Positions 1 to 53,419 of a stretch of DNA of 53,419 nucleotides are shown here, piece after piece; the stretch's first letter is position 1, and every line of letters begins with the position of its first letter. The translations under genes were made by a program, and so were the position numbers. The stretch is from JAWOFN01 sp046497505 [NCBI: bacterium]. GTDB lineage: Bacteria; Blakebacterota; Blakebacteria; Blakebacterales. The stretch lies in the NCBI GenBank assembly GCA_046497505.1, contig JAWOFN010000116.1, positions 1 to 53,419 on the forward strand, in the 5' to 3' direction. The notes below the pieces were generated by a model. It did no database searches. It saw only the letters and a list, made by a program, of their open reading frames with translations, and had not been told where the DNA came from.

Positions 1-1237
1 TCAGGCGCCCCCCCCCGCAGGCGGGGCAGTCCACGCGGATCATGAAACCTTCGATCGACTCTCGGGTCCGCCTGCTACAGGTGTCCTGGCAGAGCCGCTA
101 CAGTTCGGGGATCACCCCCTTCCATTCCCCGGTGTAGCTCCAGGCGCTCTTCCCACTCCTGCCCTCCCACTTGAAGTCGATCTCCTGTCCCGAACCGTAC
201 AGGATCTTCTCCCGGTCCACCTGCTCCAGTTCCGCCCACTCCTTCCTGATGGGTATCCCGAGCTGACGAGCCGCCTGGAGCACGTGCTCCTGCCGCCAGT
301 TCGCCAGGGTCCCCATGGCCGCCACCGCTCCCTCTTCGAGGCTCCGGTGGGGGTCGGGGACCACCAGCTCCGGGTCGATGTCGAACCGGCTCCCCAGCCC
401 GTCACACACCGGACACGCCCCGAATGGGCTGTTGAAGGAGAAGCTGCGGGGCTCCAGGGCGGAGAAGGAGAGGCCGCAGTGGTGGCAGGCGAAATGCTCG
501 CTGAAGAACTCCTCGGAGCCGTCCTCCCGAACGATCGTGACGACCCCTTCGGCCAGCCCCAGCGCGACTTCGATGGAATCGGCGATCCGACCCCGGGAGG
601 GCCCCTTCACCACCGCCCGGTCCACCACCACCTCGATGGTGTGCTTCTTCTGCCTGTCCAGCCGCAGTCCCGGATCCACCTCGGAGACCTCTCCATCGAT
701 GCGCACCCGCACATAGCCCTCCTGCTGGATGGTGCGGAAGAGCTCCTGGTATTCCCCCTTCCGCCCCCGGACCATGGGAGCCAGGACCTGGATCCTCTCC
801 CCCTCGGTCCAGGCCATGACCGCGTCGATGATCTGCTGGGCACTCTGGACCTCGATGGGACGCCCGCACTCGTGGCAGTGTACCTTGCCGATGCGGGCGT
901 AGAGGAGCCGCAGGTAGTCATGGATCTCGGTGACGGTCCCCACCGTGGAGCGGGGGTTCCGCCCGGCGGTACGCTGCTCGATGGAGATCGCCGGGCTCAG
1001 CCCCTCGATGGCGTCCACGTCCGGCTTCTCCATGAGGTCCAGGAACTGGCGGGCGTAGGCGGAGAGGCTCTCCACGTAGCGGCGCTGCCCTTCGGCGTAG
1101 ATCGTGTCGAAGGCCAGGCTCGACTTCCCCGACCCCGAGAGCCCCGAGATGACCACCAGACGGTCCCGGGGGATCTCGAGATCGATATCCTTCAGGTTGT
1201 GCTCCCGGGCGCCGCGTATGACGAGGGAATCGGGCAT
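1..1237 (-). pseudogene. uvrA: UvrA, N-terminal part, interrupted by an in-frame TAG; runs off the window
   Basis: This is the damage-recognition ATPase of nucleotide excision repair. The first 379 residues are clear UvrA: Walker [10 protein letters not shown] at about residue 32, the zinc-binding CHECGRP segment near 121, a second CHHCG/CPVCDG pair near 254-281, and the GVIPEL stretch that precedes the zinc-finger linker. The frame then meets TAG (complement of 98-100). Reading through the stop in the same frame gives RLCQDT...ESIEGFM...CPACGGGRL up to base 1, which aligns without a gap to the UvrA stretch after GVxPNLE. The stop stands exactly where family members have Glu (GAG to TAG). TAG is a normal terminator elsewhere here, for example in sdhC and the M3 peptidase, so reassignment is unlikely. 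Either this is a nonsense mutation or it is a base error close to a contig end. The start ATG at 1237 fits the family N-terminus. Confidence 0.9.
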
Positions 1238-1293
1238 AGGCGAAATCTAGACGAAAACGTGAACGTTACACAAGTGTCCGGGGCCGGCGGACC

Positions 1294-1449
1294 TGGGATC
1301 TGGACATCTGCTGCGGGAAGACCGACGGCGCACTCGAGGGCGTGCTGTGCTCACACACCATCGAGCACGTGGAGGACCCCGAGGCCTTCCTGGAGGAGCT
1401 GCAGCGGGTCCGCGCGCAGGACCCTCCGGGTCTTCCGGAGCCGGGATGA
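1294..1449 (+). pseudogene. SAM-dependent methyltransferase remnant
   Basis: One frame here reads WDLDICCGKTDGAL, then EGVLCSHTIEHVEDPEAF and LEELQRV, ending at TGA 1447-1449. The first part resembles the SAM-binding LDIGCG motif. The second is the typical class I methyltransferase motif around the 'LCSHxxEHVxDP' segment followed by 'FLxEL.RVL'. The roughly 40-60 residues that normally separate them are absent and there is no start codon context, so this is a deleted scrap rather than a gene. It sits between the uvrA start and the convergent end of the lipoprotein gene. It is identified by motif only. Confidence 0.5.
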
Positions 1450-1454
1450 GAGCG

Positions 1455-1913
1455 TCAGGGACGGTAGTGCTTGGAGGCGAACCAGAAGCCGGCTCCGGGT
1501 ACCTCCTCGTCCGGCATGACCTCCCACTCCCCGTTGAAGTAGTCCAGCCCCGCATGGAAGCGACCGAAGATGGCGGCCTGCCCGGATGTGGTGTCCACGC
1601 CCGGTACGAACCGGGTGAGCATGAGGTCGTTGGAGGTCAGGTCCCCGTGACTGTCCAGGTGGGGCCGGCCCTCCAGCCGGAGGTGGAAGGTGCCCTGTGA
1701 GGGGTCGGTACCGGTGAAGGTGCACAGCAATTCGGCCGTGCCGTCCTCGAAGACGGTGAGGGCGGTGGAACCGGTGCTGGTGTTCCCCAGGCTGAACCAG
1801 CCTTCATAGCTGCCGGTCCGGGGATCGCCCCCGTCGGGTCCGGTGCAGGCAGCCTGCAGCAGGGCCCCGGTGAGCAGCACCGTGAGCCAGGCCTTCCGGC
1901 GCGGGTGGTGCAT
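1455..1913 (-). CDS. small predicted lipoprotein, function unknown
   Basis: This is a 152-residue protein. The start ATG at 1913 was chosen because GAGGAGGG lies 4 bases upstream; an earlier ATG at 1967 lacks such a site and would put 18 odd residues before the signal. Residues 1-23 form a lipoprotein signal: basic MHHPRRK, a hydrophobic stretch, and a lipobox ending LLQAAC with Cys23. The mature part is beta-rich (GWFSLGNTSTGSTALTV, ELLCTFTGTD, TFHLRLEG), suggesting a small barrel or sandwich anchored in the membrane. I recognise no family. The stop lies 6 bases from the methyltransferase scrap on the other strand, and the gene follows fhs on the same strand after a 150-base gap. Confidence 0.7.
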   Translation of the reverse strand: MHHPRRKAWLTVLLTGALLQAACTGPDGGDPRTGSYEGWFSLGNTSTGSTALTVFEDGTAELLCTFTGTDPSQGTFHLRLEGRPHLDSHGDLTSNDLMLTRFVPGVDTTSGQAAIFGRFHAGLDYFNGEWEVMPDEEVPGAGFWFASKHYRP

Positions 1914-2065
1914 CGTCCCTCCTCGCATCCCGATCGTCCGATGGGTCGAGGGCAGACAACATGTCACTCACTGTCCCCGGCCACGACCAGGTTCACCTCA
2001 CCGTGTTCCTCTCCACACTACGCCCCATCCCGAGGGGAGGTCGCGGATCACTCTGACGCGGACGC

Positions 2066-3988
2066 TCAGAAGAGGCCCAGCACCTTGCCCGTCTCGGTGT
2101 CCACGTCCACCTCGAAATAAGCGGGACGCGTGGGGAGACCGGGCAGGGTGCGCATGCTGCCCACCATCGGGTAGAGGAAGCCCGCGCCCACCGAAGCCCT
2201 GATGTCCCGGATCGGGAGGGTGAACCCTGTGGGCACACCCTTCAGGCTCGGGTCGTGGCTCAGGCTCAGATGCGTCTTCGCCATGCAGATGGGGAGCTTG
2301 TCGAAACCCTGGCGCGTGTACTGCTCGATGCGCTTCTCCGCCAGCTCGTCGTACTCCACCGCTGCCGCTCCGTAGACCTCCTTGGCGATGATCTCGATCT
2401 TCTCTTTTATCGGCAGCTCCACATCGTAGAGGAACCGGAAGTCGGAGGACTTCTCGGCGGCCTCGATGACCGCCTCACCCAGGTCCACCGCCCCCTTGCC
2501 GCCGTCCGCCCAGTGGGTGGAGACCACCGCGTCCTCGGCTCCTGCTTCGATGGCCGACCTGCGGACCATCTCCATCTCCGCCTCGGTGTCGTTGTCGAAG
2601 GCGTTCACCGCCACCACCACGTTGACACCGTACTTCTTGGCGGTACGGATGTGGTGAGTGAGGTTCACGAGCCCCTTCTCCAGCAGCTCGAGGTCCTCCT
2701 CGATGTAGGCCCGGTCCAGGGGAGCACCGGCCTTCACCGCCGGCCCTCCGCCGTGCATCTTCAGGGCCCGGACCGTGGCCACCATCACCACCACATGGGG
2801 TACCAGCCCGCTGTACCGGCACTTGATGTCGAAGAACTTCTCCATCCCGATGTCGGCGCCGAAACCGGACTCGGTGATGACGTAGTCCGCCAGTTTCAAA
2901 CCGATGCGGTCGGCCAGGATGGAGGAGTTGCCGTGGGCGATGTTTGCGAAGGGACCGGCGTGTACGAAGACCGGGGTCCCTTCCAGTGTCTGCATCATGG
3001 TCGGCTTGATGGCGTCCTTCATCAGGACGGTCAGCGCCCCGGCCACACCCAGGTCTTCGGCCGTGATCGCCTCACCGCTCCTGCTGCTCGCCACCACCAT
3101 CTTCCCGAGTCGTTCCCGCATGTCCGCCAGGTCGGTGGTGAGGGCCAGCACGGCCATGATCTCGCTGGCGACGGTGATGTCGAAACCGGTCTCCCGCGGG
3201 AAGTCCTCATCCGGACCCTGGCCGATGGTGATGCTGCGGAGGAAGCGGTCGTTCACGTCCTCGACCCGCCGCCATGTGATGGACTCGGGGTCGATGTCGA
3301 GCCGGACGAAACGGCGCCGCTCCTCGGGGGTCATCTCCTCGGGGTCGTCCGTGGTGATGCCCAGCTTCTCCTTACGCTTCAGCATGCCCCGGGCGAAGTA
3401 CTTCTTCCCCTCACTGTCCTCGGGGAAGAGTCGCCAGAAGAGCTTCTCGTCGTCCTGGTTCCGCTCGTGGAGCATCCGCGTGTCGATGGCCGCGGCCAGC
3501 AGGTTGTTGGCGGCGGTGATGGCGTGGATATCCCCGGTGAGGTGGAGGTTGAAGTCCTCCATGGGGACGACCTGGCTGTATCCTCCGCCGGCGGCACCCC
3601 CCTTGATCCCGAAGGTGGGACCCTGGCTCGGCTGACGGATCGCCGCGATCACGCGCTTGCCCAGGTGGGCCCCCATGGCCTGGGCCAGTCCCACCGTGGT
3701 GGTGGTCTTCCCCTCGCCCAGGGGCGTGGGGGTGATGGCCGTCACATCGATGTACTTGCCGTCGGCGACATCCTTGAGACGTTCGAGGACGTCCAGGGAG
3801 ACCTTGGCCTTGTAGGGGCCGTAGAGTTCCAGTTCCTCCTCTTCGACGCCCAGTTCCTCGGCGACCACCTCGATCGGCTTCATGACCGCGTCCTGCGCGA
3901 TCTCGATGTCCGAAGGCACCGGCCGCTGCGGGTTGAGCGGGATGGGTGTGAATGCTCTGGTCTCGGGCGAATCCATTGCGGTAGGCAT
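2066..3988 (-). CDS. fhs: formate-tetrahydrofolate ligase, long (C1-synthase-like) form
   Basis: The enzyme makes 10-formyl-tetrahydrofolate from formate, ATP and THF in cytoplasmic one-carbon metabolism. Its P-loop [11 protein letters not shown] has Lys94. Other diagnostic stretches are the '[18 protein letters not shown]' block, [32 protein letters not shown], and the C-terminal [16 protein letters not shown] and SVGAGFLYP. At 640 residues it is about 80 longer than the common bacterial enzyme. The extra block after [10 protein letters not shown] (about residues 165-240, with [20 protein letters not shown]) matches in position and style the FTHFS domain of eukaryotic trifunctional C1-THF synthase. 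A CAGGGGG Shine-Dalgarno lies 9 bases before the ATG at 3988; Met5 is an alternative start. The gene is monocistronic or transcribed with the lipoprotein gene behind it, and is divergent from padR. Confidence 0.97.
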
Positions 3989-4123
3989 GCTGAACGTCCC
4001 CCTGCCCTTCAGTCGATAGGGGGTGCCCGCATCCGGGGCACCCGGCTCATGTGAAATTATGCACTAATCGGAAAGATAATCAGGCTGTATTGTCTGAAAA
4101 CAGGAATCGGGAGCAGGTCTCGT

Positions 4124-4152
4124 TTGACTGCTATATGTGTTGGTCATATAGT
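4124..4152 (+). promoter_or_regulatory. sigma-70-type promoter with embedded PadR-type operator
   Basis: A TTGACT box (4124-4129) and a TATAGT box (4147-4152) are separated by exactly 17 bases, which is close to consensus. The stretch CTATATG (4131-4137), 7 bases, CATATAG (4145-4151) is a perfect 7-bp inverted repeat filling the spacer and most of the -10 box. It stands in an AT-rich island 37 bases before the padR start, so the expected transcription start is near 4159. PadR-family proteins typically bind ATGT/ACAT-type or TATA-rich palindromes at their own promoters. Autorepression of the efflux operon is inferred from position and symmetry. Confidence 0.75.
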
Positions 4153-4188
4153 CACGCTTGCCTGCCTCCTGATCGGGAAGCCGAACTC

Positions 4189-4641
4189 ATGAATCAGGGA
4201 TCCGACCGCCGGCCTGAGACCGGTGGCCCAGAAGACTGTCACGGCAGAGACCGCATCCGGGGTATCGTGCGCCCCTGGCTCCTGCTCCTCCTCCGCGGGG
4301 GACCCGCCCACGGCTATCGGCTCCTCAAGCAGCTCGAGATGCTCTCTCCCGCACCCGATGCGGACCCCGCCTTCCTCTACCGGACCCTGCACCGCTTCGA
4401 GCGAGAGGGACTGGTCCGCTCCGCCTGGCGGGCCGGAGGATCGGGGCCGGACCGCCGCGTCTATCACCTCACAGCCGAAGGGGCCGGGGCGCTGGATCGG
4501 TGGGCCGTTCGGATCCGCAGGAGGCGGGTCATGATGGACCGTTTCCTCGAGACCTACGCAGCCCGGCCGTCGGAGAGGACGGGCGAGGACCTTCAGGACA
4601 CGGGGGACGCAAGGGACGCGGACCGTGGAGGGGGCGGATGA
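4189..4641 (+). CDS. PadR-family transcriptional regulator
   Basis: This is a 150-residue protein with the PadR winged helix: VRPWLLLLLRGGPAHGYRLLKQ, DPAFLYRTLHRFEREGLV and the wing DRRVYHLTAEG, followed by a C-terminal helix for dimerisation (about residues 98-130). The ATG at 4189 was chosen because it lies downstream of the likely promoter; an upstream in-frame ATG at 4051 would start before it. A weak GGGAAG lies 9 bases upstream. It is the first gene of the efflux operon and overlaps the next gene by ATGA (4638-4641), so the two are translationally coupled. It probably represses the promoter at 4124-4152 and lets go when an efflux substrate binds; the ligand is unknown. Confidence 0.88.
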   Translation: MNQGSDRRPETGGPEDCHGRDRIRGIVRPWLLLLLRGGPAHGYRLLKQLEMLSPAPDADPAFLYRTLHRFEREGLVRSAWRAGGSGPDRRVYHLTAEGAGALDRWAVRIRRRRVMMDRFLETYAARPSERTGEDLQDTGDARDADRGGGG

Positions 4642-5129
4642 AGGAGCCGGCCATCGAGGTCGAGGGACTGGTACGCCGCTTCGGCGAGAAGACGGCGGTC
4701 GATGGCATCGACTTCCAGGTGGGCGCCGGTGAGGTCTTCGGGTTCCTCGGACCCAACGGCGCGGGCAAGAGTACCACCCAGCGCATCCTCTCCACCCTCC
4801 TGTTCCCTTCCGGAGGGAAGGCCAGGATCTTCGGCCGCGACGTGGTCCGGGAAGCGGGAGCCGTGCGCCGGCGGATCGGACGCGTCCCGGAGGAATCCAG
4901 CGTATACCCCGAACTCACCGGCCTGCAGAACCTCACGTTCACCGCCAGGCTCTACCGCGTCCCCGGCGGCGAGCGGGAGCGGAGGACCCGGGACCTCTTC
5001 GACCAGGCTCTGATGGGTACCTCCTTCCTCCCGCCCCTCCTCGATCTTGCGGCCCTGCCGCTCCTGTTCGTCCTCTTCCTGGTGCCGGCGGGCATGCTCC
5101 ACCGGCGGGGAAGGAGGATCGGGGTCTGA
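4638..5129 (+). pseudogene. ABC ATPase N-terminus fused to ABC-2 permease C-terminus by deletion
   Basis: The 163-residue frame begins as a DrrA/CcmA-type ABC ATPase: EVEGLVRRFGEKTAVDG, Walker A GPNGAGKST near residue 37, and a Q-loop region IGRVPEES with Glu at the usual Gln position. After DLFDQ (about residue 123, base 5006) it changes to LMGTSFLPPLLDLAALPLLFVLFLVPAGMLHRRGRR, the last membrane helix and basic tail of an ABC-2 permease. The signature LSGG, Walker B and H-loop of the ATPase and most of the permease are missing, so it cannot work as an ABC transporter. The frame stays open across the junction, as after an in-frame deletion of two adjacent genes or a collapse in assembly. It overlaps padR by ATGA. 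Confidence 0.8.
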
Positions 5130-5232
5130 TGGGGCCGCGTCGGACATCCTGTCTCCGGCCAGGGCACCCCTCCCCGGGAGGTCTCCCACCGCATGAATCC
5201 GCTGCCCTGCGGTGTCGAGAGGACGAACAGCC

Positions 5233-6609
5233 GTGACCCGACACCTGGAGTCCGCTGCTTTGCGAACCCGATGGAGATACGTGTCCCTGCCCATCCTGCC
5301 CGTGCTCTGCACCCTCTGGTTGCTCCTCCCGCTCCCGGGCACCACCGGTACGGCCGCCGCCCGGCAGCAGCATCCGCAGGCGGAACAGCCTGGGGCAGGA
5401 GAACCCCTCGACCTGGCCGCCTGCGTCCGGCTCGCGCTGGAGGCCAATCCCGGCTGGCTGGCAAGACGGGCCGCGGTGGAGGCCACCCGGGCCGGGATCA
5501 CAGAGAGCCGGTCGGCCCGCTATCCCTCCCTCGACCTCACGGGCAGCGCCTCCCGGACCGACGCGGGGCAGACCGCACCCTCGGATCGTCACGACCTCCG
5601 CCTCTCCCTGCGCCAGACACTCTACCAGGGGGGTCGGGTGGATGCCTCGATCGAGGCCGCCCGGGCCGCACTCGACGCGGACCAGGCCGGTCTGGAGGCC
5701 TCGCGGGCGGACCTGGTGCTGGCCGTCCACCGGGCCTGGTACGGCCTGGCCCGGAGCGAGCGGCTGGTCGACGCGGCCCGGCAGGGACGGGAACAGAGCC
5801 GGCTCAACCTCGAGGTGGCGGAAGCCGGACTGGAGACGGGTCTGGGGACCCGACCCGACGTGCTGAGGGCCCGGGTGGACGTCTCGGCCGCCGAGCTGAC
5901 GCTCACCCGCGCCCGGAACGACCTGGAACGTGCCCGGGCGGGCCTGAACGCCCTGCTGGGACGCCCCGCCGGCAGCACGATCCCCATCCTCTCGGAGGGC
6001 TCCGGAGAACCCCCTCCCGAGGTGCCCGAATGGGATGAGCTGCGCCGGACCGCCCTCGAGCGGCGCCCGGAACTTCGGCGTGACCGGGCGCGGACCGACC
6101 TGCGCGAGGCGGCGGTCCGCATCGCCCGCGGCACCTACTACCCCTCGGTCACCGCCGACGCGGGCCTGAGCCGGGGCGGCATGGCCTCCATGAGTCCGGA
6201 TCAGACCTGGTCGGCGGGCGTGGTGGCCGCCCTGCCCCTTTTCGACGGCCGGGCACGGGCCGCCGGGGTATGGGCCCAGGAAGCACTCCTCGAGCAGGCG
6301 CGGTACGATGAGGAGGAGACGATCCAGCAGATCGAACTCGAGGTGTGGGAGGCCCTCCTGGCCGAACGGGAGTCGCTCCGGCGCCTGGAGAACGCCCGGA
6401 CCCTCGTGGAGGCCGCGCAGGAGAACCTGGAGGCCGCACAGGAGAGCTATCGCCAGGGTCTGGGCTCGATGGTCGCCCTGGTCGATGCCCGGACGGCCCT
6501 CAGCGAGGCCGAGCAGATCCTGATCGAGACGACCTACGACCGGCACGTCGTCCGGGCCGTCCTGGAACGCGCTTCCGGCGCACTCGTGTGGGAAGAGGAG
6601 AGACGATGA
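5233..6609 (+). CDS. TolC-family outer-membrane efflux protein
   Basis: This is the outer-membrane channel of a tripartite efflux pump, 458 residues from the GTG at 5233, which has AGAGGA upstream. An N-terminal arm and hydrophobic signal segment (VSLPILPVLCTLWLLLPL) are followed by two homologous OEP repeats. The first has LDLAACVRLALEANP and YPSLDLTGSAS; the second has LRRTALERRPELRRDRARTD, YYPSVTADAGLSRGG and AALPLFDGRARAAGV. Long Ala/Glu/Arg-rich coiled-coil helices (residues about 140-200 and 340-420) fit the periplasmic tunnel. The gene starts about 100 bases after the ATPase/permease remnant and overlaps the HlyD gene by ATGA, so it belongs to the same operon. Confidence 0.92.
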   Translation: MTRHLESAALRTRWRYVSLPILPVLCTLWLLLPLPGTTGTAAARQQHPQAEQPGAGEPLDLAACVRLALEANPGWLARRAAVEATRAGITESRSARYPSLDLTGSASRTDAGQTAPSDRHDLRLSLRQTLYQGGRVDASIEAARAALDADQAGLEASRADLVLAVHRAWYGLARSERLVDAARQGREQSRLNLEVAEAGLETGLGTRPDVLRARVDVSAAELTLTRARNDLERARAGLNALLGRPAGSTIPILSEGSGEPPPEVPEWDELRRTALERRPELRRDRARTDLREAAVRIARGTYYPSVTADAGLSRGGMASMSPDQTWSAGVVAALPLFDGRARAAGVWAQEALLEQARYDEEETIQQIELEVWEALLAERESLRRLENARTLVEAAQENLEAAQESYRQGLGSMVALVDARTALSEAEQILIETTYDRHVVRAVLERASGALVWEEERR

Positions 6610-7652
6610 GACGGACCGCTTGGATCGTCATCGCCGCGGCGGCCGTCCTGGCCGCTGCTGCATGGTGGGTCGGGAGGCCGGGGGAGGATGACACCGACTC
6701 CCCGGGTATCCTTCATACCGTCGGGAGGCGGGACATCAGCGCCACGGTGATGGCCATGGGGGTGGTGCGTCCCATGGTCGGCGCCGAGGTCAAGGTGGGT
6801 TCGAGGGTATCGGGCGTGGTGAAGAGCCTGCGGGCCCAAATCGGTGACCGGGTGGAACGGGGCCAGGTCATCGCCGAACTGGACGACGCCGAGTTCAGCG
6901 CCCGCGTCGCCCAGAACCAGGCCTCGCTCGAGAAGGCGCGCGCCGAGGCGGGACTCGCGCGCCTCAACCGGGACCGACTCCGCACGATGTCCGAACGGGA
7001 GTTCGTCTCGCGCCAGCAGGCGGATTCCGCCGAGAGCGCACTGAAGGCGGCCGAGGCCCAGGTGAGGCTGGCCGAGGCGAACCTCGAGTCCGCGCGGATC
7101 CAGCTCTCCTATACCCGGATCACCGCCCCCATCACCGGGATCGTGGCCTCGGTATCCACCCAGGAGGGGGAGACGGTAGCCGCGAGCCTGGCGGCCCCCA
7201 CCTTCGTCAACATCATCGACCTGGACCGGCTCGAAGTGCAGGCGTACGTGGACGAGACCGATATCGGACGGATCCGCGAGGGACAGCAGGCCCGCTTCAC
7301 CGTGGACAGCTATCCCGCCGAAGAGTTCGAGGGAGAGGTCACCGCCATCTACCCGAAGGCGGTGATCCAGGACAACGTCGTGAACTACGTGACCACGATC
7401 CGGATCGCCGACCCCGGGGAGCTGGTCCTGCGCCCGGAGATGACCGCGGCCGTCACCATCGTCCTCGAACCACGGGCGGACGTGCTCGCGGTCCCCTCAG
7501 CGGCGGTGGGTCGGGACCGGGCGGAGCGCTATGTCACGGTCGTGGAAGAGGGCATGCCGGCCCGCCGGTCGGTGCGGGTCGGCTGGACCCAGGGCGGATG
7601 GACCGAGATCACCGAGGGGCTCGAAGAAGGGGAGCGCATCCTCCTCCCCTGA
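6606..7652 (+). CDS. HlyD/MacA-type periplasmic adaptor (RND/MFP family)
   Basis: This membrane-fusion protein of 348 residues should link the inner-membrane ABC complex to TolC. One N-terminal helix (WIVIAAAAVLAAAAWWVG) anchors it. The first biotinyl/lipoyl half is VKVGSRVSGVVKSLRAQIGD with VERGQVIAELDDAEF; an alpha-helical hairpin at about residues 95-160 is rich in Ala, Glu and Arg; the second lipoyl half is SYTRITAPITGIVASVSTQ. Beta-barrel and membrane-proximal domains follow (VQAYVDETDIGRIREGQ, VPSAAVGRD). The ATG overlaps the tolC stop as ATGA. The hairpin is short, as in MacA-like adaptors, and this agrees with the MacB-type genes downstream. Confidence 0.93.
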   Translation: MRRTAWIVIAAAAVLAAAAWWVGRPGEDDTDSPGILHTVGRRDISATVMAMGVVRPMVGAEVKVGSRVSGVVKSLRAQIGDRVERGQVIAELDDAEFSARVAQNQASLEKARAEAGLARLNRDRLRTMSEREFVSRQQADSAESALKAAEAQVRLAEANLESARIQLSYTRITAPITGIVASVSTQEGETVAASLAAPTFVNIIDLDRLEVQAYVDETDIGRIREGQQARFTVDSYPAEEFEGEVTAIYPKAVIQDNVVNYVTTIRIADPGELVLRPEMTAAVTIVLEPRADVLAVPSAAVGRDRAERYVTVVEEGMPARRSVRVGWTQGGWTEITEGLEEGERILLP

Positions 7653-7729
7653 TCCCCTGCCGGAGACCGGCGACGACACACAGCGACGAGACACACCCCC
7701 GAAGGGGCAGACCACCGATGAGGAGTGAG

Positions 7730-8419
7730 ATGATGGAGCAGCCGCTGATCCAGGCCCGGGGGCTCACCCGGACCTACGACAAAGAGGGTGTCCTCACCGT
7801 GGAGGCCCTCCGGGGTGTGGACCTCGACATCCGCCGGGGAGAGTTCGTCGCCCTGGTGGGGGCCTCCGGCTCGGGGAAGAGTACGCTGATGAACCTGATG
7901 GGATGCCTGGACCGCCCGACCTCGGGGAGCCTCCACCTCGACGGTGTGGAGGTGAGTACCCTGGACGAGGACGAACTGGCCGAGGTCCGCAGCAGCAAGG
8001 TCGGGTTCGTCTTCCAGAGCTTCAACCTGCTTCCCCGCACCTCGGCGCTCGAGAACGTCGAACTCCCCCTCCTCTACACCGACCGCCGCGACCTGGCCGG
8101 TCCCGCCCGGGCCGCCCTCGAGGCGGTGGGCTTCCCCGCCGACCGGTTCCGGCATCATCCCGGTGAACTCTCCGGAGGACAGCAGCAGCGGGTGGCCATC
8201 GCCCGGGCGGTGGTGAACGACCCGGAGATCATCTTCGCCGATGAGCCCACCGGGAACCTGGATTCGGACTCGAGCGGGGAGATCATGGCCCTCTTCACCG
8301 AACTGAACCGCAGGGGGCGGACCGTCGTGGTCGTGACCCACGAGGCCGAGGTGGCTTCCTACGCACGACGGGTACTCACCATGCAGGACGGGCGGATCGT
8401 ATCGGAGGGATCGGCATGA
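7730..8419 (+). CDS. ABC transporter ATPase, MacB/LolD type
   Basis: This 229-residue nucleotide-binding subunit has Walker A GASGSGKSTLMNLMG, Q-loop FVFQSFNLLP, signature [14 protein letters not shown], Walker B IIFADEPTGNLD and H-loop VVTHE. The 'NLMGCLDRPTSG' and 'DEPTGNLDS' wording is that of the LolD/MacB/FtsE group, which drives mechanotransmission rather than solute import. Two ATGs in tandem (7730, 7733) follow AGGAG at 7721; an in-frame ATG at 7718 is less likely. The gap from hlyD is 77 bases and the stop overlaps the first permease by ATGA. Confidence 0.95.
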   Translation: MMEQPLIQARGLTRTYDKEGVLTVEALRGVDLDIRRGEFVALVGASGSGKSTLMNLMGCLDRPTSGSLHLDGVEVSTLDEDELAEVRSSKVGFVFQSFNLLPRTSALENVELPLLYTDRRDLAGPARAALEAVGFPADRFRHHPGELSGGQQQRVAIARAVVNDPEIIFADEPTGNLDSDSSGEIMALFTELNRRGRTVVVVTHEAEVASYARRVLTMQDGRIVSEGSA

Positions 8420-9648
8420 AGATCGCGCGCATGTTCAGCCAGGCGTTCCGCGGACTGACCCGGAACCAGCTCCGGACCTTCTTCATGATGGTCGGCATCA
8501 TGGTGGGGATCACCGTCCTCACCGTGGTGCTCTCCGCGGGCATGGGTGCCCGCGAGCGCATCATGGAACGGGTACGGGTGTTCGGACTCGAGAACATGAT
8601 GGTCTGGGCCGGCGGCTCCGCCGACCGCACACGGCCGGGTGAGGGGATGGAAGCCGGATCCGAGGTGACCGCCACCCTGAAGGTCGAGGACGCCGAGGCC
8701 ATCCAGTCCGAGGTGGCCGGGGTCCGGCAGACGGCTCCCTTCGCCCGTCAGGGAGGAGGCGAGGTGCGCTGGAGGGACCGCACCTTCACCGCCCCGGTCT
8801 TCGGCGTGACGCCGGAGTGGCTCGAGGTCTGGGACTGGCACGTGGAACGCGGCACCTTCGTCACCCACCAGGATGACGATCGGATGGCTCGTACCGCGGC
8901 CATCGGCCCGACCGTGGCGGCCGAGCTGTTCGGCGAGGAAGACCCGCTGGGGCAGGTCATCCAGGTGGGCGGGGTCCCCTTCGAGATCGTGGGGCTGATG
9001 CGTGCCAAGGGGACCAGCGCCGGAGGGGGGGATATGGACAACCGAGTGTTCGTACCCCTCAGCACCTACATGCGCCGGGTGGCGAACGTGGACCACCTCG
9101 CAGGCATCCGGGTCCAGGTCCGGGACGTGCGCGAGATGGAAGCGGCGGCCGGGGACATCACCGCCCTGCTCAGGGAGCGGCATCGACTGGGGGCGGGTGA
9201 GCCCGACGACTTCCGCATCACCACGCCCACCGAGATCACCGCGATGGTCGAGGAGATGCAGGGGACCTTCAACCTCTTCCTCATCGTGGTGGCGGCCATC
9301 GCCCTGGTGGTCGGGGGTGTGGTGGTGGCCAACATCATGCTCCTCTCGGTGAACGAGCGCCGCCGTGAGATCGGACTCCGCCGGGCGGTGGGAGCCCGGG
9401 CGCGCGACATACGCCTGCAGTTCCTGTTCGAATCGGCCGGGGTCACCTTCCTGGGCGGTGTGGCGGGGCTGGTGATGGGGGTCGTCGGCAGCGTGCTCAT
9501 GGAGCGCTGGACGGGGACCCCCGCCGTGATCACCTGGCATGTGCTGGCCGCGGGGGTGGTCTTCTCGACCGTGGTCGGGCTGGCCGCCGGACTCCACCCC
9601 GCCGGAAGGGCGGCCGAGATGGCCCCGGTGGACGCGCTGAGATCGTGA
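8416..9648 (+). CDS. MacB/FtsX-type ABC permease 1
   Basis: This 410-residue permease has the MacB plan: one N-terminal helix (NQLRTFFMMVGIMVGITVLTVV), a large periplasmic MacB_PCD domain (about 50-270, with VFGVTPEWLEVWDW and GVPFEIVGLM), then three C-terminal helices. These include FLIVVAAIALVVGGVVVANIML, the NERRREIGLRRAVGARARDI cytoplasmic loop and the final LAAGVVFSTVVGLAAGLHPA. The loop is the usual contact with the ATPase. The start overlaps the ATPase gene by ATGA and the end overlaps permease 2 by GTGA, so the three subunits are translationally coupled. A heterodimer with permease 2 is the natural reading. Confidence 0.94.
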   Translation: MKIARMFSQAFRGLTRNQLRTFFMMVGIMVGITVLTVVLSAGMGARERIMERVRVFGLENMMVWAGGSADRTRPGEGMEAGSEVTATLKVEDAEAIQSEVAGVRQTAPFARQGGGEVRWRDRTFTAPVFGVTPEWLEVWDWHVERGTFVTHQDDDRMARTAAIGPTVAAELFGEEDPLGQVIQVGGVPFEIVGLMRAKGTSAGGGDMDNRVFVPLSTYMRRVANVDHLAGIRVQVRDVREMEAAAGDITALLRERHRLGAGEPDDFRITTPTEITAMVEEMQGTFNLFLIVVAAIALVVGGVVVANIMLLSVNERRREIGLRRAVGARARDIRLQFLFESAGVTFLGGVAGLVMGVVGSVLMERWTGTPAVITWHVLAAGVVFSTVVGLAAGLHPAGRAAEMAPVDALRS

Positions 9649-10868
9649 GACTGCTCCGGGGCCTGCGTATCTCAGCACGGCAGATCGGTACCCACCGTAC
9701 CCGGACCGCGCTCGCGCTGCTGGGCATCGTGATCGGCGTCTCCTCGGTGATCGCGATGGTCGCCGTGGGATACGGGGCCCGGCAGGAGGTCATGGAGCGC
9801 GTCGAGGCCATGGGCACGAACCTGATCATGGTCACCCCCGCCCAGGTCCGCACCTCCACCGGGCGGACCCAGGTCCGGGGGACGGTCACGACCCTCACGC
9901 CGCAGGATGCCGAGGCCCTGGTCACCGAACTCCCGCAGATCACGGCCGCGGCCCCATGGGTGAGTCGCCGGCTGCCGGTGAAGTACGGTGGGCTCTCCTC
10001 CACCACGAACATCCAGGGCATCACGCCGGCGGTCCTCGACATACTCCGCGTATCGACGGCCGCGGGCGCCTTCTATACCGAGCGCGAGGAGCTTACCGGA
10101 GGGCGCACCGCCGTGCTGGGGCCCGCCGTGGCGAAGACCCTCTTCGGAGACGGACCGGCGGTCGGCCGCCGGGTGCTGATCGGACAGGTCCCCTTCGAGG
10201 TGGTGGGTGTCCTCACCCCGCGGGGATCCGATCTCTCGGGTACCGACCAGGACGACATGGTCATGGTCCCGCTCACGACCGCGCTCCGCAGACTCTTCAA
10301 CCAGCAGTGGCTCGGCGGGATCTACCTGAAGGCCCGGGACCGGTCGGTGATGGCCGAGGCGGCCGAACAGGTGGGGTGGCTGCTCCGGGAGCGTCACCGT
10401 CTCGACCGGACGGGACGACCCGACGACTTCGAGGTGCAGACCCAGCTCGAACTCATGGAGGCCCACCGCGAGATCGGCGACACCTTCACCACCCTGGTGG
10501 GAGGGATCGCCGCGGTATCCCTGCTCGTGGGCGGGGTGGGGATCCTGGCCATCATGCTCATGTCGGTGAAGGAGCGCACCCGGGAGATCGGCCTGCGGCT
10601 GGCCGTGGGGGCCCGGCGGCGGGATGTCCGGATGCAGTTCCTGGGGGAGGCGGTCATGCTGGGCACCGGCGGCGGGCTGGCCGGTGTCCTGGCGGGCCTG
10701 GCGGTCGCTGCCGCGGTAGGGACCTTCACCGACTGGGCTGTGCGGGTGGAACCGCTCTCGGTAGGGCTCTCCTTCGGGTTCTCCCTGCTCGTGGGCGTCT
10801 TCTTCGGGGTCTATCCGGCCCACCGCGCCTCGCTGCTCGACCCGGTGGAATCCCTCCGGAGCGAGTGA
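9645..10868 (+). CDS. MacB/FtsX-type ABC permease 2
   Basis: This 407-residue paralogue of the preceding permease starts with GTG at 9645 inside a GTGA overlap. It has the first helix (RTRTALALLGIVIGVSSVIAMVAV), a MacB_PCD periplasmic domain with GITPAVLDILRV and VPFEVVGVLTPRG, and C-terminal helices with LVGGVGILAIMLMSVKERTREIGLRLAVGARRRDV. The sequence is closer to the MacB consensus than permease 1. Two different permeases with one ATPase suggest a heterodimeric transmembrane unit. It is the last gene of the operon; a 56-base gap without a clear terminator separates it from the convergent amidotransferase gene. Confidence 0.94.
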   Translation: MRLLRGLRISARQIGTHRTRTALALLGIVIGVSSVIAMVAVGYGARQEVMERVEAMGTNLIMVTPAQVRTSTGRTQVRGTVTTLTPQDAEALVTELPQITAAAPWVSRRLPVKYGGLSSTTNIQGITPAVLDILRVSTAAGAFYTEREELTGGRTAVLGPAVAKTLFGDGPAVGRRVLIGQVPFEVVGVLTPRGSDLSGTDQDDMVMVPLTTALRRLFNQQWLGGIYLKARDRSVMAEAAEQVGWLLRERHRLDRTGRPDDFEVQTQLELMEAHREIGDTFTTLVGGIAAVSLLVGGVGILAIMLMSVKERTREIGLRLAVGARRRDVRMQFLGEAVMLGTGGGLAGVLAGLAVAAAVGTFTDWAVRVEPLSVGLSFGFSLLVGVFFGVYPAHRASLLDPVESLRSE

Positions 10869-10924
10869 TACGGCCGTCCGGGAGTACGGTCACGCACCGA
10901 GAGCACCGGGTCCCAGGAATCGGC

Positions 10925-11629
10925 TCACGGAGCAATCCCCTCCACTTCTTCGAGGAAGTTGTCCATGAAGCGCCTGGCGAGCCCTGTCATCGTCCCCTCC
11001 CGTTCGCGGCATTCTTCCATCACCTGGTCTGCAGTCTTTCCCACACGCTCCAATTCCTCGACATACTCCACCGTCCAGCGGCGGGCCATAGGGACCGTGA
11101 CCTCCAGGTGGAACTGCACGCCGATCAGACGGCCGTGCCGGAACATCTGATCCCGGCAGGCATACCCTTCCACCAGCAACTCGGCCCCGGAGGGCACATC
11201 GAAGGTATCCCCGTGCCAGTGGAAGACCGGGAAGCGGTCGGGGAAGCCCGCCAGCAGGGGATCCTCCGCTCCCCGCTGCGTGCGGAGGACCTCGTAACCC
11301 CCGATCTCCATGACCGGGCTGCGCGACACCTCCGCTCCCAGCACCGAGGCGAGCAGCTGCGCTCCGAAACAGATCCCGAGGGTGGGAAGATCCGCGCGCG
11401 CACGCCGCTCCAGGTAATCCCGCTCCCTCACCAGGAAGGGATGGACCCCGCAGTCGCGTACGCATATCGGTGTGCCGCCCACGACGACCAGCTCGTATTC
11501 GCCGGGATCCGGCAGCGGCTGGTCCTGGTAGGTGTGCACCGTGTCGAACTCGATGGCCTGCTCGAACAGGCAGCGCTCGTAGCGTCCCAACCCCTCGACC
11601 GGGGAGTTCTGGATGATGAGTACACGCAT
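10925..11629 (-). CDS. class I glutamine amidotransferase (GMP synthase-like GATase)
   Basis: This 234-residue single-domain GATase has the nucleophile elbow GICFGAQL with Cys87 and the dyad GVQFHLEV with His174 and Glu176, so the glutaminase triad is complete. The N-terminus MRVLIIQNSPVEGLGRYE and the HWHGDTFDVPSG segment are typical of stand-alone 'GMP synthase-glutamine amidotransferase' proteins, which lack the synthase domain. The synthase partner or the acceptor is not encoded nearby. The start ATG at 11629 follows GGGAG. The gene lies downstream of arsC on the same strand, separated by 174 bases that hold a transposase scrap. Confidence 0.9.
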   Translation of the reverse strand: MRVLIIQNSPVEGLGRYERCLFEQAIEFDTVHTYQDQPLPDPGEYELVVVGGTPICVRDCGVHPFLVRERDYLERRARADLPTLGICFGAQLLASVLGAEVSRSPVMEIGGYEVLRTQRGAEDPLLAGFPDRFPVFHWHGDTFDVPSGAELLVEGYACRDQMFRHGRLIGVQFHLEVTVPMARRWTVEYVEELERVGKTADQVMEECREREGTMTGLARRFMDNFLEEVEGIAP

Positions 11630-11659
11630 GCGCTCTCCCTTCGGCTGCTGGACACGGGA

Positions 11660-11767
11660 CCCGGGGGCGCGGCGCCCACGCCCGCAGCCCGGACACAGCA
11701 GCGGGTCTTCCAGCCATACCTGCCGGATGAGGCGGGTCCCCCGGATCCGAATGCGCCGATGGTATCG
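11660..11767 (-). pseudogene. possible transposase C-terminal remnant
   Basis: Read on the minus strand, one frame gives RYHRRIRIRG, TRLIRQVWLEDPLLCPGCGR, then breaks up into Arg/Gly-rich sequence. The pattern W/TxLIRxVxxxDPLxCPxCG, a zinc-knuckle at the end of a helix, is common at the C-terminal end of transposases of the IS91-like and related groups. There is no start, catalytic domain or terminal repeat, so only a scrap would remain. The identification rests on about 20 residues. Confidence 0.35.
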
Positions 11768-11803
11768 GGTCCCGGGACCCCTCCGGAGCGGCTGTACGGG
11801 ACC

Positions 11804-12223
11804 TCAGGCGTGTTCGCCCAGCTCCCACAGCAGGGAGACCACCCGCCCGCGGATGTCGTCCCGGCTGGCCCGGAAGACGGCCATGATCTCCTCCTCGGTG
11901 CCTCCGGCCTTCGCGGGGTCGGTCAGGGGCCAGTGGATCTTGCGGGTCCCCGGTGGCAGGACCGGGCAGTGCTCGTCGGCATGACCGCAGACCGTCACCA
12001 CCAGGTCGGCCCACTCCAGCATCTCATCGGTGAGCGTGGTGGACTCCTGTCCCGAGATGTCGAGGCCCGCCTCGGCCATGACCGCGATGGCCCGGGGATT
12101 CTTGCCGTGGGCCTCGGTCCCGGCGGATCGAACCTCGAGCCCGTCACGCGCGAGGGCTCGGGTGAACCCCTCGCACATCTGGGATCGGCAGGAGTTCCCG
12201 GTACAGAGATAGAGGATCTTCAC
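11804..12223 (-). CDS. arsC: arsenate reductase, thioredoxin-coupled LMW-phosphatase type
   Basis: The enzyme reduces arsenate to arsenite. This 139-residue protein has the P-loop CTGNSCRSQ (Cys7, Cys12) and the redox pair VCGHADEHCPVLPPG (Cys79, Cys86), spaced 7 apart as Cys82/Cys89 are in the plasmid pI258 enzyme; the HWPLTDPA segment also matches. Thus it should use thioredoxin and not glutaredoxin. The GTG start at 12223 was chosen because family members begin just before the KILYLCTGN strand and GGAGTGAG precedes it. It starts 4 bases after the phoU stop, so it is the last gene of the phosphate operon, which ties arsenate reduction to the transporter that lets arsenate in. Confidence 0.94.
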   Translation of the reverse strand: MKILYLCTGNSCRSQMCEGFTRALARDGLEVRSAGTEAHGKNPRAIAVMAEAGLDISGQESTTLTDEMLEWADLVVTVCGHADEHCPVLPPGTRKIHWPLTDPAKAGGTEEEIMAVFRASRDDIRGRVVSLLWELGEHA

Positions 12224-12227
12224 GCGC

Positions 12228-12896
12228 TCACTCCGCTTCCTCGATGCCGCCGTGCCGGATGATCTCGCCCTCGACCAGGAAGACCACATCCTCCGCGATG
12301 TTGGTGGCGTGGTCGGCCACCCGCTCCAGGGCCCTGCTGATGGAAATCACGTGGGTGGCCCGGTCGACGCTCTCCGGGTCCTCTTTCATCAGGGCCCGCA
12401 TGATCCGGTAGACCTCCCGGTGCAGGTCATCCACCTCGTCGTCCAGCTCGCAGACCCTGCGGGCCTTCGGAACGTCCTGGTTCACCAGGGAATCCAGGCT
12501 CTCCCGGACCATGAGACGGACCGTCTCGGCCATCTGGCTCAGGTCGTAGGGCACGGGCTCCTCGCTCAGGCGCGCCATGTCGAGGGTCCGCTCGGCGATG
12601 TTCTCGGCCAAATCGCCCACGCGCTCCAGGTCGTTGTTCACCATGATCACGGCGATCACGTAGCGCAGGTCCACCGCCACCGGCTGATGGAGGGCCAGCA
12701 CCTTCAGAGCCTCTTCGCTGATCTCCAGCTCCTTGGTGTTGATGGCTTCCTCGCCGTCCAGCACCTCGCGGGCCAGGTCGGCGTCCCGGTTCATCACGGC
12801 GTTGATGGACTTGTCCAGGGCCTCTTCCACCATGCCGCCCATGGTGAGGATCTCGCGCTTCAGGTTGTCCAGGTCCCGCATCAGATGCAGGCTCAT
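12228..12896 (-). CDS. phoU: phosphate signalling protein PhoU
   Basis: This 222-residue protein is made of two three-helix PhoU repeats. The acidic, metal-binding helices carry the DxxxE/EExxN pattern: LDGEEAINTKELEISEEAL in repeat 1 and CELDDEVDDLHREVYRIM in repeat 2. Repeat 1 also has VMVNNDLERVGDLAENIAE and repeat 2 has SRALERVADHATNIAEDVV, the two hallmark PhoU segments. The protein normally inhibits Pst transport and the PhoR kinase when phosphate is plentiful. It starts 61 bases after pstB, with GGGAAGAAG upstream of the ATG at 12896. The histidine kinase and response regulator are not in this window. Confidence 0.96.
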   Translation of the reverse strand: MSLHLMRDLDNLKREILTMGGMVEEALDKSINAVMNRDADLAREVLDGEEAINTKELEISEEALKVLALHQPVAVDLRYVIAVIMVNNDLERVGDLAENIAERTLDMARLSEEPVPYDLSQMAETVRLMVRESLDSLVNQDVPKARRVCELDDEVDDLHREVYRIMRALMKEDPESVDRATHVISISRALERVADHATNIAEDVVFLVEGEIIRHGGIEEAE

Positions 12897-12957
12897 AGGT
12901 TCTTCTTCCCTTTGCTCTGGAGGGTTTCCGCCTCTCGGTCGGCGGGCGAGGTCGGCA

Positions 12958-13824
12958 TCACCCGAACCGCCCGGTCACATAGTCCTCGGTCTGCTTCTCC
13001 CGGGGCCGTGTGAAGAGCTGCTCGGTATCGCCGTACTCGATGAGGTAGCCCTCATAGAGGAAAGCGGTGCGGTCCGAGACCCGGGCGGCCTGCTGCATGT
13101 TGTGGGTCACGATGATGATCGTGTAGCTGCCTCTCAGCTCGCCGATGAGGTTCTCGATGCTGGCCGTGGACTTGGGATCCAGCGCCGAGGTGGGCTCGTC
13201 CATGAGGAGGATGTCCGGGTCCACCGCCAGGGCCCGGGCCAGGCAGAGCCTTTGCTGCTGACCGCCCGAGAGCCCAAGCGCGTTGTCCTCCAGCCGGTCT
13301 TTCACCTCGTCCCAGAGGGCCGACTTGACCAGGCTCTCCTCAACGAGCTGGTCCAGCTTGTTCCTGTTCTTCACGCCATGGATCCGCGGCCCGTACGCGA
13401 CGTTGTCGAAGATGCTCTTCGGGAAGGGGTTCGGCTTCTGGAAGACCATCCCCACCCGCTTGCGCAGCTCCACGACATCCACATCCTCGCTGTGGATGTC
13501 CTGGTCATCGAAGCAGAGGCCGCCCTTCGTATGGGCGATCGGGATCAGGTCGTTCATCCGGTTGATCGCCCGCAGGAAGGTGCTCTTCCCGCAGCCGCTG
13601 GGCCCGATGATGGCCGTCACCTGGCCCTTCGGGATGTCGAGACTCACATCGCAGACCGCCGCGTTGTCGCCGTAATAGACCCAGAAGTCCTCGGAACGGA
13701 CGTGTATCTCTCCCGCTCCCACTTCTTCCCATTCGGCGTCGGGGACCTGGATGTCGAAGGCATGACCCCGCTCCTCGGAGACTGCCGGTGCCCGGGGGTC
13801 GCGCTGGTTCGCGTGGGAGATCAT
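12958..13824 (-). CDS. pstB: phosphate ABC transporter ATPase PstB
   Basis: This 288-residue ATPase energises phosphate import. It has Walker [10 protein letters not shown] (Lys80), the PstB-typical [14 protein letters not shown]-loop [20 protein letters not shown], signature [15 protein letters not shown], Walker [13 protein letters not shown] and H-loop [18 protein letters not shown]. The ATG at 13824 was chosen because AAGGGG lies 8 bases upstream and only 4 bases separate it from the pstA stop. A 40-residue acidic N-terminal extension before the FWVYYGD strand is somewhat longer than in the E. coli protein. Confidence 0.97.
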
Positions 13825-13828
13825 CGAC

Positions 13829-15175
13829 TTACCCCTTGAGTTTCTTGCCGATACGGGCACGGAGGATGATAGCGGCCATGTTCAGGGTCAGCACAAGGGC
13901 GACGAGCGTGGCCACCATGCCGAACTGTACGTGCCGGAGCTGGTCCACCGCTTCGTGTTCGGTGGCCATGTTGTAGATGTTCCAGGGCAGTGCCGGGGTG
14001 GGTTCGTTCAGCGTGTCCAGGATGCCCAGGGGCTGTCCCACGCTCACCGCCGCGGTGAAGATGATGGGAGCGGTCTCGCCCGCTGCCCGGCCCATGCTGA
14101 TCACGATGCCGGTGAGGATACCCGGCAGTGCGGCGGGGAGCACCACGGTGAGGACAGTATGCCATTTCCCTGCACCCAGACCGAGCGCCGCCTCCTTGTA
14201 AGCGATGGGCACGGCCAGGATCGCCTCCTCGGAGGCCCGGATCACCACCGGCATGATCAGCAGCCCCAGGGTCAGGGACCCGGCCAGCACGCTCTTGCTG
14301 GCTGAGACCCCCACCCCGTTGATGAAGAAGGCCAGGCCGAACAGACCGAAGACGATGCTGGGCACGCCGGCCAGGGTGTTGATGCTGGTGCGGATGATGC
14401 TGATGATCCGTCCCTGATGGGCGTACTCGGTGAGGTAGATGGCCGAGATCACACCCATGGGGATGGCGAAGAGCAGCGCTCCCAGGGTCAGGTAGATGGT
14501 CCCCAGCACCTCCGGCCAGATCCCACCGAAGAAGTGGGCATCCTCCGAGGTATCGAAGAGGAAGCGCCAGTAGAACTTGAACCGTGGGTGCAACATGGAC
14601 CGCATGTTCTCTTCCACGTAGGGAAAGAGGGCGGCCAGGCTGGTCCCCTCGAAGTCCTGCACCCGGGGGCGGTAGACCTTCGTCCCCATGGCGTCCGGGT
14701 CCGAGTAGTCCCACTCCTCGATGAACATCACATCGTACAGGACCTCCTGAGCCCGGTCCCAGCGTGTCTCCCCGTACCGGTCCCGTATCAGCGCCGGCTC
14801 CCGGTCATCGGGCAAGGGACCCAGCAGTTCCCTCAGGTGGTCCTTGAGCTCGTCCAGCTTCCGGCCGTACTCCATGCTGGCCATGAAGCCCATGGTGTCC
14901 ATCTCGGCCTCGAACCGATCGATCATGTCGTAGACGGGCTGCCGCGCCTCGGCGACCTCGGCAGCCTCGGCGGCGATCTCCTCCCGGTCCCCCCGCTCGA
15001 AGACATCCAGGATCATCTCCCGGTGCTCGGTGGTGGCCCGGAAGAAGTACGCCTTCGCCCCCCGTATCATCATGGGTGCCAGGATGACGATGAGGGAGAG
15101 GGCCAGCAGCAGGACCGAGACCACGCCAAGGCCCGAGAAGGAGCGGTTGAGGATCTTGCGTGTGCTCCGTTCCAC
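13829..15175 (-). CDS. pstA: phosphate ABC transporter permease PstA with large N-terminal periplasmic insert
   Basis: The C-terminal 230 residues are a normal Pst[55 protein letters not shown], and the EAA-type loop [27 protein letters not shown]. The whole protein has 448 residues, about 150 more than E. coli PstA. The extra part lies between helix 1 ([22 protein letters not shown]) and helix 2, at about residues 45-205, and should be periplasmic. It is strongly charged and largely helical ([36 protein letters not shown]), then [20 protein letters not shown]. It starts 4 bases after pstC. Longer PstA forms exist in other bacteria; the role of the insert is unknown. Confidence 0.93.
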
Positions 15176-15179
15176 GGCC

Positions 15180-16343
15180 TCAGCTCCCCGCGTCCTTCAG
15201 GCGCCGTGTGATACGTTCGCTGACGAGGTTCATCACGAAGGAGATGGTGAGCAGGGAGAGGGCCATGGCGAACAGCACCGCGTATCGGGCAGAGCCGGTA
15301 ACGTGATCTGCCTCCCCCATGTCTCCGGCGATCGTGGCGGTCAGGGTCCGGACCGGTTCCAGGTAGTTGTAGATGGGCTCGGGGATCTGGGCGGCGTTCC
15401 CCGAAGCCATCCACACCACCATCGTCTCGCCGATGGCCCGCATCACGCCCAGGATGACCGCCGCCACGATGCCGCTGGCCGCAGCAGGGACCACGACGCG
15501 GAGCATGGTCTCCGCCTTCGTCGCCCCCAGGGCATAGCTGCCCTCTCTGAGGTCCCTTCCTACCGCCTGCAGGGCGTCCTCGCTCACGCTGACCACGGTG
15601 GGTACCGCCATGATGCCCAGGATGATGCTCACGTTCAGGGCGTTCGTACCGCTGTCGATCCTGATCCCGCTCACGGCCTGCAGGAGCAGGTAGAGCAGCA
15701 TTCCCAGCGCTCCGGCCGTCACCAGCCCCACTCCGAGCCCCACACCCGGCCTGCGCTGCTGCTGTTCATCTGCGGCCGATCGCACGGCCGCGATATCCCC
15801 AGCCACGTAGGCCAGCAGCAGGGCCACCGGCGCCAGAGCCAGTCCCAGGGCCAGCGCGATGACCGCCCCGCCCTGCTGCTGGAGCAGCGGGGCGAACACC
15901 ACCAGGGCGAAGAAACCGTAGGCCACCGAGGGGATGGCGGCCAGGATCTCGATGATGGGCTTGAAGACCTGCCGGAGCCGGAAGGGGAGCACGTCGCTCA
16001 AGGCGATGGCGGCGGTGATCCCCAGGGGGACCGCCACCACGATGGCCCCGAAGGTCACCAGTGCCGAACCCACGAAGATGGCCAGGGTCCCGAACCGGGG
16101 CGGGCTCCCCGCGGGGAACCAGGCGGTGCTGGTGAAGAACTCCGAGAAGCTGCGGAGCTGGAAGAAGGGGATCGCGTCCTTCGCGATGAAATAGAAGATG
16201 AAGAACACCGCGAAGAGGGAACTGCTTGTGACCAGGAGCAGCAGGCCCCTGCCGAGAAGAGAGCCGAGCCGGCGGGACCGGCTGGCTCTCTTGCTCAGTA
16301 CGAGGCTGCCCCTCGACGTGAGGCTCTCAGCGGCCTGGGACAT
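15180..16343 (-). CDS. pstC: phosphate ABC transporter permease PstC
   Basis: This 387-residue inner-membrane permease pairs with PstA. Its helix 1 is LLGRGLLLLVTSSSLFAVFFIF, followed by the PstC-like PFFQLRSFSEFFTSTAWFP and the EAA-type loop EGSYALGATKAETMLRVVVPAAASG. Between the PSVAYGFFALVVFAPLL segment and the NALNVSIILGIMAVPT segment there is an insertion of about 60 residues. It has two additional hydrophobic stretches (ALGLALAPVALLLAYVAG and LGVGLVTAGALGMLLYLLLQ) and a Gln/Arg-rich linker. The ATG at 16343 lies 25 bases after the pstS stop. Confidence 0.93.
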   Translation of the reverse strand: MSQAAESLTSRGSLVLSKRASRSRRLGSLLGRGLLLLVTSSSLFAVFFIFYFIAKDAIPFFQLRSFSEFFTSTAWFPAGSPPRFGTLAIFVGSALVTFGAIVVAVPLGITAAIALSDVLPFRLRQVFKPIIEILAAIPSVAYGFFALVVFAPLLQQQGGAVIALALGLALAPVALLLAYVAGDIAAVRSAADEQQQRRPGVGLGVGLVTAGALGMLLYLLLQAVSGIRIDSGTNALNVSIILGIMAVPTVVSVSEDALQAVGRDLREGSYALGATKAETMLRVVVPAAASGIVAAVILGVMRAIGETMVVWMASGNAAQIPEPIYNYLEPVRTLTATIAGDMGEADHVTGSARYAVLFAMALSLLTISFVMNLVSERITRRLKDAGS

Positions 16344-16368
16344 GCCTTCGTCCGTTCCTCCGGTCAGA

Positions 16369-17220
16369 TCAGTTGCCGTAGGAGGTCACGGGCACGAACC
16401 CGATGCCCTCGATGATCCGCTGACCCTCTTCGGTCAGGTAGTAGGTGACGAACTGGTAGAGGTGCGAACCCATCTTCGGGTAGCCGTCCGTGAACATGAA
16501 AAGGGGACGGGCGATGGGATAGGTGCCCGTGGTCACGGTCTTGGCGCTGGGGTAGATCCCCTCGATCTCCAGGGCCTTGACCGAACGGTCCACGAAGCCC
16601 AGACCGGCGTAGCCGATGGCGTTCGGGGTGGACTGGACCCGCTGGCGCACCGCGCCGTTGGAGCCCACGTATTCCACGCCGCCGCCCATGTTGTCGCCGC
16701 CCATGACCAGCTTCTCGAAGGTCTCATAGGTGCCGCTGTTCGTATCCCGGCTCACCACCACGATGGACCGGTCGGGGCCGCCGACCTGGTTCCAGCTGGT
16801 GATCTCGCCCGTGTAGATGTCGTGGACCTGCTGGAGGGTCAGGCCCTTGACCGGGTTGCTGGGGTGGACCAGCACCGGAAGACCGTCCAGGGCCACCACG
16901 TGGGCCACCGGCATGATGCCGTTGTCCGCCGCGGCCTTGAACTCGGTCGGCTTCATGAAGCGGCTCATATCGGCGATGTGGCAGGCGTCGTTGATCAGGC
17001 TCTTGGCGCCGTTGCCGCTGCCCGACTCGCTGACGGTGATGTTCACGCCGGGGTTGGCCCTCATGTACGCTTCGGCGAAGGCCTTGGCGATGGGACCGAC
17101 GGTGGTGGAGCCGTCGATCACGATCCTCGTGTCCGACTGGGCGTTCGTGTTGGTCGGAGCCATCATCAGTCCGACCGCCACGAACATCCCGATCAGGGCT
17201 GTCGCAGTGATTCGCTTCAC
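16369..17220 (-). CDS. pstS: periplasmic phosphate-binding protein PstS
   Basis: This 283-residue binding protein delivers phosphate to PstCA. I chose the GTG at 17220 because GGAGGA stands 7 bases upstream; an in-frame ATG 15 bases earlier overlaps that site. Residues 1-28 are a signal peptide (VKRITATALIGMFVAVGLMM... ending TNTNAQ). The phosphate loops are IVIDGSTTVGP, ESGSGNGAKSLINDACHIADMSR and SRDTNSGTYETFEKLV. It is the first gene of pstSCAB-phoU-arsC. Upstream, the minus strand has one CTGTCAC (17326-17332), which resembles half a Pho box, but no second half at the usual 11-base distance, so PhoB control is not shown by the sequence. Confidence 0.95.
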   Translation of the reverse strand: MKRITATALIGMFVAVGLMMAPTNTNAQSDTRIVIDGSTTVGPIAKAFAEAYMRANPGVNITVSESGSGNGAKSLINDACHIADMSRFMKPTEFKAAADNGIMPVAHVVALDGLPVLVHPSNPVKGLTLQQVHDIYTGEITSWNQVGGPDRSIVVVSRDTNSGTYETFEKLVMGGDNMGGGVEYVGSNGAVRQRVQSTPNAIGYAGLGFVDRSVKALEIEGIYPSAKTVTTGTYPIARPLFMFTDGYPKMGSHLYQFVTYYLTEEGQRIIEGIGFVPVTSYGN

Positions 17221-17461
17221 GGATCTGTCCTCCATGGGGTAGGGCACAGTGCCTCTCTTGAGATGTACTGCGAACTTGCTGTCCGTCGTTCGTGGGGAAG
17301 AGTAGGGTCCGAATGTGGCGGCTCTGTGACAGGAACGAAACAACTGCGGATTCGAACTTTCCGGAGCCCCGGGCGTATAGCAGATTCCACGGGGGCGGCG
17401 CTGATGGCCCGCCCCGGGGATCCCCCCGAAGACTACCCGTTGAGATGGAGCTGAGGCAGCG

Positions 17462-18163
17462 ATGTTCTTCTTCGACTGGACGATGATCCTCATCATCCCG
17501 GCCTTCCTGCTCGCCCTGTGGGCCCAGGGCAAGGTGAAGTCCACGTATGCCAAGTACAGCCAGGTGCGGTCCGATGCCGGCATGCCGGGGGCCGAGGTGG
17601 CCCGCTCCATCCTGGACCGGAACGGCCTCCATGATGTGGATGTCGAAGAGGTCCAGGGGGAGCTGAGCGACCACTACGACCCGAAGAGCAAGACGGTCCG
17701 ACTCTCCACCGGCAACTACCGGAACGCCTCACTGGCCGGACTGGCCGTCGCGGCCCACGAGTGCGGTCACGCTATCCAGCACGCCCGTTCCTACGCGCCC
17801 CTGGCTTTCCGCACCGCCTTCTTCCCGGCAGCGAGCCTGGGGAGCAGTTTGGCCATCCCGCTCTTCTTCATCGGCTTCCTCTTCTCGGCCGGGGGGTCCG
17901 GGGGGCTCACGATCCTGATGGATATCGGAATCCTCTTCTTCGCCGCAGCGGTGCTCTTCCACATGGTGACCCTGCCGGTGGAGTTCGACGCGAGCAAACG
18001 GGCGCTCGCGCTGCTGGGCAGCACCGGCTGTCTGAGCAAGCAGGAGGTGGGCGGGGCCCGCAAGGTCCTCAACGCCGCCGCCTGGACCTACGTGGCCGCC
18101 GCGAGCATGGCGGTGCTGCAGCTCGTCCGGCTCCTGGTGCTTCGCGGCGCCGTGAGCGACTGA
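17462..18163 (+). CDS. membrane zinc metallopeptidase, YugP family
   Basis: This 233-residue protein of the neutral zinc metallopeptidase family (Pfam Zn_peptidase_2) has an N-terminal helix (FDWTMILIIPAFLLALWAQ), a short soluble part, then the zinc site AAHECGHAIQHA with His99, Glu100 and His103. Three further hydrophobic segments follow (SLGSSLAIPLFFIGFLF, LTILMDIGILFFAAAVLFHM, WTYVAAASMAVLQLVRLLV), and VEFDASKRALALL is conserved. The active site should face the cytoplasm or lie within the membrane. The substrate is unknown in general. It is divergent from pstS with a 240-base spacer and is followed by an intrinsic terminator, so it is probably transcribed alone. Confidence 0.9.
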   Translation: MFFFDWTMILIIPAFLLALWAQGKVKSTYAKYSQVRSDAGMPGAEVARSILDRNGLHDVDVEEVQGELSDHYDPKSKTVRLSTGNYRNASLAGLAVAAHECGHAIQHARSYAPLAFRTAFFPAASLGSSLAIPLFFIGFLFSAGGSGGLTILMDIGILFFAAAVLFHMVTLPVEFDASKRALALLGSTGCLSKQEVGGARKVLNAAAWTYVAAASMAVLQLVRLLVLRGAVSD

Positions 18164-18207
18164 CAGACATCGGACGGCCGATCCCTCCTGCGGGTGGGAT
18201 CGCCTGC

Positions 18208-18239
18208 AAGGCGCGGGAGGCAGCTTCCGCGCCTTTTTT
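18208..18239 (+). terminator. intrinsic terminator
   Basis: AAGGCGCGG (18208-18216) pairs perfectly with CCGCGCCTT (18227-18235) across a 10-base loop and runs into six T (18234-18239). This ends the metallopeptidase transcript and insulates the arsR operon. Confidence 0.9.
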
Positions 18240-18304
18240 CTGTTGCTTATGATTCGTTGATTTGCTAAATGACAAAACAAGAAGACGACGGAAGGGAGTC
18301 TGCG
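18240..18304 (+). promoter_or_regulatory. AT-rich arsR promoter/operator region
   Basis: Between the terminator and the arsR start is a short stretch much richer in A and T than its surroundings. It contains TTGCTT (18243-18248) and TAAATG (18266-18271) with 17 bases between them, a weak sigma-70 fit. The repeated GATT/GTTGATTTG words could hold the ArsR operator, but I see no clean palindrome. The assignment rests on position and composition. Confidence 0.4.
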
Positions 18305-18652
18305 ATGTGCCTGCATGATGCAGCGGCCCTGTTCGGGGCCCTGGGCAGCGAGAACCGCCTGCGCATCCTGAAGATGCTCCAGGTGCGGTCTCTCTGCGTA
18401 TGCGAGATCACCGAGGTCCTGGGACTCTCCGCACCCACCGTGTCCCGGCATCTCAGCCTGCTGCGGGAAGCCGGTCTCATCACCGACCGGAGGGACGGGC
18501 GCTTCGTGACCTATGAGCTGGAGGTCTCGGGCGGGCCCCTGGCCGAAGGGGCCGCCGACCTGCTCCGCTCCTGGGGTGCGGAGGACCCTACCGTGCAGCA
18601 GGATGCCGAGCGAGCGGGAAGCGTCGACCGCGAGTTTCTCTGCAGCACCTGA
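18305..18652 (+). CDS. arsR: ArsR-family arsenite-responsive repressor
   Basis: This 115-residue winged-helix repressor has ALFGALGSENRLRILKMLQ, then SLCVCEITEVLG, the recognition helix SAPTVSRHLSLLREAGLI and the wing DRRDGRFVTYEL. Cys31 and Cys33 in CVCE at the start of the DNA-binding helix are the As(III)/Sb(III) ligands of classical ArsR, so arsenite should release it from DNA. The ATG at 18305 was chosen because GGGAG lies 6 bases upstream; an in-frame ATG at 18269 has no ribosome site and falls in the AT-rich promoter region. It leads the operon with the ArsP-like permease, the mini-thioredoxin and Acr3. Confidence 0.92.
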   Translation: MCLHDAAALFGALGSENRLRILKMLQVRSLCVCEITEVLGLSAPTVSRHLSLLREAGLITDRRDGRFVTYELEVSGGPLAEGAADLLRSWGAEDPTVQQDAERAGSVDREFLCST

Positions 18653-18706
18653 GCAGACGCTGGGGCCAGGGTCGGAAGATCCGGCATCGCGGCAACGGAG
18701 TGAAGG

Positions 18707-20008
18707 ATGGACCTCAAAAGAGAATACCGACCGCTGCTCTGGATGACAGGACTCTTCCTGGCGGCTTACTTCCTGCCTGTGGACGACGCGGCTTTCCTGG
18801 GAGCGATACGGGACGCCCTCGACCTGACCCGCTGGTACGCCCGGGAGCATGTCATCCTCTGCCTGCTCCCCGCCTTCTTCATCGCCGGGACCATCGCGGT
18901 CTTCATCAGCAAGGAAGCGGTGATCCGCTACCTGGGACCCGCCGCTCCGAAGTGGGTCGCCTACCTGACCGCATCGGTCTCCGGCTCGGTCCTGGCCGTC
19001 TGCTCCTGCACCGTACTCCCCCTCTTCGCAGGTATCCGTCAGCGGGGCGCGGGGCTGGGACCCGCCGCCACCTTCCTCTACGCCGGTCCGGCCATCAACG
19101 TGCTGGCCATCATCCTCACCGCGCAGGTGCTGGGACTGGAGCTGGGGCTGGCCCGGGTGGCGGGGGCGATCGTCTTCAGCATCCTCATCGGTCTGATCAT
19201 GCACGCACTCTACCGCAGCGAGGAGATGGAGCGGGCCGCGCAGCAGCTGCAGCACGGAGAGGAGGATGGGCCGAAGCCTCTCTGGAAGACCTCCCTGCAC
19301 TTCCTGGCGCTGGTCGCCATCCTGGTGTTCGCCAACTGGGGCGACCCGGGTCCCGATGCCGGGCTGCTGGGCAGCATCTACGAGCTGAAGTGGATGCTCA
19401 CCGGGCTCTCTGCCGTCATCCTGGCCGTGAGCCTGGTGGTCTCGCTCAGGTTGGAACCCCGCTGGGTGGCCCTATGGGCGGGGATCAGTGCGGGCGGGGC
19501 CTTCCTCTTCCACGCTCACCCTCAGCTCCCCTTCGCCATCTCGGTCATCGCCCTGAGCGTGATCCTCTACATCAGCCCGGGGGAGCCCCGGGAATGGCTC
19601 GCCGAGACGTGGGGCTTCACGAAGCTGATCCTGCCCCTGCTGGCGGCCGGCGTGCTGGTCGCCGGCTTCCTCCTGGGTTCCCCCGGCGGCGGTGGCGGGA
19701 TCGTGCCGGACGCCTGGATCGCAGGGCTGGTGGGGGGCGAATCGCTGCGGGCCAACCTGGTGGCTTCGATGGCCGGCGCCTTCATGTACTTCGCCACACT
19801 CACCGAGATACCGATCCTGCAGGGCCTGCTGGCCGGGGGTATGGGGGACGGACCCTCCCTCGCCCTGCTGCTGGCCGGGCCCGCTGTGAGCCTGCCCAAC
19901 ATGCTGGTCATCCGGGGTGTGATCGGCACCCGGAAGACCGTCGTCTTCATCGCCCTGGTCGTGGTCATGGCCACGATCAGCGGACTCATCTACGGATCCA
20001 TCACCTGA
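18707..20008 (+). CDS. arsP: permease, ArsP (DUF318/ArtP_2) family
   Basis: This 433-residue inner-membrane protein of about ten helices carries the family signature VCSCTVLPLFAGIRQRGAG at residues about 101-119, with the two Cys of CSC, and its echo in the second half, SMAGAFMYFATLTEIPILQGLL. ArsP proteins export trivalent organoarsenicals such as methylarsenite; other members of the family have no known substrate. A long loop with RSEEMERAAQQLQHGEED separates the halves. The start ATG at 18707 follows GGAGTGAAGG. It sits 54 bases after arsR and 16 bases before the thioredoxin-like gene, which supports an arsenic-related role. Confidence 0.88.
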   Translation: MDLKREYRPLLWMTGLFLAAYFLPVDDAAFLGAIRDALDLTRWYAREHVILCLLPAFFIAGTIAVFISKEAVIRYLGPAAPKWVAYLTASVSGSVLAVCSCTVLPLFAGIRQRGAGLGPAATFLYAGPAINVLAIILTAQVLGLELGLARVAGAIVFSILIGLIMHALYRSEEMERAAQQLQHGEEDGPKPLWKTSLHFLALVAILVFANWGDPGPDAGLLGSIYELKWMLTGLSAVILAVSLVVSLRLEPRWVALWAGISAGGAFLFHAHPQLPFAISVIALSVILYISPGEPREWLAETWGFTKLILPLLAAGVLVAGFLLGSPGGGGGIVPDAWIAGLVGGESLRANLVASMAGAFMYFATLTEIPILQGLLAGGMGDGPSLALLLAGPAVSLPNMLVIRGVIGTRKTVVFIALVVVMATISGLIYGSIT

Positions 20009-20024
20009 GAAGGAGGATGCACCG

Positions 20025-20279
20025 ATGATCAAGATCCAGGTCGTGGGAGCGGGATGTGCGAACTGCAGGAAGCTCGAGGAGGTCTGCCGCCAGGTCGTGG
20101 CGGAGAACGCCGTGGAGGCCGAAGTGGAGAAGGTCACCGACATCAGCCGCTTCGCCGACCTGGGCATCATGGTCACGCCGGGGCTGGTCATCGACGGCGA
20201 GGTGAAGGCCTCCGGCAAGGTGCCGCAGAAGGAACAGATCTCCACGTGGGTGATGAACGCCGCCGCCGCCGCCCGCTGA
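20025..20279 (+). CDS. small thioredoxin-like redox protein (MTH895 type)
   Basis: This 84-residue thioredoxin-fold protein has the active site GAGCANCRKLE (Cys11, Cys14), the cis-Pro loop MVTPGLVIDGEV and the KVPQKEQISTWV end. The CANC motif and the missing N-terminal strand are typical of 'redox-active disulfide protein 2', which is very often encoded directly behind ArsP-type permeases. It could reduce the permease Cys pair or serve ArsC; both are inferences. GAAGGAGG precedes the ATG. Confidence 0.9.
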   Translation: MIKIQVVGAGCANCRKLEEVCRQVVAENAVEAEVEKVTDISRFADLGIMVTPGLVIDGEVKASGKVPQKEQISTWVMNAAAAAR

Positions 20280-20353
20280 ACGCCGTCGCGACCCGGTGCT
20301 GAGGCAGCGGACCGGGAGACGAAAACAGAGTACGACACGACCGGGAGGGCGTA

Positions 20354-21436
20354 TTGAACACCCCATCCGTGAGCCGCAGGCTGAGCCTGCTGGACCGCTA
20401 TCTGACCCTCTGGATCTTCCTCGGCATGGGACTGGGTGTGGCGGCGGGGTGGATCTTCCCCGCCATCTCCGGCTTCTGGGACACCTTCCGGGTGGGGACC
20501 ACCAACATCCCCATCGCGGTGGGCCTGGTCCTCATGATGTACCCTCCCCTGGCGAAAGTGCGCTACGAGGAGCTGGGCGAGGTCTTCCGGAACTGGCGGA
20601 TCCTGGGCCTCTCCCTGGTCCAGAACTGGGTGGTCGGCCCGATCCTCATGTTCGCCCTGGCCCTCCTCTTCCTCAGGGGGTACCCGGAGTACATGACCGG
20701 GCTGATCCTCATCGGGCTGGCACGGTGCATCGCCATGGTCATCGTCTGGAACGAGCTGGCCGACGGGGACACCGAGTACGCGGCCGGGCTGGTGGCCTTC
20801 AACAGCGTCTTCCAGGTGCTCTTCTACAGTGTGTATGCCTGGTTCTTCATCACCCTGCTCCCTCCCCTGTTCGGACTGGAGGGGAGCGTGGTGCGGATCA
20901 GCATGGGACAGATCGCTGAGAGTGTGGGGATCTACCTGGGCATCCCCTTCGCGGCGGGCATCCTCACCCGGTTCGGACTCATCCGGGCGAGGGGGAAGGA
21001 ATGGTACGAGGGACGCTTCATCCCCCGGATCAGCCCCATCACGCTGATCGCCCTGCTCTTCACGATCTTCGTGATGTTCAGCCTCAAGGGGGAGCAGATC
21101 GTCGGGATCCCCCTGGACGTGCTCCGCATCGCCGCACCCCTGCTCATCTACTTCGTACTCATGTTCCTGGTGAGCTTCTACATGGGACGGAAAGTGGGGG
21201 CGGACTACTCGAAGACCGCGACCCTCTCCTTCACCGCGGCCAGCAACAACTTCGAACTGGCCATCGCGGTGGCGGTCGCGGTGTTCGGGATCGATTCCGG
21301 GGCCGCCTTCGCCGCGGTGATCGGCCCCCTGGTGGAGGTCCCCGTCCTTATCAGCCTGGTGAACCTCTCCCTCTACTTCCAGCAAAGGTACTTCGGGAGT
21401 GCGACCGATGCGGGTACGGAGGCGGCCCGGGGATAG
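20354..21436 (+). CDS. acr3: arsenite efflux transporter Acr3
   Basis: This 360-residue ten-helix carrier of the ACR3/BART superfamily exports arsenite using the proton gradient. It has [43 protein letters not shown], the essential Cys125 in [20 protein letters not shown], and [21 protein letters not shown]. The start is TTG at 20354, supported by GGGAGG at 20343-20348 and by the Acr3 N-terminus right behind it; no ATG fits. It lies 74 bases after the thioredoxin-like gene and is the last gene of the ars operon. There is no arsC in this operon; the reductase is in the pst operon on the other strand. Confidence 0.96.
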
Positions 21437-21651
21437 ACCCGAGAGACCGAGCGGCAGCAACCCCGGTCCTTCTGTCTTCGGCACCGCCCCGCGCTCCCTT
21501 CCGTGCGCACAAGGTGCTGGCACGGGCGCCGCCCCGGCCGCTACCTTGGGAGGGTTCCAAGAACGCGCCCGCCGGATCCGGGGGCCGGATCCCACCCACC
21601 GGACCGGTACCGACGGCCGATGATGTCCCGATTCCTTCAAGGGGACCGAAT
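21437..21651 (+). other. intergenic region with two hairpins, between acr3 and the M3 peptidase gene
   Basis: These 215 bases contain no gene. GGATCCGG (21574-21581), 3 bases, CCGGATCC (21585-21592) is a perfect 8-bp stem without a T tract. It could end the ars transcript with a Rho-type mechanism or lie in the peptidase leader. Upstream, CTTGG...CCAAG is a weaker stem. TACCTT (21542-21547) could be a -10 box for the peptidase, but no convincing -35 accompanies it. Confidence 0.4.
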
Positions 21652-23757
21652 ATGCGATGCACCTCCATCACCGGGACCTTCTTCATGATGGCCGCTCTCA
21701 TCACCACCGCCTGTACCACGAGCAACCCGCTCCTGGAGGAGTGGGACACCCCCTTCGGGGTACCGCCTTTCCAGGAGATCGAGGATGGTCATTTCCTCCC
21801 CGCCTTCCGGGCAGCCATGGCGGAGCAGAAGACGGAGATCGCCGCCATCGTGGCCAGCGAGGAGGCCCCCACCTTCGCGAACACCATCGAGGCCCTGGAA
21901 CGGAGCGGACAGACGCTCACACGGGTCTCCAGTATCTTCTATGCGCTGGACGCAGCCCATTCCAACGACGCCATCCGCGAGGTTGCACGGACAGTGGCAC
22001 CCGAACTCGCGGCCCACGGTGACGACATCCTGCTGGACCGGGACCTCTTCGACCGGGTGGACGCGGTCTACCGGGAGCGGGAGGAGCTGGACCTCGGCTC
22101 CGAGCAGCGGAAGCTCCTGGAAGAGACCCACAAGGACTTCGTCCGAAAGGGTGTGGACCTGGAGGGGGAGGCCCAGACGAGGCTCCGGGCCATCAACTCC
22201 GAGCTGGCCGAACTCAGCCAGGCTTTCGGCGAGAACCTCCTGAAGGAGACCAACGCCTGGGGACTGCACGTCACCGACCGGGAGGACCTGGGGAACCTCC
22301 CTGCCAACCTGGTCTCGGCGGCAGCCGACGAGGCCCGGCGCCGCGCGCACGAAGAGGGATGGTCCTTCACCCTGCAGCGTCCCAGCATCAACCCCTTCCT
22401 GCAGTACTCCCCCGACCGGGAGCTCCGGAGGCGGATCTTCACCGGCTACATCATGCGCGGGCACAACGATAACGAGTACGACAACCGGGAGATCCTCTCC
22501 CGGATCGCCGCGCTGCGGGCGGAACGGGCCGATCTGATGGGCTATGCGACCCACGCCCACTATGTGCTCTCCGACAACATGGCCGAGCGGCCCGGGCGGG
22601 TGTACGAGCTGCTGGCCCGGATCTGGACCCCGGCACTGGAAGCTGCAAATGAGGAGCGTGATGCTCTCCAGGAGATGATGCGGGAGGACGGCATCCGGGA
22701 CGAGCTGGAAGGATGGGACTGGCGCTACTACGCCGAGAAGGTCCGCAAGGCCCGCTACGACCTGGACGATGACGCCCTCCGCCCCTACTTCCAGGTGGAG
22801 GCGGTCCGGGACGGGGCCTTCATGGTGGCGAACCGGCTCTATGGGCTGACCTTCACCGAACTCGAGGATCTCCCCCGCTGGCACCCCGACCAGCAGGTCT
22901 TCGAAGTCAAGGAGGCGGACGGTTCCCACGTGGGGATCCTGTACATGGATTTCTTCACCCGGGAGAGCAAGCGGGGCGGTGCCTGGATGAACGACCTCCG
23001 GGCCCAGAAGGAGCTGGATGGGGAGGTGAAGGCGGTGGTCACCACCAACTTCAACTTCCCCCCTCCCGCCGGGGACGCCCCCTCGCTGATCTCCTTCGAC
23101 AACGCCCTGACCCTGGGGCACGAGTTCGGCCACGCACTCCACGGGCTCCTCTCCGACGTGCGCTACGCCTCCCTCTCCGGCACCAGCGTACCCAGGGACT
23201 TCGTGGAGTTCCCCTCCCAGATCATGGAGAACTGGATGAGCGAGCCTCAGGTGCTCCGCATGTACGCGCGGCACTATGAGACCGGCGAGCCGATCCCGGA
23301 CGAACTCATCCAGAAGATCGAGGCGGCAGGCAAGTTCGGTCAGGGCTTCGCCACCGTGGAATACCTGGCGGCCTCCTACCTGGATATGGCGTGGCACACC
23401 CTGACCGGTCCGGAGGAGAAGGCGGTCGATCCCTTCGAGGAGCGGGCCATGGACGCCATCGGCCTGATCCGCCAGATCCCGCCCCGGTACCGGAGCGGCT
23501 ACTTCCAGCACATCTTCTCCGGCGGCTACTCGGCGGGCTACTACGCCTACATCTGGGCGGAGGTGCTGGACAAGGACGCCTTCGAGGCGTTCAAACAGAC
23601 CGACCTCTTCGACCGCCAGACGGCACAGCGCCTCCGGGACGAGGTGCTGAGCAGGGGCGGCACCCGTCCGGGCATGGAACTCTACCGCGCGTTCCGGGGT
23701 CGGGACCCCCGGATCGAGCCTCTCCTGGTGGGACGGGGCCTGCACATCCGGAGATAG
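21652..23757 (+). CDS. M3-family peptidyl-dipeptidase, predicted lipoprotein
   Basis: This 701-residue zinc peptidase of the Dcp/oligopeptidase A group has the zinc site LTLGHEFGHALHGLL with His490, Glu491 and His494, and the third ligand in VPRDFVEFPSQIMENWM. The FSGGYSAGYYAYIWAEVLD segment near the C-terminus is a strong M3 marker. Residues 1-21 form a lipoprotein signal ending ITTAC, so the enzyme is probably attached to the periplasmic face, where it would cut dipeptides from oligopeptides. The ATG at 21652 was chosen because GGGG lies upstream and the signal starts there. It is monocistronic, and a hairpin follows at 23807. Confidence 0.96.
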   Translation: MRCTSITGTFFMMAALITTACTTSNPLLEEWDTPFGVPPFQEIEDGHFLPAFRAAMAEQKTEIAAIVASEEAPTFANTIEALERSGQTLTRVSSIFYALDAAHSNDAIREVARTVAPELAAHGDDILLDRDLFDRVDAVYREREELDLGSEQRKLLEETHKDFVRKGVDLEGEAQTRLRAINSELAELSQAFGENLLKETNAWGLHVTDREDLGNLPANLVSAAADEARRRAHEEGWSFTLQRPSINPFLQYSPDRELRRRIFTGYIMRGHNDNEYDNREILSRIAALRAERADLMGYATHAHYVLSDNMAERPGRVYELLARIWTPALEAANEERDALQEMMREDGIRDELEGWDWRYYAEKVRKARYDLDDDALRPYFQVEAVRDGAFMVANRLYGLTFTELEDLPRWHPDQQVFEVKEADGSHVGILYMDFFTRESKRGGAWMNDLRAQKELDGEVKAVVTTNFNFPPPAGDAPSLISFDNALTLGHEFGHALHGLLSDVRYASLSGTSVPRDFVEFPSQIMENWMSEPQVLRMYARHYETGEPIPDELIQKIEAAGKFGQGFATVEYLAASYLDMAWHTLTGPEEKAVDPFEERAMDAIGLIRQIPPRYRSGYFQHIFSGGYSAGYYAYIWAEVLDKDAFEAFKQTDLFDRQTAQRLRDEVLSRGGTRPGMELYRAFRGRDPRIEPLLVGRGLHIRR

Positions 23758-23806
23758 CATCCCGGCACCCGAAGCACCTGCGTGCGCGCCGGGATTCGGT
23801 GCATCC

Positions 23807-23845
23807 GAAGGCCCCCCTCCCCTTCGAGGAGGGGGGGTCTTCTTC
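23807..23845 (+). terminator. terminator between convergent genes
   Basis: GAAG-G-CCCCCC-TCC (23807-23820) pairs with GGA-GGGGGG-T-CTTC (23828-23842), with one bulged G and a short loop, followed by TTC. It lies between the stops of the M3 peptidase (plus) and the C69 dipeptidase (minus). It suits the plus-strand transcript best and may serve both. Confidence 0.7.
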
Positions 23846-23875
23846 ATGCCGCCTGGGCCCGCGGGACGAGGGTAG

Positions 23876-25471
23876 TCAGAAGATGTTGTTGTACCGGACC
23901 CAGAGTCGGTCGCCCAGGTCCCAGTAAGCGGCCACCGTGCTGTCGGCCAGTCCCTGGCAGTACTCGGTGAGGTAGGCGGCGGCCCGATCGGGGTCCTCCC
24001 GGTAGAGACCGAGCGCTTCCCCCTCGATCTGCTCCTGTCGTGCGAAAGCGGAGGTCTCGATCGGTTCCCAGACCGCCTGCAGGTCGTGACGCATCTGCTG
24101 GTAGCGGAAGTAGGAGAGCTTGCTCGCCCTACGGAAGGCCCACCAGGCGCACTCCCTGCTGAATTCGCGCCGACCGTCCACCATGTAGGAGTCGGGCATC
24201 TGTTCGATCCCGATATAGAAGGGGATATGGGGTGTGGTGGCGGGGTTGTCGTAGCCCAGCCAGACGACCCCCCCGATAGGATCGGGGAGCCAGTCCCGGG
24301 ACTGGGTCACCTGCAGATAAGTGGCCGCCGGCGAACAGATGGTCCGTTCCCGGTCGATCTCCAGCAGTTCACGCATCGCGGAGTTCATGAAGGGGTTGGC
24401 AACCGGGCTCTTCACCACCTCACCCTGGCGGTCGACCACCGTGAGGCGTCGGGTCATATCGTAGGGAGTGCCCTCGTAGGTGTCACGGAAGATGGCCAGC
24501 AGGTCCTGTACGGAGACCTTCTTCTCAGGCTTCACCGAAAGGGGGTAGTTCTCGGAGTTCGGATCCAGTCCCAGGGAGGGTGCCAGCAGGCTCAGGACCC
24601 GCCATTCCCGCCGGCGGGAGTAGAGGCTGGTCCGATCGGCGTAGGCGTAGCAGAACTCGAAGGCCTCCCCGCTCTCAGGGTCCCACCATCCCATCTCCTC
24701 CGCCAGGGAGAAGACGTTCTCCGACGCCATGTACCGATCCGGATCGCTCAGGTCGATCTCACGGATCCGGTGCGCGTTGGCCGAGACCCCGACGTGGTCG
24801 TCAGGGATCCGGACAGCGGCCCAAACCGCTCCTTTCCTCCCCCGTCCCGGTCCCAGGACCTCGAAGTGCCAGACCTCCCGGGGGTCGGCGAAGGTAAAGC
24901 ACTCCCCCCAGTCGATGTAGCCGAATTCCTTCGTGAGCTCGTCCGCCACCCGGATCGCCTCCCGGGCGGTGCGGGCCCGTTCCAGCACCAGCCGGTAGAG
25001 CTCGGGAGCATCGATCAGGCCGTCATCGCTCTTGAGCTGACGCTTGCCCCCGGTGGTGGTCTCCCCGATAGCCAGCTGGTGCTCGTTCATGATGGGATAG
25101 GCGGCGTCCATGAACTTCCAGGTCCGCCGCACCTGCGGGATCTCTCCGAGGGGGATCCGATCCGGGTCGTCGGGTCCCGTGGTACGCTTCGGCTCCATCC
25201 AGACCGGCGTCACGGCCCCCTCGGGATGGTCCTCACCGGGTTCCATGGCGATCCACGTCCGGTCCGTCCCCGAGTCGCACGAATGGCTCGTCATGGTGGA
25301 TCCGTCCACTGAGGCGAGACGGCCCACCAGGATGCTGGTGCAGCTCTCGAACGCCGCCGTCTCGGAGGAGACCGGGTCGGTGTCCGGACCGAGGCTGAGC
25401 ACCCCCAGGACCAGCAGCAGGAGGGGGATGATGAGGTACGGGATACGACGATAGAAGGGGACGCCGTGCAT
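23876..25471 (-). CDS. C69-family dipeptidase, exported
   Basis: This 531-residue Ntn-hydrolase of the dipeptidase A (PepD) family has a membrane signal at residues 10-28 (IPYLIIPLLLLVLGVLSLG). It is followed by a short propeptide and the nucleophile Cys44 in ESCTSILVGRLASVDGSTM; cleavage before Cys44 would expose the catalytic N-terminus. Other family stretches are YPIMNEHQLAIGETTTGGK, FTFADPREVWHFEVLGPG and VWLGYDNPATTPHIPFY. It should split dipeptides outside the cytoplasm. AGGAG precedes the ATG at 25471. GltS is encoded upstream on the same strand after 158 bases. Confidence 0.94.
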   Translation of the reverse strand: MHGVPFYRRIPYLIIPLLLLVLGVLSLGPDTDPVSSETAAFESCTSILVGRLASVDGSTMTSHSCDSGTDRTWIAMEPGEDHPEGAVTPVWMEPKRTTGPDDPDRIPLGEIPQVRRTWKFMDAAYPIMNEHQLAIGETTTGGKRQLKSDDGLIDAPELYRLVLERARTAREAIRVADELTKEFGYIDWGECFTFADPREVWHFEVLGPGRGRKGAVWAAVRIPDDHVGVSANAHRIREIDLSDPDRYMASENVFSLAEEMGWWDPESGEAFEFCYAYADRTSLYSRRREWRVLSLLAPSLGLDPNSENYPLSVKPEKKVSVQDLLAIFRDTYEGTPYDMTRRLTVVDRQGEVVKSPVANPFMNSAMRELLEIDRERTICSPAATYLQVTQSRDWLPDPIGGVVWLGYDNPATTPHIPFYIGIEQMPDSYMVDGRREFSRECAWWAFRRASKLSYFRYQQMRHDLQAVWEPIETSAFARQEQIEGEALGLYREDPDRAAAYLTEYCQGLADSTVAAYWDLGDRLWVRYNNIF

Positions 25472-25482
25472 GGGACTACACT

Positions 25483-25500
25483 CCTGTCAGGGCGGACAGG
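25483..25500 (-). promoter_or_regulatory. hairpin overlapping the C69 dipeptidase ribosome site
   Basis: On the minus strand CCTGTC, 6 bases, GACAGG forms a perfect 6-bp stem whose 3' arm runs into the AGGAG Shine-Dalgarno (complement of 25481-25485). It could lower translation initiation. This is a structural observation only. Confidence 0.3.
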
Positions 25501-25559
25501 CCCCCACCCGGTCCCTCGACCGGTAAAGCGGGGCCCCGGGCGGGCACGACGGCTCCCGG

Positions 25560-25565
25560 AGTATA
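25560..25565 (-). promoter_or_regulatory. putative -10 box for the C69 dipeptidase gene
   Basis: The minus strand reads TATACT here, five of six bases of the sigma-70 -10 consensus, about 90 bases before the dipeptidase start. The -35 region 17 bases upstream (TAGGCG) matches only three of six. Confidence 0.35.
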
Positions 25566-25629
25566 GCCTGCCTGGGCCTCGCCGCCTATGAGAGAGCGGA
25601 CCGCCGGTCCGGCAGGAGCTGCCGACCCC

Positions 25630-27054
25630 CTACTCCGGCGTCTCTCCCGCCTCGAACGGGAGTGCTTCCCGCCGCACCGGGTGGATCCATCCCGAGAACC
25701 AGGCGATACCCAGCACCACCACGATGGAGACCGCACCCACCAGGTAGGAGGATGTCACACCGAAGGTGGCGATGAGGATCGGAGCCGAGGCGGTGATGAA
25801 TCCCCCTCCCATGAAGGGCTCGTAGGGGATCTGCTTGAACCCGAACGCCTTGGCGGCCGGAGTCTCGAACTCCGGGTCGGCCACCCGCAGGAGCAGCAGG
25901 CCCATGGCCGTCACGCCCGTCTGCATCCCGTACTCGGTGATGGCACGTTCGAACCAGGCGTCGGGGAGCATGCGCGGGGCGATGTACCAGGTGGCGAAGA
26001 GGATCCAGGCAAGCCCCACTACCATGAGGATGAGGAAGGGCCAGAAGAAAGCCAGGAAGACATCCAGCTTGATGGCCGCGATGGCCGAGACCACCAGGAA
26101 GTCCAGAGCGATGCCCAGGATCCGGCTGAAGGTCTGACGGTCGAAGTAGCGGGCCACCCCCACCTTGGCCGCGATGACCTGGACGATGAGCCCGCCCATC
26201 ATGGCGAGGGGGAAGAGGGGGAAGGACTTGAAGAGGTCCGGTTCCATCCCGGCGGAGAGCGTCTGGATCCCTGTCAGGATATACCAGCCCAGGAGGACCG
26301 CCAGTCCCACGATGGCGGCATGGAAGGCGAGGGGCTCAAGAGCGTCCGGACTGATGGTGATGGTGGAGCCGGAGCGGCGCTTTTCCTCCGGGATGAGCCC
26401 CTTGATCTTGTCCTTGTCCAGATCCTTGGGACTCTTGATGACCTGGGTATAGCCTCTGCGGGCCGCCATGTTCACCATGACCATGCCGAAGACCACCGCG
26501 CTGATGATCCCCACCGTGGCGGACATCAGACCCAGGTCGGAGCCCGCGGGGAAGCCCAGCTGCTCGAATGCCTCGGCCATCCCTGCCGCGGTGCCATGCC
26601 CGCCGCTGAACCCGATCTCCAGCAGGCACCCGAAGAAGTTGGGCACACCGAAGAGCGGGGCCAGCAGCAGTACCGAGATCCCCACGCCCACCATGTACTG
26701 GCCCATCCCCACCGTCCAGCCGTAGCAGAACTGGGGACCCCCCTCCTTCCATATGGTGGAAGGTCTCGGGATGCTCACACCCAGGAAGAGACAGGCGAAG
26801 ACCACGTTGATGAGCACGCCGGGGAAGGCGGCCCAGGTCTCCAGCACGTCCTGGGGGATCACCTGGGCACCCATCTTGCCCATGATGTAGGGCCCCAGGG
26901 CCAGCCCGATGAACCCACCGATGATCGAGGCGGGGAGGAAGAGCTTCTGGAACAGTGTGACTTTCGCCCGGATCCACTTGCCCACCAGGAGCAGCATGGC
27001 GAGCCAGGATACGTCGATGAGCAGGCTGGTGAGTGTATCACCCGAGAGGATCAT
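25630..27054 (-). CDS. gltS: sodium/glutamate symporter GltS
   Basis: This 474-residue inner-membrane carrier of the ESS family imports glutamate with Na+. The two inverted halves each carry the conserved Gly-rich re-entrant loop, the first as GFSGGHGTAAGMAEAFEQLG and the second as GMQTGVTAMGLLLLRVADP. Other segments are LFLPASIIGGFIGLALGP, GWTVGMGQYMVGVGISVLLL and EPFMGGGFITASAP. It is about 70 residues longer than the E. coli protein, mostly in a cytoplasmic loop with KSPKDLDKDKIKGLIPEEKR. It has its own promoter inside the end of the porin gene. Together with the C69 and M3 peptidases it fits uptake of peptide-derived glutamate. Confidence 0.95.
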   Translation of the reverse strand: MILSGDTLTSLLIDVSWLAMLLLVGKWIRAKVTLFQKLFLPASIIGGFIGLALGPYIMGKMGAQVIPQDVLETWAAFPGVLINVVFACLFLGVSIPRPSTIWKEGGPQFCYGWTVGMGQYMVGVGISVLLLAPLFGVPNFFGCLLEIGFSGGHGTAAGMAEAFEQLGFPAGSDLGLMSATVGIISAVVFGMVMVNMAARRGYTQVIKSPKDLDKDKIKGLIPEEKRRSGSTITISPDALEPLAFHAAIVGLAVLLGWYILTGIQTLSAGMEPDLFKSFPLFPLAMMGGLIVQVIAAKVGVARYFDRQTFSRILGIALDFLVVSAIAAIKLDVFLAFFWPFLILMVVGLAWILFATWYIAPRMLPDAWFERAITEYGMQTGVTAMGLLLLRVADPEFETPAAKAFGFKQIPYEPFMGGGFITASAPILIATFGVTSSYLVGAVSIVVVLGIAWFSGWIHPVRREALPFEAGETPE

Positions 27055-27096
27055 GACCCGTCCCTTCCGGAGTCTCCGTTGAACATGTCGGACCGC

Positions 27097-27125
27097 ATTC
27101 TAGCGAGGGGTCCCGTCCACGTCTA
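27097..27125 (-). promoter_or_regulatory. sigma-70-type promoter of gltS
   Basis: On the minus strand TAGACG (27120-27125) and TAGAAT (27097-27102) are separated by exactly 17 bases and match four and five positions of the consensus. The first three bases of the -35 box are the TAG stop codon of the porin gene. The transcript would begin near 27090, about 35 bases before the gltS ATG. Confidence 0.6.
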
Positions 27126-28523
27126 CCGTTCCCCAGGAACGATCTCCACGCGGAACCCCACGACCAGGGAGTCCTCCAGGACCGGGTCGAAACCCGGGTT
27201 CATCACATACTGTATGTCCGGCTGCAGGGCCAGACCTCGTATCGGCTCGACCCGCCAGGTCATCTCGAAGGCGACCTCCCATCGGTCCCCTTCCCCGCTG
27301 ACGCCGAGGACCTCCGCCCCTGTCCGGCTCAGCCGGGCCGCCGTGACCGCGGCCCCGAACTGTTGGGCCCCGGTATCCCGCATGGGACGGGAGGCGACCG
27401 TACCCAGGCTCGCGTACCGATCGACCTCCTCGGTCTCCCGGTCTGCCATCCCGACCCTGAGGTGGAAGCTGTTGGCCCGCCGGGGGTCGCTCCGGCTAAC
27501 ACCCAGGGTGCGTTCGGCCAAAAGGTAGCCCCCCCACGAACCCTCCCGGGTGAGGGGATCGCCTCCCCCCGCCGGCAAGATCGGGAAGCGGGAGGTGTTC
27601 CGCCAGAGGCCGAGAGCGATTTTACTGTACTGCAGGGTCCCTCTTTCTGCACCCCTCTCCCTCACCCTCACCCCCTGTCCCCCGCCGCCCGCCCTGCGCA
27701 GGCGGTGCGGACCGGACCGGCGCCGGTGGGCCCGGGCCCGCGGTGCGGCGGAGGGCACCACGCCCAGCACATCCCCTCCCCTCACCCAGGCCAGCTCGGA
27801 GCCCAGCAGGAAGCCTTCATCCCCACCCAGGCGGTAGAGGGGACGCTCCGGGTCGTGCGGGTCTCCCGGGACACCGTCCGCCGCCATCCCGAGCAGTTCC
27901 ATCTCCTCCCCCAGGCCCACCCGGGCCAGCAGGGAGAGTCCCGGACAGGGGTAGGTCGGTGCACCGACGGGCCCGCCGCAGGCGAACCCGGGTCCCATCC
28001 CGACCGAACCGTTGAAGAAGAGTCCGGCGGTCTCCAGGACATCGAAGGCCGCGTTCACGTCGTAGATCCCCGCCAGCAGGGAGAGCCGGTCATCGAAGAG
28101 CCGCTTCTGCAGCCACAGCTCGTAGAGTCGCAGGGCAGCGGGGGCCGCGATATCGCTCACTCCCTGGTAATCACCGACCAGCGCACCCGGGTCGTCACCG
28201 TGGGTGCCCACCACGGAGAGGCCGAACCTCACGCCGGGCCAGCCGACGAGGGGGATAGGGTCTGCGGTCAGGACGAGGTCGGCCACCCCGTGCAGACTCC
28301 TGCCCCGCTGGACCCCGCCGATGAGATTGGAGATGATTGCCCCGGTATAGAACGGCTCCACCGTGACCCCGGCCCGGCTCCAGACCGCACCGGGCGGCTG
28401 ATAACCGGTGGTGTCCCGCGGAGAGGTCCGCCGGTGCCGGCTGCCTGCCTGTCCTTCCGCCGGGAAAGCGCAGAGGAGTACCCACAGGAGGGCCAGCAGC
28501 GATACGGTACATGGGCCCGACAC
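27123..28523 (-). CDS. OprB-type carbohydrate-selective porin
   Basis: This 466-residue outer-membrane beta-barrel protein has a signal peptide CTVSLLALLWVLLCAFPAEG, then WSRAGVTVEPFYTGAIISNLIGG, the OprB-like YELWLQKRLFDDRLSLLAGIYDVNAAFDVLETAGLFFNGS, and C-terminal strands ALQPDIQYVMNPGFDP and SLVVGFRVEIV. The pattern 'L..GI.D.N..F' and 'LQPD.QYV.NPG' identifies the family, which forms sugar-permeable pores. At about residues 262-295 there is an odd Arg/Gly-rich stretch (RARAHRRRSGPHRLRR, GGGGQGVRVRERGAERG) encoded by a long polypyrimidine tract. This may be an expanded loop. The gene is followed on the same strand by gltS. Confidence 0.85.
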   Translation of the reverse strand: MSGPCTVSLLALLWVLLCAFPAEGQAGSRHRRTSPRDTTGYQPPGAVWSRAGVTVEPFYTGAIISNLIGGVQRGRSLHGVADLVLTADPIPLVGWPGVRFGLSVVGTHGDDPGALVGDYQGVSDIAAPAALRLYELWLQKRLFDDRLSLLAGIYDVNAAFDVLETAGLFFNGSVGMGPGFACGGPVGAPTYPCPGLSLLARVGLGEEMELLGMAADGVPGDPHDPERPLYRLGGDEGFLLGSELAWVRGGDVLGVVPSAAPRARAHRRRSGPHRLRRAGGGGQGVRVRERGAERGTLQYSKIALGLWRNTSRFPILPAGGGDPLTREGSWGGYLLAERTLGVSRSDPRRANSFHLRVGMADRETEEVDRYASLGTVASRPMRDTGAQQFGAAVTAARLSRTGAEVLGVSGEGDRWEVAFEMTWRVEPIRGLALQPDIQYVMNPGFDPVLEDSLVVGFRVEIVPGER

Positions 28524-28573
28524 ACGGGCCGGGACCGGCTGGTGGGGATGACCCGGGATGTCTGGCAGACCTG

Positions 28574-29092
28574 CTACCGCCAGCGCCAGCCGCGGGCTCC
28601 GCGGGCACTCCGGGCCCCTCGACCGCCCCGACCGCCTCGGACACCATAACCGCGACCGACGCTCCCCCCCTGCCGGACACCGATGGGACGCTGTCCCACG
28701 GGCTGTCCGGTCACGTCACAGATGCCGTCACGGTCCGCGTCGTTCCAGGCGTAAGGGAGCCCGCCGCGTCCGCGACCATAAAAACCTCCTGCCTGGGGCG
28801 TCGGATCGGTCTCCTGCGATGCGGGCGGTACGGGGTACCGTGCCGCCATCCCCCGCCATCCTCTCCCCCACCCACGGCCGAAACCTATAGGGCGCTGGCC
28901 GATGGGCTGGCCGGTGATGTCACATACGCCGTCACGGTCCGCGTCGTTCCAGGCGTAGGGCACACCTCCCATGCCGCGTCCGTAGAACATCTGCCGGGAA
29001 TCCTGCTGGGGGGGCTGCTGCGACTGGGCATAGGCGCACGCCGCCGTCCCGACCAGAAGAGCGGCTGCGGTGATCAGCCAGGACCTCTTCAT
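28574..29092 (-). CDS. exported two-repeat D-x-D-x-D-G protein, unknown function
   Basis: This is a 172-residue protein. The ATG at 29092 was chosen because AAGGGGGAAG lies 3 bases upstream. Residues 1-22 are a signal peptide (KRSWLITAAALLVGTAAC, AYAQ) that may be processed by signal peptidase I or II. The mature protein has two near-identical units, residues 36-71 and 104-139: FYGRGMGGVPYAWNDADRDG then VCDITGQPIGQRPIG. The DADRDGxCD core is like the calcium loops of EF-hands and thrombospondin type 3 repeats. Between and after the units are Gly/Arg-rich linkers (FGRGWGRGWRGM; the tail RGGRGGRGARSARGARGWRWR). I know no function. Periplasmic or surface calcium binding is inferred. Confidence 0.75.
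   Translation of the reverse strand: MKRSWLITAAALLVGTAACAYAQSQQPPQQDSRQMFYGRGMGGVPYAWNDADRDGVCDITGQPIGQRPIGFGRGWGRGWRGMAARYPVPPASQETDPTPQAGGFYGRGRGGLPYAWNDADRDGICDVTGQPVGQRPIGVRQGGSVGRGYGVRGGRGGRGARSARGARGWRWR
28724..28957. repeat. 30-bp exact direct repeat inside the two-unit protein gene
   Basis: The same 30 bases occur at 28724-28753 and 28928-28957, 204 bases (68 codons) apart. They encode YAWNDADRDG in both protein units. Flanking bases differ mostly at third positions, so this is a gene-internal duplication kept at the core. Confidence 0.9.
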
Positions 29093-29184
29093 CTGCTTCC
29101 CCCTTACTCTGGAGTCGGCGGATTTCCCAGGGCACCATCGACCATGATAAACCCGCGCAAACACCCTCACAAGCCCTGTAAGGT

Positions 29185-29590
29185 TCAGGGTGTGAACAGG
29201 CGTGCAGCCTTCAGGAAGAGGACCCGGTCCGCCTCCCCGACGAAGGGGTCCCGGCCGAGGTCGTAGTGGTTGTAGGCCAGGTAGAAGACACTCCCGGGTC
29301 CGGTCTCATGACCCAGCAGGACGTTCAGGAGGATCCTGCGGTCCGATACCCCTCCATCGATGTCCTGGTCGAGGTGGTCACGGCGGGCCTGGAGGTTGAG
29401 CCGCCCGAACAGCCCGCGGGGTGAACTGGTACTGACCTGAGAGCCGCAGGATCCCCACCTCGTCGATGAGGTCGAATGTCCCGTAGTCGAAACCCTCACC
29501 GATGTTCATGCTCGATATGCTCGAAATCGGGATCGAGCGTGAGGTCGAGGACCAGGTTGCTCCCCAACCCGGCCCGGCCTGACCCCGCTG
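29185..29590 (-). pseudogene. outer-membrane barrel protein (DUF5916-like) C-terminal remnant, frameshifted
   Basis: On the minus strand one frame gives NIGEGFDYGTFDLIDEVG, then ILRLSGQYQFTPR. After a one-base slip near 29415, in a GC run, the next frame continues GLFGRLNLQARRDHLDQDID, LLNVLLGHETGPGSVFYLAY and NHYDLGRDPF...DRVLFLKAARLFTP, stop at 29185. Alternating hydrophobic strands, the QYQFTPRLF motif, GSVFYLAYN and a terminal LFLKxxxLF are what one sees at the C-terminal end of the large DUF5916/CBM9-like barrel proteins. The upstream 90% of the gene is missing. A piece with LVLDLTLDPDFEHIE in another frame may be from the same gene. It is broken and probably not translated. Confidence 0.55.
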
Positions 29591-29812
29591 ATGCCCTCCA
29601 GCAGTGCGTTGGCGGCCAGCAGGTTGTTGGAACCGACCTCGATGGGAGCCCAGGTGGACATCTCCCCCCGGTCCGATCATCCCGTCCACGACCGGCGTCC
29701 CCCGGCGGGCGGAGAGGACCATATCCGCGTTCCGGCAACGGGAGGTGACGTTCGAGGTCACGCTGTCGTGGGTCGCGTCCATCGAATCGGTCTGCGCACC
29801 GGCCGGGTGCGC

Positions 29813-30157
29813 GGCCAAGAGGGCATGCTGCGGGGTGAGGAGGTCCAGGTCCCGGAAGAGACGTTTCTTCAGACCCAGGTCCTCGGGAGCAGCATCGATG
29901 ACCGCGTCCACCTCCCCCATCGCCTCCAGGCTGGTTGTGGTGCGGATCCGCCCTTCGGCCGCCTCCCGCTCCTCCCCGCTCATCTCCCCCTCCTCCACCA
30001 TGCGGTCCCAGCGGCCGCGGATGGCCTCGACACCCCCCTGGACGATCTCGTCGCTGATATCATAGAGGTGGACATCCAGCCCGTTCCGGGCCGCGGTCTG
30101 GGCGATGCCGCTGCCCATGGTACCCGATCCGGCTATGCCGATTTGTCCGATCTCCAT
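29813..30157 (-). pseudogene. 3-hydroxyacyl-CoA dehydrogenase, N-terminal fragment
   Basis: The first 115 residues are the NAD-binding domain of a 3-hydroxybutyryl/3-hydroxyacyl-CoA dehydrogenase: IGIAGSGTMGSGIAQTAARNG, VHLYDIS, a helix, then AVIDAAPEDLGLKKRLFRDL and LLTPQHALLA. In the family the next residues are S/TNTSSLSIT with the catalytic region and dimerisation domain. Here the frame instead continues AHPAGAQTDSMDATHD and further unrelated sequence to a stop at 29378. The catalytic His and the C-terminal domain are absent. The segment from 29590 to 29812 has open stretches (for example STWAPIEVGSNNLLAANAL) that I cannot assign. This looks like a junction of unrelated genes after deletion. 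Confidence 0.8.
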
Positions 30158-30283
30158 ACCTTCGTCGCCTCCTGCCTTCCCGGCTCTCCCGTTCGAGCAG
30201 CCGCGTCACCCGCACACGCAGCATACGCCGCCCTGCTCGGTCCCCGAACAGAAACCTTTGTCGAACCCGACGGGAAAGGGGGT

Positions 30284-31546
30284 CTAGACCAGGCCCCGCT
30301 CCGGGCGCAGGAGGTCTTCCAGGGTCTCGCGACGGCGCATGAGGGTGAGGCCGCCGTCCTCTTCAACGAGCACCTCGGCAGGACGCAGACGGCTGTTGTA
30401 GTTGGAGGACATGCTCATTCCGTAGGCTCCTGTGTCCATCACGGCCAGGAGGTCGCCCGGCGAGAGATCGGAGGGGAGGCAGACCTCCCGGCCCAGGTAG
30501 TCGGCGGACTCGCAGATCGGTCCAGCCACGTCCCAGGAGGCCGGTTCGCTCTCCCCGCGCCCGACCGTCTCGATGCGGTGCCGGGCACCGTAGAGGGCGG
30601 GGCGGAGCAGGTCGTTCATGCCCGCGTCGCAGACGGCGAGGTTCCGGCCGCCCCTCCGCTTGGAATACAGAACCCGGGTGAGCAGGCACCCCGCCGGGCC
30701 GGTGAGCCAGCGGCCCAGTTCCAGGACCAGGTCCGCCTCGACCTCCTCCAGGGGACGGGTGAGGACGGATGCATACTCACCGGGTGAGGGGACCTCCCCG
30801 CTCCGCTCGTAGGGGATGCCGAACCCGCCGCCGGCGTTGAGCCACCGGACCGGGTGCCCGCGGCCCCGAGCCGCACGGCAGGCATCGATCAGCCGCCGGA
30901 TCCCCTTCTCATAGGGATCGATGGATCGGATCTGGCTCCCGAGGTGCATGTGCAGGCCCACCAGTTCCAGGCAGGTGTCGGTCTCGATCTCGAGGAGGGC
31001 CTCCTCCCTCTCCTCCTCCAGGATCCCGAACTTGTCGGCCCCGCGACCCGTGGTGATGTGGGGATGACTGCCGGCGTCCACGTCCAGGTTCAGCCGCAGG
31101 GCCACCGGCACGTTCTCGTGGTCTGCCTCGAAAGCCAGCGAGCGCAGGAGCCGGGCCTCCTGGATCGACTCCAGTGTGATCATCCAGATATCCGACTCCA
31201 TGGCCATGCGGAGTTCCTCTGTCCTCTTGCCCACCCCCGCGAAGACGGTGCGGGCAGGGGAGAGGTCGGCGGAGAGCACGCGCTGGAGCTCGCCTCCCGA
31301 TACCACGTCGAAGCCCAGGCCCAGCCCGGCCAGACGCCGGAGCAGGACCCGGTTCGAGTTGGCCTTCACCGAGTAGCACAGGGTGAGGTCTGTGGAGGAG
31401 AAGGCCGCCCGGACCGCCTCTACCCGGTCCTGGATCGTCTTCCAGTCGTACACATAGAGGGGGGTTCCGAACCGCTCGGCCAGATGACCGAGGGGAGTCC
31501 CGCCGACGAGGAGCCGGCCCGAGGATCGGTAGAAGGACGCTTCCAT
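30284..31546 (-). CDS. lysA: diaminopimelate decarboxylase
   Basis: This PLP enzyme of 420 residues makes lysine from meso-diaminopimelate. Lys61 in CYSVKANSN is the PLP lysine; GLHMHLGSQI, LNAGGGFGIPY and GPICESADYLGR carry the phosphate-binding Gly loop and the catalytic Cys contributed across the dimer; DTGAYGMSMSSNYNSR closes the site. The ATG at 31546 has GGAAG 1 base upstream, which is too close to serve well. TATGAT ends 7 bases before this ATG (complement of 31554-31559), so transcription may begin at the start codon; this is uncertain because no -35 is visible. Its neighbours are unrelated housekeeping genes. Confidence 0.95.
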   Translation of the reverse strand: MEASFYRSSGRLLVGGTPLGHLAERFGTPLYVYDWKTIQDRVEAVRAAFSSTDLTLCYSVKANSNRVLLRRLAGLGLGFDVVSGGELQRVLSADLSPARTVFAGVGKRTEELRMAMESDIWMITLESIQEARLLRSLAFEADHENVPVALRLNLDVDAGSHPHITTGRGADKFGILEEEREEALLEIETDTCLELVGLHMHLGSQIRSIDPYEKGIRRLIDACRAARGRGHPVRWLNAGGGFGIPYERSGEVPSPGEYASVLTRPLEEVEADLVLELGRWLTGPAGCLLTRVLYSKRRGGRNLAVCDAGMNDLLRPALYGARHRIETVGRGESEPASWDVAGPICESADYLGREVCLPSDLSPGDLLAVMDTGAYGMSMSSNYNSRLRPAEVLVEEDGGLTLMRRRETLEDLLRPERGLV

Positions 31547-31697
31547 GCTTCCTATCATAGAGTCTGCTGCGGCTCGGGGGCACCCTTTCCCTGGGTCCGG
31601 CCCCCCTGCCCGCAGTCGCCCCGACCGCGGCACCGACATGCGCCCGGGCCTGGGCATCATCCGCCGGACCTTCGGGAACGCGGTCCCGCTCCTCTTC

Positions 31698-34438
<2,741 letters not shown>

Positions 34439-34441
34439 TCA

Positions 34442-35425
34442 TCACTTCGGGGGCGGTCCCGGCGGCGGGGTCCCGCTCTCGGGCTCCCCCACTCCCGGGG
34501 GCTCCTCCGCCGGGGGGACGAACCAGAGGTAGTCCCCCTCCGCTTCCATCCCCTCTTCGAGAATCTGGTCCCGGGTCATGACATCCCCGGTCCTGGGCAT
34601 GACGACCACCTGGTCCAGCCCCTCCATGAAGAGGGGGACGCGGGTCGGGATCCCCTGCCCGAAGATGGCGTGCCCGCTCCCCACCACCACCAGCACCTGG
34701 AGGTCCTCGTCGGGGACCACATTGAAGACCTTCACCACGTTCCACGCCATGATCTCGTTCCATGCCGTCTGGCTCGCGAACATGCCCGCTTCGAACGCGG
34801 AATCCGGTTCCGCCCCATGAGCCGCCGCCGCCTGTTCGAACCATGTTCGGTACTCCGCCTCCTCATCGCGGAGGATCCGGTCCCAGAACCCGGCCGGCAG
34901 CCAGTAGGCCTCATCCTCCCCGATGTTCTCCTCCCCTTCGGTTCGAACCGCCCGGACCACAGAGCGGGGAGCGTTCAGCCCGAAGATCCGGACCGCGTGC
35001 TCCCGGGCGTAATCCAGCAGCGGGGTGTAGTAGGGGTAGGGGTGTCCCCAGGTGTGCTCCCAGTAGATGGCGTCCCTCCACTCGACCTCGGGCAGCCATC
35101 CTCCGGTGTAGGCGTCCAGGAGGGGCTGCTGGCTGGCGTGGAACATCTCCCACGCCATGACGACCCTCCGCGGCCCCATGTCCAGGGCTTCCAGGACCTC
35201 TCGCTGGGCAAGGTGGTGGGCATGATCGGTATGCGTCTCCCCCACATAGACCACGTCCGCCTCCCGGAGACGCCCCATCATCTCCCCTGCCGTGATGAAG
35301 GTCTCCCGGGCGGTGTCGAAGACCGGCCGCTCGGATCCGCTGGACTGGGCCGGGACCGGGGAGGGTGACCCGAGGACCAGGGGGAGAGAGAGACAGAGGA
35401 CACGGAACAGGAAGACTCGCCGCAC
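34442..35425 (-). CDS. ChaN-family (Tiki/EreA-like fold) exported protein
   Basis: This is a 327-residue protein. The GTG start at 35425 was chosen for the AGGAGA 6 bases upstream and because the signal peptide (VRRVFLFRVLCLSLPLVLG) begins there. The ChaN fold is marked by ADVVYVGETHTDHAHHLAQREVLEAL, VVMAWEMFHASQQPLLD, WEHTWGHPYPYYTPLLDYA and VLVVVGSGHAIFGQGIPTR. Known ChaN binds haem in Campylobacter and relatives; the superfamily includes metal-dependent hydrolases, and the Glu-His pairs kept here (GETH, GSGH) would fit metal or haem binding. A Pro-rich tail (PPAEEPPGVGEPESG) ends it. It follows the subtilase gene by 11 bases, so the two are probably cotranscribed. Confidence 0.85.
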   Translation of the reverse strand: MRRVFLFRVLCLSLPLVLGSPSPVPAQSSGSERPVFDTARETFITAGEMMGRLREADVVYVGETHTDHAHHLAQREVLEALDMGPRRVVMAWEMFHASQQPLLDAYTGGWLPEVEWRDAIYWEHTWGHPYPYYTPLLDYAREHAVRIFGLNAPRSVVRAVRTEGEENIGEDEAYWLPAGFWDRILRDEEAEYRTWFEQAAAAHGAEPDSAFEAGMFASQTAWNEIMAWNVVKVFNVVPDEDLQVLVVVGSGHAIFGQGIPTRVPLFMEGLDQVVVMPRTGDVMTRDQILEEGMEAEGDYLWFVPPAEEPPGVGEPESGTPPPGPPPK

Positions 35426-35436
35426 GGCTTCTCCTT

Positions 35437-37275
35437 TCAGGGTACCGGGAGGTCCTGCGGTATCCGCATCACCCGGGTACTCTCCCGCAGGCCCTCGAAT
35501 TCGAGGACCGCCAGGTAGACCCCGGGTGCGACCCGGCGTGCCGACTCGTTCCGGCCGTCCCAGGAGACCGAGACGCTGGCGGGACCCGGGGCCGAGACGT
35601 CCAGTTCCCTCACCAGCGTACCTTCCAGGGTGAAGATACGGATCGAGCCTTCTCCGGACCGCGGCACCCCGCAGGAGAAGACCGTAGCGGAGGTGAAGGG
35701 GTTCGGATAGTTGAAGAAGGTGAGGCCGCTGACCGGCTCGGGCGGGATCCGACCGTAGGAGCGGGCGTCCTCCCCCCGGATCCGGCCCCACCCATAGTCG
35801 TTGTCCGGCTGCCCGGGGGGCATGTTGAAGGAGCGGTCCGCCGTCTGGCGCAGCGCTTCCCGGACATCCATCGGACCCCAGTCGGGATGGGCCTGGTAGA
35901 GGAGTGCCGCCACCCCGGCGGCCAGGGGTGACGCGTAACTGGTGCCGGAACCGGTCGCCGTGCTGGAGTCGGTCGAGGCGCTCGCTCGGGACACCCCCAC
36001 ACCGCGGGCCGTGACATCCGGCTTGATGCGGCCATCGTAGGTGGGTCCGCGGCTGGAGAAGGAGGCCAGCTGCCCCGCGGTGTCCACCGCGCCCACCGTG
36101 ATCACCGAGTCCCCGTCCGCGGGGGCGCCCACATAGTAGCCGTAGTCGAGTTCGGTGTCCGAGGTCGGGGGGGAGCGGTCTCCCTCGTTCCCGGCGCTGG
36201 TCACCACCAGCACCCCCCGGGCCGCGGCGGCGTCGGAGGCGACCGTGATGGGGGCGGTGTCCCCGTCCATGTCCCGATAGGCGTACCATTCGTAGTAGCC
36301 GGCGCTCAGGTTCACCACGTCCGCCCCCTCCCCCTCCATCCACTCCAGGGCGGCGATGAAGTAGTCCTCCTCCACCTGACGCTCATCGCGCTGGTCCTCG
36401 GTCTTGGCCAGCAGGAAGGAGGACTCGAAGGCGGGGCCCACCAGGTTCTGAGGCCAGTGGGCCCCCACGATGCTCCACACGCTGGTTCCGTGGCCGGCCA
36501 CGCTGCCCTGCCCAGCCTCGTCCGTGACGACGCTGTCCCCGTTCACGAAGTCGTAGGTGCCCAGCAGACGTCCCTCCTCCACGATTCGCTCGAAGGCCCG
36601 GTGGGTGGTCCGGAAGCCGGTGTCCGCCACCCCCACGACGATCCCGCTCCCGGTGAAGCCCTCCTGGTGGAGGTCGGGCACCTGAGCGGAGAGGTTCTGC
36701 TCCCAGGAAGCACCGTAGAAGGCCTGGTCGTAGACCTGTTCGTTACGGGCGGGAAGGGCCGACCGGCGAAGGGATGGAGCGGGCCCCGTCTCCGGCGGAA
36801 GCGGCCGCCGGAGACGGGCCACCGGAGCGATGCGATCCACCGAGCGGAGGACCGCCACCCGACCCAGGTCGTCCGGAGCCAGGCGGCCGGAGACCGCGTT
36901 GAGCCACCGGCTCATCACCCTCACCTGCAGGCCCTCCCCGCGGAGCCTCCGGAGGTACTCCTCCGAAGGGGGGAGGTCGGAGATCACCGGACCGCTGATG
37001 CGGCCCCTCCGGGCCCTCCGTTCCAGGGCCCGCCGGCTCAGCCCGCTCCGGGCGGTGATGACATCGCGTCCGAGGCGTGAGGCGCCGGGTCCCCGGTCGG
37101 AGAGGAAGACCCAGACGGTGAGTGAGTCCTGAAGCCCGCCGGCCCGGAGGAGGGCGGGGTGCACCACCGTTCCCGGTTCCTGTCGAGCTCCTCCCGAGGA
37201 GCCTCGGGGAGCCGCGGCGAGTGCCAGGAGCGCCGCGGCGGTCCCGGCCAGGAGTATGCGGGACGATCTGCGCAT
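35437..37275 (-). CDS. S8 subtilisin-like serine protease with FlgD/type-9-like C-terminal tail
   Basis: This is a 612-residue exported protease. After a signal (RILLAGTAAALLALAA) comes a propeptide with the I9-like VRVMSRWLNAVSGRLAPDDL and VLRSVDRIAPV. The catalytic domain has Asp218 (VVGVADTGF), His262 (VAGHGTSVW), the oxyanion Asn363 (TSAGNEGD) and Ser446 (GSGTSYASPLAAGVAALL). The last 95 residues start with TFFNYPNPFTSATVFSC and end in WDGRNESARRVAPGVYLAVL...STRVMRI. This is the FlgD-Ig/'Por secretion tail' pattern that often directs export by the type 9 system in the FCB superphylum. The start at 37275 is favoured by the signal peptide, but no good ribosome site is present and 37314 is possible. 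Confidence 0.94.
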   Translation of the reverse strand: MRRSSRILLAGTAAALLALAAAPRGSSGGARQEPGTVVHPALLRAGGLQDSLTVWVFLSDRGPGASRLGRDVITARSGLSRRALERRARRGRISGPVISDLPPSEEYLRRLRGEGLQVRVMSRWLNAVSGRLAPDDLGRVAVLRSVDRIAPVARLRRPLPPETGPAPSLRRSALPARNEQVYDQAFYGASWEQNLSAQVPDLHQEGFTGSGIVVGVADTGFRTTHRAFERIVEEGRLLGTYDFVNGDSVVTDEAGQGSVAGHGTSVWSIVGAHWPQNLVGPAFESSFLLAKTEDQRDERQVEEDYFIAALEWMEGEGADVVNLSAGYYEWYAYRDMDGDTAPITVASDAAAARGVLVVTSAGNEGDRSPPTSDTELDYGYYVGAPADGDSVITVGAVDTAGQLASFSSRGPTYDGRIKPDVTARGVGVSRASASTDSSTATGSGTSYASPLAAGVAALLYQAHPDWGPMDVREALRQTADRSFNMPPGQPDNDYGWGRIRGEDARSYGRIPPEPVSGLTFFNYPNPFTSATVFSCGVPRSGEGSIRIFTLEGTLVRELDVSAPGPASVSVSWDGRNESARRVAPGVYLAVLEFEGLRESTRVMRIPQDLPVP

Positions 37276-37329
37276 GTTCGGTGAAGACGGGTACCGGGGG
37301 ATGGGGGGCGACACTCCCTCCGGTCCGCG

Positions 37330-38640
37330 TCAGACCCCCAGTCGCTCGGCCAGGTACTCACCCAGCCTGTCGGTGGAAACCCGGTCCTGCTCCAGGGAGT
37401 CCCGGTCCCGGACCGTGACGGTCTGGTCCTCGGTGGTCTGGCCGTCCACGGTGATGCAGAAGGGGGTCCCCACCTCGTCCATGCGGCGGTAGCGGCGACC
37501 GATGCTCCCCCCCTCGTCGTAGATCACCTTCCACGCCCGCTTCCGCAGATCCGCGGCGATGTTCTCCGCTATCTCGGGCATCCCCTCCTTCTTCACCAGG
37601 GGGAAGACGGCCGCCTTGATGGGGGCGATGGCCGGGGAGAACTTCATGAGGACCCGCTCCTCTCCCTCCACCTCCTCCTCGGCGTAGGCGTCGGTGAGGA
37701 GGGTGAGGACCGTGCGGTCCACCCCCACCGAGGCCTCCACCACCGCCGGCGTGTACCGGTCGTGGGTGTGGGGGTCAAGGTACTGGATGTTCTTGCCGGA
37801 GTGCTCGATATGCTGGTCGAGGTCGTAGGTGCCCCGGTCGGCGATCCCCTCCAGTTCGGCCCACCCGAAGGGGAACTCGTACTCCACGTCCTTGCAGGCC
37901 GCGGCGTAGTGGGCGAGCTCGTCCTCGTCGTGGGGACGGAGACGGAGACGCTCCTCCTGCAGGCCCAGGCCGAGGAACCAGTCGTAGCGCTGCTGGATCC
38001 AGTATTCGTACCACTTCTGCGCCTCGTCCGGTTCGCAGAACCACTCCAGCTCCATCTGCTCGAACTCGCGGGAACGGAAGATGAAGTTCCCCACCGTGAT
38101 CTCGTTCCGGAACGCCTTGCCGATCTGGGCGATACCGAAGGGGATCCTCTGCCGCGTGGATTCCTGGACGTTCCGGAAGTTGACGAAGATACCCTGGGCA
38201 GTCTCCGGCCTCAGGTAGGCCGCCGATCCCTCGTCCTCCACCGGCCCGATGTAGGTCTTGAACATGAGGTTGAACATCTTGGCGTCGGTGAGGTCACCGC
38301 CGCACCGGGGGCAGACCTCCCCCTCGAGGTTGTCCTCGCGGAAGCGCCGCTTGCACTGCTTGCACGCCACCAGGGGGTCCTGGAAGGAACCCACGTGGCC
38401 GGAGGCCTCCCACACCTGGGGGTTCATGAGGATGGCCGCGTCCATACCCTCCACGTCCTCCCGGCGGGCCACCACATCCCTCCACCACCGTTCCTTGACC
38501 GTCCGCTTGATCTCCACGCCCAGGGGACCGTAGTCCCAGGTGGAACCCAGGCCGCCGTAGATCTCGCTGCTCTGGAAGATGAAGCCCTTGCGCTTGCTCA
38601 GGCTGGCGAGCTTCTCCATCACTTCACTGCGGTCGGTCAA
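37330..38640 (-). CDS. glyS: glycyl-tRNA synthetase, dimeric class II type
   Basis: This 436-residue enzyme of the alpha-2 (archaeal/Thermus) type charges tRNA-Gly. Motif 1 lies in YDYGPLG-like WDYGPLGVEIKRT and VEGMDAAILMNPQVWEASGH. A zinc pair CKQCKRRF...CPRCGG follows, then motif 2 FRNEITVGNFIFRSREFEQME and motif 3 ASVGVDRTVLTLL. The C-terminal anticodon domain begins SPAIAPIKAAVFPLV. The TTG at 38640 is taken as the start because AGGGGA lies 6 bases upstream; it gives seven extra residues before the conserved MEKLASLSKRKGF. The ATG at 38619 is the alternative. The TTG start overlaps the end of the TPR gene by 17 bases. Confidence 0.96.
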   Translation of the reverse strand: MTDRSEVMEKLASLSKRKGFIFQSSEIYGGLGSTWDYGPLGVEIKRTVKERWWRDVVARREDVEGMDAAILMNPQVWEASGHVGSFQDPLVACKQCKRRFREDNLEGEVCPRCGGDLTDAKMFNLMFKTYIGPVEDEGSAAYLRPETAQGIFVNFRNVQESTRQRIPFGIAQIGKAFRNEITVGNFIFRSREFEQMELEWFCEPDEAQKWYEYWIQQRYDWFLGLGLQEERLRLRPHDEDELAHYAAACKDVEYEFPFGWAELEGIADRGTYDLDQHIEHSGKNIQYLDPHTHDRYTPAVVEASVGVDRTVLTLLTDAYAEEEVEGEERVLMKFSPAIAPIKAAVFPLVKKEGMPEIAENIAADLRKRAWKVIYDEGGSIGRRYRRMDEVGTPFCITVDGQTTEDQTVTVRDRDSLEQDRVSTDRLGEYLAERLGV

Positions 38641-41600
38641 GACTGTCCCCTTCTGATGATGATCCTCCCCGATCCCCTCGGCCCTGCGGCGGGGGCGGCA
38701 GGGCGCCGGGCATCCGGCCGGCCTGCACGTTGTCGAGATGCTCCCGGGCGGTCCGGCCGTAGTCGCTGTCCGCACCGTACCGCTCGATGATGTCCCGGTA
38801 CATGGAGACGGCCCGGTCCCGCTGCCCGAGGTGGGCGTAGGAGTCCGCTGCCCGGAGGCGCGCAGTGACGGCGAAAAGAAACTGGTCTTCGTTGAGGTAC
38901 GCCACCTTCAGATACTCCAGCACCGCCTGCTCGTAATCGGACATACCATACAGGGTCTCGGCGAGCTGGAAACGCAGCCGAGCCTCCGCCTCGCCGTCCG
39001 GGGCACGGAGGCTGCGGAAGTATTCGGCGGCCCGGGAGAGCTGCCCCCCCTCCCGATAGAGCCGGCCCAGGCGCATCTTCATCTCGAAGACGTCCTCGCT
39101 GTCCGGGAAGCGCTCCAGGTAGGTGAGGGCCTCCTGCTGGGCGGCGTCCCACGCCCTCATTCGTTCCAGGGTCTCCACCAGGTTGAACTGGGCCGCCTCG
39201 GCCAGTTCCGGGTCCGCCGACGAGGCCACCTCCCGGTAGTGGGGTACCGCCCGCTCGTACTCGGCGTTCAGGTAGGCGAGCTGGGCCAGCTGGAAACGGG
39301 CCCGCACGGCCTCCGGCCTCTCCGGGAACCGTTCCACGAGCTCCTGGAACCTCTCGATCGCCTCTTCGGTCTCCTCCTGCCGGGCCCGGACCTCTCCCAG
39401 CCCGTAGAGGGCGATGGGGGCGTACCGGGACTCCTCCGCCTCGCCCAGGATCTCCTCGAAGACCCGTTCGGCTCGTCTCCACTCCTGCCGCTGCATCCAG
39501 AGCTGACCCTCCACCGCCCAGAAGAGGGGACGGTAGGTGGACAGCACCCCCTCGGTCCCGCGCCAGGTCTCCTCGAAGGCCTCCTGCCGCTGCCGGGCGG
39601 TCTCGACCTGGTTCCGGGCCCAGGCGAGGTAGACCATCTCTGCCTCCGCCCGGGCTCTCAGGGAATCCCCCTCGGCCCGGGCCGCGATGGAACCCCATAC
39701 CTCCTCGGCCCGGTCCATCCGGCCCGCCTCGCTCAACAGTTCCCCGTATGCCGGCGCTATCTCCCGGGCCTCCTCACTCCCGGGAGCGATGTCCCACAGG
39801 CGGTCCCATGCCGAGACCGCCTCCCCGGCGGTCCCGGCCTGCCGGGCCAGCCGACCCCGGAGGGCCAGTGCCTGGCGGACGATGTCGGTCGATGCCAGGG
39901 AGTCGGATGCAGCCTCCTCCGCCAGGCCCGCAGCCTCATCCCTCTCCCCTGCCCCTGCCAGGGCGGATGCCAGCTTGAGCCGGGCCCGGGCCCGGTCCTC
40001 CGGACCCGCACGCTGCGCGAACCTCCGATAGGCCGTCACCGCCCGGCGGGCCTCCCCCCGCTCCAAAAAAAGGTCCCCCGTGGCCTCGCTGCTCCGGGCG
40101 GTCCACGGGCTCTCCGGGTAGCGGACCTGCAGCTGCTGGAACCGGTCCGATGCCGCCTCCGGACGTCCGGCACGCATCAGGGCATCCCCCGCCATGTACA
40201 GGAGCCGGGGACGCTCCTCCTCCAGTTCGGGGGGCAGGGAGTCGAGGGCCCGGTCCATGACCCCGGCCGCCTCTTCGTACGAACCGGATCGGTAGAGGCT
40301 GCGCCCCAGCCCGGCACGGGCACGTGCCTGGATCTCCCGTGGTTTCCGGCCCTCCAGGAGGAGCCGGTACGCGCTGGCTGCCTCCCCGTAGTAGGAGGGG
40401 TCCGCATGCTCGCCAAGACCCTCATTGGCCCGGGCGATCCGGAGCAGCACCTCGTTGAGACGACGGGAACCGGTGAAGGTGTCCAGGAAGGCGCGGTAGC
40501 GGTCCCTCATCGCCTGGTAATAGAGCACGGGCTGGTCCTCCAGCCCGTCCAGCTCCAACTCGATGAGGGCGATCTGGGCCTCTTCCGCCGCCGGGCTCTC
40601 CCCCCCCCCTCTCACGGCGGCCTGATAGGACGCCGCGGCCCGGTCCCGGTAGCTCGACACCTCACCGGTGCCCTCGGAAGCCGCGATCACCGCCAGGGCC
40701 TCCAGGGCCCTCCCCTTCTCCAGGTGGGCCCGGGCGGCCCGTCCCCCCTCTTCGGCGGACGCCAGGTAGCGGTCGTAGGCCGCCACGGCGGCTTCGAAGT
40801 CCTTCAGGGCCCCTGCATTGGCCCGGGCCACACCCAGCAGGGCCTCCTGCCTCCCCTCCGCATCCCCTGAGGCGAGAGCCAAAAGGGCCTCCTGCAGTGA
40901 ACGGAGCCCGCTCCGAAGGTCCACCGCCCGGTACCGCCGCCAGTAGTCTATCTGTTCCTCCGCCTCGGCATGCATCGCTCCGCCCGCATCCGCCACCGGC
41001 TGGAGTTCCCGGATCGCTTCCGAATAGAGCCCGCGTGAAGCCAGTGTGCGGGCACCGCCCCGAAGGGCCCGGGCCCAGCGTTCTCCCCGTCCTGCGAGCG
41101 AGGAGGCGAGCCGGTAGTAGCTCCCGGCCTGTTCGGTGTCTCCGTAGTCCTCCTCGTAGATGGCCCCCAGCTCCATGGCCGCACGATAGCGGTCCCCGGC
41201 ATCCATCTCCTCTGAGTCGAGGAGGATCCGAAGCCGTTCCGCCGCCTCGGCGGAGCGGTCGAGTCCCCGGAGGATCGCCGCCGCGGTGAGGGTGGCCTCG
41301 GTCCTCCGGGAGGAGGAATGCGCCTCGCGTGCTCCCCGGCTCGCCAGGACCAGTGCCTTCTCCGCCTGTCCCGAGGACCGGGCGGATGCCGCTGCCTCCA
41401 GAGCCGTCAGGGCAGCGCGTTCTCCCTCCATCCCGGCCAGTGCCGCCTCGTAGGCTGCCAGGGCGCTGTCCGGTTCACCGATGGCCGCATGGGCCCGTCC
41501 CAGCCAGAGGGCGGCCTCCGTTCGGGTCCGGCCCCTCCCTCCACTCAGCGCGGTCCGCAGTTCCGAGAGTGCCTCCTGGGGGCGGTCCGCCGCCACCAGG

Positions 41601-42421
41601 GCTTCTCCGAGCAGGACCCGCAGTTCGGCCTGCTGCTCCTCGGGAGGCCCTGACTCCAGGGCGGAGCGTGCGGAGCGAACCGCCTCCTCCGGCTGGTCCA
41701 GCTCCGCGTAGAGTCGGGCGATCAGCACCGATGCTTCCGTCTTCAGCCCGGGGTCCTCTGCACGCTCCAGGGCCTCCAGGGCCAGACTCAGAGCATCCTC
41801 ATCCTCTCCCAGACCCCGGCGGGCCCGGGCCTCAAGGAGCCTGAAACGCACCTCCAGCGGATGGAAGGCGAAGGTCCGACGGGCCTCCACGACCCGGTCC
41901 AGAGCTTCTGCATAGGCCCCCGTGCGGAGGAGGGTCTCTGTGAGACCCAGCTCGGCCCGGGGCCTCTGGTCGCTGGTGCCGAAGAGGCTGATGAAGCCCC
42001 GATAGGCGTCGGCGGCCGCGGACGGGTCCCCGCCGCCCAGGAAGAGTTCCCCCGCCTTCAGCCATGCCTGGGGGGCCCGCGCCGCCGACCCGTGTCTCCG
42101 CGTATACTCCATGTAGGCTTCCGCAGCCGCCCCGGTCCGGCCCGCGGCCTCCAGGGTCCGGGCCAGGAGCCAGCGTGCCTCTTCAGCCTGCCGGGGGGGG
42201 AGTCCGCGGTCCAGCTGCTGCTGGAGCTGCTGGGCCGCCAGGTCGTACAGACCGTCCTGGTGGAGGGAGCGGGCGAAACGGAGGGGGTCCTCGGTCTGCT
42301 GCTGCACGGTCCCTTCCGCGGTCGAGGGGACCGCCGATGCCTGCCCCGCCCACACGACGGTCGTCAGCAGGACGAGGGCGGCGATGCGCCCTCCGGGTAT
42401 CCAGCGGGTCTGTCCGTTCAT
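38624..42421 (-). CDS. very large exported TPR-repeat protein
   Basis: This 1265-residue protein has a signal peptide (GRIAALVLLTTVVWAGQASA). After it, almost the whole chain is tetratricopeptide helices: repeated A..L...G....A...Y units such as GLYDLAAQQLQQQLDRG, GRTGAAAEAYMEYTRRHGS and GDPSAAADAYRGFISLFG, to EEAIERFQELVERFPERPEA and AVLEYLKVAYLNEDQF near the end. The last 35 residues are a disordered Pro/Gly/Ser tail. Its size and wide spacing of YbgF/BamD-like units (ERFPDSEDVFEMKMRLG) suggest a periplasmic scaffold; no enzyme domain is visible. The stop overlaps the glyS start, so translation may be coupled. Its own upstream region is the 325-base gap at 42422. Confidence 0.93.
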   Translation of the reverse strand: MNGQTRWIPGGRIAALVLLTTVVWAGQASAVPSTAEGTVQQQTEDPLRFARSLHQDGLYDLAAQQLQQQLDRGLPPRQAEEARWLLARTLEAAGRTGAAAEAYMEYTRRHGSAARAPQAWLKAGELFLGGGDPSAAADAYRGFISLFGTSDQRPRAELGLTETLLRTGAYAEALDRVVEARRTFAFHPLEVRFRLLEARARRGLGEDEDALSLALEALERAEDPGLKTEASVLIARLYAELDQPEEAVRSARSALESGPPEEQQAELRVLLGEALVAADRPQEALSELRTALSGGRGRTRTEAALWLGRAHAAIGEPDSALAAYEAALAGMEGERAALTALEAAASARSSGQAEKALVLASRGAREAHSSSRRTEATLTAAAILRGLDRSAEAAERLRILLDSEEMDAGDRYRAAMELGAIYEEDYGDTEQAGSYYRLASSLAGRGERWARALRGGARTLASRGLYSEAIRELQPVADAGGAMHAEAEEQIDYWRRYRAVDLRSGLRSLQEALLALASGDAEGRQEALLGVARANAGALKDFEAAVAAYDRYLASAEEGGRAARAHLEKGRALEALAVIAASEGTGEVSSYRDRAAASYQAAVRGGGESPAAEEAQIALIELELDGLEDQPVLYYQAMRDRYRAFLDTFTGSRRLNEVLLRIARANEGLGEHADPSYYGEAASAYRLLLEGRKPREIQARARAGLGRSLYRSGSYEEAAGVMDRALDSLPPELEEERPRLLYMAGDALMRAGRPEAASDRFQQLQVRYPESPWTARSSEATGDLFLERGEARRAVTAYRRFAQRAGPEDRARARLKLASALAGAGERDEAAGLAEEAASDSLASTDIVRQALALRGRLARQAGTAGEAVSAWDRLWDIAPGSEEAREIAPAYGELLSEAGRMDRAEEVWGSIAARAEGDSLRARAEAEMVYLAWARNQVETARQRQEAFEETWRGTEGVLSTYRPLFWAVEGQLWMQRQEWRRAERVFEEILGEAEESRYAPIALYGLGEVRARQEETEEAIERFQELVERFPERPEAVRARFQLAQLAYLNAEYERAVPHYREVASSADPELAEAAQFNLVETLERMRAWDAAQQEALTYLERFPDSEDVFEMKMRLGRLYREGGQLSRAAEYFRSLRAPDGEAEARLRFQLAETLYGMSDYEQAVLEYLKVAYLNEDQFLFAVTARLRAADSYAHLGQRDRAVSMYRDIIERYGADSDYGRTAREHLDNVQAGRMPGALPPPPQGRGDRGGSSSEGDSLDRPQ

Positions 42422-42592
42422 CGCGTGAGGAACTCCTGGGATGGTGGACTCCGGCCGGCAGCGGCCAGAGTCCCAAGGTAGGAGCGGGGCCGAGAGCCGG
42501 TCAAGCTGCGACCATCACCCCACCCGCCCCGGTTCGGTCCGCGGCTTCGGGATGGGATACGACCGGACCCCCGGAGGGTTCCTCCTCGTGCG

Positions 42593-42664
42593 GTGGTCTA
42601 CCACGCTCTCAACGGCGTGAGGGGCACCCTCTTCGACCTCTGGTCCGCCCTCATCGACCGTCAC
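42593..42664 (+). pseudogene. possible scrap of a succinate dehydrogenase membrane subunit
   Basis: The plus strand reads VVYHALNGVRGTLFDLWSAL then IDRH. The FHALNGxRxxLxDLW pattern is the haem-ligand helix start of SdhC/SdhD; the intact sdhC at 51679 has FHALNGIRLVLVELGWL at the equivalent place. Only about 24 residues are recognisable and both sides are non-coding. It may be a decayed copy or a chance match. Confidence 0.4.
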
Positions 42665-42666
42665 AC

Positions 42667-42700
42667 CCGGCGGCCTGCCCCCTCCCGGGGAGGCCGCCGG
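42667..42700 (-). terminator. GC-rich hairpin behind the S9 peptidase gene
   Basis: CCGGCGGCCT (42667-42676) and AGGCCGCCGG (42691-42700) form a perfect 10-bp stem with a 14-base loop, 47 bases past the stop of the minus-strand peptidase. No T tract follows, so it would be a weak or factor-assisted terminator. Confidence 0.5.
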
Positions 42701-42746
42701 GTCCTGGAGGGATGCCCGCCGGCCGGGAGGTCGGCAGTCCGCCGTC

Positions 42747-44843
42747 TCACGGCGCGGGGAGGATCAGGCTCTCGATGAAGAACTCCAGCATCCGCTCGGT
42801 CATGATACCCGAGTGGCCGCGGTCGGGGCCCACCTGGACCTCGAAACTCTTCCCGGCCTGCTGGAGGGCCTGGATGAGCTGCATCGAGTTGTTCGGGTGC
42901 ACGTTGTTGTCCGCCGTGCCGTAGTAGATCATCAGGTCGCCCTGGAGGTCTTCCACGTAGCTCATGGCACTCCCCGCCTCGTACCCTTCCTTATTCACCT
43001 GCGGCGTGTACATGTACCGCTCGGTGTAGATGGTGTCGTAGTGGTACCAGGAGGTCACGGCCGAGGAAGCGGACGCAGCCTGGAAGAGATCCGGATAGCG
43101 GAACAGGCACATCGCCGAGGCGTACCCCCCGTACGAGGTGCCGTATATCCCCACGTTCTCCCCGTCCACGTAGGGACGGGCCGCCAGGGCCCGAACACCG
43201 GCTGCCTGGTCATCGATCTCGGTGATCCCCAGTCTCATGTAGATGGCGTCCAGGAACTCTTTCCCCCGTCCGCCCGCGCTCCGGGAGTCGAGCCGGGCCA
43301 TCAGGAATCCCAGCTCGGTGATGTAGGGGGGTACCTGGAATCTCTCGCTGGCCCCGTTGGTGGCGGGACCGGCGTACACGCTCACGAGGAGCGGGTACTC
43401 CTTCGCGGGATCGAAGTCGGAGGGGAAATGGAGGATGCCGTGCAGGGTCGTCCTCCCGTCGGCGGCCATGTAGGTGAAGAGCTCCGACTCCTTCAGGCCC
43501 AGCCGCTCGAACTCGCTCATGTCGCTCTCGACGATCGTGTCCACCACCTCGCCGTCGGCGTCCATGAGACGGGTGACGGGGGGGGTGTCATGGGTCTGGG
43601 ATGTGATCAGGAAGTAGTCGCCGGAGGGTGAGAAGTCCACCGAGTGGTTCATGGCCGGGTCGGTGAGCCGCCGGTGCCCGGACCCGTCCAGCCCCACCAC
43701 ATGCAGCTGCATCTTCATGTGGTTCTCACCGTCGCGGGCCGTGTAGAAGACCCTGCCCTCCTCTTCGTCCACGTATTCGATCCCCGCCACTTCGAAGGGA
43801 TGCTCGGTGAGGGCCGCGTTCAGTTTCCCGCTCAGGTCGTAGAGATAGAGGTTGCTGAAACCGTTCCGCTCGGAGGTCCAGATGAAGCGGTACTCGTCCT
43901 CCAGATAGCGCATGGACGGGGAGTTGGTGGTCCAGCTCGGCAGCCACTCCTCGCGGATGATGACCCGGGTCTCTCCGGTACGGGGGTCGGCGGCACAGAA
44001 CTCCATGACGTTCTGACGTCGGTTGGTGCGGTTGAAGAGGATCTCGCTGCTGTCCGGCGACCACCGGATGTTGTACACGTAGTGTCCCACAACGTCATCG
44101 GTGAACGGCTCGCCGCTCCGGACGCCGATCCGCACCGACTTGCGGGTCTGCAGGTCGTAGACGAAAAGGTCGGCCACCGGGTTGGTGTATCCCGACTTGG
44201 GGTACGCTTCGATGTCCGATTCGCTGTAGAGTTCGGTCTGTCCCAGCTGGAGGAAGTAGTCGGGCACCCCGCTCTCATCGAACCGGTAGTAGCCCAGCAT
44301 CTCGGAGTCGGGGGACCACCACATGGCGGTGGTCTGCCGCAGCTCCTCCCCGTAGACCCAGGAAGCGGTCCCGTACTTGATCCGCTGCTCCTTGCTCCCG
44401 TCGGTCGTCACCGCGTACTCGTCACTCCCGTCCGCCCGGCTCACCCACAGGTTCCGGTCCCGGTAGAAGGCCAGGTACTGCTCGTCGGGGGACTCCGCTT
44501 CGGTCCACTGGCGGCCCCGGGCTGGTCCTCCCCGCCGGCCGCCGCGGGGCTCACGGGAGACCTCCCCCACCGCGGTCGTCCCGCCGGTACGGAGGTCGTA
44601 GCGGTACACCGTGCCCTGCCGTTCGTACTCGAAGGACATCCCGTCCTCGCTCCACTCGGCATCGACCGTACCGCGCACGAAGACCCCGTCGTCGCGGTGC
44701 GCCTGGAGCATCCGCTCGTAGCGGTCGTAGCGCGGCATCTCCTTCAGTTTGTCCTGACCGAAGGAGGCGGTGACGGTCACCCCCAGCAGCAGGACCGCGG
44801 CGAGCAGCGCGGTCTTCTTCCATGCGGTGAGATAACGGATCAT
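42747..44843 (-). CDS. S9 (dipeptidyl-peptidase IV-like) prolyl peptidase, exported
   Basis: This 698-residue protein has a signal segment (KTALLAAVLLLGVTVTAS). It then has a beta-propeller (about 50-430; repeats like SPDEQYLAFYRDRNLWV, WSPDSEMLGYYRFDES, WSPDSSEILFNRTNRR) and a C-terminal alpha/beta-hydrolase. The nucleophile is in VGIYGTSYGGYASAMC; the Asp is in YYGTADNNVHP and the His in GPDRGHSG. The N-terminal DPPIV domain pattern RYDRYERM and FLQLGQTELYSESDIEAYP is typical. It should remove Xaa-Pro dipeptides from peptides in the periplasm. The ATG at 44843 was chosen because the signal begins there and AAGGGG lies 11 bases upstream. Confidence 0.94.
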   Translation of the reverse strand: MIRYLTAWKKTALLAAVLLLGVTVTASFGQDKLKEMPRYDRYERMLQAHRDDGVFVRGTVDAEWSEDGMSFEYERQGTVYRYDLRTGGTTAVGEVSREPRGGRRGGPARGRQWTEAESPDEQYLAFYRDRNLWVSRADGSDEYAVTTDGSKEQRIKYGTASWVYGEELRQTTAMWWSPDSEMLGYYRFDESGVPDYFLQLGQTELYSESDIEAYPKSGYTNPVADLFVYDLQTRKSVRIGVRSGEPFTDDVVGHYVYNIRWSPDSSEILFNRTNRRQNVMEFCAADPRTGETRVIIREEWLPSWTTNSPSMRYLEDEYRFIWTSERNGFSNLYLYDLSGKLNAALTEHPFEVAGIEYVDEEEGRVFYTARDGENHMKMQLHVVGLDGSGHRRLTDPAMNHSVDFSPSGDYFLITSQTHDTPPVTRLMDADGEVVDTIVESDMSEFERLGLKESELFTYMAADGRTTLHGILHFPSDFDPAKEYPLLVSVYAGPATNGASERFQVPPYITELGFLMARLDSRSAGGRGKEFLDAIYMRLGITEIDDQAAGVRALAARPYVDGENVGIYGTSYGGYASAMCLFRYPDLFQAASASSAVTSWYHYDTIYTERYMYTPQVNKEGYEAGSAMSYVEDLQGDLMIYYGTADNNVHPNNSMQLIQALQQAGKSFEVQVGPDRGHSGIMTERMLEFFIESLILPAP

Positions 44844-45033
44844 GATCGTGATGTCCCCTTCGATGTCCGGTCCGTCCAGGGGGCGTCCGCCCCCGGCGAC
44901 CCGGATGTCCGATCCTCCTCGAGAGGTGGCGTCAGGCACCCTGCCTGCCCGACCCACCAGTAAACCCCTCCTCATCCAGCCGTACAAGTGCCCCCGCCTC
45001 CCCATTCAGGCATCAACCCTGTACCCGAACGGG

Positions 45034-45597
45034 TCACGGGGCCGCCCGGAACCCCTTCCGATCGTGCTGTGCAAGCCACCAGAACGCGCAGATCACCAGG
45101 GCGTGGTCGATGGTCCCGTCGGCGATCAGGCCGGGGATCCCCGCCAGCGGGCGGACCTCCACCTCGATGTCCTCTCCCTCCTCCAGCGTGGGCTCGGCCG
45201 TCCTGCGGCAGTCCGTGAACAGGTAGGTGTGACAGCGGTTGTCCAGGAACGCCGGGTTGGGGGTCACCACGCCGAGCGGTTCCGGTCCCGCCCCCGTGTA
45301 CCCGGTCTCCTCCAGCAGCTCCCGCGCCGCGGCCGCCGCCGGCTCCTCTCCCGGGTCCACCAGACCGCCGGGGATCTCAAGGGTGAACTCCCGGGTGCCG
45401 TGCCGCCATTGTCTGACCAGGACGACCTCCCGTTCCGGGGTCAGCGCCACCATGTTCACCCACTCCCCGGTCGTGAGCCGGCTGATTCGGCGCAGGCTCC
45501 CGGTGCGGGGTGAGCGGGACCTCAGGTCGTGCACTTCGAAGATCCCCATGTCGGCGACCTTCTCCTCGGATTCGACCGTCCACGGCTGCAGGGTCAT
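45034..45597 (-). CDS. Nudix hydrolase, ADP-sugar pyrophosphatase-like
   Basis: This 187-residue protein has a complete Nudix box, GGLVDPGEEPAAAAARELLEETGY (about residues 77-100; the Glu residues of REL/EE bind Mg2+). It is preceded by the MVALTPEREVVLVRQWRHGTREFTLEIPGG strand pattern of ADP-ribose pyrophosphatases and followed by the PNPAFLDNRCHTYLF loop. The substrate is not defined by sequence. The ATG at 45597 has GGAGGAG 6 bases upstream. It lies between two S9 genes on the same strand, 190 bases before the first and 151 bases after the second. Confidence 0.92.
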   Translation of the reverse strand: MTLQPWTVESEEKVADMGIFEVHDLRSRSPRTGSLRRISRLTTGEWVNMVALTPEREVVLVRQWRHGTREFTLEIPGGLVDPGEEPAAAAARELLEETGYTGAGPEPLGVVTPNPAFLDNRCHTYLFTDCRRTAEPTLEEGEDIEVEVRPLAGIPGLIADGTIDHALVICAFWWLAQHDRKGFRAAP

Positions 45598-45648
45598 ACG
45601 GCTCCTCCGGGGTGTTCGGGCGGCGGGTGATGCATGGTCCCTATCATA
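45594..45648 (-). promoter_or_regulatory. putative promoter and 13-codon leader reading frame of the Nudix gene
   Basis: On the minus strand TATGAT (45643-45648) is followed 7 bases later by ATG (45635), which opens MHHPPPEHPGGAV and stops at TGA 45594-45596 in an ATGA overlap with the Nudix start. If transcription starts at that ATG, this would be a leaderless small reading frame coupled to the Nudix gene. No -35 box is seen. The arrangement could be chance. Confidence 0.25.
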
Positions 45649-45748
45649 ACCACTTCGAGACCTGGTCGGGCACCGGGGGTATCGCCATCTCGTCCAGGCC
45701 TGCCGTTCCCTGGCGCGCTCCGCCTCCCCGGACCGGTTCGACTTCCTT

Positions 45749-48481
45749 CTACCGTTCGGGAGGGTAGGCACGCAGGTGCCGTTCCCGTTCGAGCTGCGAG
45801 ACCCCTTCGGTCATCCAGGCTGGGGCCGGCTCCCCGTTCAGGTGGTGCTGGTAGAAATCCAGCATCCGGTGCTGGAAGTCCACCTGGTTCTCCCACTGCC
45901 GCAGGCCGTGCCCCTCACCCCGGTAGGAGAGGAAGATCACCGGCTTGCCCAGGAACCGGAGCGCGTTATAGAACTCCATGCCCTGGTTGTACTCCACGAT
46001 CTGGTCGTCATCTCCATGGAGGTAGAGCAGGGGTGTGTCCATGGTCTCCACGAAGGTGATGGGGGACTGCTGCCGATAGAGCTCGAAGTCGCTGAACGGG
46101 TCGGTACCGTAACGACCCTGCCCGTGGATGTCGTACCGGTGGTTGTTCTGGCCGCTCCCCCGGAAGAGGATGTTGAACTCCCCTGCCAGGTTGATGGGCG
46201 CCGCCCCGGCCACGATGGCCGAGAACATCTTCGACCGTGTGGCGATGTAGGACGCCCCGCCGCCGCTGTAGCTGTGTCCGTGCAGTCCGATCCTAGCCGG
46301 GTCCGCATAGCCCAGGTCGATGACTTCCCGGACCGCGGCCTCCACGCACTCGAGCATGTCGGTGTGGGAGGAGCCGGTCCGGAAATGGACATCCGGCTGC
46401 AGGACCAGGCAGCCCCTGCTCACGTACCCCGCCGGCATGGGGCTGGAGCGGTTCACCGGCCGTGGGTAGGCGTGATGGTTCTGGGAGCGCTTCTCGTAGA
46501 ACATCACCAGCATCGGGTAGCGGTCCCCGTCCCGGTAGCCGTCCGGCACGGCCAGCGCTCCCTGCAGCCGCACCCCGTCGTCGTTCGTGTAGTCGACGAG
46601 CACGCTGCGGCCCCACCGGTACTCGGCCTGCTGCGGGTTCGCTTCGGTGATGCGAGCGCGGTCGGCGAAACCGCCGTCGCTCACCCACAGGTCGGGAAAA
46701 TCGCGGAAGCTCTGGACCGTGTAGAGATAGCGCTCGCTGTCCTCCGCCTTCACCGGACGGCCGAATCTCCGGTCCTCCAGGACGAGTTCGCGGATCTCAC
46801 CCTCCCGGATCTCGAAGAGACCCTCCTGCTTGGTCCACTGCCCGTAGGCCGAGAGGAGGACGGGCCGTGAGAGGTCGATGAAGCGCGCCTCGGGGTCGGT
46901 GCGCACGTAGCGCAGCACCAGCTCCCGCTCGCCGCCCACGCCCGAGGTGAGGTTCGTGGCCGCCGACCCGTCCAGGGGCTGCAGCCAGAGGTCGTAGCGG
47001 TGTTCGAGGACCACGTGCCGCCCGTCCTCCGTCCATCCCGCCACCCCGTAGGGGGGCCGCTCCCCCACGTAGTCCCACTCCCGGTCGGCGAAATCCACCG
47101 GGGCGGAAGCAGTGAGGAGGATATGGCGGTCGCGCGGGATGTCGTAGACGTGGACATGCCCCTCCTTCCAGTAGAGGAAGTGCCGGCTGTCGGGGGATAG
47201 GCCCAGGATTCGGTGCTGTGCCTCCAGGACCGGCTCCCGCTCCCCCGTGGTCACATCCACCCGGAAGTAATCGGCCCGGGGGAGCTTCCAGTCCGAGACG
47301 TAGGGGGTCTCGTCGGAACCGATCCCCCATCGGCCGTCCCGGGTGAGCTGGATGCCCCGCATCTCCTCGTCGGCCAGGCGCACGAACCGCTCCTCCTCGA
47401 GCAGGTACACCGACCGATACGTCCGTCTCTTCTCACGGCTCAGCCGCTTCTTCTGCACGCTCTGGAGATAGGGGTCCTCCCAGTGGAAGATGTCCACACC
47501 GGCCAGTTCCTCCTCGATCTCCGGCAGCACCTCCTTTTGCTCCTTGATGCCGAAGAAGACCCGGTCCGACGGCTCGTTCCACCCCAACGGCGCATAGGAG
47601 GCGATGATGTGGCCCTCCGGGAAGTCCCGATCCTCGGAAGGGTCGAAGAGATGCCGCCGCGGTGAGATGCCGTCCGCGGAGGTATACGCCAGCAGTGCGT
47701 GGGCGGCGTGCTGTACGCTGTCCGGCTTGCTCCCCCTGAGCACGGCCAGCGCCGTCCCCTCCTCGTCCCAGTTCAGCCGCTCGTAATCCATTTCCGAGTT
47801 GTCCAGTACCCGGCGGATCCCGGTATCCAGCTCGATGAGATAGAGACCGTTCCCGTCCTCATCGGGGGCCGAGACGGTGTAGGCCAGCCGCGTACCGGTC
47901 TTGTTGAAGGCAGCATCCTCCACACTGCCGACCAGTTCCTCGGTCCCCTCCTCCAGCCAGCGGAGGATCAGGTCCGCCCCCTCGTGCTCGGCTTCGGGGT
48001 CCGTCCTTTCCTTGTGCACCACCAGCACACGGCTCCCCTCCGAGAAGGCGAAGGAAGCCGCCTTCTCCCAGGTCACGGTCTCCCCGGTGTCCAGGTCCAT
48101 GAGCTGGACCTCCCGGTGGACCCGTTCCCGGTCCTCCCGCAGTTCCTCCTGCTTCGTCCAGGGGAGGGAGATGAAGTACGCCGCCCAGCGTCCGTCGTCG
48201 GAGAACGCCACATCGCTCCCCCGGGGCACCATGTGCCGGCGATCCCCGTCTGCCAGGGCCACGTGCAGCGTGTCATCCGCCCGATTGAGTCCGAAGGTCC
48301 AGCCGACCCACCGGCCGTCATCTGAGATCTCCGCTCCCGAGATGGAACGCCACCTGCTGTAGTCCTCGATGGTGAGGACCTTCCCTCCCTCCTGGTCCTG
48401 GGCCCGGGCTGCGGGACGCTGGAGGGCCGCGGCGATGATGAGGAAGAGGGGGATGAGGATCCGTCGGGCTCCCGGCTGCAT
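45749..48481 (-). CDS. S9-family prolyl oligopeptidase-like peptidase, exported, large
   Basis: This 910-residue protein has a signal peptide (RRILIPLFLIIAAALQ, ARAQ) and a long propeller region: ISDDGRWVGWTFGLN, VAFSDDGRWAAYFIS, IQLTRDGRWGIGSDETP and VAGWTEDGRHVVLEH. The C-terminal hydrolase of about 260 residues has the nucleophile Ser in GLHGHSYSGGGASY, Asp in YLHGDDDQIVEYNQG and His in YRGEGHGLRQ. The size and the GHSYSGGGA elbow put it with the long S9C-like peptidases seen in Bacteroidota and Gemmatimonadota. It is not a close paralogue of the S9 peptidase at 42747. The stop is TAG, which helps to show that TAG terminates in this genome. Confidence 0.93.
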   Translation of the reverse strand: MQPGARRILIPLFLIIAAALQRPAARAQDQEGGKVLTIEDYSRWRSISGAEISDDGRWVGWTFGLNRADDTLHVALADGDRRHMVPRGSDVAFSDDGRWAAYFISLPWTKQEELREDRERVHREVQLMDLDTGETVTWEKAASFAFSEGSRVLVVHKERTDPEAEHEGADLILRWLEEGTEELVGSVEDAAFNKTGTRLAYTVSAPDEDGNGLYLIELDTGIRRVLDNSEMDYERLNWDEEGTALAVLRGSKPDSVQHAAHALLAYTSADGISPRRHLFDPSEDRDFPEGHIIASYAPLGWNEPSDRVFFGIKEQKEVLPEIEEELAGVDIFHWEDPYLQSVQKKRLSREKRRTYRSVYLLEEERFVRLADEEMRGIQLTRDGRWGIGSDETPYVSDWKLPRADYFRVDVTTGEREPVLEAQHRILGLSPDSRHFLYWKEGHVHVYDIPRDRHILLTASAPVDFADREWDYVGERPPYGVAGWTEDGRHVVLEHRYDLWLQPLDGSAATNLTSGVGGERELVLRYVRTDPEARFIDLSRPVLLSAYGQWTKQEGLFEIREGEIRELVLEDRRFGRPVKAEDSERYLYTVQSFRDFPDLWVSDGGFADRARITEANPQQAEYRWGRSVLVDYTNDDGVRLQGALAVPDGYRDGDRYPMLVMFYEKRSQNHHAYPRPVNRSSPMPAGYVSRGCLVLQPDVHFRTGSSHTDMLECVEAAVREVIDLGYADPARIGLHGHSYSGGGASYIATRSKMFSAIVAGAAPINLAGEFNILFRGSGQNNHRYDIHGQGRYGTDPFSDFELYRQQSPITFVETMDTPLLYLHGDDDQIVEYNQGMEFYNALRFLGKPVIFLSYRGEGHGLRQWENQVDFQHRMLDFYQHHLNGEPAPAWMTEGVSQLERERHLRAYPPER

Positions 48482-48591
48482 GTGTCGCCTCCGTTGCGGG
48501 GTAGTGGCCGTCTCACCGTCCCGATTCTCACAGCGGGGTCCCGCCGGGTCAAGGGGGCTGGAGGAATAGCGTTCCCCGCCGGTGAGAGGAT

Positions 48592-48612
48592 GGTATCTTG
48601 AGGGCCGATACC
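48592..48612. promoter_or_regulatory. inverted repeat before the FAD oxidoreductase gene
   Basis: GGTATC (48592-48597), 9 bases, GATACC (48607-48612) is a perfect 6-bp inverted repeat 30 bases before the start codon. It could be an operator. TATCTT within the left arm could act as a -10 box. Confidence 0.3.
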
Positions 48613-48642
48613 GTGCACGGGACCGACCGGGAGGGATCTGTC

Positions 48643-49812
48643 ATGACGCATGATACCGGGGAGAGGGACTACGACGTCATCGTGGTGGGAGCCGGCTCGG
48701 TGGGCCTCCCCACCGCCGTCGCCCTGGGGGAGTCCGGTCTGAAGACCCTGGTGATCGACCGTCTGCCCGCCGCCGGACAGGGGGAACACAGCCATGCCAT
48801 CGGCGGGGTGCGCGCATTCCACGCCCATCCCGCCAAGATCGTGGCCTGCCGCCGGGCCATCGAGACGCTCTCCACCTGGAAGGAGCGTCACGGGGACGAC
48901 CTGGAGTGGGCCGCCGGGGGATATACCTTCCCCGTCTACCGGGAAGAGGACCGGGACCTCGTGCGCGGAGCCCTGGAGATGCAGCGGAACCACGGCCTGG
49001 AGGTGGTCTGGCTCGGCCCGGGAGGGATCACCGAGGTGGTCCCGGGGATCCGGACCGAGGGGCTGCTGGGCGGGGCCCACTCTCCCGAAGACGGCGTCGC
49101 CAGCCCCCCCCTGGTGGCGGAGGCCTTCCATCGGCGCGCTGTCGAGCTGGGGGTCGAATTCCATTTCAACGAGAGCGTCACCCGGCTCCGGCTGGTCGGT
49201 GACCGGGTGGAGGGTGTGGAGACCGGTCGGGACTCTTACCGTGCTTCCGTGGTCATCGACGCCGCCGGGCCCCATTCCCATGCCCTCGCGGTGACCGCCG
49301 GTCTCTACCTCGACGTCGTCCCCGCCAGTCACGAGGCCGGGGTCACCGAACCGGTCCAACCCTTCTTCCAGACCATGCTCGTGGACCTGCGGCCGGGTGA
49401 GGCCGGCCGCTCCTTCTTCTTCTACCAGGACCCCCTGGGACGCCTGGTCTTCTGCACCAACCCCGACCCGCCGGTGGAGGGCCGCAGGCGGCGGGAGACG
49501 GGGGTGTTCCTCCCCCATGTCCTCGACCGGATGAAGGACCTGATCCCCCGGCTGGTCACCCTGAACGTGCAGCAGGTCTGGTGGGGGCTCTTCCCCATGA
49601 CCCCCGACGGTGCTCCCCTGGTGGGCTGGGCCGAGGAGGTCGAGGGGCTCGTGCTGGCCACGGGGATGTGCGGACAGGGCTTCATGCTCGGTCCCGGGAT
49701 CGCCGAGACCGTTGCGCGGCTCATCACCGACCGCCTCGAGGAGGAGGACCGCGTCATCCTCGAGGGCTTCGATCCGGCCCGCAGTTTCACCGGTTCCGAG
49801 GACCTGGCCTGA
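48643..49812 (+). CDS. FAD-dependent oxidoreductase, DAO/sarcosine-oxidase-beta type
   Basis: This 389-residue flavoenzyme has the N-terminal Rossmann motif YDVIVVGAGSVGLPTAVALGESG, the second FAD loop VIDRLPAAGQGEHSHAIGGVR, a substrate domain, and the C-terminal FAD pattern MTPDGAPLVGWAEEVEGLVLATGMCGQGFMLGPGIAETVARLI. This is the plan of D-amino acid oxidases, sarcosine oxidase beta and related amine oxidases; the substrate is not clear. The ATG at 48643 has GGGAGG 8 bases upstream. It is divergent from the S9 gene and lies 131 bases before sdhA, which has its own AT-rich leader. Confidence 0.9.
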   Translation: MTHDTGERDYDVIVVGAGSVGLPTAVALGESGLKTLVIDRLPAAGQGEHSHAIGGVRAFHAHPAKIVACRRAIETLSTWKERHGDDLEWAAGGYTFPVYREEDRDLVRGALEMQRNHGLEVVWLGPGGITEVVPGIRTEGLLGGAHSPEDGVASPPLVAEAFHRRAVELGVEFHFNESVTRLRLVGDRVEGVETGRDSYRASVVIDAAGPHSHALAVTAGLYLDVVPASHEAGVTEPVQPFFQTMLVDLRPGEAGRSFFFYQDPLGRLVFCTNPDPPVEGRRRRETGVFLPHVLDRMKDLIPRLVTLNVQQVWWGLFPMTPDGAPLVGWAEEVEGLVLATGMCGQGFMLGPGIAETVARLITDRLEEEDRVILEGFDPARSFTGSEDLA

Positions 49813-49837
49813 CCCCTTCCTGCCTTTCGGCCAAGAA

Positions 49838-49873
49838 TCACCTTTTTCGCTCTTAAAATCTTGTATAGGGTTA
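49838..49873 (+). promoter_or_regulatory. AT-rich putative promoter of the sdh operon
   Basis: This short AT-rich island in GC-rich surroundings has CTTTTTCGC, then TTAAAAT (49853-49859) and TATAGG (49864-49869). Either could act as a -10 box. It lies 70-90 bases before the sdhA ATG. No clear -35 is present. Confidence 0.4.
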
Positions 49874-49943
49874 ACCGCGTTCGGGCCGCTCCGGCCCGAC
49901 TGCCCACCGGCGCGCTCTCGACGCGTTCAAGGAGACGGATCCG

Positions 49944-51668
49944 ATGGCTGTGGAACGCAACCACGATGTCCTGATCTTCGGCACCGGTCTGGCCGGTCTG
50001 AGGGCGGCGGTGGAGATCGCCCGCCGCACCAAAGGCAAGGTCGACATGGGGCTGGTCTCGAAGGTCCAGCTCATGAGGGCCCACTCGGTCTGTGCCGAGG
50101 GAGGGACCGCGGGGGTCCTCTACCCCGAGGAGGGGGACTCCTTCGACCTCCACGCCTGGGATTCGGTGAAGGGTTCCGACTTCCTGGCCGACCAGGACGT
50201 GGTGGACCGCTTCGTGCGGTGGGCCCCGAAGGAACTCCTCCAGCTCGACGCCTGGGGGATCCCCTGGAGCCGTGACGAGGATGGGCGCATCATGCAGCGT
50301 CCCTTCGGCGGACACTCCTACCCCCGCGCCACCATGGCGGCGGACAAGACCGGCTTCATGGAGATGCAGACCCTCTATGACACCCTGCTCCAATGGCCGG
50401 ACAGCTTCACGAACTACGACGAGGTCTTCGTCACCGGCATGATCGTGGAAGAGGGGCGTTTCGCCGGGCTGACCGCCATCGACGCGGCCAGCGGCGAGAT
50501 GCTGGCCATGCGGGGCAAGGCCCTGCTCATCGCCAGCGGCGGTGCCGGTGCCATCTACGCGTTCACGACCTACAGCCAGACCGTCACCGGAGACGGCCTG
50601 GTCTATGCCATGCGCACCGGCCTCATCCCCCTCGAGGACATGGAGTTCATCCAGTTCCACCCGACCGGGCTCGTCCCCTCCGGCATCCTCATGACCGAAG
50701 GCTGCCGGGGTGAGGGGGGCTACCTCCTGAACTCCGACGAGGACCGGTTCATGGAGAAGTACGCCCCGGGCATGATGGAGCTCGCGCCCAGGGACATCAT
50801 CTCCCGCTCCATGATCACCGAGATCCTGGAGGGGCGGGGACTGGAGCGTCCCGACGGGCTGCACCACCTCTGGCTCGACCTGCGGCACCTGGGCGCCGAG
50901 AAGATCAACAAACGGCTTCCCCTCATCCGTGAGGTGACCATGAAGTTCCTGGGGCTCGATCCCATCGAGCGCCCCATCCCGGTACGGCCGGTCGCCCACT
51001 ATTCCATGGGGGGGGTGGAGGCCGACATCGACGGCCGGACCCGGATCGAGAACGTCTGGGCAGCCGGGGAGGTGGCCTGTCACAGCCTCCACGGCGCCAA
51101 CCGGCTGGGCACCAACTCCACCGCCGAGTGCCTGGTCTGGGGGGACATCGCGGGTCAGGAGATCCTCAAGTACCTGGAGGGGGGGGCGGAAGCGGCTCCC
51201 CTGCCGGGGCAGAAGGTCCAGGAGGAGGAGGACCGTGTGTTCGGCAAGCTCCTCCAGATGGACGGCGACCAGGACCCCTATGTGCTGCGGCAGGATCTGC
51301 GCGACACGATGCGGGACCATCTGGGGGTCTACCGGGACGGTGAGCTGATGCAGGCAGGCCTCGCGAAGGTCCGGGAGTACAAGGAGCGGTTCAAGGACAT
51401 CCGCATGAAGGACCGCGGACGGACTTACAACACGAACCTCTTCCACGTGCTGGAACTGGAGAACCTACTCGACCTGGGGGAGGCCATGTTCACCGGTGCG
51501 CTGGCGCGGGAGGAGTCCCGGGGGGCCCATTCCCGAAGGGACTTCACGGAGCGGGACGACGAGCGGTACCTCAAGCACACCCTGGTGTGGCAGCGCGACG
51601 GCGACCTGGAACTCGACTACAAGCCGGCCACGATCACCAAGTGGAAGCCCATCGAGCGGAAGTACTGA
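49944..51668 (+). CDS. sdhA: succinate dehydrogenase flavoprotein subunit SdhA
   Basis: This 574-residue catalytic subunit oxidises succinate to fumarate in the citric acid cycle and respiration. The FAD Rossmann motif is [18 protein letters not shown]; His47 in [16 protein letters not shown] is the site of covalent FAD. The substrate site has [64 protein letters not shown]-terminal helices follow. The start ATG at 49944 has AAGGAG upstream. The gene is followed 10 bases later by sdhC. It is intact. Confidence 0.97.
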
Positions 51669-51678
51669 GGAGCGAGCC

Positions 51679-52116
51679 ATGGAAAAGAAGACCTATCCGA
51701 ACCGCCTGGGCCTGAAGGGCTGGGTAGGCGGCGGCAGGTGGGGGGCAGAACGCTACCTCTTCACCCTGCACCGCATCACCGGCCTGGGGCTGGTGATCTA
51801 CTTCCTGCTGCACGTGGTGATCACCAGCAGCCGGGCCCTGGGCATGGAGGCCTGGGATGCCTCCATGGGCCGGGTCTCCGGGGGCATCTTCTACATCGGG
51901 GAGTTCCTGGTGTTCCTGGCCTTCGCCTTCCACGCCCTCAACGGCATCCGGCTGGTCCTGGTGGAACTGGGCTGGCTCACCGGCAAGGCCGAGGAGCCGA
52001 CCTATCCCTACAAGACCAGCCTGAACGTGGGACGCCCGTTCACCATCATCGCCATGATCGTCGCCGTCGTCATCATGATCCTCGGCGGCTTCGATTTCTT
52101 CTTCTTCGGCCACTAG
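51679..52116 (+). CDS. sdhC: succinate dehydrogenase membrane subunit SdhC (cytochrome b)
   Basis: This 145-residue protein has three helices: the first from RYLFTLHRITGLGLVIYFLLHVVIT, the second from FLVFLAFAFHALNGIRLVLVELGWL, and the third TIIAMIVAVVIMILGGFDFFFF. LHRITGLGL is the SdhC signature near the quinone site and the His of FHALNGIR is a probable haem ligand. GAGGAGCGAG precedes the ATG at 51679, 10 bases after the sdhA stop. It ends with TAG. Confidence 0.93.
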   Translation: MEKKTYPNRLGLKGWVGGGRWGAERYLFTLHRITGLGLVIYFLLHVVITSSRALGMEAWDASMGRVSGGIFYIGEFLVFLAFAFHALNGIRLVLVELGWLTGKAEEPTYPYKTSLNVGRPFTIIAMIVAVVIMILGGFDFFFFGH

Positions 52117-52126
52117 GAGGCACACC

Positions 52127-52522
52127 GTGAGAAGGATGAGAGACACACGGCTGTGGACCTGGCACATCGCGGCGGGTGCGGTGATCCTGGTGCTTCTGGC
52201 CCTGCACATGTGGACCATGCATCTCAACCAGACCCTGCCGGTCCAGGCCTTCAACCCCGCCGGAGAGGACCCGCTAGACTGGGCCAACGTCGTGGCCCGG
52301 GGAGAGCAGGTGATCTACGCGGTGGGCTACGTGCTCCTGCTGGGAGCCGCCATGTTCCACGGCCTCTACGGCCTGCGGAACATCCTGTTCGAGCTGGACC
52401 CGGGCGAGGGGGGGAAGAAGACCATCAACGCCATCCTGCTCATCCTGGGTATCGGCCTGTTCGCCGTGGGCACCTGGGCCGCCATCGCCGCACGCGGCGT
52501 GGCGCTGACCGCCGGCATGTAG
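52127..52522 (+). CDS. sdhD: succinate dehydrogenase membrane subunit SdhD
   Basis: This 131-residue second membrane anchor has three helices: TWHIAAGAVILVLLALHMWTM, VIYAVGYVLLLGAAMFHGLYGLRNI and INAILLILGIGLFAVGTWAAI. The MFHGLYGLR motif provides a second probable haem His. The GTG at 52127 is the start, with AGGAGG 7 bases upstream; an ATG nine bases later is the alternative. It lies 10 bases after sdhC and 10 bases before sdhB. Confidence 0.88.
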   Translation: MRRMRDTRLWTWHIAAGAVILVLLALHMWTMHLNQTLPVQAFNPAGEDPLDWANVVARGEQVIYAVGYVLLLGAAMFHGLYGLRNILFELDPGEGGKKTINAILLILGIGLFAVGTWAAIAARGVALTAGM

Positions 52523-52532
52523 GAGGACCTCG

Positions 52533-53419
52533 ATGAGTCTACAGGATACGAGTACAGCGGTCCGCGACATCGTCTTCCGTGTCCGGCGCTACAGCCCCGA
52601 GACCGACGAGAAGCCCTATTACGAGGACTTCACCGTGCCGGTCCCCCAGGGGATGGTGGTGCTGGAAGGCCTGTGGTGGATCAAGGAGAACCTGGACGCC
52701 GCCCTGGCGTGGCGCGCCTCCTGCAGGATGGGTGTGTGCGGCTCGTGCGGCATGCTGGTGAACGGGAAGCCGATGCTGGCCTGCAACACGCAGGTGCTGG
52801 ATGTCACGGAGGACGTCCTCATGCTGGCACCCCTGCCCAACTTCGGCATCATCCGTGACCTGGTGCCCGACCTCTCGCCCATGCTCGACAAGCACGCGGC
52901 CGCGATGCCGTACACCGAGCGGGAGGACATGGACCAGCTCGTGGACGAGACCGAGGACATGCTCTGGCAGACCGAGGAGCAGCTGCAGGAGTACCTCCAG
53001 TTCTCCTACTGCATCAAATGCGGCTGCTGCATGGCCGCCTGCCCCATCGTGGCCACCGATACGGTCTACCGCGGGCCCATGCCCCTGGCCCAGGGCTACC
53101 GCTACATGATCGACACCCGGGACGGCGCCTTCGACCAGCGACGGGTCATCTTCTCCGGGGAACTGGGCCCCTGGCGCTGCCACTACGCCGGGGAGTGCTC
53201 GGCGGCCTGCCCCAAGGGGGTGGACCCCGCCCGGGCCATCCAGCTCATGAAGCGGGAGCTGGTCCTGGACTACGTGAAGCTGGGAAGGCTGCGAAAGCGC
53301 AAGGCCGCAGCGAAACCGGAGAGCTTGTTATCACCACACTTACAAAGGAAGCCTTTCCGGTCATCCGCTACCGCACCCGCGACATTACCTCGCTCAACCC
53401 GGAGCCCTGCATATGCGGG
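52533..53419 (+). CDS. sdhB: succinate dehydrogenase iron-sulfur subunit SdhB, last part replaced at a junction
   Basis: The subunit carries electrons from FAD to quinone. Genuine SdhB runs from the ATG at 52533 (AGGAGG upstream) to about 53317, roughly 260 residues. It has the [2Fe-2S] motif [18 protein letters not shown] with Cys64, 69 and 72 and a fourth Cys in MLACNT, then [4Fe-4S] [13 protein letters not shown] and [3Fe-4S] [17 protein letters not shown], to [16 protein letters not shown]. No stop follows. The frame remains open to the window edge but reads unlike SdhB, because the bases from about 53318 on belong in another frame to a phenylacetate-CoA ligase. The true end of sdhB, probably only a few residues later, is not in the window. 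Confidence 0.93.
53318..53419 (+). pseudogene. phenylacetate-CoA ligase (PaaK) fragment at the edge
   Basis: The frame starting at 53318 reads [20 protein letters not shown] then [14 protein letters not shown] up to the last base. This is the AMP-binding hinge of phenylacetate-CoA ligases (GELV.T.L.KEA.P.IRYRT.D, followed by C.CG). It begins in mid-domain, directly behind sdhB and in another frame. Its codons use T and A at third positions (CTT, GTT, ACA, ATA) more than the neighbouring genes. A misjoined contig end from another genome is the simplest explanation. Confidence 0.85.

Follow-up and report, generated by a model that had tools for sequence, protein, structure and literature searches.

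In pst-phoU-phoBR operons the gene order pstSCAB-phoU is found together with phoB and phoR, and in the classic arsR-arsC-exporter operons the arsenate reductase is an ArsC of the S. aureus pI258 or B. subtilis type. The locus described here, located in a window of 53,419 nucleotides (the whole stretch of DNA that was analysed), has something of both. It matches the pstSCAB-phoU order, with arsC inserted after phoU, and two relatives add phoB-phoR-like genes. With the classic arsenic operons it shares the enzyme family, and the window also contains an ACR3 exporter gene and an arsR. However, unlike in those operons, the window has its reductase and its exporter in separate operons, the former apparently Pho-linked.

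Several published cases bring arsenic and phosphate genes together, as far as the accessible portions of the articles describe them. Arsenic islands that combine pst, phn, aio and ars operons have arsenic and phosphate-uptake genes adjoining and a functional coupling has been proposed for them; there, the pst and ars operons adjoin beside arsenite oxidase genes (PMC3834237), whereas in the window arsC lies inside the pst-phoU run. In Agrobacterium tumefaciens 5A (pho/pst1-ars1) a pst operon is likewise near an ars operon and there is cross-regulation, but pst1 is under the control of ArsR1 and arsenite (PMC7965956), while the window has a Pho-box-like element, which speaks for control by phosphate, and carries the reductase gene in the pst run. 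The ars cluster of Nodularia spumigena combines phosphate-uptake and arsenic genes, a phosphate-binding gene (SphX) being part of an arsR-ACR3 cluster that apparently lacks a true ArsC (PMC3610870); the arsC of the window is in a full pst operon. We met no arsC inside a pst-phoU operon in the accessible text of the arsenic-phosphate literature covered (PMC3834237, PMC6505155, PMC7965956, PMC6620896, PMC6413627, PMC5111396, PMC3610870). On the evidence of gene order, the phoU-arsC linkage is real and conserved in one lineage; arsenic-phosphate linkage as such was already known, and arsC in the pst run is a new form of it. The first-pass annotation had also taken Pst for the main unintended entrance of arsenate. 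This receives little support from the portions of the articles at hand, which describe Pit as unable to distinguish arsenate and Pst as the more selective (PMC6413627, PMC6620896), though arsenate is described as competing for uptake via PstSCAB (PMC3610870).

The features of the region are listed in Table 1. The genes from pstS to arsC follow each other head to tail in the order pstS-pstC-pstA-pstB-phoU-arsC, with intergenic gaps of 25, 4, 4, 61 and 4 nt. Between the stop codon of phoU (TGA) and the GTG of arsC stand the four bases GCGC, and a GGAG lies 7 nt 5' of this GTG, so that the earlier observation of an arsC starting 4 bases after phoU is borne out. By its translation, pstS starts at 17235 and not at 17220. 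The arsC and pst gene content given here is that of the window; another arsC or pst operon may exist elsewhere in the genome.

Table 1. Coordinates of the genes and candidate regulatory elements in the window.
Feature	Position	Strand	Basis
arsC, thioredoxin-type arsenate reductase	11804..12223	-	GTG start at 12223; TIGR02691, PF01451
phoU	12228..12896	-	TIGR02135 211.8 bits, cut-off 130.25
pstB, phosphate ABC ATPase	12958..13824	-	TIGR00972 408.2 bits; ATG at 13824, pstA stop 4 nt before
pstA, phosphate permease, long N-terminal region	13829..15175	-	TIGR00974 268.6 bits, residues 192-442 of 448
pstC, phosphate permease	15180..16343	-	TIGR02138 253.3 bits
pstS, phosphate-binding protein	16369..17235	-	TIGR02136 293.6 bits; start by translation
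Candidate -10 hexamer (TACTCT), also conserved in L102	17299..17304	-	within shared 47-nt block
Pho-box-like triple heptad repeat TTGTTTC-N4-CTGTCAC-N4-CCGCCAC, 5' of pstS	17315..17343	-	16/21 consensus positions
arsR, ArsR/SmtB repressor, CVC motif	18269..18652	+	NF033788 89.9 bits, cut-off 55
ArsP_1-family permease	18707..20008	+	PF03773 243.7 bits
Small Thioredoxin_3 protein	20025..20279	+	PF13192 93.5 bits
ACR3 arsenite exporter	20354..21436	+	TIGR00832 454.7 bits, cut-off 282.8

The first-pass annotation made arsC the last gene of the phosphate import operon. Its membership of the pst run stands, the genes being contiguous and on the same strand, but its terminal position is uncertain: the minus strand showed no terminator-like site behind it or elsewhere between 10700 and 21600, and a glutamine amidotransferase gene (10925-11629) follows on the same strand after 174 nt. 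Behind arsC, phoB-phoR are absent in the window. A sigma-70 scan detected no promoter-like site inside the pst-phoU-arsC run; as it was blank across the whole region too, its silence leaves room for an internal arsC promoter. The exporter had been placed in a separate operon 6 kb away without arsC, and this is confirmed by gene calls, Pfam and NCBIfam, which give an arsR-arsP-thioredoxin-ACR3 operon with no arsC in it, 6 kb from arsC. The CVC motif of its ArsR is presumably arsenite-binding. Pfam and NCBIfam scans, which covered a subset of the ORFs of the window, detected no arsenite oxidase (aioBA).

The ArsC of the window appears to be an arsenate reductase of the thioredoxin type and has kept its catalytic cysteines. 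It scored 71.9 bits against PF01451 (cut-off 23.2) and 172.2 bits against TIGR02691 (ArsC pI258 type), i.e., 2.1 below the curated cut-off of 174.3, which the ArsCs of two relatives pass (174.9 bits in L102 and 179.9 in L103). In an alignment of seven ArsCs the residues C7, R13, C79, C86 and D102 were invariant. C7 to R13 form the C-x5-R motif, to which we assign the role of P-loop, and C79 and C86 are taken to be the redox cysteine pair, presumably required for arsenate reduction and dispensable for phosphatase action. The protein might alternatively be a low-molecular-weight phosphatase that takes part in Pho signalling (e.g., acting on PhoB or PhoR), given that PF01451 is the fold family of the low-molecular-weight phosphotyrosine phosphatases and that in the relatives arsC directly precedes phoB-like and phoR-like genes. 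However, the invariance of C79 and C86, together with the fact that both its top NCBIfam models and its closest solved structures are arsenate reductases (it was aligned to B. subtilis ArsC, PDB 1jl3), makes this highly improbable.

To place the window, 12 genomes or records were compared by LigA. The nearest was G004 (66%), nine others gave matches of 50-56% and two had no match. A placement in Gemmatimonadota by way of a Gemmatirosa plasmid record was dropped, this record giving no LigA match. In the phylum of G004 four genomes were sampled, two of them with a clear PhoU, and both of these have the phoU-arsC junction, the two genes overlapping by 4 nt. The order pstB-phoU-arsC-RR-HK is kept in G014 (locus L102) and G004 (locus L103), with the response regulator (RR) and histidine kinase (HK) genes directly behind arsC. 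The regulators score best to the PhoB model TIGR02154, yet below its curated cut-off, and the kinases are PnpS/PhoR-like, below the curated PnpS and PhoR cut-offs. Absence of the pst-phoU-arsC linkage from related genomes had been set beforehand as grounds for dismissing it; the linkage turned out to be conserved, though in one small phylum only. The PhoUs of the relatives are only 55-57% identical to that of the window. Because the junction recurs in these two genomes, chance is an unlikely cause of it, and the location of arsC before phosphate-sensor-like genes suggests a coupling of arsenate defence to phosphate starvation.

The region upstream of pstS may fit such a coupling. Scored with the heptad consensus that we have assumed, the Pho-box-like element of the window has a value (16/21) that was reached by 2 of 5000 shuffled versions of this region, although across the whole window a score of 16 is not unusual (8 of 20 window shuffles reach it). 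Upstream of pstS in L102 a similar element scores 19/21, reached by none of 5000 shuffles. Furthermore, a block of 47 nt (17343-17297) has 34 bases common to the window and L102, whereas 1000 pairs of shuffled sequences shared 29 at most. The pst operon might instead be an arsenic-responsive “pst1”, in which ArsR represses and arsenite induces pst, phoU and arsC jointly, independent of phosphate. In the accessible account of strain 5A, ArsR1 acts as repressor of the adjacent pho/pst1 genes, with As(III) as their inducer (PMC7965956), and the arsR of the window lies about 1 kb beyond the pstS start. Yet no inverted repeat was found in the pstS upstream region, and the putative ArsR site ahead of arsR (18257-18275) is not closely matched there or in phoU (10/19 at best). 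It is the Pho-box-like element that is conserved at this place instead, and the pst contig of L102, which extends to about 500 nt upstream of pstS, had no ArsR match. We consider an arsenic-responsive pst operon quite unlikely.

Beyond the phylum of G004 the picture is different. Our survey comprised 148 distinct arsC genes, one of them (L031) a second copy in G004 and the other 147 from outside its phylum; the phylum sweep of G001 overlapped the genomes drawn for G010 and covered little new ground. None of the 147 showed a direct phoU-arsC junction. Outside the phylum arsC was mostly near an ACR3 gene, and among 80 named loci both were on the same strand within 1.5 kb in 68, with arsR too in 56. 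Plasmids scanned with PhoU and ArsC joined had no place covering 80% of the query in 1,055 matching records. A scan of viral contigs with PstA found no relative. The junction's restriction to one phylum, the lack of a plasmid place for both genes and the usual proximity to ACR3 would fit a mere effect of neighbourhood, in which a single event in this lineage brought arsC behind phoU and the gene has since been carried along without regulatory meaning, read-through being incidental. Against this, the junction has been kept at the low PhoU identity mentioned above, with 4-nt overlaps in both relatives, in which arsC has phoU on one side and phoB-like and phoR-like genes on the other. In addition, arsC-pst neighbourhoods also arise in other layouts (L007, L190, L058, L181, L183). 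In L007 and L190 the pst genes precede arsC in one direction (pst genes-phoU-arsR-arsC-acr3), but arsR separates phoU from arsC and the stretch takes in the exporter, neither of which applies to the pst run of the window. An incidental neighbourhood thus seems to us a doubtful explanation.

We consider it probable that arsC belongs structurally to a phosphate-starvation (Pho) operon, co-transcribed from pstS under low phosphate, a control that we infer, with arsenite export following by feed-forward. Some observations argue against a Pho operon. The ArsC of the window is closer to some Gammaproteobacterial ArsCs (77%) than to its positional counterparts (60 and 65%), and trees did not show the three Pho-operon ArsCs as one clade, although one clade was not rejected (p 0.385). 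To this must be added the whole-window Pho-box score, the window's lack of phoB-phoR behind arsC, the RR and HK scores below the curated cut-offs and the absence of a direct junction at the 147 arsC genes from outside the phylum of G004. If arsC does belong to a Pho operon, scarce phosphate, or arsenate competing so that starvation is sensed, would make PhoB activate pstS, and the transcript initiated there would carry arsC along. Arsenate slipping in via Pst or Pit would be reduced at once by ArsC with thioredoxin, and the arsenite produced would be the ligand releasing ArsR from the separate operon. Since arsenite would be what releases ArsR, ACR3, and perhaps the ArsP-type permease, would be induced only if arsenate had really arrived. 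Low phosphate would thus serve as an anticipatory arsenate signal, answered by export through feed-forward.

More tentatively, the reductase might be a core part of a starvation-sensing operon (pst-phoU-arsC-phoB-phoR) in a poorly known lineage, for which low phosphate would be a standing arsenate alarm with feed-forward export, and ArsC may also guard Pst/PhoU/PhoR sensing from arsenate. If so, one and the same transcript would build the phosphate sensor and clear arsenate. Descriptions of arsenic-phosphate cross-talk usually concern operons that adjoin, whereas here the detoxifying enzyme would belong to the phosphate operon itself, which bears on cell survival in low-phosphate, arsenate-bearing water. 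It also affects metagenome counts of ars genes: as the reductase may sit in a phosphate operon, the lack of arsC from an ars operon does not necessarily imply a lack of arsenate reduction. The prediction is that arsenate reduction tracks phosphate and export tracks arsenite. The division proposed by the first-pass annotation, a Pho-linked reductase and a separate exporter, has the same gene arrangement in one relative, G014. Its sole strong ArsC match sits in the Pho operon, and in the 14,954 nt surrounding its exporter gene neither ArsC nor ArsR was matched at E up to 1e-3, the exporter being an ACR3 by family model (TIGR00832, 374.9 bits, cut-off 282.8).

The strict adjacency of phoU and the arsenate reductase gene (arsC) was found in the window and in two related genomes. 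The run pstS, pstC, pstA, pstB, phoU, arsC lies on the minus strand with intergenic gaps of 25, 4, 4, 61 and 4 nt, and each gene is backed by family models. The first-pass annotation had placed the arsC start 4 bases past phoU, and the junction reads exactly so (phoU stop TGA, then GCGC, then the start GTG), with GGAG 7 nt upstream of the GTG. It had also made arsC the last gene of the operon; the place within the pst-phoU run stood, the final position is less certain. An amidotransferase gene starts 174 nt behind arsC and could be co-transcribed, since a scan of positions 10700-21600 gave no minus-strand terminator-like site (three were found, all on the plus strand, with a shuffle mean of 3.2). 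The same scan found no promoter-like site.

A LigA comparison against 12 genomes or records placed G004 closest (66% identity; nine others 50–56%, two with no match). Its phylum holds four genomes, all of which may be incomplete; a strong ArsC (E < 1e-50) was present in three (G004 with two copies, G014 and G016) and a strong PhoU (E < 1e-70) in two (G004 and G014). The survey of related genomes that had been proposed thus found the phoU-arsC junction in both genomes with a strong PhoU. In G014 (locus L102) the order is pstS-pstC-pstA-pstB-phoU-arsC-response regulator-histidine kinase, and in G004 (L103), where the contig begins within pstA, pstB-phoU-arsC-response regulator-histidine kinase is visible. 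The phoU stop and arsC start overlap by 4 nt in both. The top NCBIfam model of the response regulators was PhoB (234.5 and 237.7 bits, below the cut-off of 296.2), and the kinases are PnpS/PhoR-like, likewise under cut-offs. A porin-like gene stands convergent behind the kinase gene in both relatives. No pst match was found on the 13,574-nt contig of the second arsC of G004 (L105, the same gene as L031), which has a similar porin gene beside it. In G016, where the search found no PhoU, arsC adjoins a heavy-metal P-type ATPase gene, i.e., different surroundings for the same enzyme within one small phylum.

Coordinates of the features discussed
Feature	Sequence	Position	Strand	Remark
ABC ATPase-like ORF	window	4500-5129		Profile positions 2-87 of 137, then a hydrophobic tail unlike ABC ATPase
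pstA	window	13829-15175	minus	448 aa; PstA model spans residues 192-442 only
Terminator-like hairpin	window	18208-18235		12 pairs; between zinc peptidase gene and arsR
ars operon	window	18269-21436	plus	arsR-ArsP-Thioredoxin_3-ACR3
Permease and thioredoxin pair	window	18707-20279	plus	ArsP_1 family and tiny Thioredoxin_3 protein, between arsR and ACR3
arsC region of G016	L104	1845-5856		arsC between heavy-metal P-type ATPase and GAF-SpoIIE phosphatase genes
Porin-like gene	L102	3118-4194		Porin_4
Porin-like gene	L103	4889-6010
Porin-like gene	L105	12374-13453		Porin_4, Porin_O_P

The Pho box is built of heptad repeats with a known consensus. Scored against that consensus, a Pho-box-like triple heptad repeat lies 79 nt upstream of the window pstS (16 of 21 positions) and another 97 nt upstream of pstS in L102 (19 of 21). 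After shuffling of the upstream regions, a score as high arose in 2 of 5000 cases for the window and in none of 5000 for L102. Because 8 of 20 whole-window shuffles also reached 16, the site counts by its place and conservation only. Of the ungapped 47-nt alignments between the two upstream regions, the best takes in this element and the TACTCTTC block behind it, with 34 of 47 bases shared; 1000 shuffle pairs reached at most 29. Upstream of pstS there was no inverted repeat, and no good copy of the candidate ArsR site that precedes arsR was present at pstS or within phoU.

The claimed separate exporter operon was borne out, with arsR, ArsP, Thioredoxin_3 and ACR3 as its only genes and no arsC. 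In G014 the sole strong ArsC match is the Pho-operon copy (the second is weak, 3e-7), and the arsenite exporter ACR3 (TIGR00832, 374.9 bits, cut-off 282.8) sits on another contig, adjoined by a DeoR-type regulator gene, with no ArsC or ArsR match (E up to 1e-3) in the 14,954 nt around it. A search of G004, a possibly incomplete genome, with the window ACR3 gave no match.

The window ArsC scored 172.2 bits against TIGR02691, 2.1 bits short of the curated cut-off, which its counterparts in L102 (174.9) and L103 (179.9) exceed. It can be aligned to B. subtilis ArsC (1jl3). Seven aligned ArsCs show no variation at C7 (the P-loop cysteine), R13, C79 and C86 (the redox cysteines) or D102; we take the roles of these residues from the pI258 and B. 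subtilis enzymes.

Beyond this phylum, we searched 398 genomes of the phylum of the Gammaproteobacterium G010 (44 with a match above the TIGR02691 cut-off; neighbourhoods tested for the best 57 matches, E <= 8.9e-34, its own being L001), 24 genomes of the phylum of G003 (12 matches at E <= 1e-25, all 12 neighbourhoods tested) and the best 80 of 468 candidate loci, a set biased towards genes resembling the window ArsC. In none of these 151 arsC genes (148 distinct, 132 of them with 700 nt or more upstream; without the second copy of G004, 147 lie outside its phylum) did phoU directly precede arsC, and no place spanned both genes in 1,055 matching plasmid records. Looser neighbourhoods were found: phoU-arsR-arsC-acr3 in L007 and L190, a PstS-like gene adjoining arsC in L058, L181 and L183, and more distant pst genes or phoU in L016, L023, L037, L055, L070 and L080. 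Taken together, the strict junction looks lineage-specific within the searched genomes, and the general association of pst with arsC recurs. For L048 (G001), recorded as Nitrospira sp., the phylum sweep gave genomes already drawn for G010; this genome may carry a wrong name or be misbinned.

Some ArsCs of Gammaproteobacteria share 77% identity with the window ArsC, against 60 and 65% for those of L102 and L103. A grouping of the three Pho-operon ArsCs in one clade was nevertheless not rejected (p 0.385, tree of 40 rows), and the trees do not settle the matter. The gene may have entered once, in an ancient insertion followed by unequal rates; it may have been replaced in place; or two insertions may have hit the one site.

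The reading we favour for this anatomy is that Pho control would co-express arsC with the pst genes and feed forward to export. Scarce phosphate would lead to production of ArsC, which would form arsenite from arsenate; the arsenite would release ArsR and induce export. Uptake by PstSCAB is described as subject to arsenate competition (PMC3610870). The logic behind the proposal that Pst is the main unintended entrance for arsenate survives in altered form: when arsenate crowds out phosphate the cell would switch on Pst, and ArsC would handle the remaining leak-in. Among the sources consulted, the closest described cases are arsenic islands in which pst and ars operons occur together (PMC3834237), A. 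tumefaciens 5A, where ArsR1 controls pst1 (PMC7965956), and Nodularia, with a phosphate-binding gene within the ars cluster (PMC3610870). A literature search by name for phoU-arsC, pst-arsC or arsC-phoB/phoR linkage found no paper.

The window PstA carries an extra N-terminal region of ~190 residues, part of which, from residue 76, also matches PstA of L102. The ABC ATPase-like ORF, judged by eye, looks like an internal-deletion remnant.
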